The notes beneath the pieces were generated by a model. It saw only the letters and a program-made list of their open reading frames with translations. It was not told the origin of the DNA and searched no databases. A stretch of 47,026 nucleotides of DNA. Origin: Bacteroidales bacterium. Its GTDB lineage: Bacteria; Bacteroidota; Bacteroidia; Bacteroidales; UBA932. The stretch spans positions 1-47,026 of the forward strand of contig JAFZYD010000090.1 of NCBI GenBank assembly GCA_017616475.1, read 5' to 3'. The translations under genes were made by a program, and so were the position numbers. Of the stretch, positions 1-47,026 are shown in pieces; position 1 is the stretch's first letter, and each line of letters opens with the position of its first letter.

Positions 1-1031
1 AACAGCACGCGGCCGTCGTAGGCCTTGGAAACATCGTTGAAACAGATGACCTTGTTTCCCAAATGCGGGCCGTTGGGGATGTAGATTTCCAGATTGGCCT
101 CCTTCTGCTTGACATCGGCGCTGGCCAGCTTCTCGTAGGCGCCCAGACGGGCCTTCTGCTTGGCCTGGCGGGCTTTGGGAGCCATACGGACCCACTCCAG
201 CTCGCGCTCCAGGGTCTTGCGCCGCTTGCTCTCCTGCTTCTCTTCCTGCGCCAGGCGACGGGTCTTCTGGTCCAGCCAGGAGGAATAGTTGTCTTTCCAG
301 GGGATGCCTTCGCCGCGGTCCAGCTCAAGAATCCAGCCCGCTACGTTGTCCAGGAAGTAGCGGTCGTGGGTCACGGCAATAACGGTGCCCTTGTACTGTT
401 GCAGATGGGCCTCCAGCCACTGGATGCTCTCGGCGTCCAGATGGTTGGTGGGCTCGTCCAGCAGCAGCACGTCGGGCTGCTGGAGCAGCAGGCGGCAGAG
501 CGCCACGCGGCGTCGCTCGCCGCCGGAAAGGTTGCTCACCAGGGCGTCGGGGGCGGGGCACTGCAGGGCGTCCATAGCCCTCTCCAACTTGGAATCGATT
601 TCCCAACCGCCGGCGTGGTCTATGAGTTCGGTAAGTTCGCCTTGACGCTCTATGAGGCGGTTCATTTCATCGTCCTCAAGGGGCTCGCAGAACTTGACGC
701 CTATCTCGTTATATTCGTTAAGCAGGTCCATAATGGGCTGGACGCCCTCCTGAACCACTTCCAGCACGGTTTTATCCGGGTCCATCTCGGGCTCCTGGGC
801 CAGATAGCCCACGCTGTAGCCCGGCGCCCACACAACTTCGCCGCGGTACCCCTTTTCTATGCCGGCGATAATCTTCAGCAGGGTCGATTTGCCGCTGCCG
901 TTGAGGCCTATGATTCCAATCTTGGCTCCGTAGAAGAAGCCCAGATATATGTCTTTGAGAATGACTTTGTTGTTGTGTGGCAAAACCTTGCCCACACCGT
1001 TCATCGAGAATATTATTTTTTCGTCTGCCAT
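1..1031 (-). CDS. ettA: Energy-dependent translational throttle protein EttA (ABC-F), 3' part cut by window edge
   Basis: Reads from 1031 off the left edge, so about 343 N-terminal residues are present; the family is usually about 555. The start MADEKIIFSM is followed by a Walker A motif (GLNGSGKST), the ABC signature, DEPTNHLDAES, and the EttA-like stretch THDRYFLDNVAGWILELDRG, then the basic arm that links the two ABC domains. It has no membrane segment. EttA proteins bind the ribosomal E site and gate the first elongation steps according to the ATP/ADP ratio. The start codon lies 4 bp after the stop of the GH78-like gene, so it is probably last or near last in a minus-strand operon. The second ABC domain lies outside the window. 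Confidence 0.93.
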   Translation of the reverse strand, partial: MADEKIIFSMNGVGKVLPHNNKVILKDIYLGFFYGAKIGIIGLNGSGKSTLLKIIAGIEKGYRGEVVWAPGYSVGYLAQEPEMDPDKTVLEVVQEGVQPIMDLLNEYNEIGVKFCEPLEDDEMNRLIERQGELTELIDHAGGWEIDSKLERAMDALQCPAPDALVSNLSGGERRRVALCRLLLQQPDVLLLDEPTNHLDAESIQWLEAHLQQYKGTVIAVTHDRYFLDNVAGWILELDRGEGIPWKDNYSSWLDQKTRRLAQEEKQESKRRKTLERELEWVRMAPKARQAKQKARLGAYEKLASADVKQKEANLEIYIPNGPHLGNKVICFNDVSKAYDGRVL

Positions 1032-1035
1032 AGTT

Positions 1036-3219
1036 CTATTCTTCTATAAGTTTCCAGCCCTTGGGGAGGGAGATGTCGTAGTCGAAGGTGCCGTCTGTGC
1101 AGGTCCAGTCCAACTTGATTTCGCCGTCCGGGACGGGGAGAGAGGCGTGGCACTCTTTAAGGCCGGTGTCGTGCAGGCGGAGGGTGACGGTTTTGCCGAC
1201 GCGGTCCACTTTGTAGAGGCCGGCGGCGTCACGGTATAGGGCGTGGGCCACGTGTGCGGCGAAGCCGTGGTTGCAGCTGGCCTCGGCGGTCATGTTTTCC
1301 CAGAGTGTGCCGGTCAGGTTGGCCATCGGAAGGTAGAAGTCCACCATCTCTTTGACAGACTGTGCCCCGAGGTCGTTTTCAGAGAGCAAATCCATTCTCA
1401 GATAGTTGCCGAAAAGGGCGTTTGCCTTGGGTACGTCGGGCCATTTGTCTTCCTTCTCCCGGATTGGGCCGAACTCGGTTACCATCCGCTGCCATAACTC
1501 AGGATAGGTTTCCGGGGTGGCGGTGCGGAAGAAGAAGGCGTAGTACTGGCAGGTTTCGGTATGGTTGACGGTTCGTTCAAGGGTGCCGTCCGGCAGCCGT
1601 TTAGCGTTGTCGCAGAAGAAATTGCCGTCGAATGCCTGGCTGCGGATGGTCTCCCGCATTGCCTCTGCCCGCTCGTGGAGGGCTGCATCGCCGTACAACC
1701 GGTCTACGGCATCCAGCATTGCCGCATACTGCATATTTGATGGATAATTCACGTCCTGTGTAAAGTGATTCGCAGCCGACCATTCGATGAATACCCAGCT
1801 TTCGAGACGCTCCAGCAGACCGTCGGAATTCAGATATTTGTCAAAAAAATCGACAAGGCTGTAGATGCGGCTGCGGAAGGCATCCACCATCTTGCGGTCG
1901 CCACTACGAGCCAGATACTCTTCCAACTGCAGCACGAACCACATAGCGTAGTTGGGGATGTAGGTGCCGCCCTCAAAGTTGTCGGAAGGGTAGCACATAG
2001 GCAGCATCCCGGCGGGAATGGTCTTGAAGCGCTCCGGCAGCAAAAAGTTCTCGAGGAAGTTCTTTTCTACTAGGGTTGTGCCGGAGAGGTCGCACTCTAC
2101 GCGGGCAGAAAAGAAGCTGTCGCCCAGCCAGCCGGCCCGCTCGCGGGAAGGGCAGTCCATAAATATATCCAGGGCGCACTGGCGTATGGTCTGCCGCGCC
2201 GCTTCAAAAATCTTGTTGAGGTCACTGTTGTCGCAGGAAAACTGCCCGGCGCCCACGGCGGAATTGCAGTAGTCGCGGATATAGAGCCGCTTGACGGTCG
2301 CGTCGCCTGTGAAAGCGACTTGTGCGAACTGCATAGTATAAGGCTCGATGCTCTCCAGAGTGTAGGTGCCCGGTTCCAGTTCCCAGGCTACGTAGCCGCG
2401 GAACGCCATACGATGCTTGAATTCTCCTTCGGTGAGCAGTTCTTCGAAATCTATTGTGAGGGAGGTCTTTTCACGGACCTCTATCTCGCAGCCAAGGAAT
2501 CCGCTGTATTCGCAGCCGAAAGTGTAAAGCTTCCTGTCGGCGTCCAGTACCGACGCTTCGTGCACGGTATAGTCCGGGTAGGGGACGCGGCGCACTATTG
2601 TGGTTTTGGCGGGCTGCTGCGCAAGTGTCACTTCGCTCTCGGACGCGAACGCGGGGTCGGTGCGCCAGGCGTCATAGCCCTCCGCCAGCGTCCAAAGCTC
2701 CATCTGGGTGCGCTGATAGCTGAATTTTGGCACAATCTGGACGCGCTGTTGCAGGTCGTAGCCCTTGAAATCGCGGCCGGTGGCGGCAATCACCCGCCCG
2801 CCGCGCACAACCTCCGCCTGCAGGAACGACGGCTGGCTAAGCAGATAGAAAGATTCGGTGTTGTAGCCGGTAATCTCCACCGCCACCACATTGTCCCCCT
2901 CGTGCAGGTGCTCTGTGATGTCGTAACAGTCTATGCGGTAGTAGTCGTGCGCCGCCACGCAGGGGCCGTGGCCCACGAACTGCCCGTTGACGTAAAGCCG
3001 ATAGATGGTGCTGGCTGCAATGCGGATGTCGGCCGGCTTGGCGCCCTCCACAACGGTGCGGAAGGCGAGGGTGAGATTGACCTCGCTCTCGCGCCCCTCT
3101 GCCCAAACGGGCACCGCCTTCTTGAAGGAGTTTATATTCTGCCTGTCCACGTTGGCACAGCCGCATATTGCCAAAAGGGCCGCGGTGCAAATCGCTGTCA
3201 GTAAAAGTCTGTATTTCAT
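1036..3219 (-). CDS. GH78-like alpha-L-rhamnosidase lipoprotein (727 aa)
   Basis: The N-terminus is a lipoprotein signal (basic start, hydrophobic stretch, ending LLAICGC). A jelly-roll-like region covers about residues 60-340 and an (alpha/alpha)6 catalytic region about 345-650. The GH78 acidic triad motif is present as D355-CPSR-E360-...-D367, and a candidate catalytic base is E641 in TLWEN. Family knowledge: GH78 enzymes release terminal alpha-L-rhamnose by inversion. It is shorter and quite different from the two GH78 proteins at 7011-12299, so it is an older paralogue. It lies 9 bp after the antiporter and 4 bp before ettA, an odd mixture of neighbours. Substrate unknown. Confidence 0.85.
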   Translation of the reverse strand: MKYRLLLTAICTAALLAICGCANVDRQNINSFKKAVPVWAEGRESEVNLTLAFRTVVEGAKPADIRIAASTIYRLYVNGQFVGHGPCVAAHDYYRIDCYDITEHLHEGDNVVAVEITGYNTESFYLLSQPSFLQAEVVRGGRVIAATGRDFKGYDLQQRVQIVPKFSYQRTQMELWTLAEGYDAWRTDPAFASESEVTLAQQPAKTTIVRRVPYPDYTVHEASVLDADRKLYTFGCEYSGFLGCEIEVREKTSLTIDFEELLTEGEFKHRMAFRGYVAWELEPGTYTLESIEPYTMQFAQVAFTGDATVKRLYIRDYCNSAVGAGQFSCDNSDLNKIFEAARQTIRQCALDIFMDCPSRERAGWLGDSFFSARVECDLSGTTLVEKNFLENFLLPERFKTIPAGMLPMCYPSDNFEGGTYIPNYAMWFVLQLEEYLARSGDRKMVDAFRSRIYSLVDFFDKYLNSDGLLERLESWVFIEWSAANHFTQDVNYPSNMQYAAMLDAVDRLYGDAALHERAEAMRETIRSQAFDGNFFCDNAKRLPDGTLERTVNHTETCQYYAFFFRTATPETYPELWQRMVTEFGPIREKEDKWPDVPKANALFGNYLRMDLLSENDLGAQSVKEMVDFYLPMANLTGTLWENMTAEASCNHGFAAHVAHALYRDAAGLYKVDRVGKTVTLRLHDTGLKECHASLPVPDGEIKLDWTCTDGTFDYDISLPKGWKLIEE

Positions 3220-3228
3220 GATATTAAA

Positions 3229-5475
3229 CTATTTGTACAATTTGATTGCCTCGGGACTGCCCACAATCCAGATTATGTCTCCCTCCGCCATAACCATGTC
3301 GGGCGAAGGGTTCATATATGTCTCTTCGCCCCGCTCGATGCCTATCAGCATACAGCCGGAGTTGCGCATATCCACCATCTGCAGCGTCTTGCCCGTGAGC
3401 AGCGATTTGGGGCCCAGGGCAAAGGAGTCTACCTCCACGGCCGAGGTATCGCCGGCAACAAGCGTTACATCTTCTGCCAGCGCCTTTTTAAAAGCCTCCA
3501 CACGGTCTTTTGTCCCGACAACCAGTATGTCATCGGCAGGGAAGAGGTATTCGTCTGCGGCAGGTATGTTTATTATGCGGCTGCCGCGGGTTATCTTTAC
3601 TATATTGACGCCGTAGTCGCGCCGCAGGGGCACGTCGCGCAGCTGCATCCCGGCATATTTGAAGTCGGAAGTGACTTTCAAATTCTCTACAAAAATGTCG
3701 TGGCCGCTCATCTTCTCGCGGATGGTTGTAGTCACCGGGGCAGCCTGGCGCTGGTATTCGTCCTTCTGTCGCATATTCTCCAGGAAGCGGCTCTCCAGGG
3801 TGCTGGTGCGCTTGATAAAGATGCGCAGCAGAATGAATAGCGCCGCGGCGATGGCGGCAATGAGTATCACCAGGCCGATGCCGGGCTTGAAATAGTGCGA
3901 GATTACGCTCACAACAAAGGAAACTGCCAGGAAAATCTTGAGGGCGCTCATCGCGATCAGAGGGCCGCGGCCGGCGGCGGAACTTTCGCGCCAGATGCCG
4001 TCGTAGAGCTCTTTATAATTGCCGGAGGCGACCACCATCCCGTATAGGAACGGCGTCATTACAAGCAGGGTTACGGCTGCGCATATCAGATTTACCAGGA
4101 AGGGGCTGAGGCTCACGAAATGACCCTTGGCGAACGGGTCCAGGAACATATTGGAAGCCAGTACAATGGCCACCAGCATAACGTTGTAGGGAATCATCCG
4201 CACCAGATAGGCGCGAATCAGCTTGCGCCACTGACTCTCGCGGGCCTGCGACCGGCTGGAGGCGCGCACTTCGCTTAGCGATTCAAACAGCTTGGGCGGC
4301 AATTTGCGGCTTATGAAACCATAGAACGGTTCGGAGAGTTTTATAAAGTAAGGCGTTGTGAACGTGGTGATTACAGAGACTGCCACCACCACCGGGTAGA
4401 TATAGTCTGCCATTACGCCCAGACTCTTGCCGAGGCTGGCGATTATAAAGGCGAATTCGCCAATCTGCGCCATAGAAAAGCCGCTGCGCACGGCGCTGTG
4501 CAGTCCCTGGCCCGCCATAAGCACGCCGCTTGTGGCGAACAGAGGGATGCCGATAACCACCGCTGCAATAAGTATCAGAATCGGCTTCCAATACTGAACT
4601 ATAATTGCCGGGTCAACCATCATTCCTACCGAAACAAAGAAGATGGCTCCGAAGAGGTCCTTTATGTTTTTGATGGAGTGCTCTATATGCTCGCCTTCTA
4701 TGGTTTCTGCCAGCAGCGAACCCATTACAAATGCGCCCAGCGCGGACGAGAACCCGGCTGCGGTGGCCAGAGCCACCATACCGAAGCAGAGGCCTGCGGA
4801 GAGAATCACCAGCATCTCTTCGTTCATAATCTTGCGTCCTTTTTTGAAAAGGGTGGGGATGAGGTACATACCCACCAGGAACCAGAGCACCAAAAAGAAG
4901 AGGAGTTTGAGCAGCGCCATAACCATTTCGCCGCCCGCGAATTGCTGGCTCACGGCCATTGTGGAGAGCAGCACCATAAGCACCACCGCCAGCAGGTCTT
5001 CCACCACCAGAGTGCCGAAAACCACGTTTGTGAATGGCATCCCCTTGAGTCCGAGATCGTCGAAGGCCTTTATAATGATTGTGGTGGATGACATCGACAG
5101 CATTCCGCCCAGGAAGATGCGCTCCATATGGCTCCAGCCCATAGCACCGCCTATTGCCATTCCGGTCACGAACATTCCGGCGAAGATGGTGCCGGCGGTT
5201 ATAAGCGCGCTGCTGCCCACCTTGAGCAGCTTTTTGAAGCTGAATTCAAGACCGAGGGCAAACAGCAAAAATATGATGCCTATTTCGGACCATTGCTCCA
5301 CGGTCTCCGGATTGGTGAGGCCGGGGAACAGGCCAAAGTGCGGCCCCACCAGGAAGCCGGCCACTATGTAACCGAGTATGAGCGGCTGCTTCAACGCTCT
5401 GAAAATGAGCGTGATGATGCCGGCAGAAATGAATATCAGGGCGAGGTCCCGGACCAGGTTGAGGCTTTCGTCCAT
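3229..5475 (-). CDS. CPA2-family cation:proton antiporter with two C-terminal RCK_C domains
   Basis: 748 residues. About 1-390 form a Na+/H+ exchanger-type membrane domain (many hydrophobic helices; LILGYIVAGFLVGP and FLLFALGLEFSFKKL are typical of the KefB/KefC group). A further hydrophobic region with about four segments follows at 420-550. Two soluble TrkA-C (RCK_C) modules then cover about 600-670 and 685-748. I see no nucleotide-binding RCK_N domain, unlike classical KefB/C. Such carriers exchange K+ or Na+ for protons at the inner membrane, with the C-terminal domains sensing a ligand. It lies 7 bp after the cstA-like gene and 9 bp before the GH78 gene. The ion transported cannot be told from sequence. 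Confidence 0.88.
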   Translation of the reverse strand: MDESLNLVRDLALIFISAGIITLIFRALKQPLILGYIVAGFLVGPHFGLFPGLTNPETVEQWSEIGIIFLLFALGLEFSFKKLLKVGSSALITAGTIFAGMFVTGMAIGGAMGWSHMERIFLGGMLSMSSTTIIIKAFDDLGLKGMPFTNVVFGTLVVEDLLAVVLMVLLSTMAVSQQFAGGEMVMALLKLLFFLVLWFLVGMYLIPTLFKKGRKIMNEEMLVILSAGLCFGMVALATAAGFSSALGAFVMGSLLAETIEGEHIEHSIKNIKDLFGAIFFVSVGMMVDPAIIVQYWKPILILIAAVVIGIPLFATSGVLMAGQGLHSAVRSGFSMAQIGEFAFIIASLGKSLGVMADYIYPVVVAVSVITTFTTPYFIKLSEPFYGFISRKLPPKLFESLSEVRASSRSQARESQWRKLIRAYLVRMIPYNVMLVAIVLASNMFLDPFAKGHFVSLSPFLVNLICAAVTLLVMTPFLYGMVVASGNYKELYDGIWRESSAAGRGPLIAMSALKIFLAVSFVVSVISHYFKPGIGLVILIAAIAAALFILLRIFIKRTSTLESRFLENMRQKDEYQRQAAPVTTTIREKMSGHDIFVENLKVTSDFKYAGMQLRDVPLRRDYGVNIVKITRGSRIINIPAADEYLFPADDILVVGTKDRVEAFKKALAEDVTLVAGDTSAVEVDSFALGPKSLLTGKTLQMVDMRNSGCMLIGIERGEETYMNPSPDMVMAEGDIIWIVGSPEAIKLYK

Positions 5476-5482
5476 AAATGTG

Positions 5483-6949
5483 TCAAACTATTTTCTTGCG
5501 TCTGTGGGCACGGCGCAGCGGGAGTGTGCTGTAGTACATAAATAAGAGCGTTACCGCTATGGTGATGACTGCCGCCACAATGTGGCCGGCGGTCATAGGC
5601 AACTGCAGGCCGCCCGCCTTGTAGGGCGCCACCATAAAGTAGCAGGCGCACACATAGGTGAGAAATACGGCGGGAATGGCCGTGAACAGCGGGCTGTTGC
5701 CTTTGCGGTACAGGTAGCGGGTTGCACTCCAAAGCACTATGGTGGCGAGCACCTGGTTGGAGATGCCTACGTAGTTCCAGATGGTGGAGAAATCGAAGGT
5801 GCACACCAGCACGGCCACAATAAAGATTGGCAGGGCCAGCATAATGCGGTTGGGAATGGGCTTCTGGTTGATATTGAATGCGTCCGCCAGAATGAGCCGC
5901 AGGCTGCGGAAGGCGGTGTCTCCGGAGGTGATGGGGCAGGCTATGACACCCAGTATGGCCACAATAGCCCCTACGGCACCCAGCCAGTCTTTACAGATGG
6001 CGTTTACAAGGATTGCAGGGGTGCTGCCGGCAGCCGCTGCGGCGTTGAGGCCATCCGGGCCTCCGGTATAAGCCATAGCCGCGGTCGCCCATATGGTAGC
6101 TACTATGCCTTCGCAAATCATTGCCCCGTAGAACACGGGCCGGCCGTATTTCTCGTTGCCCAGACAGCGGGCCATAATGGGGCTCTGGGTGCTGTGGAAG
6201 CCCGATATTGCGCCGCAGGAAATAACTATGAACAGCATCGGGAACAGGTGGAACCGCTCCGGGTTGCTGTGGAAGTTGCGCATATTGTCAAAGGTGAGCT
6301 CGGTGAGGGTGACGCTCCCGTTCAAACCCTTGATTATAAGGGAGAAGCCTATGGCTACCGCCATAAACAGCAGCACCGCGCCAAGCCAGGGATATATACG
6401 TCCTATAATCTTGTCAATCGGCACCAGGGTGGCCAGAATGTAGTATACAAAAATGATGATGACCCAAAACAGTTTGTTAACCGGCGCAATGGTGTTCAGC
6501 AGGTCGGCCGGGCCGGTCACAAACGAGCAGCCGATGCCGACCAGCAGCAGGGCGGTGAATACGGTCATAATTATGCGCACTGTCTTGCCCAGGTAGAGGC
6601 CTATTACGCTGGGAATGCCGCGGCCGCCGCGTCGCATAGACATCATTCCGGCAAAATAATCGTGCACGGCGCCCATAAAGATGCATCCCAGCACAATCCA
6701 TACGTAGGCCATAGGGCCGTATGCGGCGCCCAGGATGGCTCCGAAGATGGGGCCCAGGCCGGCGATGTTCAAAAATTGGATAATGAAGATGCGCCAGGGG
6801 GGCAGTTCTTTAAAGTCGACGCCGTCGGCGTGAATCTGGGCTGGGGTGCGGCGGGCAGGGTCGGCCGCAATAAGTTTTTTCTCTACGAATTTGCCGTAGA
6901 AAAGGTAGCCCAGGACAAGCAAAACTATGCAAGAAACAAAGGTTATCAT
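5483..6949 (-). CDS. cstA: Carbon starvation protein A (CstA) family transporter
   Basis: 488 residues, almost entirely hydrophobic helices. The N-terminal cytoplasmic segment PPWRIFIIQFLNIAGLGPI followed by GAILGAAYGP and HDYFAGMMSMRRGG is the CstA signature. It is the short form; the enterobacterial protein is about 700 residues. CstA-type proteins have been linked to uptake of peptides or pyruvate during carbon limitation. It is the first gene of the minus-strand group and diverges from the GH78 pair, with a TAGATTTG -7 box 8 nt before its start. The substrate in this organism is unknown. Confidence 0.9.
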   Translation of the reverse strand: MITFVSCIVLLVLGYLFYGKFVEKKLIAADPARRTPAQIHADGVDFKELPPWRIFIIQFLNIAGLGPIFGAILGAAYGPMAYVWIVLGCIFMGAVHDYFAGMMSMRRGGRGIPSVIGLYLGKTVRIIMTVFTALLLVGIGCSFVTGPADLLNTIAPVNKLFWVIIIFVYYILATLVPIDKIIGRIYPWLGAVLLFMAVAIGFSLIIKGLNGSVTLTELTFDNMRNFHSNPERFHLFPMLFIVISCGAISGFHSTQSPIMARCLGNEKYGRPVFYGAMICEGIVATIWATAAMAYTGGPDGLNAAAAAGSTPAILVNAICKDWLGAVGAIVAILGVIACPITSGDTAFRSLRLILADAFNINQKPIPNRIMLALPIFIVAVLVCTFDFSTIWNYVGISNQVLATIVLWSATRYLYRKGNSPLFTAIPAVFLTYVCACYFMVAPYKAGGLQLPMTAGHIVAAVITIAVTLLFMYYSTLPLRRAHRRKKIV

Positions 6950-6957
6950 ACAAGCAG

Positions 6958-6965
6958 CAAATCTA
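6958..6965 (-). promoter_or_regulatory. -7 box of cstA (TAGATTTG)
   Basis: On the minus strand TAGATTTG matches the Bacteroidetes TAnnTTTG element. Its final G is 8 nt before the ATG at 6949, which predicts a very short or absent 5' leader. I see no clear -33 TTTG element at the usual distance. Confidence 0.55.
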
Positions 6966-6997
6966 CTAAAAATGCGGCAGAGTATCCCTCTTTTTTA

Positions 6998-7005
6998 TAT
7001 ATTTG
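6998..7005 (+). promoter_or_regulatory. -7 box of the GH78 pair (TATATTTG)
   Basis: TATATTTG matches TAnnTTTG and ends 5 nt before the ATG at 7011, so transcription would start at or just before the A of ATG. It also supports the start at 7011 over the in-frame upstream ATG at 6927, which lies inside the divergent cstA gene. Confidence 0.6.
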
Positions 7006-7010
7006 TGCCT

Positions 7011-9665
7011 ATGAAAAGAATATTGATTCTCACCTCTGTAATTGCCCTCGCACTTGGTCTTTCTTCTTGCAACAGCGCTTCTTTGAAGCCGGGCAGTCTA
7101 ACAACCGAATATCATAACGATGCCTTTACGGACGCGGTTTCTCCGCGGTTTTCCTGGATAAACGCCGGGCGCGGCCGTGGCGCGGCGCAGAGTGCGTTCC
7201 GCATCCAGGTGGCGCAAACTCTTGATTTTGAGATTCTTGATTGGGATTCGGCCAGAGTCGCGAGTCCCGAGTCGGTGCTTATCCCCTACAGCGGCCCGGC
7301 CCTGGAGCCCTGTTTCGATTATTATTGGCGGGTGCAGGTGACCGACGCGGCCGGCAAGGCCTCCCGCTGGAGCAAGCCGTGCCATTTCCATACCGGCCTT
7401 CTAGGCCAGGACTTGTGGCAGTGCAAATGGATCGGCGCGCCGTGGCAGGGTGAGAATTCGTATGACTATGATATGAGCGAGGATGTGCAGCCCGCGCCGC
7501 TTCTGCGCAAAGAATTCGAAATTACCAAGCCGGTAAAGAGCGTCCGTTTCTACGGCACCGGCCTGGGCTATTTTGAGTTCTATGCGAACGGCAGCAAGAT
7601 GGGAGACGAGTATCTGGTGCCCAACCAGACCAACTACGGTACCCGCGAGAAATTGGAGGAGCGCCTGCTCCCGATTCCCGACCCGTTCAACGGCTACAGC
7701 GTGGCCTATGTCAGCTACGATTTGACGGACAAGATTGTGCAGGGCTGCAACGCGGTAGGGGCAATCCTCGGTAACGGCTATTACGACTTGGTGTTCCGCC
7801 GCTTTGTGATGGGCTACGGTGTACCCAAGTTCTTCGGGCAGATACTTGTCCGCTACGAAGACGGCACAACCGACCTGATTCCCACCGACACCACCTGGAA
7901 GATAGAGAAAAGCGCCATAGTTTATGACCAACTCTATTTTGGCGAGATATACGACGCCCGCAAGGAGCACGACGGCTGGTGCACTGCCGGCTACGATGAT
8001 TCCTCTTGGGCTACCGTGGTCGAAAAGCGCGCCCCGGAAGGTGAGTTATTTGCACAGACGGGCCTTTCTGACAGAGTTACAGCAACTTACAAGCCCGTCA
8101 GTATAGAGCGTATCGATTCCACCGGCGCCTTTCTGGTGACTTTCCCGGACTACATTTCCGGTTGGGTGGAGCTCAAGAATCTGGACCTTGCAGAGGGCCA
8201 GACGGTCACCGTGCACAACCTCACGGAAGATTACAATGCGGTGGAGAAGGTGGAGAGTTTTATGACCTACATAGGCAAGGGGACAGGCGCCGAGAGCTGG
8301 CACCCCCGCTTCGAATATTTTGCCTTCCAGCAGGTAGAGGTGTTAGGCCTGGACAATTTGCGGCCGGACCAGATTGAGGCGCAGGCGGTTAACAGCGACA
8401 TTAAGCAGGCCAGCGCCTTCGAGTGCTCCAACGACCTGCTCAACTATATGGACAAGATTTGGCGGCGCACCCAGCTGGACAATATGCACGGCAACATTCC
8501 CACCGACACCCCTCACCGCGAGCGCATCGGCTACACTGGCGACGGACAGGCAGTGGGCCCTACCGTGATGACCACTATGGATGCGGGGGCCTTCTACTAC
8601 AAGTGGCTGCGCGACCTGCGCGAGGCCCAGAAGGAGGATGGCTACGTGTGCAATTCTGCCCCATGGCAGCCCGAGGCGGGCGGCGGCGTGGCGTTCGGCT
8701 CCGCTATGAACGTGATACCGTATGAGTTCTGGATGGAGTACGGAGACTATCGCGCCCTGGCAGAATGCTACAAGGCTATGGCCAATCACACCCGCTGGAT
8801 GCTTACGTGGGTGGACCCCGAAACCAAGATTATGGAGAGCCGCACGGGCCGCTACTTTATGGATCTCGGAGAGTGGAACGCTCCCTGGGATATTCCTTCC
8901 AAAGCGTTGGTACACACCTGGTTCCTTTGGAATTGTGCGCGCATCACAGCCGAGGCAGCACAGGTGTTGGGACAGGCTGCCGACGCGGAATATTTTGGCG
9001 CCCTGCGCGACACAACAGCCGCTGCCTTCCATCGTTATTTCTACGACCCCGAAACCAAGTCCTACGGCAAGTGGGGCAGCAATATGTGGGCGTTGGCAAT
9101 GGGGTGCCCGTCGCCGGAGCGCGAGCAGGAGGCGCTGGATGCCCTGGTAGCCAATATCGCCGAATGCGGCAACCATCTTCACGTCGGTTTTGTGGGTTGG
9201 CGCTATTTGTGTGAAATACTGGTTAAATACGGCCGCGCCGACCTGGCGTGGGAAATTATAAACAAGAAAGACCAGCCCAGCATCGGCTGGTGGATAGAGC
9301 AGGGGGCGGTCACATTCTGGGAGCAGTGGGACGGCGTTTTCTCCCGCAACATCCCGTTTATGGGTGGCGGCATCCGCTGGTTCTACCGCGACCTGGCGGG
9401 TCTTGAGCCTACGGCTCCAGGCTATCGCGAGTTCGAAATCAGGCCCACGGTTGTGGACGGACTGGATTGGGTCAAGTTCTACAAAAACTCCCCGTACGGT
9501 CGCATCAACATCAACTGGAAGGTATCCAAAGGAGGCGCCTTCACGCTCAAATGCACCGTGCCTCCCGGCACCACCGCCACGGTTTATGTCCCGGACGGCG
9601 GCGCCTTCCGCGAAGAAAAACTTGTCAGCGGAAATTATACCCTTAATGGAAAAATAGAGAAATAA
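7011..9665 (+). CDS. GH78 alpha-L-rhamnosidase lipoprotein, first of a tandem pair
   Basis: 884 residues from the ATG at 7011, chosen because it starts a lipoprotein signal (MKRILILTSVIALALG, then LSSC) and sits right after a -7 box. Order of parts: Ig-like N-terminal domain (about 30-130, LTTEYHNDAF...PRFSW), jelly-roll domains (about 140-420), (alpha/alpha)6 catalytic barrel (about 430-775) and a C-terminal beta domain. The GH78 motif is D499-TPHR-E504-...-D511, with the usual Cys after the first Asp replaced by Thr. The candidate base is E771 in FWEQWDG. The role is rhamnose removal from glycans outside the cytoplasm. Its paralogue begins 6 bp downstream. No SusC/D genes are nearby, so the glycan target is open. 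Confidence 0.92.
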   Translation: MKRILILTSVIALALGLSSCNSASLKPGSLTTEYHNDAFTDAVSPRFSWINAGRGRGAAQSAFRIQVAQTLDFEILDWDSARVASPESVLIPYSGPALEPCFDYYWRVQVTDAAGKASRWSKPCHFHTGLLGQDLWQCKWIGAPWQGENSYDYDMSEDVQPAPLLRKEFEITKPVKSVRFYGTGLGYFEFYANGSKMGDEYLVPNQTNYGTREKLEERLLPIPDPFNGYSVAYVSYDLTDKIVQGCNAVGAILGNGYYDLVFRRFVMGYGVPKFFGQILVRYEDGTTDLIPTDTTWKIEKSAIVYDQLYFGEIYDARKEHDGWCTAGYDDSSWATVVEKRAPEGELFAQTGLSDRVTATYKPVSIERIDSTGAFLVTFPDYISGWVELKNLDLAEGQTVTVHNLTEDYNAVEKVESFMTYIGKGTGAESWHPRFEYFAFQQVEVLGLDNLRPDQIEAQAVNSDIKQASAFECSNDLLNYMDKIWRRTQLDNMHGNIPTDTPHRERIGYTGDGQAVGPTVMTTMDAGAFYYKWLRDLREAQKEDGYVCNSAPWQPEAGGGVAFGSAMNVIPYEFWMEYGDYRALAECYKAMANHTRWMLTWVDPETKIMESRTGRYFMDLGEWNAPWDIPSKALVHTWFLWNCARITAEAAQVLGQAADAEYFGALRDTTAAAFHRYFYDPETKSYGKWGSNMWALAMGCPSPEREQEALDALVANIAECGNHLHVGFVGWRYLCEILVKYGRADLAWEIINKKDQPSIGWWIEQGAVTFWEQWDGVFSRNIPFMGGGIRWFYRDLAGLEPTAPGYREFEIRPTVVDGLDWVKFYKNSPYGRININWKVSKGGAFTLKCTVPPGTTATVYVPDGGAFREEKLVSGNYTLNGKIEK

Positions 9666-9671
9666 ACAAAT

Positions 9672-12299
9672 ATGAAAAGATTGCTCATTGCTTTTGCGCT
9701 TTGCGCCCTGGCCTGCGGCTGCGTTTCGCATCCCAAGTCCAATTTGAAAACCACCGCACTGACCACCGAATATTTTGAGGATGCCTTTATTGACACCCCG
9801 ACGCCCCGTTTTTCCTGGATTAACGAGGGGCTGGTCAACGGTGCGGCCCAGACCTCCTATCATATCGAGATGGCAGTTAGGCCTGATTTCAAGACGCTTT
9901 TGTGGGATTCGGGCATTGTCATTAGCAAGGAGTCGGTGCTGGTGCCCTACGCCGGGCCGGAACTCAAGAGCGGAACCGATTATTATTGGCGGGTGCAGGT
10001 GCGCGATGAAAACGGTGACGCGGCTCCCTGGAGCGAGGTTTGCCACTTCCACACCGGTATGTTCAAGGATGTCCACTGGAGCGCTGCTTGGATCGGCGCC
10101 CCGTGGCAGGGCGAGCAGTCCTACGATTATGACCGCAGCGAAGATGTGCAGCCAGCACCGATGCTGCGCAAGGAGTTCGAGATTAGCAAGCCGGTAAAGA
10201 GCGTCCGTTTCTACGGCACCGGCCTGGGCTATTTTGAGCTTTATGTGAACGGCAAGCGCGTTGGCAACGAGTACTTGGTGCCCAACCAGACCAACTACGG
10301 CTACCGCGAGAAGCTTGAGGAGCGCCTGATCCCAGTTCCAGACCCGTTCAACGGCTATTCCGTGGCCTATGTGAGCTACGACCTGATGGACTATATCGAA
10401 GAGGGACAGAACGCCGTGGGGGCCATTCTTGGCAACGGTTTCTACGATTTGGTGTTCCGCCGCTTTGTGATGGGATACGGCGTGCCCAAGTTTTACGGAC
10501 AGATAATCATTAAGTATTGGGACGGTTCGCGCGATGTGATTGCGTCCGACACTACTTGGAAGATTGCAAGGAGCGCCATAACCTTCGACCAGATGTATAT
10601 CGGCGAACGGTATGACGCCCGCCTGGAGCACGACGGCTGGAGCAAGCCGGGCTACGACGATTCGGCCTGGGATTCGGCCGTTGAGAAGCTGGCTCCGGAG
10701 GGCAAACTGGTGGCGCAGAAGGGGCCGTCGGACCGCGTCACAGCCACCTACAAACCTGTCAGCATAGAGAAGATAGACAGCACGGGCGTGTTCCGCGTAT
10801 CTTTCCCGGAGGAGATTTCGGGCTGGGTTGCGCTCAAGAATCTGAAGCTCGCAGAGGGGCAGAACGTTACGGTCGGTTATATAAACGAGTCGCTGCCGCA
10901 GCACACTGTTTACACCGCCAAGGGCTCCGGCAGGGAAGATTATCACCCCCGGTTCGAGTGGTATGTGTTCTCGCAGGTAGATATTGCCGGTCTGGAAGAT
11001 TTGCAGCCTTCGCAGATAGAGGCGCAGGCGGTGAATTCGGACGTTAAGCAGACCACTTCATTCGAGACCTCGAACGAGCTAATAAACAAGATTGACAAGA
11101 TTTGGCGTCGCAGTATGCTGGACAATATGCACGGCAGCGTGCCCACCGACTGCCCTCACCGCGAGCGCATTGGCTATACCGGCGACGGCCAGGCGGTCGG
11201 CATCACCAATATGACGGCGATGGGCACCGACGCTTTCTATAACAAGTGGATTCACGATATTTTGGAGGCGCAGAAGCCGGACGGGTATGTGGCCAATTCG
11301 GCCCCCTGGCAGCCCGAGGCGGGCGGCGGAATCCCCTGGGGCGCATCTATCAATATTATTCCGACCGACTTCTTCTGGGAGTTCGGCGACGAGCGGCTGT
11401 ACCGCGAGTGCTATGTCCCTATGCAGGAGCAGACCCGCTGGATGACAAGCTGGGTGGACCCGGCAACGGGTGTTATGGAGAGCCGTTCGGGCCATTATTT
11501 TAAGGATTTGGGAGAGTGGGTGCCGGCGTTCGGTTTGCCCTCCAACGCCCTCGTGCACACTTGGTTCCTTTGGGCTTGCGCCGACTGTGTGGTGAAGGCT
11601 GCCGAGTATTTCGGCGACCAGCCCGTAATAGACGAGTTCACCGCTTTGCGCGACCGCACTGCGGAGGCGTTCCACACGGCGTTCTATAATCCCGAGACGG
11701 GTTCTTACGGCAAGGATGGCAGCAACGTGTTCGCCTTGGCTATGGGCGTTCCGGCGGAGCGCGAACAGAAGGTGGTGGATGCGCTGGTGGCCAACATCGC
11801 AGAGCACGACAACCATCTTCACACCGGCTTCGTGGGCTTCCGCTATCTTGCCGAGGTACTGGTGAAATACGGCCACGCCGATCTGGCGTACGAGATTTTC
11901 AACAAGCGCGATTACCCCAGTTTCGGCTGGTGGATAGAGCAGGGGGCTACCGTCACCTGGGAGCAGTGGGACGGCACTTTCTCGCACAACCATCCGTTTA
12001 TGGGCGGCGGCATACTTTGGTTCTACCGCGACCTGGCGGGTCTGGAGCCCACCAGCCCCGGCTACCGCACGTTTGAAATACGTCCTACAGTTGTGGATGG
12101 CCTTTCCTGGGTCAAGTTCCATAAAGATTGCCCCTACGGCCGCATCAATATCGAGTGGAAGGTTGTCTCCGGCGCGTTCACCCTCAAGTGCACAGTGCCT
12201 GCCGGCACCACCGCCACGGTCTACATCCCGGACGGCGACAGCGTCCGCGAAGAAATCCTCCCCAGCGGCTCCTACACCCTCAAGGGCAGCGTGAAGTAG
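9672..12299 (+). CDS. GH78 alpha-L-rhamnosidase lipoprotein, second of a tandem pair
   Basis: 875 residues with a lipoprotein signal (MKRLLIAFALCALACGC). Domain order is the same as in the upstream paralogue and long stretches are shared, including PVKSVRFYGTGLGYFE, VSYDL and AILGNG. Catalytic residues in view are D493-CPHR-E498-...-D505 and the candidate base E764 in TWEQWDG. The paralogues differ most around the middle jelly-roll/catalytic boundary, where copy 1 has an insertion (DYNAVEKVESFM). Probably co-transcribed with copy 1, only 6 bp away. The tandem arrangement suggests duplication followed by a split in substrate or linkage preference, which is inference. Confidence 0.93.
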   Translation: MKRLLIAFALCALACGCVSHPKSNLKTTALTTEYFEDAFIDTPTPRFSWINEGLVNGAAQTSYHIEMAVRPDFKTLLWDSGIVISKESVLVPYAGPELKSGTDYYWRVQVRDENGDAAPWSEVCHFHTGMFKDVHWSAAWIGAPWQGEQSYDYDRSEDVQPAPMLRKEFEISKPVKSVRFYGTGLGYFELYVNGKRVGNEYLVPNQTNYGYREKLEERLIPVPDPFNGYSVAYVSYDLMDYIEEGQNAVGAILGNGFYDLVFRRFVMGYGVPKFYGQIIIKYWDGSRDVIASDTTWKIARSAITFDQMYIGERYDARLEHDGWSKPGYDDSAWDSAVEKLAPEGKLVAQKGPSDRVTATYKPVSIEKIDSTGVFRVSFPEEISGWVALKNLKLAEGQNVTVGYINESLPQHTVYTAKGSGREDYHPRFEWYVFSQVDIAGLEDLQPSQIEAQAVNSDVKQTTSFETSNELINKIDKIWRRSMLDNMHGSVPTDCPHRERIGYTGDGQAVGITNMTAMGTDAFYNKWIHDILEAQKPDGYVANSAPWQPEAGGGIPWGASINIIPTDFFWEFGDERLYRECYVPMQEQTRWMTSWVDPATGVMESRSGHYFKDLGEWVPAFGLPSNALVHTWFLWACADCVVKAAEYFGDQPVIDEFTALRDRTAEAFHTAFYNPETGSYGKDGSNVFALAMGVPAEREQKVVDALVANIAEHDNHLHTGFVGFRYLAEVLVKYGHADLAYEIFNKRDYPSFGWWIEQGATVTWEQWDGTFSHNHPFMGGGILWFYRDLAGLEPTSPGYRTFEIRPTVVDGLSWVKFHKDCPYGRINIEWKVVSGAFTLKCTVPAGTTATVYIPDGDSVREEILPSGSYTLKGSVK

Positions 12300-12313
12300 T
12301 ACAAGGTGACCGG

Positions 12314-12589
12314 CGGCGCGCAGTCGAAGGTCGGCAGTTGCTTGCGGCGGATGTCTCCACCCGCGGAGTCATATAGCGGGAGGGGCCCGCTAGCTGCTAG
12401 TTATCGCGTAGCGATGACGCTCGCCTGCAGGCGATAGCGGAAGCCGAGCAGGGCTGGCCCGCGCGATAGCAAGGTTGTAGCGGCGGGTCCGGGCGGAGCC
12501 CGGTATTATGTCAGGGAGGGACGTAGCGAGCGCCGTCAGGCGCGAGAGAAGCTCCGCAGCAAGCAACTGCCGCCGCAGCGGAGCGGCGC
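12314..12589. repeat. R1 element, copy A (about 276 bp, inverted ends)
   Basis: Matches 36392-36668 in opposite orientation at over 90% identity by eye. The ends are inverted repeats: the left end carries GGCAGTTGCTTGCGGCGGA and the right end, reversed, GGCAGTTGCTTGCTGCGGA. It lies in the gap between the convergent GH78 and DJ-1 genes and runs to within 2 bp of the R2 palindrome. It encodes no credible protein. No transposase is in the window, so movement in trans is only a guess. Confidence 0.85.
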
Positions 12590-12591
12590 TC

Positions 12592-12697
12592 GTGGCAGGT
12601 ACACTGCTGATTGCCAGACAATAACGCAATGTCGCTTGTGTAAAAATGCGCAAGCGAGATGTTGTAAAGTACTGATAGTTAGGAGGGTAAGTGCCAC
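12592..12697. repeat. R2 palindromic element, copy A (106 bp)
   Basis: Begins GTGGCA and ends TGCCAC. Two 47-nt imperfectly complementary arms flank a 12-nt loop (TGTAAAAATGCG); the inner stem is CAATGTCGCTTG facing CAAGCGAGATGT. It has exactly the same length and register as the copy at 23143-23248. The G-C pair in CGCTTG/CAAGCG is a C-G pair (CCCTTG/CAAGGG) in the other copy, a compensatory change. Confidence 0.88.
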
Positions 12698-12723
12698 AGA
12701 CTGCCGTCGGAGTTTAAGCGGTG

Positions 12724-13299
12724 TTATCTCGGGGTGAAGCCTGTGGTGACGGCGGCGGCGGTTTCGCGGTCTTTGATGCTGGCGAGAACGTCCAGGGCAA
12801 AGTCGGCGGCGTAGCCGGGGCCGCGGCCGGTCACAAGGCGGCCGTTTACAAGGCTGCCGACTGCGGTGTGGTGAATGCCGGCCTCTTCCAGAGTTCCTTC
12901 AAACCCGTCGTAGCAGGTCATCTCACAGGCGGCGAAAAGGCCTGTCGGGGCCAGCACGACGGCGGGCGAAGCGCAAATCGCGGCCACTCCGCCGCCCGCC
13001 TCCCAATGGCGGCGCAGCACCTCCATCAGCGGCTCGAATTCCGCCAGATTCTTGGCGCCGGGCATACCGCCGGGAAAAATCAGAAAATCGTTTGCGGCGG
13101 CTCCGTCGTCTTCAATCTCCTCGAAATCTTCCCAGCACAGGTCGCTTATCAGCTGCAGGCCGTGGGCGCCCTCCACCAGGCTGTTGTCGTAAATAGAAAC
13201 GGTGCGGACATCCACGCCGCCGCGGCGCAGTATGTCAAGGGTGGCGATGGCTTCGACCTCTTCGAACCCATCGGCAAGAAAAATAAAAGTTCCTTTCAT
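12724..13299 (-). CDS. DJ-1/PfpI (ThiJ/YajL-like) family protein
   Basis: 191 residues, the usual length for the family, and cytosolic. It opens with a Rossmann-like strand and the family motif LADGFEEVEA (conserved Glu14). IFPGGMPGA follows, then the nucleophile elbow AAICASP with Cys109. DJ-1 family members act as glyoxalases, protein deglycases or chaperones against oxidative and carbonyl stress; which applies here is not visible. It is a single gene, divergent from DUF1846, with a TAACTTTG -7 box (13323-13330) 23 nt before its ATG. Confidence 0.9.
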   Translation of the reverse strand: MKGTFIFLADGFEEVEAIATLDILRRGGVDVRTVSIYDNSLVEGAHGLQLISDLCWEDFEEIEDDGAAANDFLIFPGGMPGAKNLAEFEPLMEVLRRHWEAGGGVAAICASPAVVLAPTGLFAACEMTCYDGFEGTLEEAGIHHTAVGSLVNGRLVTGRGPGYAADFALDVLASIKDRETAAAVTTGFTPR

Positions 13300-13322
13300 A
13301 AAAAACGTGATTTCTGTCTTTC

Positions 13323-13330
13323 CAAAGTTA
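13323..13330 (-). promoter_or_regulatory. -7 box of the DJ-1 gene (TAACTTTG)
   Basis: On the minus strand TAACTTTG fits TAnnTTTG, with TTTTGC (13348-13353, minus) 17 nt upstream as a candidate -33 element. It overlaps the divergent DUF1846 promoter, so the two genes may compete for polymerase. Confidence 0.5.
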
Positions 13331-13340
13331 AAAATTATGC

Positions 13341-13348
13341 TACATTTG
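13341..13348 (+). promoter_or_regulatory. -7 box of the DUF1846 gene (TACATTTG)
   Basis: TACATTTG fits TAnnTTTG and ends 22 nt before the ATG at 13371, leaving room for a short leader with a normal transcription start. Confidence 0.55.
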
Positions 13349-13370
13349 CAAAACCCTTCTTCCTCTTTTT

Positions 13371-14858
13371 ATGAACAAATTGGGATTCGACAAGGATAAA
13401 TACCTTGCTATTCAGTCGAATAAAATCAAAGAAAGAATCGCTGCCTTCGGCGACAAACTTTACCTCGAATTTGGTGGAAAACTTTTTGACGACTATCACG
13501 CCAGCCGCGTGCTGCCCGGCTTTGCCCCGGACGTCAAAATCCAGATGCTGCTGCAGCTCAAGGACGAAGCCGAAATAGTGCTGGTGATAAACGCCGCCGA
13601 CATCGAGAAGAACAAGATTCGCGGCGACCTCGGCATCACCTACGATATGGACGTGCTGCGCTTGATAGACGCTTTCCGCGGCTACGGCCTTTACGTGAGC
13701 AGCGTGGTGCTGACCCGCTTCGAGAACCAAGCAAACGCCATCGCCTACCAGAAGAAGTTGGAGGGGCTCGGCCTCAAGGTGTACCGGCACTACCCGATAC
13801 CCGGATATCCCTCTAATCTCCAGACAATTATAAGCGAAGACGGCTACGGCAAGAACGATTTTATAGAGACCTCCCGCAGGCTGGTGGTGGTGACCGCCCC
13901 CGGCCCCGGCAGCGGCAAAATGGCGACTTGTCTGTCCCAACTCTACCACGAAAACAAGCGCGGCGTGAAGGCAGGCTACGCCAAGTTCGAGACCTTTCCT
14001 GTTTGGAGCCTCCCGCTCAAGCACCCGGTGAACCTGGCCTACGAAGCCGCCACGGTAGATTTGGAGGATGTCAATATGATTGACCCCTACCACTTGGACG
14101 CGTACGGCAAAATTGCGGTTAACTACAACCGCGACGTGGAAATTTTCCCGGTACTGAACCAGATGCTCACCGAGATAATAGGTGCATCGCCCTATAAGTC
14201 ACCCACCGATATGGGCGTGAATATGATTGGCGAATGTATTATGGACGACGACGTGGTGAGCGACGCCGCCCGCCGCGAGATTCTGCGCAGGTACTACAAC
14301 GTGGCCTGCCAGGTGCGCAAGGCCGCGGCCGACCCGGCCCAGCTCGTCAAATTGGAGATGGTTATGGAGCAGGCCAAGGTGGAGCTTTCCAACCGCAAGG
14401 TGGCCGTCCTGGCCAAGAAGGTGGCGGAAGAGACGGGTATGCCCGCCTCGGCCATCGAGATGAACGACGGCACCCTGATTTCCGGCAAGACCAGCGAACT
14501 GCTGGGCGCCTCCAGCGCTATGTTGCTCAACGCGCTCAAATATCTGGCCGGCATACCCACCCAGGTCGATTTGATTTCGCCCATCGTAATAGAGCCTATC
14601 TGCAACCTTAAGATAAACCACCTGGGCAACCGCAACCCGCGCTTGCACGTGAACGAGGTGCTGCTGGCGCTCTCAATATGCGCCCTCACCGATATGAACG
14701 CCCGCAAGGCACTGGAAAAGATAGACGATTTGCGCTGCTGCGAAGTGCACGCCAGCGTGATTCTCTCTGCCGTAGATGTGGCAACCTTCCGCAAACTCGG
14801 CGTCAACCTCACCTGCGAACCCACCTATCAATCCAAAAACCTCTACCACGCTTCGTAA
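13371..14858 (+). CDS. DUF1846 (UPF0371) family protein
   Basis: 495 residues, the usual family length (about 500), soluble, no signal peptide. Recognised from the N-terminal NKLGFDKDKYLAIQSNKIKER, the P-loop-like APGPGSGKMATCLSQLYHE at about residues 180-200, GVKAGYAKFETFPVW and the C-terminal CAL(T)DMNARKAL region. Structures of the family show a nucleotide-binding-like fold, but no reaction is established to my knowledge. It is a single gene between a divergent DJ-1 gene and a convergent M28-like gene. The function is left open. Confidence 0.88.
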   Translation: MNKLGFDKDKYLAIQSNKIKERIAAFGDKLYLEFGGKLFDDYHASRVLPGFAPDVKIQMLLQLKDEAEIVLVINAADIEKNKIRGDLGITYDMDVLRLIDAFRGYGLYVSSVVLTRFENQANAIAYQKKLEGLGLKVYRHYPIPGYPSNLQTIISEDGYGKNDFIETSRRLVVVTAPGPGSGKMATCLSQLYHENKRGVKAGYAKFETFPVWSLPLKHPVNLAYEAATVDLEDVNMIDPYHLDAYGKIAVNYNRDVEIFPVLNQMLTEIIGASPYKSPTDMGVNMIGECIMDDDVVSDAARREILRRYYNVACQVRKAAADPAQLVKLEMVMEQAKVELSNRKVAVLAKKVAEETGMPASAIEMNDGTLISGKTSELLGASSAMLLNALKYLAGIPTQVDLISPIVIEPICNLKINHLGNRNPRLHVNEVLLALSICALTDMNARKALEKIDDLRCCEVHASVILSAVDVATFRKLGVNLTCEPTYQSKNLYHAS

Positions 14859-14866
14859 CATTCTGG

Positions 14867-15160
14867 GGCGCCGCCGCTCCGGCAAACGCTCCGCGACTGA
14901 ATGCTGCGCGCAACCGCGGGATGTTCTCTCGGGCGCGAGCGCCCTCGCCAACACAAGCAAGTCCCGCGCCCCTTATGATACTGGGCGCTGCCCAGACCCG
15001 CCGCTACAGCCTTGCTATCGCTCTATCCACCCTGCCCGGCTTCCGCTATCGGCTGATGCCGATTATTAGCCCAGCCTCACAAAGTGGGGTGATATGTTGC
15101 GCTTCAGCATTCAGTCGACTTCGCTGATGTTTGCCGGCTCGCCGCAGCGGAGCAGCGCTC
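14867..15160. repeat. R1-related element, copy C (decayed)
   Basis: Fills most of the convergent gap 14859-15192. It shares 27 identical bases with R1 copy D (14995-15021 = 36494-36520) and GGCTTCCGCTATCG just after. Its left end (GGCGCCGCCGCTCCGGC) and right end (GCCGCAGCGGAGCAGCGCTC) resemble R1 ends in inverted order. Between 15065 and 15135 it does not match the other copies. The next bases, GTGGCAGGCACA, look like the first few bases of an R2 element. Boundaries are approximate. Confidence 0.65.
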
Positions 15161-15192
15161 GTGGCAGGCACAGAAGAAGGGGAACTTCGCAA

Positions 15193-16155
15193 CTACCGCC
15201 GGGAGAGTTCGTGGATGGTGCGGAAGATGAGGCGGGTGCGTTTGGCAAGGACCTGGTAGTTGATTATGTCCGGGGTGTCGGTGGTTTTGAGGGTGTTCTG
15301 GTGGAAGCCGGAGGTGAAGAACAGGGCTGGGATGCCGCGCTGGTTGAAAGTGTAGTGATCCCCCAGCTTGTACATAGTGCGGGTGAAATCGTCGCTGCCG
15401 TAGAAGGTGTAATCTATGTCCAGGCCAAGTTTCCCCTGTGAATTTGCATAAGAAACCGCGCCGCGCAGCCCCTCCGGCAGCGTATTGCGCCCCAGCACAA
15501 TCACATATTCCGGTTTGTTTTTGTGCACCGGCACCAAAGTGGATCCGATAATATCGATGTTTATTTCGCAGATAATCTGAGACGGTGCAAAGGGGAGGTT
15601 GGATGTGAAATACTTGCTGCCCGTCATGCTATATTCTTTGGCGTCGAAGGCTGCGAACAGTATGTTCACCCCCGGCCCGACGCTGTCGCGCCGCATAGCG
15701 CTGAACATCTCCGCCACCGCGAGCAGTGCCGCCACGCCCGAGGCATTGTCGTCCGCGCCCGGAAAGGTCTTCCCTTTGATGGTGCCAAGGTGGTCGTAAT
15801 GGGCGCTCACAACTATATACTTGTCGCTGGGGCCGAGCGCCGGCACGACTCCCAGCACGTTGTGCATCTGCATTCCCTTGTGCCAGAAGGTCTGCGCCCG
15901 GTTGTAGTAGAAAGGCCGCAGCTCCAGCGAATCGAACTTGTGCAGAATATAGCTGCGCGCCGCCGCACCGCCGGCAGTACCCGCCCCGCGCCCCTCCATA
16001 ACGGAGTCGCACAGATGCTCCACGATTTGCTGCTGGAGCGCCTCCGAGGCCAGTTTCTCGTACTTGTCCAGCCGCTGCCCGAACGCTTTAGGCGACACCG
16101 AAAGCGCCACCAGAAGCAGCACCGGGAACATCAACAGGGAAACGGCCTTATTCAT
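15193..16155 (-). CDS. M28-family peptidase-like exported protein, probably catalytically inactive
   Basis: 320 residues with an N-terminal signal peptide (about 1-26, ending KAFGQ). The M28 fold is clear: SAHYDH (H119), GADDNASG (D135/D136) and NIDIIG (D201) supply expected zinc ligands. Two key positions differ. Where the family has the Glu-Glu pair (catalytic Glu then zinc Glu), this protein has K173-E174. Where the last zinc His normally stands before the DTPD motif, it has L289. The codons read cleanly, so no frameshift explains this. It may be a pseudo-enzyme or binding protein; an active aminopeptidase is less likely. Single gene, divergent from uvrB. Confidence 0.8.
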   Translation of the reverse strand: MNKAVSLLMFPVLLLVALSVSPKAFGQRLDKYEKLASEALQQQIVEHLCDSVMEGRGAGTAGGAAARSYILHKFDSLELRPFYYNRAQTFWHKGMQMHNVLGVVPALGPSDKYIVVSAHYDHLGTIKGKTFPGADDNASGVAALLAVAEMFSAMRRDSVGPGVNILFAAFDAKEYSMTGSKYFTSNLPFAPSQIICEINIDIIGSTLVPVHKNKPEYVIVLGRNTLPEGLRGAVSYANSQGKLGLDIDYTFYGSDDFTRTMYKLGDHYTFNQRGIPALFFTSGFHQNTLKTTDTPDIINYQVLAKRTRLIFRTIHELSRR

Positions 16156-16213
16156 TGGTAAAATAAACGCAAAACAGCGTGCGAATTTAGCAAAAACTTC
16201 GGTAGAAAATCTG

Positions 16214-16221
16214 TATATTTG
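16214..16221 (+). promoter_or_regulatory. -7 box of the uvrB operon (TATATTTG)
   Basis: TATATTTG fits TAnnTTTG. The expected transcription start falls about 5-7 nt downstream, at or just before the ATG of a three-codon frame at 16229, ahead of uvrB at 16241. Confidence 0.55.
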
Positions 16222-16228
16222 TAAACTT

Positions 16229-16240
16229 ATGCGACGCTAA
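16229..16240 (+). CDS. Possible three-codon upstream frame (Met-Arg-Arg-stop) abutting uvrB
   Basis: ATG CGA CGC TAA sits 7 nt after the -7 box, and its stop touches the uvrB ATG (TAAATG). If the mRNA starts near 16227 this would be a leaderless start, with ribosomes ending exactly at the uvrB initiation codon. Its tiny size means chance is quite possible. Confidence 0.25.
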   Translation: MRR

Positions 16241-18244
16241 ATGGCAGAGTTCAAAATTCATTCTCCATATAAACCTACCGGCGACCAGCCCCAGGCCATA
16301 GAAGAACTCGTGGCGGGTTTCGAAGCGGGCGTTCCGGCGCAGACACTGCTGGGCGTGACCGGCAGCGGCAAGACCTTCACTATGGCGAATGTAATAGAGC
16401 GACTGCAGCGTCCGGCGCTCATCCTGAGCCACAACAAGACCCTCGCGGCCCAGCTCTACAGCGAATTCAAGAGCTTCTTCCCGGAGAATGCGGTGGAATA
16501 CTTTGTATCGTATTACGACTATTACCAGCCCGAGGCGTACATCCCAACCACCGACACCTACATAGAGAAAGACCTTGCCATAAACGACGAAATAGACAAG
16601 TTGCGCCTTTCTGCCAGCAGCGCCCTTTTGAGCGGCCGGCGGGACGTGATTGTAATTTCGTCGGTGAGCTGCCTGTACGGCATCGGCAACCCGGACGACT
16701 TCCACAACAGCACCATCCACATAACCCGCGGTGAAACGCTGCCCCGCAACCAGTTCCTCTATGCCCTTGTGGATGCCCTCTACTCCCGCACCGAGGCGGA
16801 GTTCTCCCGCGGCAGTTTCCGCGTGAAAGGCGACAGCGTGGACGTTTTCCCCGCCTACGGCGACAACGCCTACCGCATAATTTTCTGGGGCGACGAGATA
16901 GATTCCATAGAGATGATTGACCCCGCCAGCGGCGCCACGCTAAGCTATCACGAGGAACTCTCCATATTCCCAGCCACTAACTTCCTAACCACCAAAGACC
17001 GGGCGGCGAAAGCCATAGACCAGATTCTGGCCGATATGGTGGACCGGGTGGATTATTTCCACGCAGTGGGGCGGCACCACGAAGCAAACCGCCTGCGCCA
17101 GAGGGTGGAGTATGACGTGGAGATGATAAAGGAAATCGGCTACTGCTCCGGCATCGAGAACTATTCCCGCTACTTTGACGGCCGCAGCCCGGGCCAGCGC
17201 CCGTTCTGCCTTATAGATTATTTCCCGGACGATTTTCTCACCTTTATAGACGAGAGCCACGTGACCATCCCGCAGATTCGCGCAATGTACGGCGGTGACC
17301 GCAGCCGCAAGGAGACGCTGGTGGAATATGGCTTCCGCCTCCCCGCGGCGGCCGACAACCGCCCCCTCAAGTTCGACGAGTTCTATAACCTGATAGGGCA
17401 GCGGCTATACGTGAGCGCCACCCCGGGCGATTACGAGCTCAACGAGTGCGGCGGCGTGATTGTGGAGCAGGTTGTGCGCCCCACCGGCCTGCTGGACCCG
17501 CCCATAGACGTGCGCCCCTCCAAAAACCAGATAGACGACCTGATGGAGGAGATTTCCATCCGCGCGGAGCACGACGAGCGGGTGCTGGTAACCACCCTCA
17601 CCAAGCGGATGGCGGAGGAACTGGAGAAGTACCTCACCAAGATGGAGGTCCGCTGCCGCTACATCCACTCCGACGTGGACACTCTGGAGCGGGTGGAGAT
17701 TCTGGAAGATTTCAAGGCGGGCCGGTTCGATGTGCTGGTGGGTGTGAACCTGCTGCGCGAGGGGCTGGACCTGCCCACGGTTTCGCTGGTGGCGGTGCTG
17801 GACGCCGACAAGGAGGGCTTCCTGCGCAGCGACCGGGCGCTCACTCAGACCGCCGGCCGCGCCGCCCGCAACATAAACGGCAGGGTCATATTTTATGCCG
17901 ATACTATCACCGGCTCTATGCAGGCTACGATAGACGAAACCAACCGCCGCCGCGCCAAGCAGCAGGCCTACAACAAAGAGCACGGCATTATCCCGCACCA
18001 GGTCGGCAGCCGCACCGGCGGAGTGCTGGGTCGCGAAATAGACTATAAGGAAGAGCAGGCAAAGCGCGCACAATTTTTGCGGGAGGATCCCGTGGTCGCG
18101 GCTATGGACCGCTCCAGCCTGGAGAAGATGGTGGCTGCGGCCAAAGCCAATATGGAGGCAGCCGCGGCGCAGCTGGATTTTATGGCTGCCGCCAAGTACC
18201 GCGACGAAATGAACGCCCTCAAAGAGATTTTGACCAAGAAATGA
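16241..18244 (+). CDS. uvrB: Excinuclease ABC subunit UvrB
   Basis: 667 residues, normal length. In order: Walker A region GVTGSGKTFTMANV (about 34-47); the beta-hairpin region YDYYQPEAYIP that inserts behind the lesion; helicase motifs DESHVTIPQIRAMY and EGLDLPTVSLVAVLDADKEGFLRS; and a C-terminal UVR motif (about 630-667) that contacts UvrC. It takes damaged DNA from UvrA and positions UvrC for dual incision. Its stop overlaps the start of the next gene (ATGA), which indicates coupled translation. First gene of the uvrB-rsh-uvrA group. Confidence 0.97.
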   Translation: MAEFKIHSPYKPTGDQPQAIEELVAGFEAGVPAQTLLGVTGSGKTFTMANVIERLQRPALILSHNKTLAAQLYSEFKSFFPENAVEYFVSYYDYYQPEAYIPTTDTYIEKDLAINDEIDKLRLSASSALLSGRRDVIVISSVSCLYGIGNPDDFHNSTIHITRGETLPRNQFLYALVDALYSRTEAEFSRGSFRVKGDSVDVFPAYGDNAYRIIFWGDEIDSIEMIDPASGATLSYHEELSIFPATNFLTTKDRAAKAIDQILADMVDRVDYFHAVGRHHEANRLRQRVEYDVEMIKEIGYCSGIENYSRYFDGRSPGQRPFCLIDYFPDDFLTFIDESHVTIPQIRAMYGGDRSRKETLVEYGFRLPAAADNRPLKFDEFYNLIGQRLYVSATPGDYELNECGGVIVEQVVRPTGLLDPPIDVRPSKNQIDDLMEEISIRAEHDERVLVTTLTKRMAEELEKYLTKMEVRCRYIHSDVDTLERVEILEDFKAGRFDVLVGVNLLREGLDLPTVSLVAVLDADKEGFLRSDRALTQTAGRAARNINGRVIFYADTITGSMQATIDETNRRRAKQQAYNKEHGIIPHQVGSRTGGVLGREIDYKEEQAKRAQFLREDPVVAAMDRSSLEKMVAAAKANMEAAAAQLDFMAAAKYRDEMNALKEILTKK

Positions 18245-20364
18245 TACCGGATGCTATAAATAAGATATGCGTCGAGTACAACGCGGAGGACGCCGGCAAG
18301 ATTATAGAGGCCTATAAACTTGCTGCAGAGACTCTTAAGGGACGCACCCGCCACAACAACCATCCTTTCCTGGAACACGTTGTTGGGGTGGCGCGCATCG
18401 TCTCCGCAGAGATTGGCCTGGACGCGCAGAGCACCGCGGCTGTGTTCCTGCACGAAGCCAGCCGTCAAAACCCGGAGGTTCTGGAGCAGTATCACGCCAG
18501 CGACACCGCCCTGGCGCTGGCCGCCGGCCTCAACAAAATATCTCAGATAAAACCCCGCGACACAATGTTGGAGGCGGACCGCTACCGCAAACTTATAGCA
18601 TCCTATTCGTCCGACCCGCGGGTGTTCATCATAAAACTGGCGGACCGGCTGGAGGTGATGCGCTCGCTGCACATTTTCCCCAAGGCGGACCAGGCGCGCA
18701 AGAACGCCGAAACAATGTTGTTATATATCCCCCTGGCGCATCAGGCGGGCCTTTATAACATAAAAAGCGAGCTGGAAGACCTCTGGTTGCGCTATGCAAA
18801 TCCGGAGAGCTGGCGCGCCATCACCAACTATCTCAAGGCCACCGAAAACGACCGCAATGCCCTTGTGGAGAGCTTCATAAAACCGCTTGAAGCGACCATC
18901 TCCGCCAAGGGAATAAAATACCATCTGAAGGCCCGCACCAAGAGCGCATATTCCATCTGGAAAAAGATGCAGGTGCAGAACATCCCGATAAGCGAAGTGT
19001 ACGACGTGTTCGCCATCCGCTTTATTGTGGACGTGCCGCCACAGAAGGAGATAAGCACCTGCTGGGACGTCTTCGCCCTGGTGACGGAGAATTACCCTCA
19101 GGACGAACGGCGCCTGCGCCAGTGGCTGGACCGCCCCAAACCGAACGGCTACCAGTCGCTGCACTGCACTGTGAATGTGAGCGGGCAGTGGGTTGAAGTG
19201 CAGATACGCAGCGAGCGGATGGACTACGAAGCGGAGCTGGGCGGCGCGGCGCACTGGTCCTACAAAGGGGTTAAGCGCGACGTGCTTATTGGCGACTGGC
19301 TGCAGCGGGTGCGCAACCTTATGGAAACTCCGGACCATTCGGAATATCTGGACGCAGCGGAGAATCTGCTGCAGCAGGATGTGTTCGTGTTCACTCCGGA
19401 CGGCGAGCTGCGCCAGCTGAGGGCGGGCGCCACGGCGCTGGACTTTGCCTTCGATATCCACTCGAACCTTGGCCTCAAGTGCACCGGCGGCCTTGTAAAC
19501 GGCAAGATGGTCTCTATAAAGGAGCCGCTCAAGACTGGCGATTTGGTGGAGATTATCACCTCCAAAAACCAGAAACCCAACGAAGACTGGCTGGGCTTTG
19601 TGGTCACCAGCAAGGCCCGCACAAAAATCAAACAGAAGCTCAAGGAGCGGGAGAACGCTCTGGCCAAGGCGGGCAAAGACATTCTGGACCGCCGCCTAAA
19701 GAACTGGAAAATGACTATGGCGGACGACCAGCTCACCGCCCTCATCAAGAAATATAAGTTCCGCACCGCCAACGAACTGTTCGGCGCCATTGGCGAGGGA
19801 AAGATTGACGTGGCGGAGATAAAGTCGGAGCTGCAGCGCGAAGCGCCGGCCGCGGTGGCGGTGGACGACCGCCCCATCACCATAACCCGCAAGGACAACA
19901 GCGGCGATTATTTGGAGATTGGCGGCAGCGGCAGCCGGTCGCTGAGCGGCGTGGAATATAAGCTCGCAAAATGCTGCAACCCGGTGTACGGCGACGACGT
20001 GTTCGGGTTTGTCACCATAAACGAAGGCATAAAAATTCACCGTCTGGCGTGCCCCAACGCGGCCCGTCTTATAGAGAATTACCCGCACCGGGTGCAGAAG
20101 GTGCGCTGGAAGAAGGATGCCGCAACCAGCAGCAGCCAGGTCGCCCTCAAGGTGATTGTAGACGAAGAGAGCGCCGTGAACGACGTGCTTGGGGTGGTGA
20201 GCACCTACCACGCGCTGGTGCGCAAGCTGCTCACCGGCAGCCGCAACAAGCGGGGCGAAATAGAAATTGACGCCACCATATTCGTGAGCAGCAACCTTAT
20301 GCTGGACAAGATTCTGGCAGGGCTGCGCAAACTGAAAAACGTGAGACAGGTCGCAAGGCAATAA
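18241..20364 (+). CDS. Long RelA/SpoT homologue, synthetase intact, hydrolase motif degenerate
   Basis: 707 residues with the full RSH layout: HD region (about 30-190), synthetase (about 220-345), TGS (about 380-445) and C-terminal regions including an ACT-like domain. The synthetase keeps ARTKSAYSIWKKM, YDVFAIRFIVD, PKPNGYQSLH and VEVQIRS. The hydrolase motif HDxxED reads H71-E72-A-S-R75-Q76, so all three catalytic acids are altered, and KLADRLHNM reads KLADRLEVM. It is therefore probably a (p)ppGpp synthetase without hydrolase activity (RelA-like), implying another RSH or hydrolase elsewhere. It overlaps uvrB by 4 bases and uvrA by 1. Confidence 0.92.
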   Translation: MIPDAINKICVEYNAEDAGKIIEAYKLAAETLKGRTRHNNHPFLEHVVGVARIVSAEIGLDAQSTAAVFLHEASRQNPEVLEQYHASDTALALAAGLNKISQIKPRDTMLEADRYRKLIASYSSDPRVFIIKLADRLEVMRSLHIFPKADQARKNAETMLLYIPLAHQAGLYNIKSELEDLWLRYANPESWRAITNYLKATENDRNALVESFIKPLEATISAKGIKYHLKARTKSAYSIWKKMQVQNIPISEVYDVFAIRFIVDVPPQKEISTCWDVFALVTENYPQDERRLRQWLDRPKPNGYQSLHCTVNVSGQWVEVQIRSERMDYEAELGGAAHWSYKGVKRDVLIGDWLQRVRNLMETPDHSEYLDAAENLLQQDVFVFTPDGELRQLRAGATALDFAFDIHSNLGLKCTGGLVNGKMVSIKEPLKTGDLVEIITSKNQKPNEDWLGFVVTSKARTKIKQKLKERENALAKAGKDILDRRLKNWKMTMADDQLTALIKKYKFRTANELFGAIGEGKIDVAEIKSELQREAPAAVAVDDRPITITRKDNSGDYLEIGGSGSRSLSGVEYKLAKCCNPVYGDDVFGFVTINEGIKIHRLACPNAARLIENYPHRVQKVRWKKDAATSSSQVALKVIVDEESAVNDVLGVVSTYHALVRKLLTGSRNKRGEIEIDATIFVSSNLMLDKILAGLRKLKNVRQVARQ

Positions 20365-23153
20365 TGGAGCATAACGAGAGCATATACATAAAAGGGGCGA
20401 GGGCCAACAACCTCAAGAACATAGATGTTTCCATCCCGAGGGGGCAGTTCGTGGTTATTACAGGCATCTCCGGCAGCGGCAAAAGTTCGCTGGCGTTCGA
20501 CACTCTGTACGCGGAGGGGCATCGCCGTTTCGCGGAGAGTCTGTCGTCTTTCGCCCGGCAGTTCCTGGGGCGCGTGCCCAAGCCGGCTGTGGACTATATA
20601 ATAGGCATTCCCCCGGCAATCGCCGTGGAACAGAAGGTGAACACGGTTAATTCCCGCTCCACAATTGCCACTACCACAGAGATTTACAATTATCTCAAAC
20701 TCCTTTATGCCAAGATAGGGCGCACCTATTCGCCCGTGACCGGGCTGGAGGTGACATGCGACACAGAAAAGAGCGTGCTGGAGTTTATGACGGGCCTTCC
20801 CGCCGGTGAATATTGCCTCATTGCGGCCCAGCAGGCTCTCACCGCCGACAACGCCACGGAGCAGTTTCTGGCCCTGAAGGAGGACGGCTTCACCCGTATG
20901 GTGGACGTCACCACCGGCGCGGTGCTGCGCATAGACGACCTCCTTTCGCAAAAGGCCGCCGCGCCACAGTATGAGTCGCTGGCTGTTCTGGTGGACCGCG
21001 TTGCAGTGTCCGCTGCGGACGACGACGAGTTCACTTCGCGCGCGCTCGACTCCCTCAAACAGGCCTTCGAGAAAGGGGACGGGCGCATTTGGTGCGGGCC
21101 GTCGGGCGCCCTTCGGCCTTTCTCCAACCTGTTCGAGGCGGACGGCATCACTTTCGAACGCCCCAGCGAAAACCTTTTCAGCTACAACAGCCCGTTGGGC
21201 GCCTGCCCTGAGTGCGGCGGCTTCGGCAGCTTGATTGGCATCGACGAGAAGCTTGTGATTCCCAACCCAACGCTCAGCGTTTATGACGGCGCGGTGGCGT
21301 GCTGGCGCGGGGAGATGATGAAATATTACAAGGACGAGTTGGTGAACAACGCTTACAAGTTCGATTTCCCCATCTTCAAGCCCTACAACGAGCTTTCCGA
21401 GGCACAGAAGGATGTGCTTTGGAAGGGCAATGAATATTTCACCGGCATCGACGGCTTCTTTGACTGGGTACGCAAGAACCGCTACAAGATACAGTTCAAT
21501 TATATGCTGAGCCGCTATTCTGGCCGCACCACCTGCCGCACCTGCCACGGCACCCGGTTGCGCAAGGAGGCGCTGTATGTGAAGATTGGCGGCAAGACCA
21601 TAGCGGAGCTTATGGCGATGCAGATAGGCGACCTGGCCGGTTTCTTTGACCGTTTGGAACTGGAGCCCTACGAGGCGCAGCTTGCGGACCTGGCACTCAG
21701 GGAGATAAAGCAGCGGCTGGGCTATATAGTGGATGTCGGGCTGGGCTATCTCACCTTGGACCGCGCCTCCAGCACCCTCTCAGGCGGCGAGAGCCAGCGC
21801 ATCAATCTGGTGAAGGTGATAGGTAATAACCTCGTGGGATCCATGTATGTGCTGGACGAGCCCTCCGTCGGCCTGCACAGCCGTGACACACAGCGTCTTA
21901 TAGCGGTGCTCAAGCGGCTGCGCGACCTTGGCAACACGGTTATTGTGGTGGAGCACGACAAGGAGATTATCTCCGCTGCAGATTATATAATAGACATAGG
22001 GCCGCGCGCCGGCATCTTCGGAGGCGAGGTGGTGTTCGAAGGGCCGCTGAGGCTGGATGTGGACTGGGAGCAGAACAAGTCGCTCACGCTGGAATATCTC
22101 TCCGGCCGCCGCATGGGCTATCTGCCGGAGGAAAAACACACTCCAAAATATCAGATAACTGTAGAGGATGCCTGCGAAAACAACCTCAAAAACTTGACTG
22201 TCAGTTTCCCGCTGCGCTGCCTTGTGGCCGTGACGGGCGTCTCCGGCAGCGGCAAGAGCTCGCTGGTGGGGGATATCCTGTATCCCGCTTTATATCGTCA
22301 TATAAACCAACTGGGGGATGCCCCGGGCGCGTTCAAGGCCCTCAGCGGCGATTTGAACCGCATCAAGGCGGTGGAATACGTAGACCAGAACCCCATCGGC
22401 AAGAGCAGCCGCTCCAACCCCGTGACCTACACCAAGGTTTACGACGATATCCGGCGGCTTTTCTCCGAGCAGCCATACGCCAAAATGAACGGCTACGGCC
22501 ATTCCCATTTCTCGTTCAACATAGACGGCGGTCGGTGCCCCGAATGCCAGGGCGAAGGGGTTATTAAGGTCGAGATGCAGTTTATGGCCGATGTCACTAT
22601 GAAATGCCCATCCTGCGGCGGCAAGCGCTTTTTGCCCGACATTCTGGAGGTGCGCTATCACGACAAAAACATAAGCGACGTGCTGGATATGAGCGTGGAG
22701 GAGGCGGTGGAATTCTTTGGCGGCCAGGGCGATGCAGCGGCGGTGAAGATTGCGGAAAAACTGCAGCCGCTGCTGGACGTGGGCCTGGGCTACCTCAAAC
22801 TGGGGCAGAGCAGCATAACCCTTTCCGGCGGCGAGAGCCAGCGCATTAAACTGGCGTCGTTCCTTGGCAAGGACTCAACCACCGGCCCGATTCTGTTCAT
22901 ATTCGACGAACCCACCACAGGCCTTCATTTCTACGATATTGAGAAATTGCTCCGCTCCTTTGACGCCTTGATAGCCAAGGGGCATTCGATTATTGTAGTG
23001 GAGCACAACCTGGATGTAATCCGCGCCGCCGACCACATAATCGAGCTCGGCCCCGACGCCGGCGACAAGGGCGGCCAGCTCATCTTCCAGGGCACCCCGG
23101 AGGAACTCCTCAAACGGGACACCCCTACGGCAGATGCTTTGCGTGGCACCTAA
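20364..23153 (+). CDS. uvrA: Excinuclease ABC subunit UvrA
   Basis: 929 residues, normal length. Two ABC modules with Walker A motifs GISGSGKSS (about 34-42) and GVSGSGKSS (about 625). Zinc-finger cysteines are present in CPECGG, CRTCHG, and the CPECQG/CPSCGG pair. Signatures LSGGESQRI occur twice, and DEPSVGLH and DEPTTGLH mark the Walker B regions. It detects DNA lesions as a dimer and loads UvrB. The ATG shares its A with the stop codon of the RSH gene (TAATG). The last two codons and the stop come from an R2 repeat. Bacteroidetes often have more than one UvrA; I cannot tell whether this is the only one. Confidence 0.95.
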   Translation: MEHNESIYIKGARANNLKNIDVSIPRGQFVVITGISGSGKSSLAFDTLYAEGHRRFAESLSSFARQFLGRVPKPAVDYIIGIPPAIAVEQKVNTVNSRSTIATTTEIYNYLKLLYAKIGRTYSPVTGLEVTCDTEKSVLEFMTGLPAGEYCLIAAQQALTADNATEQFLALKEDGFTRMVDVTTGAVLRIDDLLSQKAAAPQYESLAVLVDRVAVSAADDDEFTSRALDSLKQAFEKGDGRIWCGPSGALRPFSNLFEADGITFERPSENLFSYNSPLGACPECGGFGSLIGIDEKLVIPNPTLSVYDGAVACWRGEMMKYYKDELVNNAYKFDFPIFKPYNELSEAQKDVLWKGNEYFTGIDGFFDWVRKNRYKIQFNYMLSRYSGRTTCRTCHGTRLRKEALYVKIGGKTIAELMAMQIGDLAGFFDRLELEPYEAQLADLALREIKQRLGYIVDVGLGYLTLDRASSTLSGGESQRINLVKVIGNNLVGSMYVLDEPSVGLHSRDTQRLIAVLKRLRDLGNTVIVVEHDKEIISAADYIIDIGPRAGIFGGEVVFEGPLRLDVDWEQNKSLTLEYLSGRRMGYLPEEKHTPKYQITVEDACENNLKNLTVSFPLRCLVAVTGVSGSGKSSLVGDILYPALYRHINQLGDAPGAFKALSGDLNRIKAVEYVDQNPIGKSSRSNPVTYTKVYDDIRRLFSEQPYAKMNGYGHSHFSFNIDGGRCPECQGEGVIKVEMQFMADVTMKCPSCGGKRFLPDILEVRYHDKNISDVLDMSVEEAVEFFGGQGDAAAVKIAEKLQPLLDVGLGYLKLGQSSITLSGGESQRIKLASFLGKDSTTGPILFIFDEPTTGLHFYDIEKLLRSFDALIAKGHSIIVVEHNLDVIRAADHIIELGPDAGDKGGQLIFQGTPEELLKRDTPTADALRGT

Positions 23154-23248
23154 CGCTCTGATAACTAGTAAAATATACAATGTCCCTTGCGTATTTTTAC
23201 ACAAGGGACATTGCATAAAGTGTTGGTAATCAGGGAGGAACCTGCCAC
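23143..23248. repeat. R2 palindromic element, copy B (106 bp)
   Basis: Begins GTGGCA inside the last codons of uvrA and ends TGCCAC 2 bp before the ilvC stop. The inner stem is a perfect 12 bp (CAATGTCCCTTG at 23178-23189 with CAAGGGACATTG at 23202-23213) around a 12-nt loop. All four 47-nt arms from copies A and B align without gaps. It lies between convergent uvrA and ilvC, so a hairpin end for both mRNAs is plausible, although there is no T tract. Confidence 0.88.
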
Positions 23249-23250
23249 GA

Positions 23251-24300
23251 CTACTTATCATTCTCCGGGCGCAGGGCGCGGACGGCCTTGCCGGCCTGCC
23301 ACATCTCGCTATCGCGCATCTCCTTGAGTTCTGCCTCAAGCCCGGCGCGGTAGCCTTCCTTACCGTTGGAGTCGATGGAAATCTGGGCCTCGTTGCCGCT
23401 GGCTACGCTCTTGTAGAGGTCCTCGAACACCGGCTTGGTGGCGTCGCGGAACTTCTTCCACCAATCCAGCGCGCCTCGCTGTGCGGTTGTGGAGCAGTTG
23501 GCGTACATCCAGTCCATACCGTTTTCGCCCACGAGCGGCAGAAGGCTCTGGGAAAGTTCCTCCACGGTCTCGTTGAAGGCCTCGCTGGGGGTGTGGCCGT
23601 TGGCGCGCAGCACGTCGTATTGCGCTGCAAAGATACCCTGGATGGCACCCATAAGGGTACCGCGCTCACCGGTCAGGTCGCTGTAGGTCTCGCGCTTGAA
23701 GGTGGTCTCGAACAGGTAGCCGCTGCCGATACCCACGCCGAGGGCGATGGTGCGGTCGTATGCTTTGCCGGTAGCGTCCTGCCATATGGCGTAGGAAGAG
23801 TTGATTCCGCGGCCCTGCAGGAACAGGCGGCGCAGCGATGTGCCGCTTCCCTTGGGGGCGCACATAATCACGTCTACATCTGCCGGCGGCACGATGCCGG
23901 TGCGTTCGTTATAGGTGATGGCGAAGCCGTGTGAGAAATAGAGCGCCTTGCCGGAGGTAAGGTGCTTCTTGACCACGGGCCAGGCCTGAATCTGGCCGGC
24001 GTCACTCAGCAGGAATTCTATTATGGTAGCCTTCTGGCAAGCCTCTTCAATCTCAAAGAGGGTCTCGCCGGGTACCCAACCGTCGCTGATGGCCTTGTCC
24101 CAGCTCTTGGAGCCCTTGCGCTGGCCCACAATCACCTTGAAGCCATTGTCGCGCAGGTTCAGCGACTGGCCGGGGCCCTGTACGCCATAGCCCAGCACTG
24201 CTATTGTTTCGTTTGCCAGAACGGCTTTCGCTTTTTCGAGAGGGAATTCGGCGCGGGTCACAACCTGTTCCTCGACACCGCCAAAATTGATCTTTGCCAT
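23251..24300 (-). CDS. ilvC: Ketol-acid reductoisomerase
   Basis: 349 residues, cytosolic. The N-terminal NADP(H) Rossmann domain carries GYGVQGPGQSLNLRDNG and GQRKGSKSWDKA; metal and substrate residues lie in the C-terminal helical domain (EETYSDLTGERGTLMG-like region and WMYANCSTTAQRGALDWW). It converts acetolactate or acetohydroxybutyrate to the dihydroxy acid by alkyl migration and reduction, the second common step of valine and isoleucine synthesis. Last gene of the ilvD-ilvB-ilvN-ilvC unit, 5 bp after ilvN. Regulation is expected to come from the attenuator before ilvD. Confidence 0.97.
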   Translation of the reverse strand: MAKINFGGVEEQVVTRAEFPLEKAKAVLANETIAVLGYGVQGPGQSLNLRDNGFKVIVGQRKGSKSWDKAISDGWVPGETLFEIEEACQKATIIEFLLSDAGQIQAWPVVKKHLTSGKALYFSHGFAITYNERTGIVPPADVDVIMCAPKGSGTSLRRLFLQGRGINSSYAIWQDATGKAYDRTIALGVGIGSGYLFETTFKRETYSDLTGERGTLMGAIQGIFAAQYDVLRANGHTPSEAFNETVEELSQSLLPLVGENGMDWMYANCSTTAQRGALDWWKKFRDATKPVFEDLYKSVASGNEAQISIDSNGKEGYRAGLEAELKEMRDSEMWQAGKAVRALRPENDK

Positions 24301-24305
24301 TGTTC

Positions 24306-24560
24306 TTATTTTTTAGGATTAAATGCTTTGGTATAATAGATTTCAGAAATATCCACAAAATTGTTCGCCTGGTTCATTATGCGCTTCATAATGTCCTCTT
24401 CGGGGCAAAGGCATATAAGGTTTATAACCGCCATATTGTTTTCCGTGGCGGTGAAGGTCACGGTGAGCACCGGCAGGTTCTTCACTATGAACAGCGAAGT
24501 TATGCGGTTGAGAATGTCCAGACGGTTGCGCACCAGCGCGTCCACTACATATTTATCCAT
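24306..24560 (-). CDS. ilvN: Acetolactate synthase small (regulatory) subunit, short form
   Basis: 84 residues forming one ACT-like domain (NRLDILNRITSLFIVKNLPVL...). The regulatory subunit binds end-product amino acids and raises activity of the large subunit. Many bacterial small subunits run to 160-190 residues with a second C-terminal domain; this one stops after the first domain, like the enterobacterial IlvN/IlvM type. It starts 1 bp after the ilvB stop, so translation is probably coupled. The small size is not a frameshift product as far as I can see. Confidence 0.85.
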   Translation of the reverse strand: MDKYVVDALVRNRLDILNRITSLFIVKNLPVLTVTFTATENNMAVINLICLCPEEDIMKRIMNQANNFVDISEIYYTKAFNPKK

Positions 24561-24561
24561 A

Positions 24562-26304
24562 TTACTTAATTCTTATGTCGTCCAGGCTCTTGCCGCCGGG
24601 AATCATAGGGAATACGTTGCTTTCGGCATCTACATAGGCGTCCAGCATAAACGGACCCTTGGAAGCCGCCATCTCCTCCACGGCGTTCTCTATGTCGGCG
24701 GGGGAGCTGCAGCAGCGGTATTTTATTTTGTATGCCTTGCAAATAAGTTCAAAATCGGGGTTTACCAGGCGCGTCTGGGAGAAGCGTTTGTCGTAGAAGA
24801 GATCCTGCCACTGGCGCACCATCCCCAAAAAGGCGTTGTTGAGCAGCACAATCTTTATGTCGATGCCGGCCTGCAGAATTGTGCCGAGCTCCTCCATAGT
24901 CATCTGGAAGCCGCCGTCGCCGCAAATAAGCACCACCTGGGCGTCCGGTTTGCCGCATTTGGCACCGATGGCCGCAGGCAGGCCAAAGCCCATAGTGCCC
25001 AGGCCGCCGGAGGTGATCCATCCCGATTTGCGGGTCAGCTTGAGGTAGCGGGCGGCGAACATCTGGTTCTGGCCGACGTCGGTCACCAGCACCACATTTT
25101 CGCCGAATTCGGTGTTCTTGCGCTCCGAAACGCGCTCTATGTAATGGTCGTTTATGGCATTGACCACTTGCGCCATATTAAGCGAAATGCTGTTCAGCTT
25201 GGGGATTATTACCTTTTCGCGCTCGAAGTCATATTGGTCGTAGCCCCACTTGCGCCAGGCCTCACGGTCCTTGAAAACCAACTCCTTGTAGATGCGCTCC
25301 AGCACAGTCTTGGCATCGCCGTGAATCTTTATATCTACCGTGACGTTCTTGTTGAACTCGGTCTTGTCTATGTCTATGTGAATTATCTTGGCTTTGGGGG
25401 CATATTTGGACACGCGGCCAGTGACGCGGTCGGAGAAGCGCATACCCACTGCCAGAATAACGTCGGCCTCCTGCGTCATTTTGTTGGCCGGGATGTTGCC
25501 GTGCATACCCACCATACCGATGTAGTAGTGGTCGTGGAAGTTCATACAACTGCGGCCCAGAAGGGTGCAGGCAACAGGTATGCAGGCTTTGTTGGCGCAT
25601 TTGGCAAGAATGTTTTCCGCACCGGAAATAACTACTCCCTGGCCCGCTATTATGAGCGGCCGCTCCGCTTCGTTTAGCAGTTTTATGGCCTCTTCTATGC
25701 GGCGGGATATCTTTTCGCTTTCGTCCGGGCGCACTACCTGGACCATCTGGGAGAGGGCGTATTCCTTGTCGTAGAAATAGTCGCACATTTCTTCCTGCGC
25801 ATTCTTGGTGAGGCTTATCAGCACCGGACCCGGACGGTCGCTGCGGGCAATGTGGAACGCCTGCGGCACCACTATAGCTATTTCGGAAGCCTTGGTAATC
25901 TGGTAGTTCCACTTGGTGATGGGGGTGGTGATGCCCAGCATGTCGGCCTCCTGGAAAAAGTTGGTGCCCAGTTTGTCCGCCTGGACCTGCGCTGTGATGC
26001 AGACAATGGGGGTGGAGTCCATCATAGCGTCCGCGATGCCGGTCACAAAGTTGGTGGCGCCGGGGCCGCTGGTGGCCAGGCAAACGCCCACTTTGCCAGA
26101 GGCGCGGGCATAACCCTCTGCGGCGTGCACCGCCCCCTGCTCGTGGCGCACCAGAATGTGGCGCAGCCGGTCGGTATAGTCGTAAAGGCGGTTGTAGATG
26201 GGAATTATGGAGCCGCCGGGGTAGCCGAACACGGTCTCTATCCCTTCTGCAAGTATCGATTCAATGAGCGCATCCGCGCCCGATATGTGTTTCGTTTTCT
26301 GCAT
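24562..26304 (-). CDS. ilvB: Acetolactate synthase large (catalytic) subunit
   Basis: 580 residues, normal length. ThDP enzyme with the PYR domain (GYPGGSIIPIYNRLYD, HEQGAVHAAEGYARASGK), a central FAD-type domain, and the PP domain with the GDGGFQM...LNN cofactor motif. It joins pyruvate with pyruvate or 2-oxobutyrate, the first common step of valine, leucine and isoleucine synthesis. It lies 3 bp after ilvD and 1 bp before ilvN. Confidence 0.96.
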   Translation of the reverse strand: MQKTKHISGADALIESILAEGIETVFGYPGGSIIPIYNRLYDYTDRLRHILVRHEQGAVHAAEGYARASGKVGVCLATSGPGATNFVTGIADAMMDSTPIVCITAQVQADKLGTNFFQEADMLGITTPITKWNYQITKASEIAIVVPQAFHIARSDRPGPVLISLTKNAQEEMCDYFYDKEYALSQMVQVVRPDESEKISRRIEEAIKLLNEAERPLIIAGQGVVISGAENILAKCANKACIPVACTLLGRSCMNFHDHYYIGMVGMHGNIPANKMTQEADVILAVGMRFSDRVTGRVSKYAPKAKIIHIDIDKTEFNKNVTVDIKIHGDAKTVLERIYKELVFKDREAWRKWGYDQYDFEREKVIIPKLNSISLNMAQVVNAINDHYIERVSERKNTEFGENVVLVTDVGQNQMFAARYLKLTRKSGWITSGGLGTMGFGLPAAIGAKCGKPDAQVVLICGDGGFQMTMEELGTILQAGIDIKIVLLNNAFLGMVRQWQDLFYDKRFSQTRLVNPDFELICKAYKIKYRCCSSPADIENAVEEMAASKGPFMLDAYVDAESNVFPMIPGGKSLDDIRIK

Positions 26305-26307
26305 AGC

Positions 26308-28107
26308 TTACTTGATGATTCTTACACCGCCCTTGTCGGCGCTGTCTGCCAGCGCTGCGTAGGCTTGCAGGGCTTTACTTACCTCACGGTTGCGGTTGGC
26401 CGGCTTGTATTCTGTAATGGCCTCGCGGCGCGCTGCCAGCTCCTCTTCGCTTATGTCCAGGTTGAGGGTGCGGCCCGGCACGTCTATGCGGATAATATCT
26501 CCGTCCTTGATTAAGGCTATGGGACCTTTATTTGCGGCCTCGGGCGAAATGTGTCCAATCGAAAGGCCGCTGGTGCCGCCCGAGAAGCGGCCGTCTGTAA
26601 TAAGTGCACACTTCTGGCCCAGATGTTTGCTCTTAAGGAACGAAGTGGGGTAGAGCATCTCCTGCATACCCGGTCCGCCTTTGGGCCCTTCGTATCGGAT
26701 AACCACCACGTCGCCCTCCTTCACTTTGTCGCCCAGAATGCCGTCCACGGCATCTTCCTGGCTCTCGAACACCACCGCTTTGCCGGTGAATTTGAGTATC
26801 TCCTCCGGCACGCCGGCGGTCTTCACAATGCAGCCGTCCGGGGCTATGTTGCCGTAGAGCACGGCAATTCCTCCGTCCTTCATATAGGCGTGCTCGATGT
26901 CGCGGATGCAGCCCCCTTCGCGGTCGGTGTCAAAATCCTTGTACATCTTTTTGCAGCGGCCCATCTCGGTGGTGCGTTTGCCGCCCGGGGCGGAGAGATA
27001 TATAGAATCTTTGCCTGCGTTGAACACGGTGTTGCCGTACATCGCCTCGCGCAGGGTAGGGTAATCTACCCGGAGGGTGCCGGAATCCAGCAATCCCTTC
27101 TTTTCCAGCTCCATAAGTATGCCCATCACGCCGCCGGCGCGGTTCACGTCCTGCACGTGGTCGTGGCCGTTTGGCGCCACCTTGCATATTACGGGAATCT
27201 CGCGGGAGAGGCGGTCTACATCGGCCATAGTGAAATCGACTCCCGCTTCATGGGCTATGGCCAGCAGGTGCAGCACGGTGTTGGTGCTGCCGCCCATAGC
27301 TATGTCCAGCTTCATTGCGTTCTCGAACGCCGCCTTGGTGGCGATGGAGCGGGGGAGTACGTCGGTGTTGTCTTTCTTATAATATTCGTTGGCCAGCTTC
27401 ACTATAAGTTGGGCGCCTTTTATAAAGAGTTTTTTGCGGTTGGCGTGGGTGGCGAGTATTGTGCCGTTGCCTACGGGGGCCATACCCAGCGCCTCGGAGA
27501 GGCAGTTCATACTGTTTGCGGTGAACATACCGGAGCAGCAGCCGCAGGTGGGACACCCTTTCTCTTCGTACTTATTGAGCGTCCAGCGGCTCACGCTTTT
27601 GTCGCCGCCTGCCACCATAACGTCTACCAGGTCGCAGTCCTGTCCCTTTACGTTGCCCGCCTCCATTGGGCCGCCCGACACAAAAACCGCCGGGATGTTG
27701 AGCCTCATTGCGGCCATCAGCATACCGGGGGTTATTTTGTCGCAGTTGGATATGCAAATCATTGCATCGGCGCAGTGAGCGTTGCACATATATTCCACGC
27801 TGTCGGCAATAATTTCGCGGGAGGGGAGGCTGTAGAGCATACCGCCGTGCCCCATTGCTATGCCGTCGTCTATGGCTATTGTGTTGAACTCGGCAGCGAA
27901 GCAACCCTGCCTTTCGATCTCCTTTTTGATGAGTTGGCCAACTTCGTGCAGATGGACGTGGCCCGGCACGAACTGGGTGAAGGAGTTCACTATAGCGATG
28001 ATGGGTTTGCCTGTCTGGCGGCTTTTCATACCGTTCGCCTTCCAAAGGGCGCGGGCACCGGCCATTTCACGGCCTTCAAAAGTTTTGCTGCTGCGCAGTT
28101 TTGCCAT
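26308..28107 (-). CDS. ilvD: Dihydroxy-acid dehydratase
   Basis: 599 residues. Iron-sulfur cysteines are visible in [12 protein letters not shown] and [32 protein letters not shown] and GRFSGGTSG are further family hallmarks. It dehydrates dihydroxy acids to 2-oxoisovalerate and 2-oxo-3-methylvalerate. First structural gene of the ilv operon: its ATG follows the leader terminator by 13 nt, so read-through of that terminator decides expression of all four genes. Confidence 0.97.
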
Positions 28108-28120
28108 AATTAAAGCTCTT

Positions 28121-28162
28121 AAATAAAAATATTGGACCTCACTTTTTTAACGTGAAATCCAA
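28121..28162 (-). terminator. Attenuator terminator hairpin before ilvD
   Basis: On the minus strand TTGGATTTCAC (28162-28152) pairs over all 11 positions, two of them G-U, with GTGAGGTCCAA (28142-28132) around a 9-nt A-rich loop. The U-rich run TATTTTTATTT follows. This is an intrinsic terminator between leader peptide and ilvD. Confidence 0.82.
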
Positions 28163-28206
28163 CAAGTACTTATAATTTGTAATCTCAAACTACCTGGTGG
28201 ATTTCA
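28153..28206 (-). promoter_or_regulatory. Antiterminator alternative to the ilv leader terminator
   Basis: Minus-strand TGAAATCCA (28206-28198), starting 2 nt after the leader stop codon, is complementary to TGGATTTCA (28161-28153), which is also the 5' arm of the terminator. The two pairings exclude each other. A ribosome that reaches the leader stop would cover the first arm and let the terminator form. A ribosome stalled earlier on Leu/Val/Ile codons would leave it free for antitermination. Confidence 0.75.
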
Positions 28207-28208
28207 AA

Positions 28209-28283
28209 CTACACGATAAGGACGCCTAGCAGGACGCCCACGACAAGCACTAATACGAGGATAGATGACATTACGAGGTTCAT
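28209..28283 (-). CDS. ilv operon leader peptide, 24 aa, Leu/Val/Ile-rich
   Basis: A 25-codon frame: begins MNLVMSSILV, ends GVLLGVLIV then TAG. It has 8 Val, 7 Leu and 2 Ile among 24 residues, so 17 of 24 are branched-chain. It sits between a well-formed promoter and a terminator/antiterminator pair ahead of ilvD. This is the classical layout of translation-coupled attenuation; shortage of charged tRNA for Val, Leu or Ile would stall ribosomes and raise ilv expression. The -7 box ends 11 nt before the ATG, so the 5' leader is very short. Confidence 0.85.
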   Translation of the reverse strand: MNLVMSSILVLVLVVGVLLGVLIV

Positions 28284-28294
28284 TTTTTACGTTG

Positions 28295-28327
28295 CAAATG
28301 TAATTTTTTTTATTATATTATTGCAAA
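28295..28327 (-). promoter_or_regulatory. Promoter of the ilv leader and operon (TTTGC-n20-TACATTTG)
   Basis: On the minus strand TTTGC (28327-28323) and TACATTTG (28302-28295) are spaced by 20 nt, matching the Bacteroidetes primary sigma pattern (TTTG, 19-21 nt, TAnnTTTG). It is the best-formed promoter in the window. The predicted start is about 28289, just ahead of the leader ATG at 28283. Confidence 0.75.
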
Positions 28328-28372
28328 AAATCTCAAATTTGCAGTCGTAAAACGTGTTTTGAACAACCGCTT

Positions 28373-29869
28373 ATGAACAACAAGCTTTATATTTTTGATA
28401 CCACGCTCCGCGACGGAGAGCAGGTGCCGGGTTGCCAATTGAATACAATTGAAAAGATTGAGCTGGCAAAACTGCTTGAAACTCTGGGTGTTGACATAAT
28501 AGAGTGCGGTTTTCCCATTTCCAGCCCTGGCGATTTCAAATCGGTAGTTGAGATTTCAAAGATAATTACCGAAAGCCGCATCTGCGCCCTCTCGCGCGCG
28601 GTGGAGAAAGATATAGACGCCGCGGCCGACGCGCTGCACTTTGCCCGTCTCAAAAGAATCCACACCGGAATAGGCACTTCCGACTACCATATTAAATACA
28701 AATTCAACTCCAACCGGGAGGAGATTATTGAGCGCGCCGTGGCGGCGGTGAAGTATGCCCGGGGCAAAGTGGACGACGTGGAGTTTTATGCGGAGGATGC
28801 CGGCCGCACAGATAATGAGTATCTGGCACGGGTGATTGAGGCGGTGATTGCCGCCGGTGCAACGGTGGTCAACATCCCGGACACTACCGGCTACTGCTTC
28901 CCGGAGGAGTTCGGCAACAAGATTGCCTATCTGGTGAACAACGTCCCCAATATAGACAAGGCTATTATATCTACCCACTGCCACAACGACCTCGGAATGG
29001 CCACCGCCAACACTCTGGCGGGCATTATGGCGGGCGCGCGGCAGGCGGAGGTAACCATAAACGGTATTGGCGAGCGTGCCGGCAATACCGCTCTGGAAGA
29101 GGTGGTTATGGCCATCAAGAGCCGCCGCGAGTTCCCCGTGACCACCGATATCAAAATAAAGCAGATTACCAAGGTTTCGCACCAGGTTTCGTCTATGATG
29201 CGTATGCCGGTGCAGCCCAACAAGGCCATCGTGGGGCGCAATGCGTTTGCCCATTCAAGCGGCATCCATCAGGACGGCGTGCTCAAAAACCGCGAGAGTT
29301 ATGAGATTATCGACCCGACCGACATCGGCCTTAACGACTCCATAATTGCACTGACGGCCCGCAGCGGGCGCGCCGCGCTCAATCACCATCTGCACCGTCT
29401 GGGGCTTAATCTCTCTGCCCAGGAGCTCGCCATTGCATACGAAAAGTTCCTGCGGGTGGCAGACAGCAAAAAGGATATTGATGATGCGGATTTGTATGAG
29501 ATTGCCGGCGTTGCAGACGGCAACGTGGCACAGAAGATACGCCTGACCTATCTGCAGGTGGTTTGCGGCAAGAACGCGCTGCCTATGGCGACCGTCACCC
29601 TTGACATAGACGGGGAGAGTTGCACCGCCACCAGCGGCGGCATAGGCCCCATAGACGCTGCATTCACGGCGGTCAAAAGTCTGGTGCACCGCCGCATCAA
29701 CCTGGAGGAGATGCTTATCCAGTCCATCAACCGCGGCACCAACGACATTGGCAAGGTGCACATCCAGGTGGAGAACAAAGGGCAGATATACTACGGCTTT
29801 GCCGCGGATAAAGATATCATCACCGCCACGGTAGAAGCATACGTAAACGCTATTTCAAAATTGTTATAG
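28373..29869 (+). CDS. leuA: 2-isopropylmalate synthase
   Basis: 498 residues. N-terminal TIM barrel with [39 protein letters not shown] and metal-binding [11 protein letters not shown]; then [15 protein letters not shown] and a C-terminal LeuA regulatory domain (about 360-498) where leucine feedback acts. It joins acetyl-CoA and 2-oxoisovalerate, the first committed step of leucine synthesis. It diverges from the ilv operon that makes its substrate. I see no leader peptide of its own. No other leu genes follow here. Confidence 0.95.
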
Positions 29870-29875
29870 AATTGT

Positions 29876-29883
29876 TATATTTG
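29876..29883 (+). promoter_or_regulatory. -7 box of the nucleoside phosphorylase gene (TATATTTG)
   Basis: TATATTTG fits TAnnTTTG, lies just after the leuA stop, and ends 27 nt before the ATG at 29911. This suggests the phosphorylase gene has its own promoter and is not simply a leuA operon member. Confidence 0.55.
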
Positions 29884-29910
29884 CCTTTACTTTTTTAGTT
29901 TAGGCGAATT

Positions 29911-30783
29911 ATGATAGCAAAATCTGAACTTCTTATAAATTCCGACGGCTCGGTGTTCCACTTGCACATCAAGCCGGAGCATCTTGCAGACACGGTTATT
30001 ATGGTTGGCGACCCGGAGAGGGTCTCTATGATTGGCGCCTTCTTTGACAGTTTCGAAGATGAAGGGCAGAGCCGCGAGTTCCGTCATTTCACCGGCACCT
30101 ACAAAGGGCGCCGGATGACCTGCGTTTCGCACGGCATCGGCACCGACAACATAGATATTGTGATGACCGAGCTGGACGCTCTGGCCAACATAGATTTTGA
30201 AACCCGCGAGCCGCGTGCCGAGCACCGCCGACTCACGCTGTTGCGTCTGGGTACCTGCGGCGCAATCCAGCCCGACATCCCCCTGGGCAGCCCCATACTG
30301 TCGCAGGTGAGCATCGGCTTCGACTGCCTTATGCGCTGGTACGAGAATATCGGCAAAATTAACCTGCAGGACTATGAAGACGATTTTGTGCGTCATATGG
30401 ACTGGGATGCCGCCGGTCTGCCGCGGCCCTATTTTGTGAAGGCGTCGCAGAAGCTTATAGATTATCTGTCCGATTGGACGGTGCCCGGAATGACCATATC
30501 CGCGCCCGGTTTCTACGGCCCTCAGGGGCGCGTACTGCGCCTGGGCCTGGCTATGCCGGATATGCTTGAGAAGCTGGAAAGCTGGCGCTACGACGGCCGC
30601 CGCATCACCAATTTCGAGATGGAGAGCAGCGCCCTGGCGGGCCTTGCTGCTCATCTGGGCCACGACGCCACCACAATCTGCTGCGCCATCGCCAACCGCT
30701 ATGCGGGCGAAAGCAACACCGATTACAAACCTTACGTGAGCAAGATGATCCAGACCGCTTTGGATAAACTTGCGGCCCTGTAA
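29911..30783 (+). CDS. Nucleoside phosphorylase (PNP/UDP family), module copy 1
   Basis: 290 residues, cytosolic. Family features are VIMVGDPERVSMI (phosphate-binding Gly-Asp region), VSHGIGTDNIDIV, LRLGTCGAIQPDIPLGS and NFEMESSALAGLA, the last carrying the Glu-Met-Glu that contacts ribose. It cleaves nucleosides with phosphate; it is closest in feel to uridine phosphorylases, but base preference is not fixed by sequence. It converges on the AGCS gene with only 2 bp between stops. A related gene occurs at the right window edge next to the second AGCS gene. Confidence 0.88.
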   Translation: MIAKSELLINSDGSVFHLHIKPEHLADTVIMVGDPERVSMIGAFFDSFEDEGQSREFRHFTGTYKGRRMTCVSHGIGTDNIDIVMTELDALANIDFETREPRAEHRRLTLLRLGTCGAIQPDIPLGSPILSQVSIGFDCLMRWYENIGKINLQDYEDDFVRHMDWDAAGLPRPYFVKASQKLIDYLSDWTVPGMTISAPGFYGPQGRVLRLGLAMPDMLEKLESWRYDGRRITNFEMESSALAGLAAHLGHDATTICCAIANRYAGESNTDYKPYVSKMIQTALDKLAAL

Positions 30784-30785
30784 AC

Positions 30786-32183
30786 CTATTTCTTTTTGAT
30801 ATCCGCCTCGTATTCCCTGAGCGCCTTAATGGCTTGGGGGCAGAGGATAAGCAGCGCTATGACATTGAGCCAGGCGGTGATGCCTACGCCTATGTCACCA
30901 AGCTGCCACACTATGTTTGCCTCGTGCAGCGCGCCGAACAGCACCATTGCCAGAATCACCAGGCGGTAGACCCAGATGGCCGCTTTTTCTCCCTTTGCAT
31001 TCTTGCGGCGGGAGAAAATGTGTATTATGCTCGATTCGCCGTAGAAATAGTAGGCCATTATTGTGGTGAACACAAAGAATATCAGTGCGATGCTCACAAA
31101 GGTGCTGCCGAAGCCGCTCAGGACGCTGTCCACCGCCGCCTGGGTGAAGCCCACGTAGTTGTCGCCCAGTTCAGGGGCCTGCGCCACCAGCATCTCGCCG
31201 GTCTTCGCGTCAAAAATGTTGTAGGTGCCGGAGCACAGGATCATAAGCGCCGTGGCGGTGCATATCAGCAGTGTGTCGACATACACGCTGAAGGCCTGCG
31301 CCAGGCCCTGCTTGGCGGGGTGGGAGACCGCTGCGGAGGCCGACACAATTGCGCCGCCGCCTTCGCCAGCTTCGTTGGAGAATATGCCGCGCTTGACGCC
31401 CAGCATTATGGTGGAGCCGAGTATCCCGCCCGCCACCGGTTGTATGCCGAAGGCGTTGGTGACGATGGCCTTAAGTACCGCCGGCACCGCCTCTATGTGG
31501 CTGGCTATCACCACGATGGTTATTATTATGTAGCCCAGCGCCATAAACGGGGTTATTATGGAGGCCACGCGGGAGATGCTCTTTATGCCGCCAATAATTA
31601 CCAGCGCCAGTACTACGGCCAGCGCCAGACCGCTGTAGAGCGGGTTGAGGCCGAAAGAATTGCGCAGCGCGCCGCTCATTCCGTTCGATTGGACGGTGGT
31701 GAGCAGCAGGCCGTAGCCAATCAAACAGAGTATGGAAAACGCTATGCCCAGCCAGGGCATTTTGAGGCCGTGCTCGATATAGCTGGCGGGGCCGCCGCGG
31801 TAGCCGGTTTCGTGGTGGAATTTGTACTTCTGGGCCAGGGTAGATTCTACAAAGGCGGTGGATGCCCCCAGGAAGGCTATCAGCCACATCCAGAACACCG
31901 CGCCCGGGCCGCCCAGGGCTATGGCGGTTGCCACGCCCACGATATTGCCGGTTCCCACGCGCCCGGAGAGGGCCACGCAAAAGGCTTCGAACGACGATAT
32001 GCCGTGCTTTTTGCCGTCTTCGGTGGTTTCTACAGGGGCGAAGAGGCTGCGAATCATCAGCCCGAAACGGCGTACCTGCACAAAGCGGGTCCGTATGGAG
32101 AAGTAGAGCCCGGCGCCAACCAGGAGCACCACCAGAGCGGGGCTCCACACTATGTCGTTTATTATGCTTACTACTTTTTCCAT
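30786..32183 (-). CDS. Alanine/glycine:cation symporter (AGCS) family protein, module copy 1
   Basis: 465 residues with about 11 hydrophobic segments. Family hallmarks are SGRVGTGNIVGVATAIALGG, PGAVFWMWLIAF and GGPASYIEHGL. It imports small neutral amino acids, usually alanine or glycine, with Na+ at the inner membrane. It is very similar to the protein at 45492-46892 (roughly four in five residues by eye). It diverges from the CarboxypepD_reg-like gene and has a TAATTTTG -7 box 8 nt before its ATG. Confidence 0.93.
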   Translation of the reverse strand: MEKVVSIINDIVWSPALVVLLVGAGLYFSIRTRFVQVRRFGLMIRSLFAPVETTEDGKKHGISSFEAFCVALSGRVGTGNIVGVATAIALGGPGAVFWMWLIAFLGASTAFVESTLAQKYKFHHETGYRGGPASYIEHGLKMPWLGIAFSILCLIGYGLLLTTVQSNGMSGALRNSFGLNPLYSGLALAVVLALVIIGGIKSISRVASIITPFMALGYIIITIVVIASHIEAVPAVLKAIVTNAFGIQPVAGGILGSTIMLGVKRGIFSNEAGEGGGAIVSASAAVSHPAKQGLAQAFSVYVDTLLICTATALMILCSGTYNIFDAKTGEMLVAQAPELGDNYVGFTQAAVDSVLSGFGSTFVSIALIFFVFTTIMAYYFYGESSIIHIFSRRKNAKGEKAAIWVYRLVILAMVLFGALHEANIVWQLGDIGVGITAWLNVIALLILCPQAIKALREYEADIKKK

Positions 32184-32191
32184 ACCATCTG

Positions 32192-32199
32192 CAAAATTA
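32192..32199 (-). promoter_or_regulatory. -7 box of AGCS copy 1 (TAATTTTG)
   Basis: Minus-strand TAATTTTG fits TAnnTTTG and ends 8 nt before the ATG at 32183, predicting a leaderless or nearly leaderless mRNA. Confidence 0.5.
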
Positions 32200-32220
32200 G
32201 TGTTTTTTGCCCGTTTTTTA

Positions 32221-32228
32221 TAAATTTG
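32221..32228 (+). promoter_or_regulatory. -7 box of CarboxypepD_reg-like gene, copy 1 (TAAATTTG)
   Basis: TAAATTTG ends 7 nt before the first ATG (32236) and 19 nt before the second in-frame ATG (32248). The same 7-nt spacing occurs at the other copy of this gene (box 44243-44250, ATG 44258). Confidence 0.55.
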
Positions 32229-32235
32229 CTTATAT

Positions 32236-33486
32236 ATGGTTCTTTATATGCGTCGGTTTTTTTCTGTTTTTGCTGTTTTGTTGATGTTTTCGGTTGCGGG
32301 CTTTGCGCAGCCGGGGGCGCAGGACTCTTTGCGTTTGAGCTATTGGGTGCAGGGGACGGTGTTCGGCGGCGATACCTACAAGGGTGTCGAATCGGCTCTG
32401 GTCTCCATCCCGGACGGCACCGTTGCCACCGTCACCAACTCGGACGGCCGGTTCGTTATTAAATCTCCCAAACCCTTCAATAAGATACGCATCTCGCATC
32501 TTGGCTATGAGACGGAGGTGCGCGAGGTGTCGCACGGGGAGTCGGTCAAGGTCAAATTGAAGCCGCTTTCGTTCACGCTGGAAGGGGCTAAGATTATTTC
32601 GGGCGATCCCGAGGGGCTGGTCCGGGCGGCGATTGAGCGAATTGCCGGCAATTACGGGCGGGAGGCGTCACTGCTGGAGTGTTTCTACCGCGAGACGGTG
32701 CGCAAGCGCACGCGCTACATCTATATTTCCGAGGCAGTTTCGCGCATCTACAAAACCGGTTATGACCGCGGCGTGGAGCGCGACCGGTGCGCCCTCGAAA
32801 AGAGCCGGGTGCTGATAAGCCCGCGTGCCTCCGACACGCTGTCTGTAAAGGTGCAGGGCGGCCCGGCGCAGGCGGCGCAGCTGGACGTGGTAAAGAATTG
32901 GCAGATGCTGTTCGACAACGAAGAAATGAAGTTGTATACGTTCGAGATGGGGGTTCCGACCTACATCGCCGGGCGGCTGCAGTTCGTTATAAATTTCCGG
33001 CCGACGTTCCTGCTGGAGGACAGGGCGCTGTACTACGGCACGCTCTATATAGACCAGGAGTTACTCTATTTTACCCGTATAGAGATGTCTATGGATATGT
33101 CGGACCCCGCGCTGGCGGCCCGGCAGATGGTGGTGAGCAAGCCTGCCACGCTGCGGCTGACCCCCAAGGAGATGACCATCGTGGTGAATTACAGCGAGAG
33201 CGACGGGGTGGTGCGGCTGTCCTATTTCAGGTCTGTGTTCCGGTTCAACTGCGACTGGCGCAAGCGGCTGCTGGCTACCAACTATACTGCTGTAAACGAG
33301 CTGGTAGTGACCGACTTGCTTTCGCCGGCGGACCCTATCGCCCGCAGCGAGGCCTTCCGCACTCAGGATGTTTTGAGCGACAAGGCCGCCGAATTTCTGG
33401 ACCCCGATTTCTGGAAAGATTACAACATTATAGAACCATCCGAGAGCCTTGAGCACGCGGTGGACAGGTTAAGGAAGGGGAGGTAG
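32236..33486 (+). CDS. CarboxypepD_reg-like exported protein, module copy 1
   Basis: 416 residues. Signal peptide (VFAVLLMFSVAGFAQ, about 5-24); the start could be the ATG at 32236 or the one at 32248, which begins the signal more typically. About residues 35-115 form a carboxypeptidase-regulatory-like beta-sandwich (ALVSIPDGTVATVTNSDGRFVIK...HLGYET), common at the N-terminus of Bacteroidetes outer-membrane or periplasmic proteins. The remaining ~300 residues (ECFYRETVRKRTRYIYISEAV..., DFWKDYNIIEP) I do not recognise. A close paralogue is at 44258-45487. The job may concern the cell envelope, but no activity can be assigned. Confidence 0.8.
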   Translation: MVLYMRRFFSVFAVLLMFSVAGFAQPGAQDSLRLSYWVQGTVFGGDTYKGVESALVSIPDGTVATVTNSDGRFVIKSPKPFNKIRISHLGYETEVREVSHGESVKVKLKPLSFTLEGAKIISGDPEGLVRAAIERIAGNYGREASLLECFYRETVRKRTRYIYISEAVSRIYKTGYDRGVERDRCALEKSRVLISPRASDTLSVKVQGGPAQAAQLDVVKNWQMLFDNEEMKLYTFEMGVPTYIAGRLQFVINFRPTFLLEDRALYYGTLYIDQELLYFTRIEMSMDMSDPALAARQMVVSKPATLRLTPKEMTIVVNYSESDGVVRLSYFRSVFRFNCDWRKRLLATNYTAVNELVVTDLLSPADPIARSEAFRTQDVLSDKAAEFLDPDFWKDYNIIEPSESLEHAVDRLRKGR

Positions 33487-33502
33487 CGGAGGCTGTGAGT
33501 GG

Positions 33503-34147
33503 CTATTCCAGGCAGGCGGGGAAATCTGCGAAATCGTCAATAATAAAGTCGGCGCCGGCGGCCCGCAGTGCCTCGCGGTCGCTGTTGCCCCAGGTTACGC
33601 CGCAAGTGGCGCAGCCCGCGTTGCGGCCCATCAGAATATCTACCGGCATATCGCCAACAACCATCGTCTCTGCTGCGGCCGTGTTGAGGTCTCGCAGTGT
33701 CTGCAGCACAGGCTCCGGGTCGGGCTTCGCTTTGGCCACGTTGTCGGCGCCCAGCACGTAAGAAATACAATCGGCGAGCCCCATATCGCGAATGAAGGCG
33801 TTCAGCGACACCGACATTCTGGAAGACGCCACCGTCATTGTGTAGCCCTGCTGCTTGAGCAGCGCGAGCGTCTCCTTAACGTGCGGGAAAGGCTGCGGCT
33901 TGAGCTGCTCCCGGTAGACCTCGAAAATCTCCCGGTAAGTGGCGGCGCAGCGGAGCGTATCCTCCGTGGAAATGCCCGGAATCAGCACCTCGAACCCGGT
34001 TTCCAGCGGCAGCCCGATGGTGGCCGCGATGGCCTCCTCGCTCGCCACCGGATACCCCATCTGCCGCAGCGTCCGCTGCATCGTGAGCACAATATTCGCC
34101 CGGGTATCCCCCAGCGTCCCGTCAAAATCGAATATGATTAGTTTCAT
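33503..34147 (-). CDS. HAD-family hydrolase (phosphoglycolate phosphatase-like)
   Basis: 214 residues from the ATG at 34147, chosen because MKLIIFDFDGTLGDT starts there; the open frame extends further upstream but runs into ybaK. HAD motifs: DFDGT (nucleophile and acid Asp), VASSRM (motif II Ser), KAKPDPEPV (Lys) and GDMPVDI (acidic motif IV). A helical cap lies between motifs I and II. It probably dephosphorylates a small sugar phosphate or phosphoglycolate. Last of a three-gene minus-strand group, 32 bp after ybaK. Confidence 0.88.
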   Translation of the reverse strand: MKLIIFDFDGTLGDTRANIVLTMQRTLRQMGYPVASEEAIAATIGLPLETGFEVLIPGISTEDTLRCAATYREIFEVYREQLKPQPFPHVKETLALLKQQGYTMTVASSRMSVSLNAFIRDMGLADCISYVLGADNVAKAKPDPEPVLQTLRDLNTAAAETMVVGDMPVDILMGRNAGCATCGVTWGNSDREALRAAGADFIIDDFADFPACLE

Positions 34148-34179
34148 GCCCGCAAAGATAAGAATTGTGCAATATGATA

Positions 34180-34650
34180 CTACATCGGATATATGCCGGC
34201 GCCGACAAAGTCGATGAGGGCCTGGGGGGCTATGCAGATTTGCAGGCCGCGGAGGCCGGCGCTCACGTAGATGGTGTCGTAGAGCAGTGCGCTTTCGTGG
34301 ATAAAGGTGGGGAAGGGCTTCTTCATTCCGATGGGGGAGCAGCCGCCGCGGATATAACCGGTGGTGGGCAGCAGCTCCTTGACGTGTATCATCTCGCAGC
34401 TTTTGTTGCCCGAGATGCGCGCCGCCACCTTTAGGTCGACCTCCAGGGAGCCGGGAATCACGCACACAAAAAAGCCGGTCCGGTCGCCCCGCAGCACCAG
34501 TGTCTTGAACACGCGGTCCAGGTCTTCGCCCAGTTGGGCCGCCACGTGCCCAGCGTCCAGATGCTCCTCGTCCACCTCGTAGGGCACGAGCTCATACTCG
34601 ATTCCCGCTGCATCCAGCAGCCGGGCAGCATTTGTTTTTTGTACAGGCAT
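34180..34650 (-). CDS. ybaK: Cys-tRNA(Pro) deacylase, YbaK/EbsC family
   Basis: 156 residues, standard length. YbaK motifs: FKTLVLRGD with the conserved Lys at about residue 49, GDRTGFFVCVIPGSLEVDLK, and GYIRGGCSPIGMKK. It removes cysteine wrongly loaded on tRNA(Pro). It starts 7 bp after the stop of the upstream small gene, so the two are probably co-transcribed. Confidence 0.92.
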   Translation of the reverse strand: MPVQKTNAARLLDAAGIEYELVPYEVDEEHLDAGHVAAQLGEDLDRVFKTLVLRGDRTGFFVCVIPGSLEVDLKVAARISGNKSCEMIHVKELLPTTGYIRGGCSPIGMKKPFPTFIHESALLYDTIYVSAGLRGLQICIAPQALIDFVGAGIYPM

Positions 34651-34657
34651 AGTCAGC

Positions 34658-35071
34658 TTATTTCAGGCACTCCACAAACTTCTCCGGCAGACAGATATTC
34701 TCGACCCCTATCGCGCCGGCGAAGAGGGGGGCGATGTCTCGGTCGGCGAAGCCGGCAATGCCGCAGCCGATGCGGGTGACGTAGAAGAATAGTTCGGGGT
34801 GCTTCCTGGCGAAGGCGATGAATTCGTCTACGTACGGTTTGATGGTTTCCACGCCGCCCTGCATTGTGGGGATGGCGTAGGTTTGGCCCCGGAGTCCGAC
34901 GCCGACGCCCCATTCGGCCCCGAAGTCGCGCATTGCGACGTAGGCCGCGCCGCCGCCGTGCTGGCCGGCCAGGTTGCTGCCGAACACGAACACCTCGTCC
35001 GGCCTGAGGCTGTCTATCCAGCGCGGCGTGAAGGCAGGCCGCGCAATTCCGCTGTATATCTTGTCGTTCAT
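34658..35071 (-). CDS. Unknown small protein with a FVFGSNLAGQHGGGAA motif
   Basis: 137 residues, soluble, no signal. A glycine-rich motif at about residues 28-44 (VFGSNLAGQHGGGAAYVAM) is followed by GVGVGLRGQTYAIPT and VTRIGCGIAGF. This pattern recurs in small bacterial and phage proteins that look like distant relatives of macro (ADP-ribose-binding) domains; I am not sure of that link and give no function. First gene of a group with ybaK and the HAD gene; a TATATTTG -7 box at 35097-35104 (minus) lies 25 nt before its ATG. Confidence 0.7.
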   Translation of the reverse strand: MNDKIYSGIARPAFTPRWIDSLRPDEVFVFGSNLAGQHGGGAAYVAMRDFGAEWGVGVGLRGQTYAIPTMQGGVETIKPYVDEFIAFARKHPELFFYVTRIGCGIAGFADRDIAPLFAGAIGVENICLPEKFVECLK

Positions 35072-35096
35072 TATTGGAATCTGTATGTATCGTTAG

Positions 35097-35104
35097 CAAA
35101 TATA
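35097..35104 (-). promoter_or_regulatory. -7 box of the small-gene/ybaK/HAD group (TATATTTG)
   Basis: Minus-strand TATATTTG fits TAnnTTTG, 25 nt before the ATG at 35071. The divergent AlkD-like gene has a weaker TAACTTTC at 35116-35123 in the same gap. Confidence 0.5.
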
Positions 35105-35141
35105 GCGAATTGTTGTAACTTTCGGTCGTAAAACAGCATCT

Positions 35142-35909
35142 ATGGCAACCAACATCCTTCTCACATCCATTATGGCGCGGCACGACCCGGAGCAGGTCGA
35201 GCCTCTGGCGCGCTTTTTCAAGACTGGCCCTGGGCAGTATGGAGAAGGGGATAAGTTCCTGGGAATCAAAGTGCCGGTGACGCGGCAGGTGGTAAAGGAT
35301 GCTTGGCGGCAGGTGAGCTTCGGCAATCTTGAGGAATGCATCGGCAGCGAATACCACGAAGTGCGGCTGGCGGCACTGCTGGCGCTGGTGGAGATTTTTG
35401 GGCACGCGCGCCGGATGCCGGCAGATTCGCCGTTGGCCACCGAGGCGCCCGGCGACACGCTGCGGCAACGTTGCATCGACTTTTATCTGTCGCACACAGG
35501 CCGCATAAATAATTGGGATTTGGTTGACCTGTCGTGTTACCCGCTGCTGGGCGAGTGGCTGCTGGACAAGGACCGGACAATTTTGTACGACCTGGCGCGC
35601 AACGGCAAAAATATCTGGGAGCAGCGCATCGGCATCGTGACCACTATGGCCTTTATACGCCGCGGCGACCTGGCCGACACTTTTGCGATATCTGACATAC
35701 TGCTGCACCACCCGCACGACCTTATTCAAAAGGCGGTGGGTTGGCTGCTGCGCGAGGCGGGCAAGCGCGACGGCGAATCCCTCCGCAACTACCTTGTACC
35801 CAGATATAAAACGATGCCGCGCACTATGTTGCGCTACGCCATCGAGCGCTTCCCGGAGGCGGAGCGGCAGGCCTGGCTCAAAGGGGAAATTTGTAAGAAT
35901 GACAATTAA
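35142..35909 (+). CDS. DNA alkylation repair protein (AlkD-like)
   Basis: 255 residues, all-helical HEAT-like pattern. The family motif INNWDLVDLS occurs at about residues 125-134, with FLGIKVPVTRQVVK near the N-terminus and KTMPRTMLRYAIERF near the C-terminus. AlkD-type glycosylases excise positively charged alkylated bases without flipping them. It diverges from the small-gene/ybaK group and is followed 11 bp later by peroxiredoxin Q, so the two may form a small stress-defence operon. Confidence 0.9.
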   Translation: MATNILLTSIMARHDPEQVEPLARFFKTGPGQYGEGDKFLGIKVPVTRQVVKDAWRQVSFGNLEECIGSEYHEVRLAALLALVEIFGHARRMPADSPLATEAPGDTLRQRCIDFYLSHTGRINNWDLVDLSCYPLLGEWLLDKDRTILYDLARNGKNIWEQRIGIVTTMAFIRRGDLADTFAISDILLHHPHDLIQKAVGWLLREAGKRDGESLRNYLVPRYKTMPRTMLRYAIERFPEAERQAWLKGEICKNDN

Positions 35910-35920
35910 TACGATACGAT

Positions 35921-36376
35921 ATGCTTAAGATTGGAGACAAGATGCCGCAGTTCGAGGTTATGGACCAGGACGGCGCTATGGTTAGCTCGGCCGATTTTAT
36001 TGGCAAGGGCCGCAAGACCATCATTTATTTCTATCCGAAGGATAATACTTCCGGCTGTACGGCCGAAGCGTGCTCGCTGCGCGACAATTACGCGGCGCTG
36101 ACGGCGGCGGGCTACAATGTGGTTGGAGTAAGCAAGGACAGCGCCAAGAGCCACTCCGGTTTCCGCGCAAAATACGAGTTGCCGTTCCGGTTGCTGGCCG
36201 ACACATCTACACAGATGCTGCAGGATTTCGGAGCCTGGGGAGAGAAGAAGATGTACGGCAAGACGGTGCTCGGCACCCTGCGCCGCACCTTCATCTTTGA
36301 CGAGGATGGCGTCCTTACCCGCATCATCGAAAAGGTTGACACCAAAAACGCCGCAGCCCAGATTCTCGAAGGCTAA
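35921..36376 (+). CDS. bcp: Thioredoxin-dependent thiol peroxidase (BCP/peroxiredoxin Q)
   Basis: 151 residues, normal length. Peroxidatic Cys46 and resolving Cys51 lie in NTSGCTAEACSLRD, the atypical 2-Cys arrangement of the BCP group; FYPKD precedes it. It reduces hydroperoxides in the cytoplasm with thioredoxin as donor. It follows the AlkD-like gene by 11 bp and is followed by R1 repeat copy D. Confidence 0.93.
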   Translation: MLKIGDKMPQFEVMDQDGAMVSSADFIGKGRKTIIYFYPKDNTSGCTAEACSLRDNYAALTAAGYNVVGVSKDSAKSHSGFRAKYELPFRLLADTSTQMLQDFGAWGEKKMYGKTVLGTLRRTFIFDEDGVLTRIIEKVDTKNAAAQILEG

Positions 36377-36391
36377 AGCCGCGTTTACTTC

Positions 36392-36668
36392 GGCGCCGCT
36401 CCGCTCCGGCGGCAGCTTGCTGCTGGAGGAGCTTCTCTCGCGCCTGACGGCGCTCGCTACGTCCCTCCCAGACATAATACCGGGCTCCGCCCGGACCCGC
36501 CGCTACAGCCTTGCTATCGCGCGGGCCAGCCCTGCTCGGCTTCCGCTATCGCCTGCAGGCGAGCGTCATCGCTACGCGATAACTAGCATCTTGCGGGCCC
36601 CTCCCACTATATGACTCCGTGGGTGGAGACATCCTCCAGCAGCAACTGCCGACCTCCGACTGCGCGCC
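36392..36668. repeat. R1 element, copy D (277 bp, inverted ends)
   Basis: Reverse-complement match to copy A (12314-12589). The ends are inverted repeats: GGCAGCTTGCTGCTGGAGGA on the left and, reversed, GGCAGTTGCTGCTGGAGGA on the right. It lies between the convergent bcp and isomerase genes, starting 15 bp after the bcp stop. It holds GC-rich internal inverted motifs and no credible gene. Confidence 0.85.
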
Positions 36669-36707
36669 ATGTGCCCTTGAATCTGGGACGGCGGGCACAT
36701 CTGAACG

Positions 36708-36742
36708 CAACACAGGCCAGCCGGAGGGGCTGGCCTGTGTTG
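36708..36742 (-). terminator. 15-bp perfect hairpin, probable transcript end of the isomerase gene
   Basis: CAACACAGGCCAGCC (36708-36722) pairs perfectly with GGCTGGCCTGTGTTG (36728-36742) around a GGAGG loop, 18 bp beyond the stop of the minus-strand isomerase gene. There is no T run on either side, so termination or 3'-end protection is inferred from position and strength only. It lies just outside R1 copy D. Confidence 0.6.
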
Positions 36743-36760
36743 GTTGCAGCGGGGGAGGGA

Positions 36761-37816
36761 CTATTCTTTGCAGCAGTCGCCTTCGGCAGCGCCGTCCTTG
36801 CAGCATTTGTGCTCGCCGTCTTTGCAGCAGTCGCCTTCGGCAGCGCCGTCCTTGCAGCATTTGTGCTCACCGTCCTTGCAGCACTCACCCTCGGCTTCTT
36901 TGCAGCAGTCGCCGGGGCACATCATATGGTGCAGGTTGCAGATGCTCTTCTTGATGCACTCCATAGGGGTCAGACCCATACTGGGCTCGTCCTGCTCCAC
37001 AATGATCCAGTCGCTGCCGGCATCCTTGAAAGCATCCAGAAGGGACTGAACGTCCTGCACGCCGCAGCCCATAGGGCGGAACTCGAATGTGCTCTTGAGC
37101 TGTTCGGCCTCTTCCTCCATACCAATCAAAGCATACGGGTCGCCCTCTTTCTCGCCCTCAAAGAAATAATCTTTGAAGTGAACCACGGGGGCTCGGCCGC
37201 TGTATTTGCGCAGGAACTCGGCGGGATCTTCGCCGGCATACTTGACCCAGCAAAGGTCGAGCTCGGTCTGCAGAAGGTCTGCAGGAACGGTAGCGTAAAG
37301 ATAATCGAGGCCGTACGTGCCGTCTTCCAGGGTCTTGAATTCAAAATCGTGGTTGTGGTAGAGCAGGGTCAAGCCGGCATCCTTCACCTTCTTGGCGATT
37401 TCGCCAATGACGCCTACGGTCTCCTCGAACTTCTCCGCACCTGGACGACGCTCTTCGGTAACGTAGGGCACCACGAGATACTTGCAGCCGATTGCCTTGT
37501 AAGTTTCAATCACGCCGTCGATATCGTCTATCATATCTACCAGCGGGACGTGTGCAGAAATCGGGTTCAACTCGAGTTCCTCGCACCACGCCTTTACCTG
37601 CTCGGGAGTGTTGCCGAACAGGCCGGCGAATTCGACACCGTCGTAGCCCATCTCGCTGATGGCCTTGAGGGTGCCGTAAAAATCACTTTCCATATCGCCG
37701 CGGACGCTGTACAACTGCACGCCGATGGGAGTTTTCTCCTCTTTGGGAGCATTTTTGCAAGACACTGCAAGCGCGCCCAGCAAAAGACACATCACAAATA
37801 ATTTAATGCTTCTCAT
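36761..37816 (-). CDS. Sugar phosphate isomerase/epimerase-like lipoprotein with a cysteine-rich repeat tail
   Basis: 351 residues from the ATG at 37816, chosen because MRSIKLFVMCLLLGALAVSC is a lipoprotein signal; the longer open frame upstream has no such start. About 30-295 form an AP-endonuclease-2-type TIM barrel (GVQLYSVRGDM, YHNHDFEF, DLCWVKYAGEDP, VHFKDYFF, EQDEPS). The last ~50 residues are unlike the family: six Cys-Cys pairs in units such as CCKDGEHKCCKDGAAEGD, encoded by a 54-bp near-perfect tandem repeat (36771-36824 and 36825-36878). The barrel fits keto-sugar chemistry outside the cytoplasm; the tail suggests metal binding. Both are inferences. Confidence 0.85.
   Translation of the reverse strand: MRSIKLFVMCLLLGALAVSCKNAPKEEKTPIGVQLYSVRGDMESDFYGTLKAISEMGYDGVEFAGLFGNTPEQVKAWCEELELNPISAHVPLVDMIDDIDGVIETYKAIGCKYLVVPYVTEERRPGAEKFEETVGVIGEIAKKVKDAGLTLLYHNHDFEFKTLEDGTYGLDYLYATVPADLLQTELDLCWVKYAGEDPAEFLRKYSGRAPVVHFKDYFFEGEKEGDPYALIGMEEEAEQLKSTFEFRPMGCGVQDVQSLLDAFKDAGSDWIIVEQDEPSMGLTPMECIKKSICNLHHMMCPGDCCKEAEGECCKDGEHKCCKDGAAEGDCCKDGEHKCCKDGAAEGDCCKE
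36771..36878 (-). repeat. 54-bp tandem repeat coding the Cys-rich tail
   Basis: Two adjacent 54-bp units differing at two bases, each encoding about 18 residues with two Cys-Cys pairs. A degenerate third unit continues to about 36910. Units of this length keep the reading frame when the number of repeats changes. Confidence 0.85.
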
Positions 37817-37861
37817 TGTATAATAGTTATAAGTTAAATGAATTCCTTCTTCCGGAGAATA

Positions 37862-37869
37862 CAAATTTA
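37862..37869 (-). promoter_or_regulatory. -7 box of the isomerase-like gene (TAAATTTG)
   Basis: Minus-strand TAAATTTG fits TAnnTTTG, 45 nt before the ATG at 37816, inside the gap shared with the divergent lysine operon. I found no equally good -7 box for lysC in this 125-bp gap. Confidence 0.45.
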
Positions 37870-37941
37870 TAACTTTTTTCTTCAAAACCTCTCTCATAAG
37901 CCGATTTATTACTACTTTAGCCGGGTGAAATATTATAATCG

Positions 37942-39315
37942 ATGATAGTAATGAAATTTGGCGGCACGTCCATCGCAGACGCCGTCGCAATGCGGAGAAC
38001 AATCTCCATCATCTCAAAAAAACTGCGCAGCAAGCCCGTCGTGGTGGTATCTGCCTGCGCAGGCGTCACAAACTCGCTGCACCAGTTGGTGGACCTTACC
38101 GAGCAGGGGGAAAAAGAGCAGGCGGAACAAATTATAAGCGCCCTCAAAGACCGGCATAAAAACATTGTCGACGAGCTGGCAACCACCGTCGACACAAAAC
38201 GCCCCACGCCCGACACCACCGACATAAACAATACCATAGACAAACTTTGCAACTCGCTCTGGACGCTCACAAAGGCGCATATGGGCGGGCAGATACCCGA
38301 CGCGGACAAGGCCTATATGCTTTCCTGCGGCGAATACCTGTCATCTAACATACTGGGCTTTATGATGAACGCCCTGGGGCTGGTGACCGCCCTGGTTAAC
38401 GCGCGCCACTTTATGATTACCACCGGCGACCACTTGTGCGCTATGCCGGAGGTCGGCGAAGTGGCCAAACGCGCCATCGGCGTTGTGGAAAAGGCCTTCA
38501 AGAATGCCGATGTGGTTCTTACGCAGGGCTTTATGGGTGTTACCATAGAGGGCGATCCTACCATCCTGGGCCGCGGCAGCAGCGACTATTCCGCTTCGCT
38601 GCTCGGTATGGTGCTGGATGCCGACCGCATAGAAATCTGGACCGACGTGGACGGCGTCTGCACCGCAGACCCCAACCTCGTGCCCAGCGCCAAGGGCATC
38701 GGCAAACTCTCCTACGAAGAGGCGGCCGAACTGGCGCGTTTCGGGGCCAAGGTCCTTCACCCGCTCTCCATTGAGCCAGCGGCAACCAAAAACATTCCGC
38801 TGTACGTGCTCAATTCAATGAAGCCGGAGGTCGAAGGCACCGTGGTGCTCAACAGCAGCTGCATATTCGACGGCGTCAAGAGTATCTCCTACAACGAAAA
38901 CATACGGGTGATAAACATCTATTCGCCTAAAATGATAAACACCTCCGGCGTGATGGCCAAGATATTCGCGGTGTTCGCGCAGCACGGCGTGTCGGTCGAT
39001 ATGATAAGCACCTCCGAGGCCAGCGTCTCCGTTACGGTCGATGCCAAGGTCCAGATTGACCCGCTGGTCAAGGATCTGGCCAAGTTCGGCAATATCACCG
39101 TGGACCGCGACAAAAGCCAGGTGAGCATAACCGGCAAAAACATTATCGGTGTCAAGGGCGCCGTTGCTTCTGTTTTTGAGGCGGTGAGCGACAGCAAAAT
39201 ATATATGATGTCGCAGGGCTCTTCGTTCCTCAATTTGAGCATCGTGGTGGACCGTCCGGAAATGATTACCGTAATCCGCAATCTTCACAAAGTATTCTTC
39301 GAAAATGGCGATTAA
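37942..39315 (+). CDS. lysC: Monofunctional aspartate kinase
   Basis: 457 residues. The catalytic domain begins MIVMKFGGTSIADA (KFGGTS motif) and contains FMGVTIEGDPTILGRGSSDYSA and EIWTDVDGVCTADP; two ACT domains follow at about 310-457 for feedback control. There is no homoserine dehydrogenase part. It phosphorylates aspartate, entry to the lysine/threonine/methionine family. Its last 11 bases overlap dapB. First of lysC-dapB-dapA-ddh, which argues for a lysine/DAP-dedicated enzyme. Confidence 0.95.
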   Translation: MIVMKFGGTSIADAVAMRRTISIISKKLRSKPVVVVSACAGVTNSLHQLVDLTEQGEKEQAEQIISALKDRHKNIVDELATTVDTKRPTPDTTDINNTIDKLCNSLWTLTKAHMGGQIPDADKAYMLSCGEYLSSNILGFMMNALGLVTALVNARHFMITTGDHLCAMPEVGEVAKRAIGVVEKAFKNADVVLTQGFMGVTIEGDPTILGRGSSDYSASLLGMVLDADRIEIWTDVDGVCTADPNLVPSAKGIGKLSYEEAAELARFGAKVLHPLSIEPAATKNIPLYVLNSMKPEVEGTVVLNSSCIFDGVKSISYNENIRVINIYSPKMINTSGVMAKIFAVFAQHGVSVDMISTSEASVSVTVDAKVQIDPLVKDLAKFGNITVDRDKSQVSITGKNIIGVKGAVASVFEAVSDSKIYMMSQGSSFLNLSIVVDRPEMITVIRNLHKVFFENGD

Positions 39316-39976
39316 GGTTATTATAAGCGGATACGGCCGTATGGGCCATATGATAGAAGATGTGCTGAAGCGCCGCGGCATCGAAGTCGCCGCCTGCAGC
39401 GAGGACATCACCTCCACTGACCCGGCGCTGGCGCGGGAGTGCGTCTGCATAGACTTCACCACCCCGGACGCATTCAAGGCCAACTACAAGTTCCTGGCGG
39501 AGAATTTCAAAGCCACGGTTGTAGGTACCACCGGCTGGAACGACATAGCAAGCGAAGTGACCGGCTACTTTGAAAAGTGCGGAGCTACAATGATTTACGC
39601 TTCCAATTTCTCCGTCGGAGTCAACATTTTGTTCGCTGCAGCTGCTCTGGTCTCCAAAATGGCTTCGGGCGCCGGAGAGTACCAAACTGCGATAGAAGAA
39701 ATACATCACATACACAAGTTGGACGCCCCCAGCGGCACCGCCATCTCCCTGGGCAAGATTGTGGACGAGGCGGGCGGCTACCACACCCCCATAACCTCGC
39801 AGAGGATAGGGGAGGTGCCGGGCATCCACACCCTCACTCTCACGAGCCACTGCGACAAGATAACCATAAGCCACGAGGCCTTCTCCCGCGAAGGGCTGGC
39901 GGAGGGTGCTGTGGCGGCTGCGCTTATGACCGAGAACATAAGCGGAGTACACGAATTCAAAGATTTATTGTTTTAA
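39305..39976 (+). CDS. dapB: 4-hydroxy-tetrahydrodipicolinate reductase
   Basis: 223 residues, on the short side of the family. N-terminal VIISGYGRMGHMI is the nucleotide-binding loop, VGTTGW follows, and EIHHIHKLDAPSGTA holds the catalytic His and Lys. It reduces the cyclised aspartate-semialdehyde/pyruvate product to tetrahydrodipicolinate with NAD(P)H. It overlaps lysC by 11 bp and lies 12 bp before dapA, which makes its substrate. Confidence 0.94.
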   Translation: MAIKVIISGYGRMGHMIEDVLKRRGIEVAACSEDITSTDPALARECVCIDFTTPDAFKANYKFLAENFKATVVGTTGWNDIASEVTGYFEKCGATMIYASNFSVGVNILFAAAALVSKMASGAGEYQTAIEEIHHIHKLDAPSGTAISLGKIVDEAGGYHTPITSQRIGEVPGIHTLTLTSHCDKITISHEAFSREGLAEGAVAAALMTENISGVHEFKDLLF

Positions 39977-39988
39977 TTTTCGAAAGCT

Positions 39989-40870
39989 ATGGATAATCTC
40001 ACATTAAAAGGATGCGGAACCGCACTCATAACCCCCTTCAAAAACGAAGAGGTAGACTACAAAGCTTTTGAAAAACTTGTCAAATTCCAGATTGACGCGG
40101 GCGTGCACTTCCTGGTGCCGCTGGGCACTACCGGCGAGACTCCGTGCCTGCTGGACGAAGAGCGCATCAAGATTCTCCAGATTGCCAAAGCCAACGCCAA
40201 AGGGCGTCCGGTGATGGTGGGTGTGGGCACCAACTCCATAGTGATGACCCGCAACAACATCGAGATTCTGGCTCCGTACGAGCCCGACGCGTTCCTGGTG
40301 GTGACTCCTTACTACAACAAACCGTCGCAGGACGGCCTTTACTCCTATTTTACTGCGGTGGCCGATTTTGCCCCGAAGCCGGTCGTGCTTTACAATGTGC
40401 CGGGGCGTACTGGCGTGAACATAAGCGCAGAGACCACCCTGCGTCTGGCGGAGCACCCCAACATAATCGCCGTTAAAGAGGCCTCCGGCAACTACGACCA
40501 AATTTCCAAGATAATCGCAAAGGCGCCCGAAGGGTTCAGCGTGCTCTGCGGCAACGACGATGAAACCCTCTCGCTTATGGCGACCGGCGCGGCTGGCGTA
40601 ATAAGCGTTGCGTCCAACATCGTGCCGCGCGAACTGGTGGCTATGACCGAGGCGATGATGGCCAACGACCTGCCCACCGCGCGACCGATCCACCACAGGC
40701 TTTTCGACCTGTTCAAGAACTGCTTCGTGGAGAGCAACCCCATTCCCGCCAAGGCGGCCCTCTACCTTATGGGGATGATAGAGAACGAACTGCGACTGCC
40801 GCTGGTTCCGGCGCAGGAGAGCACAATGCTCCTTATGGAAAAAACGTTGAAAGATTTAGGCATACTTTAA
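39989..40870 (+). CDS. dapA: 4-hydroxy-tetrahydrodipicolinate synthase
   Basis: 293 residues. TIM-barrel aldolase with VPLGTTGETP (Thr47/Thr48), YYNKPSQDG, YNVPGRTG (Tyr135) and the Schiff-base Lys163 in AVKEASGN. It condenses pyruvate with aspartate semialdehyde. It lies between dapB and ddh; only 1 bp separates it from ddh. Confidence 0.96.
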   Translation: MDNLTLKGCGTALITPFKNEEVDYKAFEKLVKFQIDAGVHFLVPLGTTGETPCLLDEERIKILQIAKANAKGRPVMVGVGTNSIVMTRNNIEILAPYEPDAFLVVTPYYNKPSQDGLYSYFTAVADFAPKPVVLYNVPGRTGVNISAETTLRLAEHPNIIAVKEASGNYDQISKIIAKAPEGFSVLCGNDDETLSLMATGAAGVISVASNIVPRELVAMTEAMMANDLPTARPIHHRLFDLFKNCFVESNPIPAKAALYLMGMIENELRLPLVPAQESTMLLMEKTLKDLGIL

Positions 40871-40871
40871 T

Positions 40872-41768
40872 ATGAAAAAGTTTCGCGCAGCCGTAGTAGG
40901 ATACGGCAATATTGGCAGATATACAATTGAAGCGCTGCAGCAGGCGGCCGATTTCGAAATTGCAGGAATTGTGCGCCGCAATGCGGCGGACGTTCCCGCA
41001 GAACTCGCGGGTTACAAAGTTGTTACATCTTTGAAAGAGCTTGACAATGTGGACGTTGCGATTCTTGCAACTCCCACCCGCAAGGTAGAGGAACACGCTT
41101 TGGAGGCTCTGTCGCTGGGCATTAATACAGTGGACAGTTTTGACATCCACACCAAGATAAGCGCCCTTCGCGCCACACTTGACGCCAAGGCTAAGGAGGC
41201 GGGCAAAGCCTGCATAATCTCCGCCGGCTGGGATCCCGGCACCGACTCTATGGTGCGTGCCATTCTGCAGGCCTGCGCACCCAAGGGCATCACCTACACC
41301 AACTTCGGCCCCGGTATGAGTATGGGCCATTCGGTGGCGGTCAAGGCTGTCGACGGTGTCGAGGATGCGCTGTCTATGACAATCCCAACCGGTGAGGGGG
41401 TGCACCGCCGTATGGTTTATGTTCAGGTAAAACCCGGTTATGATTTCGAAAAGATAGCCGCCGCCGTAAAGGCGGACCCTTACTTTGCATCGGACGAAAC
41501 CCATGTGATGCAGGTGGAGAGCGTGGACGCCCTCAAAGATATGGGCCACGGAGTGAATCTTATCCGCAAGGGCGTGTCCGGCAAAACCCAGAACCAGAAC
41601 TTCCGCTTTACTATGAGCATCAACAACCCGGCGCTCACCGGCCAGATTCTGGTGGCCGCCGCCCGCGCCGTGATGCGCCAGAAGCCCGGTTGCTACACCC
41701 TTATAGAAATCCCTCCGGTAGATTTGCTGGAAGGCGACCGCGACTGGTGGGTTTCCCACATCGTATAG
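40872..41768 (+). CDS. ddh: meso-Diaminopimelate D-dehydrogenase
   Basis: 298 residues. N-terminal NADP-binding AVVGYGNIGRYT, then ATPTRKVEEHA, DSFDIHTKI, SAGWDPGTDSM and GPGMSMGHSVAVK, all typical of DAP dehydrogenase. It makes meso-diaminopimelate from tetrahydrodipicolinate in one step, bypassing the succinylated or acetylated intermediates. This fixes the lysine/peptidoglycan route of the cluster as the dehydrogenase variant; lysA and asd are not in the window. Confidence 0.93.
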   Translation: MKKFRAAVVGYGNIGRYTIEALQQAADFEIAGIVRRNAADVPAELAGYKVVTSLKELDNVDVAILATPTRKVEEHALEALSLGINTVDSFDIHTKISALRATLDAKAKEAGKACIISAGWDPGTDSMVRAILQACAPKGITYTNFGPGMSMGHSVAVKAVDGVEDALSMTIPTGEGVHRRMVYVQVKPGYDFEKIAAAVKADPYFASDETHVMQVESVDALKDMGHGVNLIRKGVSGKTQNQNFRFTMSINNPALTGQILVAAARAVMRQKPGCYTLIEIPPVDLLEGDRDWWVSHIV

Positions 41769-41781
41769 CTTTTTTTATGAT

Positions 41782-43365
41782 ATGAAGAGACTGCTCCTGC
41801 TTTTGCTTTTGACGTGCATACTTTGGGCGTGCAACTCAAAGCCGCAGCCGGAAGCCGCGGTGCTTATACCTTGCCAGGATGTTTACACCATAGCTGCAGA
41901 GGGCGGCTCTCTTTATTTAGCTTTTGTTACCAATCAGGACTATCTTATTCAGACTCAGGACGATTGGCTTTCCTGGGCGCCCGACTCAAAGTCGGTTGCA
42001 AAAGAAACCGCGGTCCTGATTGTTCAGGAGAACCTGTCCGGAGCCGAGCGGCAGGCGCAGGTGACAATAGTAACCCCCGAGGCCAAAGAAACTGTCACCG
42101 TGGTTCAGGCAGCCTATGCGGAGCCGGACCCTCAAGAAGAACCGGTTCTGGAATTCATACTCGGTAACGGCTATGCCGGAACGTCGGTTAATGTGGCGGT
42201 GTTCCGGGCTGCCTCAATTGTCAGTGACGGCAACCGGCAGTTCGCCTCCTGGTACGACGCTTCGGGCGTAATCAACATAGCCCGCAGAAAGATAAATCCG
42301 GACGGCCCGTGGGAGACTCTGGCCACAACGCTAAAGGGGGCGGTGGCCGATGCCCATAACATCATCAGTCTGGGCCTGGACGGCGACGGATATCTGCACG
42401 TCAGTTGGAACCAGCACGGCACTCGCCTCCGCTACGCCCGCAGCAAAACGCCGTACGAGGTGGATTTCGAAGTGCTGGACGAAATGATTGACGCTTCGGC
42501 GGAGAAGAATGTCACCTATCCGGAATTCCGCCGCTTCTCCAACGGAGATTTGCTGTTCGCATATCGCGACGGGGTGTCCGGCTCCGGCAACTTGGTGCTC
42601 AACAGGTACGCAATTGCGACCCGCAAGTGGTCCCGGGTGCAGGACAATCTTCTTTCCGGGGAGGGGAGCCGCAATGCCTACTGGCAGATGTATATGGACG
42701 CTGCCGATGTCATATACCTTTCCTGGGTCTGGAGGGAGACCGGCGACGTGGCCACAAACCACGACCTTTGCTATGCCGTCTCCCGCGACGGCGGCGTCAG
42801 CTGGCAGCGCAGCAACGGCACGCGCTACACCCTTCCGATAACCGTAGATAATGCCGAAGTCGCCTGGCCGGTGCCGCAAAAAAGCGAAATGATTAACCAG
42901 ACCTCTATGACAGCGGACGCAGCCGGCCACCCCTACATCGCAACTTACTGGCGTTCGCAGGGCGAAAGCGTGCCGCAGTACCGGTTGGTATATCTCGACG
43001 GCTCCGCCTGGCGCTGCGTGCAGGTTGGCGAGCGCATTTCCTCGTTCTCGCTCTCCGGCATCGGCACTAAAGCCATACCCATTTCCCGCCCGCAAATTGT
43101 CAGCGACGGGAGGCGCACTATGATGATTTTCCGCGACATCGACCGCGGCCGCCGGGTGAGTCTGGCCTACAGCGAAGATCTGGCAACCTGGCAAGTTCGC
43201 GATTTGAATTTGGACGCCGTGGATGCCTGGGAGCCCAGCTTCGACTACGAGCGTTGGAACAAAGATCGCATACTCGATATCTTTGTGCAGCGGGCCAGCC
43301 AGGGAGACGGCGAACAGAGTACCTCTACGGATGCGCAGCCCGTCAGGATATTTGAGCTCAAATAA
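41782..43365 (+). CDS. Lipoprotein with a BACON-like domain and BNR_4-type beta-propeller
   Basis: 527 residues. Lipoprotein signal MKRLLLLLLLTCILWAC. About 25-112 resemble a BACON domain (AEGGSLYLAFVTNQDY...DDWLSWAP...VTVVQAAY), a carbohydrate- or mucin-associated module of Bacteroidetes. About 120-527 form a repeated beta-blade region with ADAHNIISLGLDGDGYLHVSWNQHG and LRYARS, typical of BNR_4 propellers, a fold shared with some polysaccharide lyases. A role in glycan binding or cleavage at the cell surface is likely, but the residues that would decide are not known to me. It begins 13 bp after ddh; functional linkage to lysine synthesis is doubtful. Confidence 0.8.
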   Translation: MKRLLLLLLLTCILWACNSKPQPEAAVLIPCQDVYTIAAEGGSLYLAFVTNQDYLIQTQDDWLSWAPDSKSVAKETAVLIVQENLSGAERQAQVTIVTPEAKETVTVVQAAYAEPDPQEEPVLEFILGNGYAGTSVNVAVFRAASIVSDGNRQFASWYDASGVINIARRKINPDGPWETLATTLKGAVADAHNIISLGLDGDGYLHVSWNQHGTRLRYARSKTPYEVDFEVLDEMIDASAEKNVTYPEFRRFSNGDLLFAYRDGVSGSGNLVLNRYAIATRKWSRVQDNLLSGEGSRNAYWQMYMDAADVIYLSWVWRETGDVATNHDLCYAVSRDGGVSWQRSNGTRYTLPITVDNAEVAWPVPQKSEMINQTSMTADAAGHPYIATYWRSQGESVPQYRLVYLDGSAWRCVQVGERISSFSLSGIGTKAIPISRPQIVSDGRRTMMIFRDIDRGRRVSLAYSEDLATWQVRDLNLDAVDAWEPSFDYERWNKDRILDIFVQRASQGDGEQSTSTDAQPVRIFELK

Positions 43366-43417
43366 TTCGGCGGCCGTTAAACCAACTGCCTTTTTTTGCA
43401 TCTAAATTGCCAGAACA

Positions 43418-43425
43418 TCAATTTG
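43418..43425 (+). promoter_or_regulatory. Possible promoter of the DUF4890-like gene
   Basis: TTTGC (43395-43399) lies 18 nt before TCAATTTG (43418-43425), close to but not matching TAnnTTTG at the second base. The ATG follows 9 nt later at 43435. Confidence 0.4.
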
Positions 43426-43434
43426 AAACAATTT

Positions 43435-44184
43435 ATGAATAAGGTATTCAAACTTTTTGCAACCGTCGCATTGGCAGCAATGCCGTTTGTGATGATGGCA
43501 CAGAACGACAGGCCCGAACCGCCCCAAAGGCCGGAGGGTTTCCCCGGTGAAATGAAAGAACGTCCCGAACGTCCCAAGATGACCGTTCAGCAGAGAGCCC
43601 ATCAAATGACAGATATGATGGACCGTATGCTCACTCTCACCGACAAGCAGTACAAGAAGATTTACAAGCTCAACCTCAAGGAACTCAAGGAAATGGAGGC
43701 TGATTCCCTGTTTATGGGACGCCGTGGTTTCGGTGGCCCGATGGGTCCGATGGGTCCCGGTTTCGGCCCCGGCGGTCCCGGTGCGCCCGGCAGAAGCCGT
43801 GCCCAGTTCGAAAGGGATATGGCCAAGGCTAACAGCGAATTCACTCCCCTCTCGGAGCAACAGATGAAGGAGCTGCGTGAAGCACACGAGAAATCCCGTC
43901 TTAAAAAGGATAAGAAACTCCGTAAGATCCTCACCGAGGAACAGTACGGCAAGTGGGTAAAGGCAGAGCAGGAACGCCTTATAAAGATGCAGCAGATGCG
44001 TGAAAGGCGCGGTCACGGACGCGGTCCTGGCTTCGGCCCCGGCGGTCCCGAGGGATTCCGTCCCGACAGCACTATGGGTCCTATGCCCGGTGGCGGTCAC
44101 AGACACCATAGACCGGACTCGGCAAGACACGAAATGCCGCATGCTCCCGGTTCTGAAGCAAAACCTGTCAAAATGGTAGAATAA
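43435..44184 (+). CDS. DUF4890/Spy-like periplasmic protein, Gly/Pro-rich
   Basis: 249 residues from the ATG at 43435, chosen because MNKVFKLFATVALAAMPFVMMAQ is a clean signal peptide. The body is highly charged and helical, with two LTxxQ-like segments (MLTLTDKQYKKIYKL at about 57-71 and FTPLSEQQMKELREAH at about 136-151), as in Spy/CpxP-type periplasmic chaperones. Between and after them are Gly/Pro-rich runs (GPMGPGFGPGGPG and a related GPGFGPGGP), and the tail is rich in His and Pro. Stand-alone, with its own terminator. A chaperone or metal-response role is inference. Confidence 0.75.
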   Translation: MNKVFKLFATVALAAMPFVMMAQNDRPEPPQRPEGFPGEMKERPERPKMTVQQRAHQMTDMMDRMLTLTDKQYKKIYKLNLKELKEMEADSLFMGRRGFGGPMGPMGPGFGPGGPGAPGRSRAQFERDMAKANSEFTPLSEQQMKELREAHEKSRLKKDKKLRKILTEEQYGKWVKAEQERLIKMQQMRERRGHGRGPGFGPGGPEGFRPDSTMGPMPGGGHRHHRPDSARHEMPHAPGSEAKPVKMVE

Positions 44185-44192
44185 ATAAAAAG

Positions 44193-44219
44193 GTCGCTGA
44201 TAAGTCAGCGACTTTTTTT
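44193..44219 (+). terminator. Intrinsic terminator after the DUF4890-like gene
   Basis: GTCGCTGA (44193-44200), loop TAAG, TCAGCGAC (44205-44212), then seven T (44213-44219). It starts 8 bp after the stop codon. The T run also supplies the TTTG that fits as the -33 element of the next gene. Confidence 0.88.
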
Positions 44220-44250
44220 GTGATGCGCTGGGTTTTATTCCCTATATTTG
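44217..44250 (+). promoter_or_regulatory. Promoter of CarboxypepD_reg/AGCS copy 2 (TTTG-n22-TATATTTG)
   Basis: TTTG (44217-44220) and TATATTTG (44243-44250) are 22 nt apart; the box ends 7 nt before the ATG at 44258. The -33 element overlaps the T run of the upstream terminator. Confidence 0.6.
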
Positions 44251-44257
44251 TAGGTGA

Positions 44258-45487
44258 ATGGTCCGTCGTATCTTAACAATATCAGTTCTGATTTTCTGCT
44301 TCCTGACACTCGGGGCGCAGAACGAAGTATCGCGGCTGGCCTGGTCCGCAGAGGGAACCGTTGTGGATGCAGAAACCGGCCGTGCGATTGAATCCGCCCT
44401 GGTAGCTATTCCCGGCACCAACAATGCCACCGTCACGAACGCCGACGGCAGGTTTGTTATCAAGTCGTCAGAAGATTTCAATACCGTTCAGGTATCATTT
44501 CTCGGATACAGGACGGCCGTATGCGACATCTCCCACAATTCGCCGTTGAAAATACGCCTTGTCCCCGAATCTTACACTTTGGAAGGAGCTACCATCTTCT
44601 CCGGCAACCCACTGGAGATAGTACGCTCCGCCATCAGAAGGATTCCGTCCAACTACAGCGACCATCCGGAACTCCTGGAATGCTTCTACCGCGAGACCAT
44701 TCGCAAGAAAACCAGATACACGTACATTTCCGAGGCAGTGGCAAGGATGTACAAGACCGACTATGAAGACGGTGTAAGAAGCGACCGGACAGCACTGGAA
44801 AAGAGCCGCGTGCTCATCAGCCAGAGAAAATCTGACACCCTCAGCGTAAAAGTGCAGGGAGGCCCTGCGCAGGCTGCATATCTGGATGTGGTAAAGAATC
44901 CGGACATCCTGTTTGGCTACGAAGCCATCGGCCGGTACAACTTTTTGATGGACGCGCCGGCATACATCAACGGCCGCCAGCAGTTTGTAATCAAGTTTCA
45001 GCCCTGCCCAGGTGACTACGACGACGCCCTTTACTACGGCACTATGTACATCGACTGCGAGAAACTGCTCTTTACCAGGATAGAAATGTCTCTGGATATG
45101 TCCGATACAGGCAAGGCCATCCGCAAGATTGTGGTGCGCAAACCGCTCACGTTGCGGCTTACGCCCAAGGAGATGTCAATCGTGCTAAACTACAGCTACA
45201 ACGGAGATTTCGCCAGACTCTCATATTTCAGATCTACCTTCCGTTTCAACTGCGATTGGAAGAAACGGCTGTTCGCTACCAGTTATACCGCTATCAACGA
45301 ACTGGTAGTCACCGATGTACGCCCCGAGGCAATCCCCATTGCACGTTCAGAAATGTTCCGTACCAGCGACATACTGAGCGACAAGGCGGCGGAATTCACC
45401 GATCCCGACTTCTGGAAAGATTATAACATAATAGAGCCTACAGAAAGTCTGGAACACGCCTTAGACCGACTTAGAAAGAGCAAGTAA
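44258..45487 (+). CDS. CarboxypepD_reg-like exported protein, module copy 2
   Basis: 409 residues; signal peptide MVRRILTISVLIFCFLTLGAQ. Regulatory-type beta domain at about 28-105 (AIESALVAIPGTNNATVTNADGRFVIKS...FLGYRT), then the same unrecognised ~300-residue region as the protein at 32236-33486 (LECFYRETIRKKTRYTYISEAV, VKVQGGPAQAA, DFWKDYNIIEP). By eye about two thirds of residues agree. Here the gene is followed 4 bp later by the AGCS gene in the same direction, whereas in copy 1 the two genes diverge. Function unknown. Confidence 0.8.
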   Translation: MVRRILTISVLIFCFLTLGAQNEVSRLAWSAEGTVVDAETGRAIESALVAIPGTNNATVTNADGRFVIKSSEDFNTVQVSFLGYRTAVCDISHNSPLKIRLVPESYTLEGATIFSGNPLEIVRSAIRRIPSNYSDHPELLECFYRETIRKKTRYTYISEAVARMYKTDYEDGVRSDRTALEKSRVLISQRKSDTLSVKVQGGPAQAAYLDVVKNPDILFGYEAIGRYNFLMDAPAYINGRQQFVIKFQPCPGDYDDALYYGTMYIDCEKLLFTRIEMSLDMSDTGKAIRKIVVRKPLTLRLTPKEMSIVLNYSYNGDFARLSYFRSTFRFNCDWKKRLFATSYTAINELVVTDVRPEAIPIARSEMFRTSDILSDKAAEFTDPDFWKDYNIIEPTESLEHALDRLRKSK

Positions 45488-45491
45488 GATT

Positions 45492-46892
45492 ATGATAGAC
45501 AAGATCGTATCCACATTGAACAACATCATCTGGAGCCCCGCTCTGGTGGTGTTGCTGGTGGGTGCCGGTCTGTATTTCTCCTTCCGGACCAGGTTCGTTC
45601 AGGTTCGGCGGTTCGGTCTTATGCTCCGCAGTCTGTTTGCGCCCAAAGAAAAGTCAGAAGACGGCTCCAAGCACGGCATTTCGTCTTTCGAGGCCTTCTG
45701 CGTGGCTCTATCGGGCCGTGTCGGCACAGGCAACATTGTGGGCGTCGCTACTGCAATTGCCCTTGGCGGCCCGGGGGCGGTATTCTGGATGTGGCTGATA
45801 GCATTCTTCGGAGCCTCCACTGCCTTCGTGGAATCCACTCTGGCCCAAAAGTACAAGTTCCACCACCCTACCGGATTCCGCGGCGGCCCTGCCAGTTACA
45901 TAGAGAAAGGGCTCAAACTCCCCTGGCTGGGAGTTGTCTTTTCCATTTGCTGTATCATAGGCTACGGCCTGTTTCTGGCCCCGGTTCAGTCCAACGGAAT
46001 GACGGGGGCGATAGGCAATTCATTCGGTATCAATCCCCTCTACAGCGGCTTGGCATTGGCATTCGTACTGGCATTGGTAATTATCGGCGGTATCAAGAGC
46101 ATTTCCCGGGTAGCGTCGATAGTAACGCCGTTTATGGCGCTGGGCTATCTGGTCATCACCGTAATAGTCATCGCCCACCATATAGATAGTGTGCCTCACG
46201 TACTCAAGATGATTGTAACCGGCGCCTTCGGCATCCAGCCGGTGGCGGGCGGCATCCTTGGATCTACCATTATGATGGGAGTAAAGCGCGGCATTTTTTC
46301 CAATGAGGCGGGCGAAGGCGGCGGCGCCATCGTTTCAGCATCGGCGGCCGTATCACACCCCGCCAAGCAGGGACTGGCGCAGGCCTTCAGCGTGTATGTC
46401 GACACACTTCTGATCTGTACCGCCACGGCGCTGATGATTCTCTGTTCCGGCAACTACAACATTCTGGACGCCAAGACCGGCGAGATGTTGGTTTCGTACA
46501 ACGCCGCCCTGGGAAATAACTACGTCGGCTATACGCAGGCGGCCGTGGACAGCGTGCTGAGCGGCTTCGGCAGCACGTTCGTGAGCATAGCGATGATCTT
46601 CTTCGTATTCACCACCATTATGGCCGACTACTTTTACGGAGAGTCCAGCATTATGCACATCTTCGAGCACAAGAAAGGCAATGCCAAGGCAGAGAAGGTA
46701 GCGATATGGGTATTCCGCCTGGCGCTGCTGGGAATGGTTGTTTTCGGTGCCACGCGCGAAGCCAACGTAATATGGCAACTGGGCGATGTGGGTGTCGGCC
46801 TCACCGCCTGGATCAATGTGATTGCGCTGCTGCTCCTCTGTCCAGAAGCAGTGCGTCTGCTGAAAGATTACGAAAACAGTCTTAAAGAGTAG
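45492..46892 (+). CDS. Alanine/glycine:cation symporter (AGCS) family protein, module copy 2
   Basis: 466 residues, same hydrophobic pattern and hallmarks as the protein at 30786-32183 (GTGNIVGVATAIALGG, GAVFWMWLIAF, GGPASYIEKGL, KRGIFSNEAGEGGGA). It probably imports alanine or glycine with Na+. It lies 4 bp after the CarboxypepD_reg-like gene and probably shares its promoter. Its last 11 bases overlap the end of a convergent nucleoside phosphorylase gene. Differences from copy 1 cluster in loops (PTGFRGG against ETGYRGG) and at the C-terminus. Confidence 0.93.
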   Translation: MIDKIVSTLNNIIWSPALVVLLVGAGLYFSFRTRFVQVRRFGLMLRSLFAPKEKSEDGSKHGISSFEAFCVALSGRVGTGNIVGVATAIALGGPGAVFWMWLIAFFGASTAFVESTLAQKYKFHHPTGFRGGPASYIEKGLKLPWLGVVFSICCIIGYGLFLAPVQSNGMTGAIGNSFGINPLYSGLALAFVLALVIIGGIKSISRVASIVTPFMALGYLVITVIVIAHHIDSVPHVLKMIVTGAFGIQPVAGGILGSTIMMGVKRGIFSNEAGEGGGAIVSASAAVSHPAKQGLAQAFSVYVDTLLICTATALMILCSGNYNILDAKTGEMLVSYNAALGNNYVGYTQAAVDSVLSGFGSTFVSIAMIFFVFTTIMADYFYGESSIMHIFEHKKGNAKAEKVAIWVFRLALLGMVVFGATREANVIWQLGDVGVGLTAWINVIALLLLCPEAVRLLKDYENSLKE

Positions 46893-47026
46893 CGAGGGTA
46901 TCCAGAGACTGGCGTATCATCTTCTCCACGAAGGGCTTATAATCTGTGTTGCTCTCACCGGCATATCGGTTTGCAATGGCGCAGCAGACAGTTACGGCAT
47001 CGTGACCCAGCTGGGCTGCCATACCT
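46882..47026 (-). CDS. Nucleoside phosphorylase (PNP/UDP family), C-terminal part, module copy 2
   Basis: Minus-strand frame entering from the right edge, 47 codons plus stop. It reads GMAAQLGHDAVTVCCAIANR, then YAGESNTDYKPFVEKM and ends DTLATL. It aligns without gaps to the last 47 residues of the protein at 29911-30783 (GLAAHLGHDATTICCAIANR...). It is convergent with the AGCS gene, overlapping it by 11 bases, the same relation as in copy 1 where the stops are 2 bp apart. The rest lies beyond the window. Confidence 0.85.
   Translation of the reverse strand, partial: GMAAQLGHDAVTVCCAIANRYAGESNTDYKPFVEKMIRQSLDTLATL

Follow-up and report, generated by a model that had tools for sequence, protein, structure and literature searches.

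Ribosome-mediated attenuators are known from the ilvGMEDA, ilvB, leu, his, and trp operons of E. coli. These systems resemble the locus described here in having a leader rich in the amino acids of the pathway, a terminator, and a competing antiterminator, with the position of the ribosome acting as the sensor, a role that we propose for the present locus as well. In the classic trp and his attenuators, a fourth segment pairs with the antiterminator strand and an untranslated leader terminates, whereas no such pairing was detectable at the present locus, which also differs from the E. coli attenuators in belonging to another phylum and in having its leader almost at the 5′ end. In Staphylococcus aureus, a Leu-rich leader (with Ile) and a terminator lie directly before ilvD of an ilv-leu operon, and the activity of the promoter was reported to be higher when Leu was limiting or the leader was mutated (PMC5794164). 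The antiterminator is proposed in that study to sequester the terminator poly-U after refolding of upstream stems (PMC5794164), whereas at the present locus the leader-adjacent strand, arm 1, would directly take the terminator 5′ strand or loop. In Actinobacteria, PMC1262725 describes trp leaders with complementary triples, that is, three alternating segments as proposed here, and ILV (Ile, Leu, Val) open reading frames with terminators before ilvB; the mode of action at ilvB is termed unclear, and codon changes in S. coelicolor were without effect. For Bacteroides thetaiotaomicron, the main text of PMC7366714 describes sORFs in long 5′ UTRs as reminiscent of attenuation leader peptides, for example BT_4401, and does not contain the term "ilv". 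The main text of PMC2965389, a survey by premature terminators, contains neither "Bacteroid" nor "ilv".

The literature searched, which lay mostly outside subscription journals, yielded no description of attenuation ahead of an ilv operon in Bacteroidota. A survey of attenuation in bacteria by Lopatovskaya et al. (2010) reportedly may include Bacteroidetes, so that priority is unsure. The kind of regulation is known (his/trp/ilv-type attenuation), and within our sample the module is widespread in the order, occurring in approximately two thirds of the regions. In the window, by which we mean the whole analyzed stretch of 47,026 nucleotides from a Bacteroidales bacterium, the DNA upstream of ilvD very probably encodes a ribosome-mediated transcription attenuator that would sense charged Val, Leu, and Ile tRNA and control ilvD-ilvB-ilvN-ilvC. 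Both the termination and the response to starvation are what we infer from the sequence.

Organization of the ilvD upstream region

The switch region lies between ilvD (ending its 5′ side at 28107) and the divergent leuA (28373). It consists of a promoter, a leader, arm 1, a hairpin, and a T-rich tract, all on the minus strand and 5′ of ilvD-ilvB-ilvN-ilvC. The predicted first regulated gene is ilvD (26308–28107, minus strand), encoding dihydroxy-acid dehydratase (NCBIfam NF009103, 1005.7 bits; TIGR00110, 766.7 bits). It is followed on the same strand, with gaps of 1–5 bases between the genes, by ilvB for the acetolactate synthase large subunit (24562–26304; TIGR00118, 673.9 bits), an ilvN-like gene for a short small subunit of 84 aa (24306–24560; NF008864, E value 3.4e-05, below its cut-off), and ilvC for ketol-acid reductoisomerase (23251–24300; TIGR00465, 320.8 bits). 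The genes directly 3′ of the leader thus form a branched-chain amino acid (BCAA) biosynthetic operon, and the pathway matches the leader codons. The ilvN-like product covers the first half of the family profile only and is very short for an acetolactate synthase small subunit. When the window was scanned for further leader-plus-terminator modules behind TAnnTTTG, none was convincing besides the one at ilvD; an open reading frame at 45748–45804, tried as a second module, looks like chance.

The promoter (28295–28327, minus strand) was read from the sequence as TTTG at 28327–28324, a 21-nt spacer, and TACATTTG at 28302–28295, which we take to be the Bacteroidota −33/−7 promoter form. The site at 28295–28327 was not among the predictions of a sigma-70 promoter scan of the window. 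TAnnTTTG was present in all 10 aligned ilvD upstream regions (the window and its 9 nearest relatives), including those lacking an attenuator. The distance from TACATTTG to the leader ATG is 11 nt; translation initiation in Bacteroidota is not known to be Shine-Dalgarno-driven. The leader open reading frame (28209–28283, minus strand) has 24 codons, encodes MNLVMSSILVLVLVVGVLLGVLIV, and ends with the stop codon TAG at 28211–28209; its identification relies on the reading frame itself and on ILV-rich leaders in relatives. It contains 8 Val, 7 Leu, and 2 Ile codons (17 of 24), and these continue up to the last codon, unlike the average leader of the relatives, which has a gap before the stop.

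Competing hairpins

Arm 1, the predicted 5′ strand of the antiterminator (TGAAATCCA; 28198–28206, minus strand), starts 2 nt past the leader stop. It is perfectly reverse-complementary to arm 2 (TGGATTTCA; 28153–28161, minus strand), and 36 nt separate the two arms. Folds and alignment indicated that arm 2 is a shared strand, whose partner is either arm 1 or the 3′ strand of the terminator (arm 3). An extension of arm 1, CAGGTA (28191–28196, minus strand), pairs in the predicted fold with TACTTG at 28168–28163. The putative intrinsic terminator (28130–28164, minus strand) is a hairpin of 13 pairs with a 9-nt loop and −15.7 kcal/mol, its 5′ strand at 28164–28152 and its 3′ strand at 28142–28130; besides the fold, two-sided pair changes in relatives point to it. 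The T-rich tract TTTTTATTT (28121–28129, minus strand), read from the sequence, follows directly.

The fold of 28210–28120 was better than all of 200 shuffles (z −3.9), and for the longer stretch 28300–28100 one of 200 shuffles was equally good (z −3.0). The duplex of arm 1 with the terminator in the window reached p 0.025 against shuffles. Before arm 3 is transcribed, the optimum was a single antiterminator hairpin of −18.3 kcal/mol, formed by the 9 bp and CAGGTA/TACTTG; in the full stretch with arm 3, the terminator state was preferred (−22.3 versus −18.3 kcal/mol). The two states are close in energy, and since the antiterminator is optimal early and the terminator at rest, they have the ordering that an attenuator requires. 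What the earlier note had reported for this region was borne out on the minus strand: a promoter ahead of leader and ilvD, which proved to be a Bacteroidota-type element; a 24-residue leader with 17 Leu/Val/Ile codons, whose coordinates and counts were right; an arm beginning 2 nt after the leader stop; and two mutually exclusive pairings before ilvD, with arm 2 common to both. Its 9-bp antiterminator is exact over these 9 bp, but the predicted helix is longer by the CAGGTA/TACTTG pairs.

A protector segment was sought by calculating the duplex between leader and arm 1. Its mean was −10.93, versus −11.05 in codon shuffles, with p ≤ 0.05 in 5 of 60 loci and p 0.14 in the window. The fold of 28210–28120 had also suggested that arm 1 might form a hairpin with the adjoining spacer, which was rejected as no better than shuffles (p ≤ 0.05 in 1 of 60 loci; window p 0.25). 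Since no protector pairing was detectable, the three-segment reading holds, and the earlier suggestion of a form simpler than the four-segment one came through this direct test. The protector pairing of the classic four-segment subtype (trp/his) was not found, and a transcript with an untranslated leader should consequently read through.

On this basis, we propose the following mechanism. Transcription would start just 3′ of TACATTTG, and a ribosome behind RNA polymerase would translate the ILV-rich leader. When BCAA are ample, the ribosome would reach the stop and its leading edge would cover arm 1, leaving arm 2 and arm 3 to pair as the terminator, so that transcription would end before ilvD. 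A shortage of Val, Leu, or Ile would instead stall the ribosome in the ILV run and leave arm 1 exposed; arm 1 would capture arm 2 before RNA polymerase has reached arm 3, and the operon would be read.

Leaders and terminators in related genomes

Related loci were collected through matches to ilvD, which were obtained for 54 of the 149 family genomes and 88 of the 198 order genomes, and the best 80 named contigs were taken. Once identical copies had been removed, the near set contained 92 distinct regions upstream of ilvD, that of the window among them; the further set comprised 98 distinct regions, 20 from the family and the rest from the order, less 3 identical copies. A leader was defined as an ATG reading frame starting at most 330 nt from ilvD, 14–60 aa long, with at least 6 and at least 40% ILV residues and a stop at least 45 nt before ilvD. 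Such leaders were found in 62 of 92 near regions. By comparison, the reverse complement gave 5, and 20 dinucleotide shuffles gave 5.35 on average and never more than 9. Of the 98 further regions, 67 had such a leader. No leader was found by this definition in 30 of 92 near and 31 of 98 further regions; some of these showed a non-ATG leader by eye (L077, L090) and are still counted as misses. The peptides (14–59 aa) are nearly all different in sequence, for example MILNGNISIIISLLVVVVVVISIIVP and MKLLNTVLVVVVVVVLKNIE, and ILV richness is their common trait. Approximately 90 bases before ilvD in L100, a terminator-like hairpin and a T run stand just 3′ of a promoter-like TACTTTTG, and an ILV leader was not seen; this locus is possibly a half-lost attenuator.

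After the leader, a hairpin of −10 kcal/mol or lower with a T tract was present in 59 of 62 near loci and 66 of 67 further loci, compared with 5 and 2, respectively, when each locus was shuffled once; the T tract was part of the terminator search criterion. This frequency of strong hairpins followed by T tracts bears on the possibility that the main target of the leader and hairpins is ilvD translation or the stability of the mRNA, with premature termination minor. Leader-coupled translational control exists in other bacteria, and the hairpin of the window ends 22 nt before the ilvD start, the corresponding distances being 14 nt for L031 and 8 nt for L063, close enough for an effect on initiation to be possible. 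In L060 and L068, however, it ends approximately 75–80 nt before ilvD, too far to cover the start, and together with the T tracts this makes a mainly translational or stability effect very improbable compared with attenuation of transcription.

Nearest relatives of the window were compared in an alignment and in a 40-row tree. The earlier note had proposed looking for the leader and pairings in close relatives, and both are conserved in L031, L037, L039, and L040, and far beyond. This holds for only part of the close relatives: six others (L032, L033, L034, L035, L036, and L038), 90.6–91.2% identical in IlvD, lack the leader and hairpins altogether at approximately 230 bases before ilvD. In the alignment of the window and its 9 nearest relatives, these six keep TAnnTTTG, which stands directly before ilvD and is therefore most simply the ilvD promoter. 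In the tree, the six rows form one group with support 84/86, which is nested in a starred clade of ten, the window among them. Presence of the module changes twice on the whole tree, the second change being L056, in which ilvD directly follows another reading frame. We read the absence of the module in the six close relatives as a probable loss. This naturally module-less clade offers a ready comparison.

Conservation of the pairings and position of arm 1

The stretch from the stop codon onward paired with the 5′ part of the terminator better than shuffles (p ≤ 0.05) in 44 of 59 near and 43 of 67 further loci, falling short of p 0.05 in the other 15 and 24; relatedness of the loci is only roughly controlled in these comparative counts. 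Paired with its own partner, the arm gave a mean of −13.8 kcal/mol versus −9.3 kcal/mol when partners were swapped between loci; of 60 loci, 51 had their own partner among the best third and 6 had it below the middle. An ungapped-helix test for the antiterminator gave p < 0.05 in only 29 of 60 loci because many antiterminators contain an interior loop, and duplex energies were used instead. The arms themselves differ among groups. The window and its nearest kin have the pair TGAAATCC/GGATTTCA. Candidatus Cryptobacteroides (L065) and its neighbours in the tree have GGAATCC/GGATTCC, with most of arm 2 situated in the terminator loop. Many other loci have GAGAAAGG/CCTTTCTC, in which the stop codon TGA can belong to the arm. 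The arm sequences thus appear to turn over as pairs, with complementarity kept.

Covariation was analyzed in an alignment of five sequences (the window, L031, L037, L039, and L040). Two-sided changes were found at 3 terminator pairs and 2 antiterminator pairs. Cells were paired in 96.9% for the terminator and 98.0% for the antiterminator, with slid-partner controls at most 52.3% and 62.0%, respectively. The excess of covariation over shuffles was modest (17 of 500 shuffles were as high for the terminator and 42 of 500 for the antiterminator), as expected with five sequences.

We further examined where the control codons lie relative to arm 1. The share of ILV codons was 0.63–0.85 at positions −4 to −15 in the near set and 0.60–0.85 at −5 to −15 in the order set, dropping over the last 3–4 codons before the stop to 0.19 and 0.13, respectively, at the last codon; the leaders had been selected on ILV content, and the profile along the leader had not been selected. 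In a search for arm 1 that began 36 nt before the stop, the distance from the last codon of the ILV run to arm 1 was 9–20 nt in 94 of 126 loci. When the run positions were permuted inside groups, 58.6 loci on average and at most 75 showed this distance, with none of 2000 tries as high; the effect is partly forced because an arm within the frame excludes ILV codons there, and the loci are also related. With one locus per distinct leader end, the count was 85 of 109 (permuted mean 50.7, maximum 64). Arm 1 lies within the leader frame, before the stop, in several loci (e.g., L127, L125, L128, and L162). When the arm was searched from the stop onward only, its place tracked the ILV run among near loci (rho −0.50), and no such relation was seen for the order set (rho 0.04, p 0.73). 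Once positions inside the frame were admitted, the arm tracked the run in both sets (rho −0.42 and −0.49). Arm 1 began inside the stop codon in 47 of 67 loci of the order set (shuffled 0.21), an enrichment that the near set did not show (16 of 59; shuffled 0.24).

The leading edge of a ribosome reaches approximately 12–15 nt. Selection seems to hold the distance from control codons to arm 1 near this reach, with the stop codon secondary. The earlier note had placed the arm 2 nt after the leader stop, which is right for the window; across relatives, the place of the stop varies and the codon–arm distance is held.

This persistence also bears on the possibility that the hairpins are switched directly by a ligand or protein (a riboswitch, a T-box, or an RNA-binding regulator) and that the leader reading frame is incidental. 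Switching between terminator and antiterminator would by itself fit such control. However, the RNA sequence turns over while the ILV codons and their spacing persist, and a search of Rfam, which includes the T-box family, gave no match that reached the gathering score, either for the window or for 9 relatives; we regard direct switching as highly unlikely. That the reading frame encodes a functional small hydrophobic membrane protein, with the hairpin merely its terminator and ilvD on another promoter, is still less probable, for although the peptide is hydrophobic and a terminator follows it, the peptides share little but ILV richness, that of the window has no Pfam or NCBIfam match (weak evidence at 24 aa), the leader-adjacent arm keeps a complementarity to the terminator that a plain terminator does not need, and the module-less relatives have the same promoter element directly before ilvD.

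Ribosome-mediated attenuation remains the preferred reading for the window. Tentatively, and with slightly more doubt than confidence, we suggest that the loci may belong to an undescribed class of three-segment, default-on ilvD attenuators that occupies much of Bacteroidales and may extend further, with an arm placed at leading-edge reach from the control codons, often taking in or preceding the stop. If such a class exists, ribosomes would closely follow RNA polymerase in Bacteroidota, and the operon would also be switched on whenever initiation at the leader failed. Leader-peptide attenuation needs ribosomes near RNA polymerase, so the broad set of leaders makes transcription–translation coupling in Bacteroidota testable. 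The proposed attenuator would also provide a testable BCAA sensor for gut and rumen Bacteroidales.

The signal of leader and terminator weakens beyond the order. In other orders of the same class, a leader was found in 3 of 20 regions, among which L260 looks real and L256 chance-like. L260 has the ILV leader MYPLVILLSFIILIGFTK, with its TGA stop within TGAGGCACT, which is complementary to AGTGCCTCA of the terminator; here the attenuator design may reach beyond the order. Among 26 loci from another class of the phylum, an ILV-rich reading frame was present in 15 and a strong terminator in only 3 (2 when each was shuffled once). Ten loci of genus g208 in that class (L219, L224, L225, L228, L229, L233, L235, L236, L239, and L241) have short leaders ending in Leu before the stop, followed by a common CCCAAGTCC ... 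CTTCGGGA pattern, mostly with a weak hairpin and some T; this is perhaps a separate attenuator. Long ILV-rich leaders of 44–59 aa stand 5′ of ilvD in L215, L217, L218, L226, and L231. Complementary arms resembling GGTTAACCC or GGTCAATCCC come after these leaders; a clear T tract is mostly missing, and the arms could act on translation.
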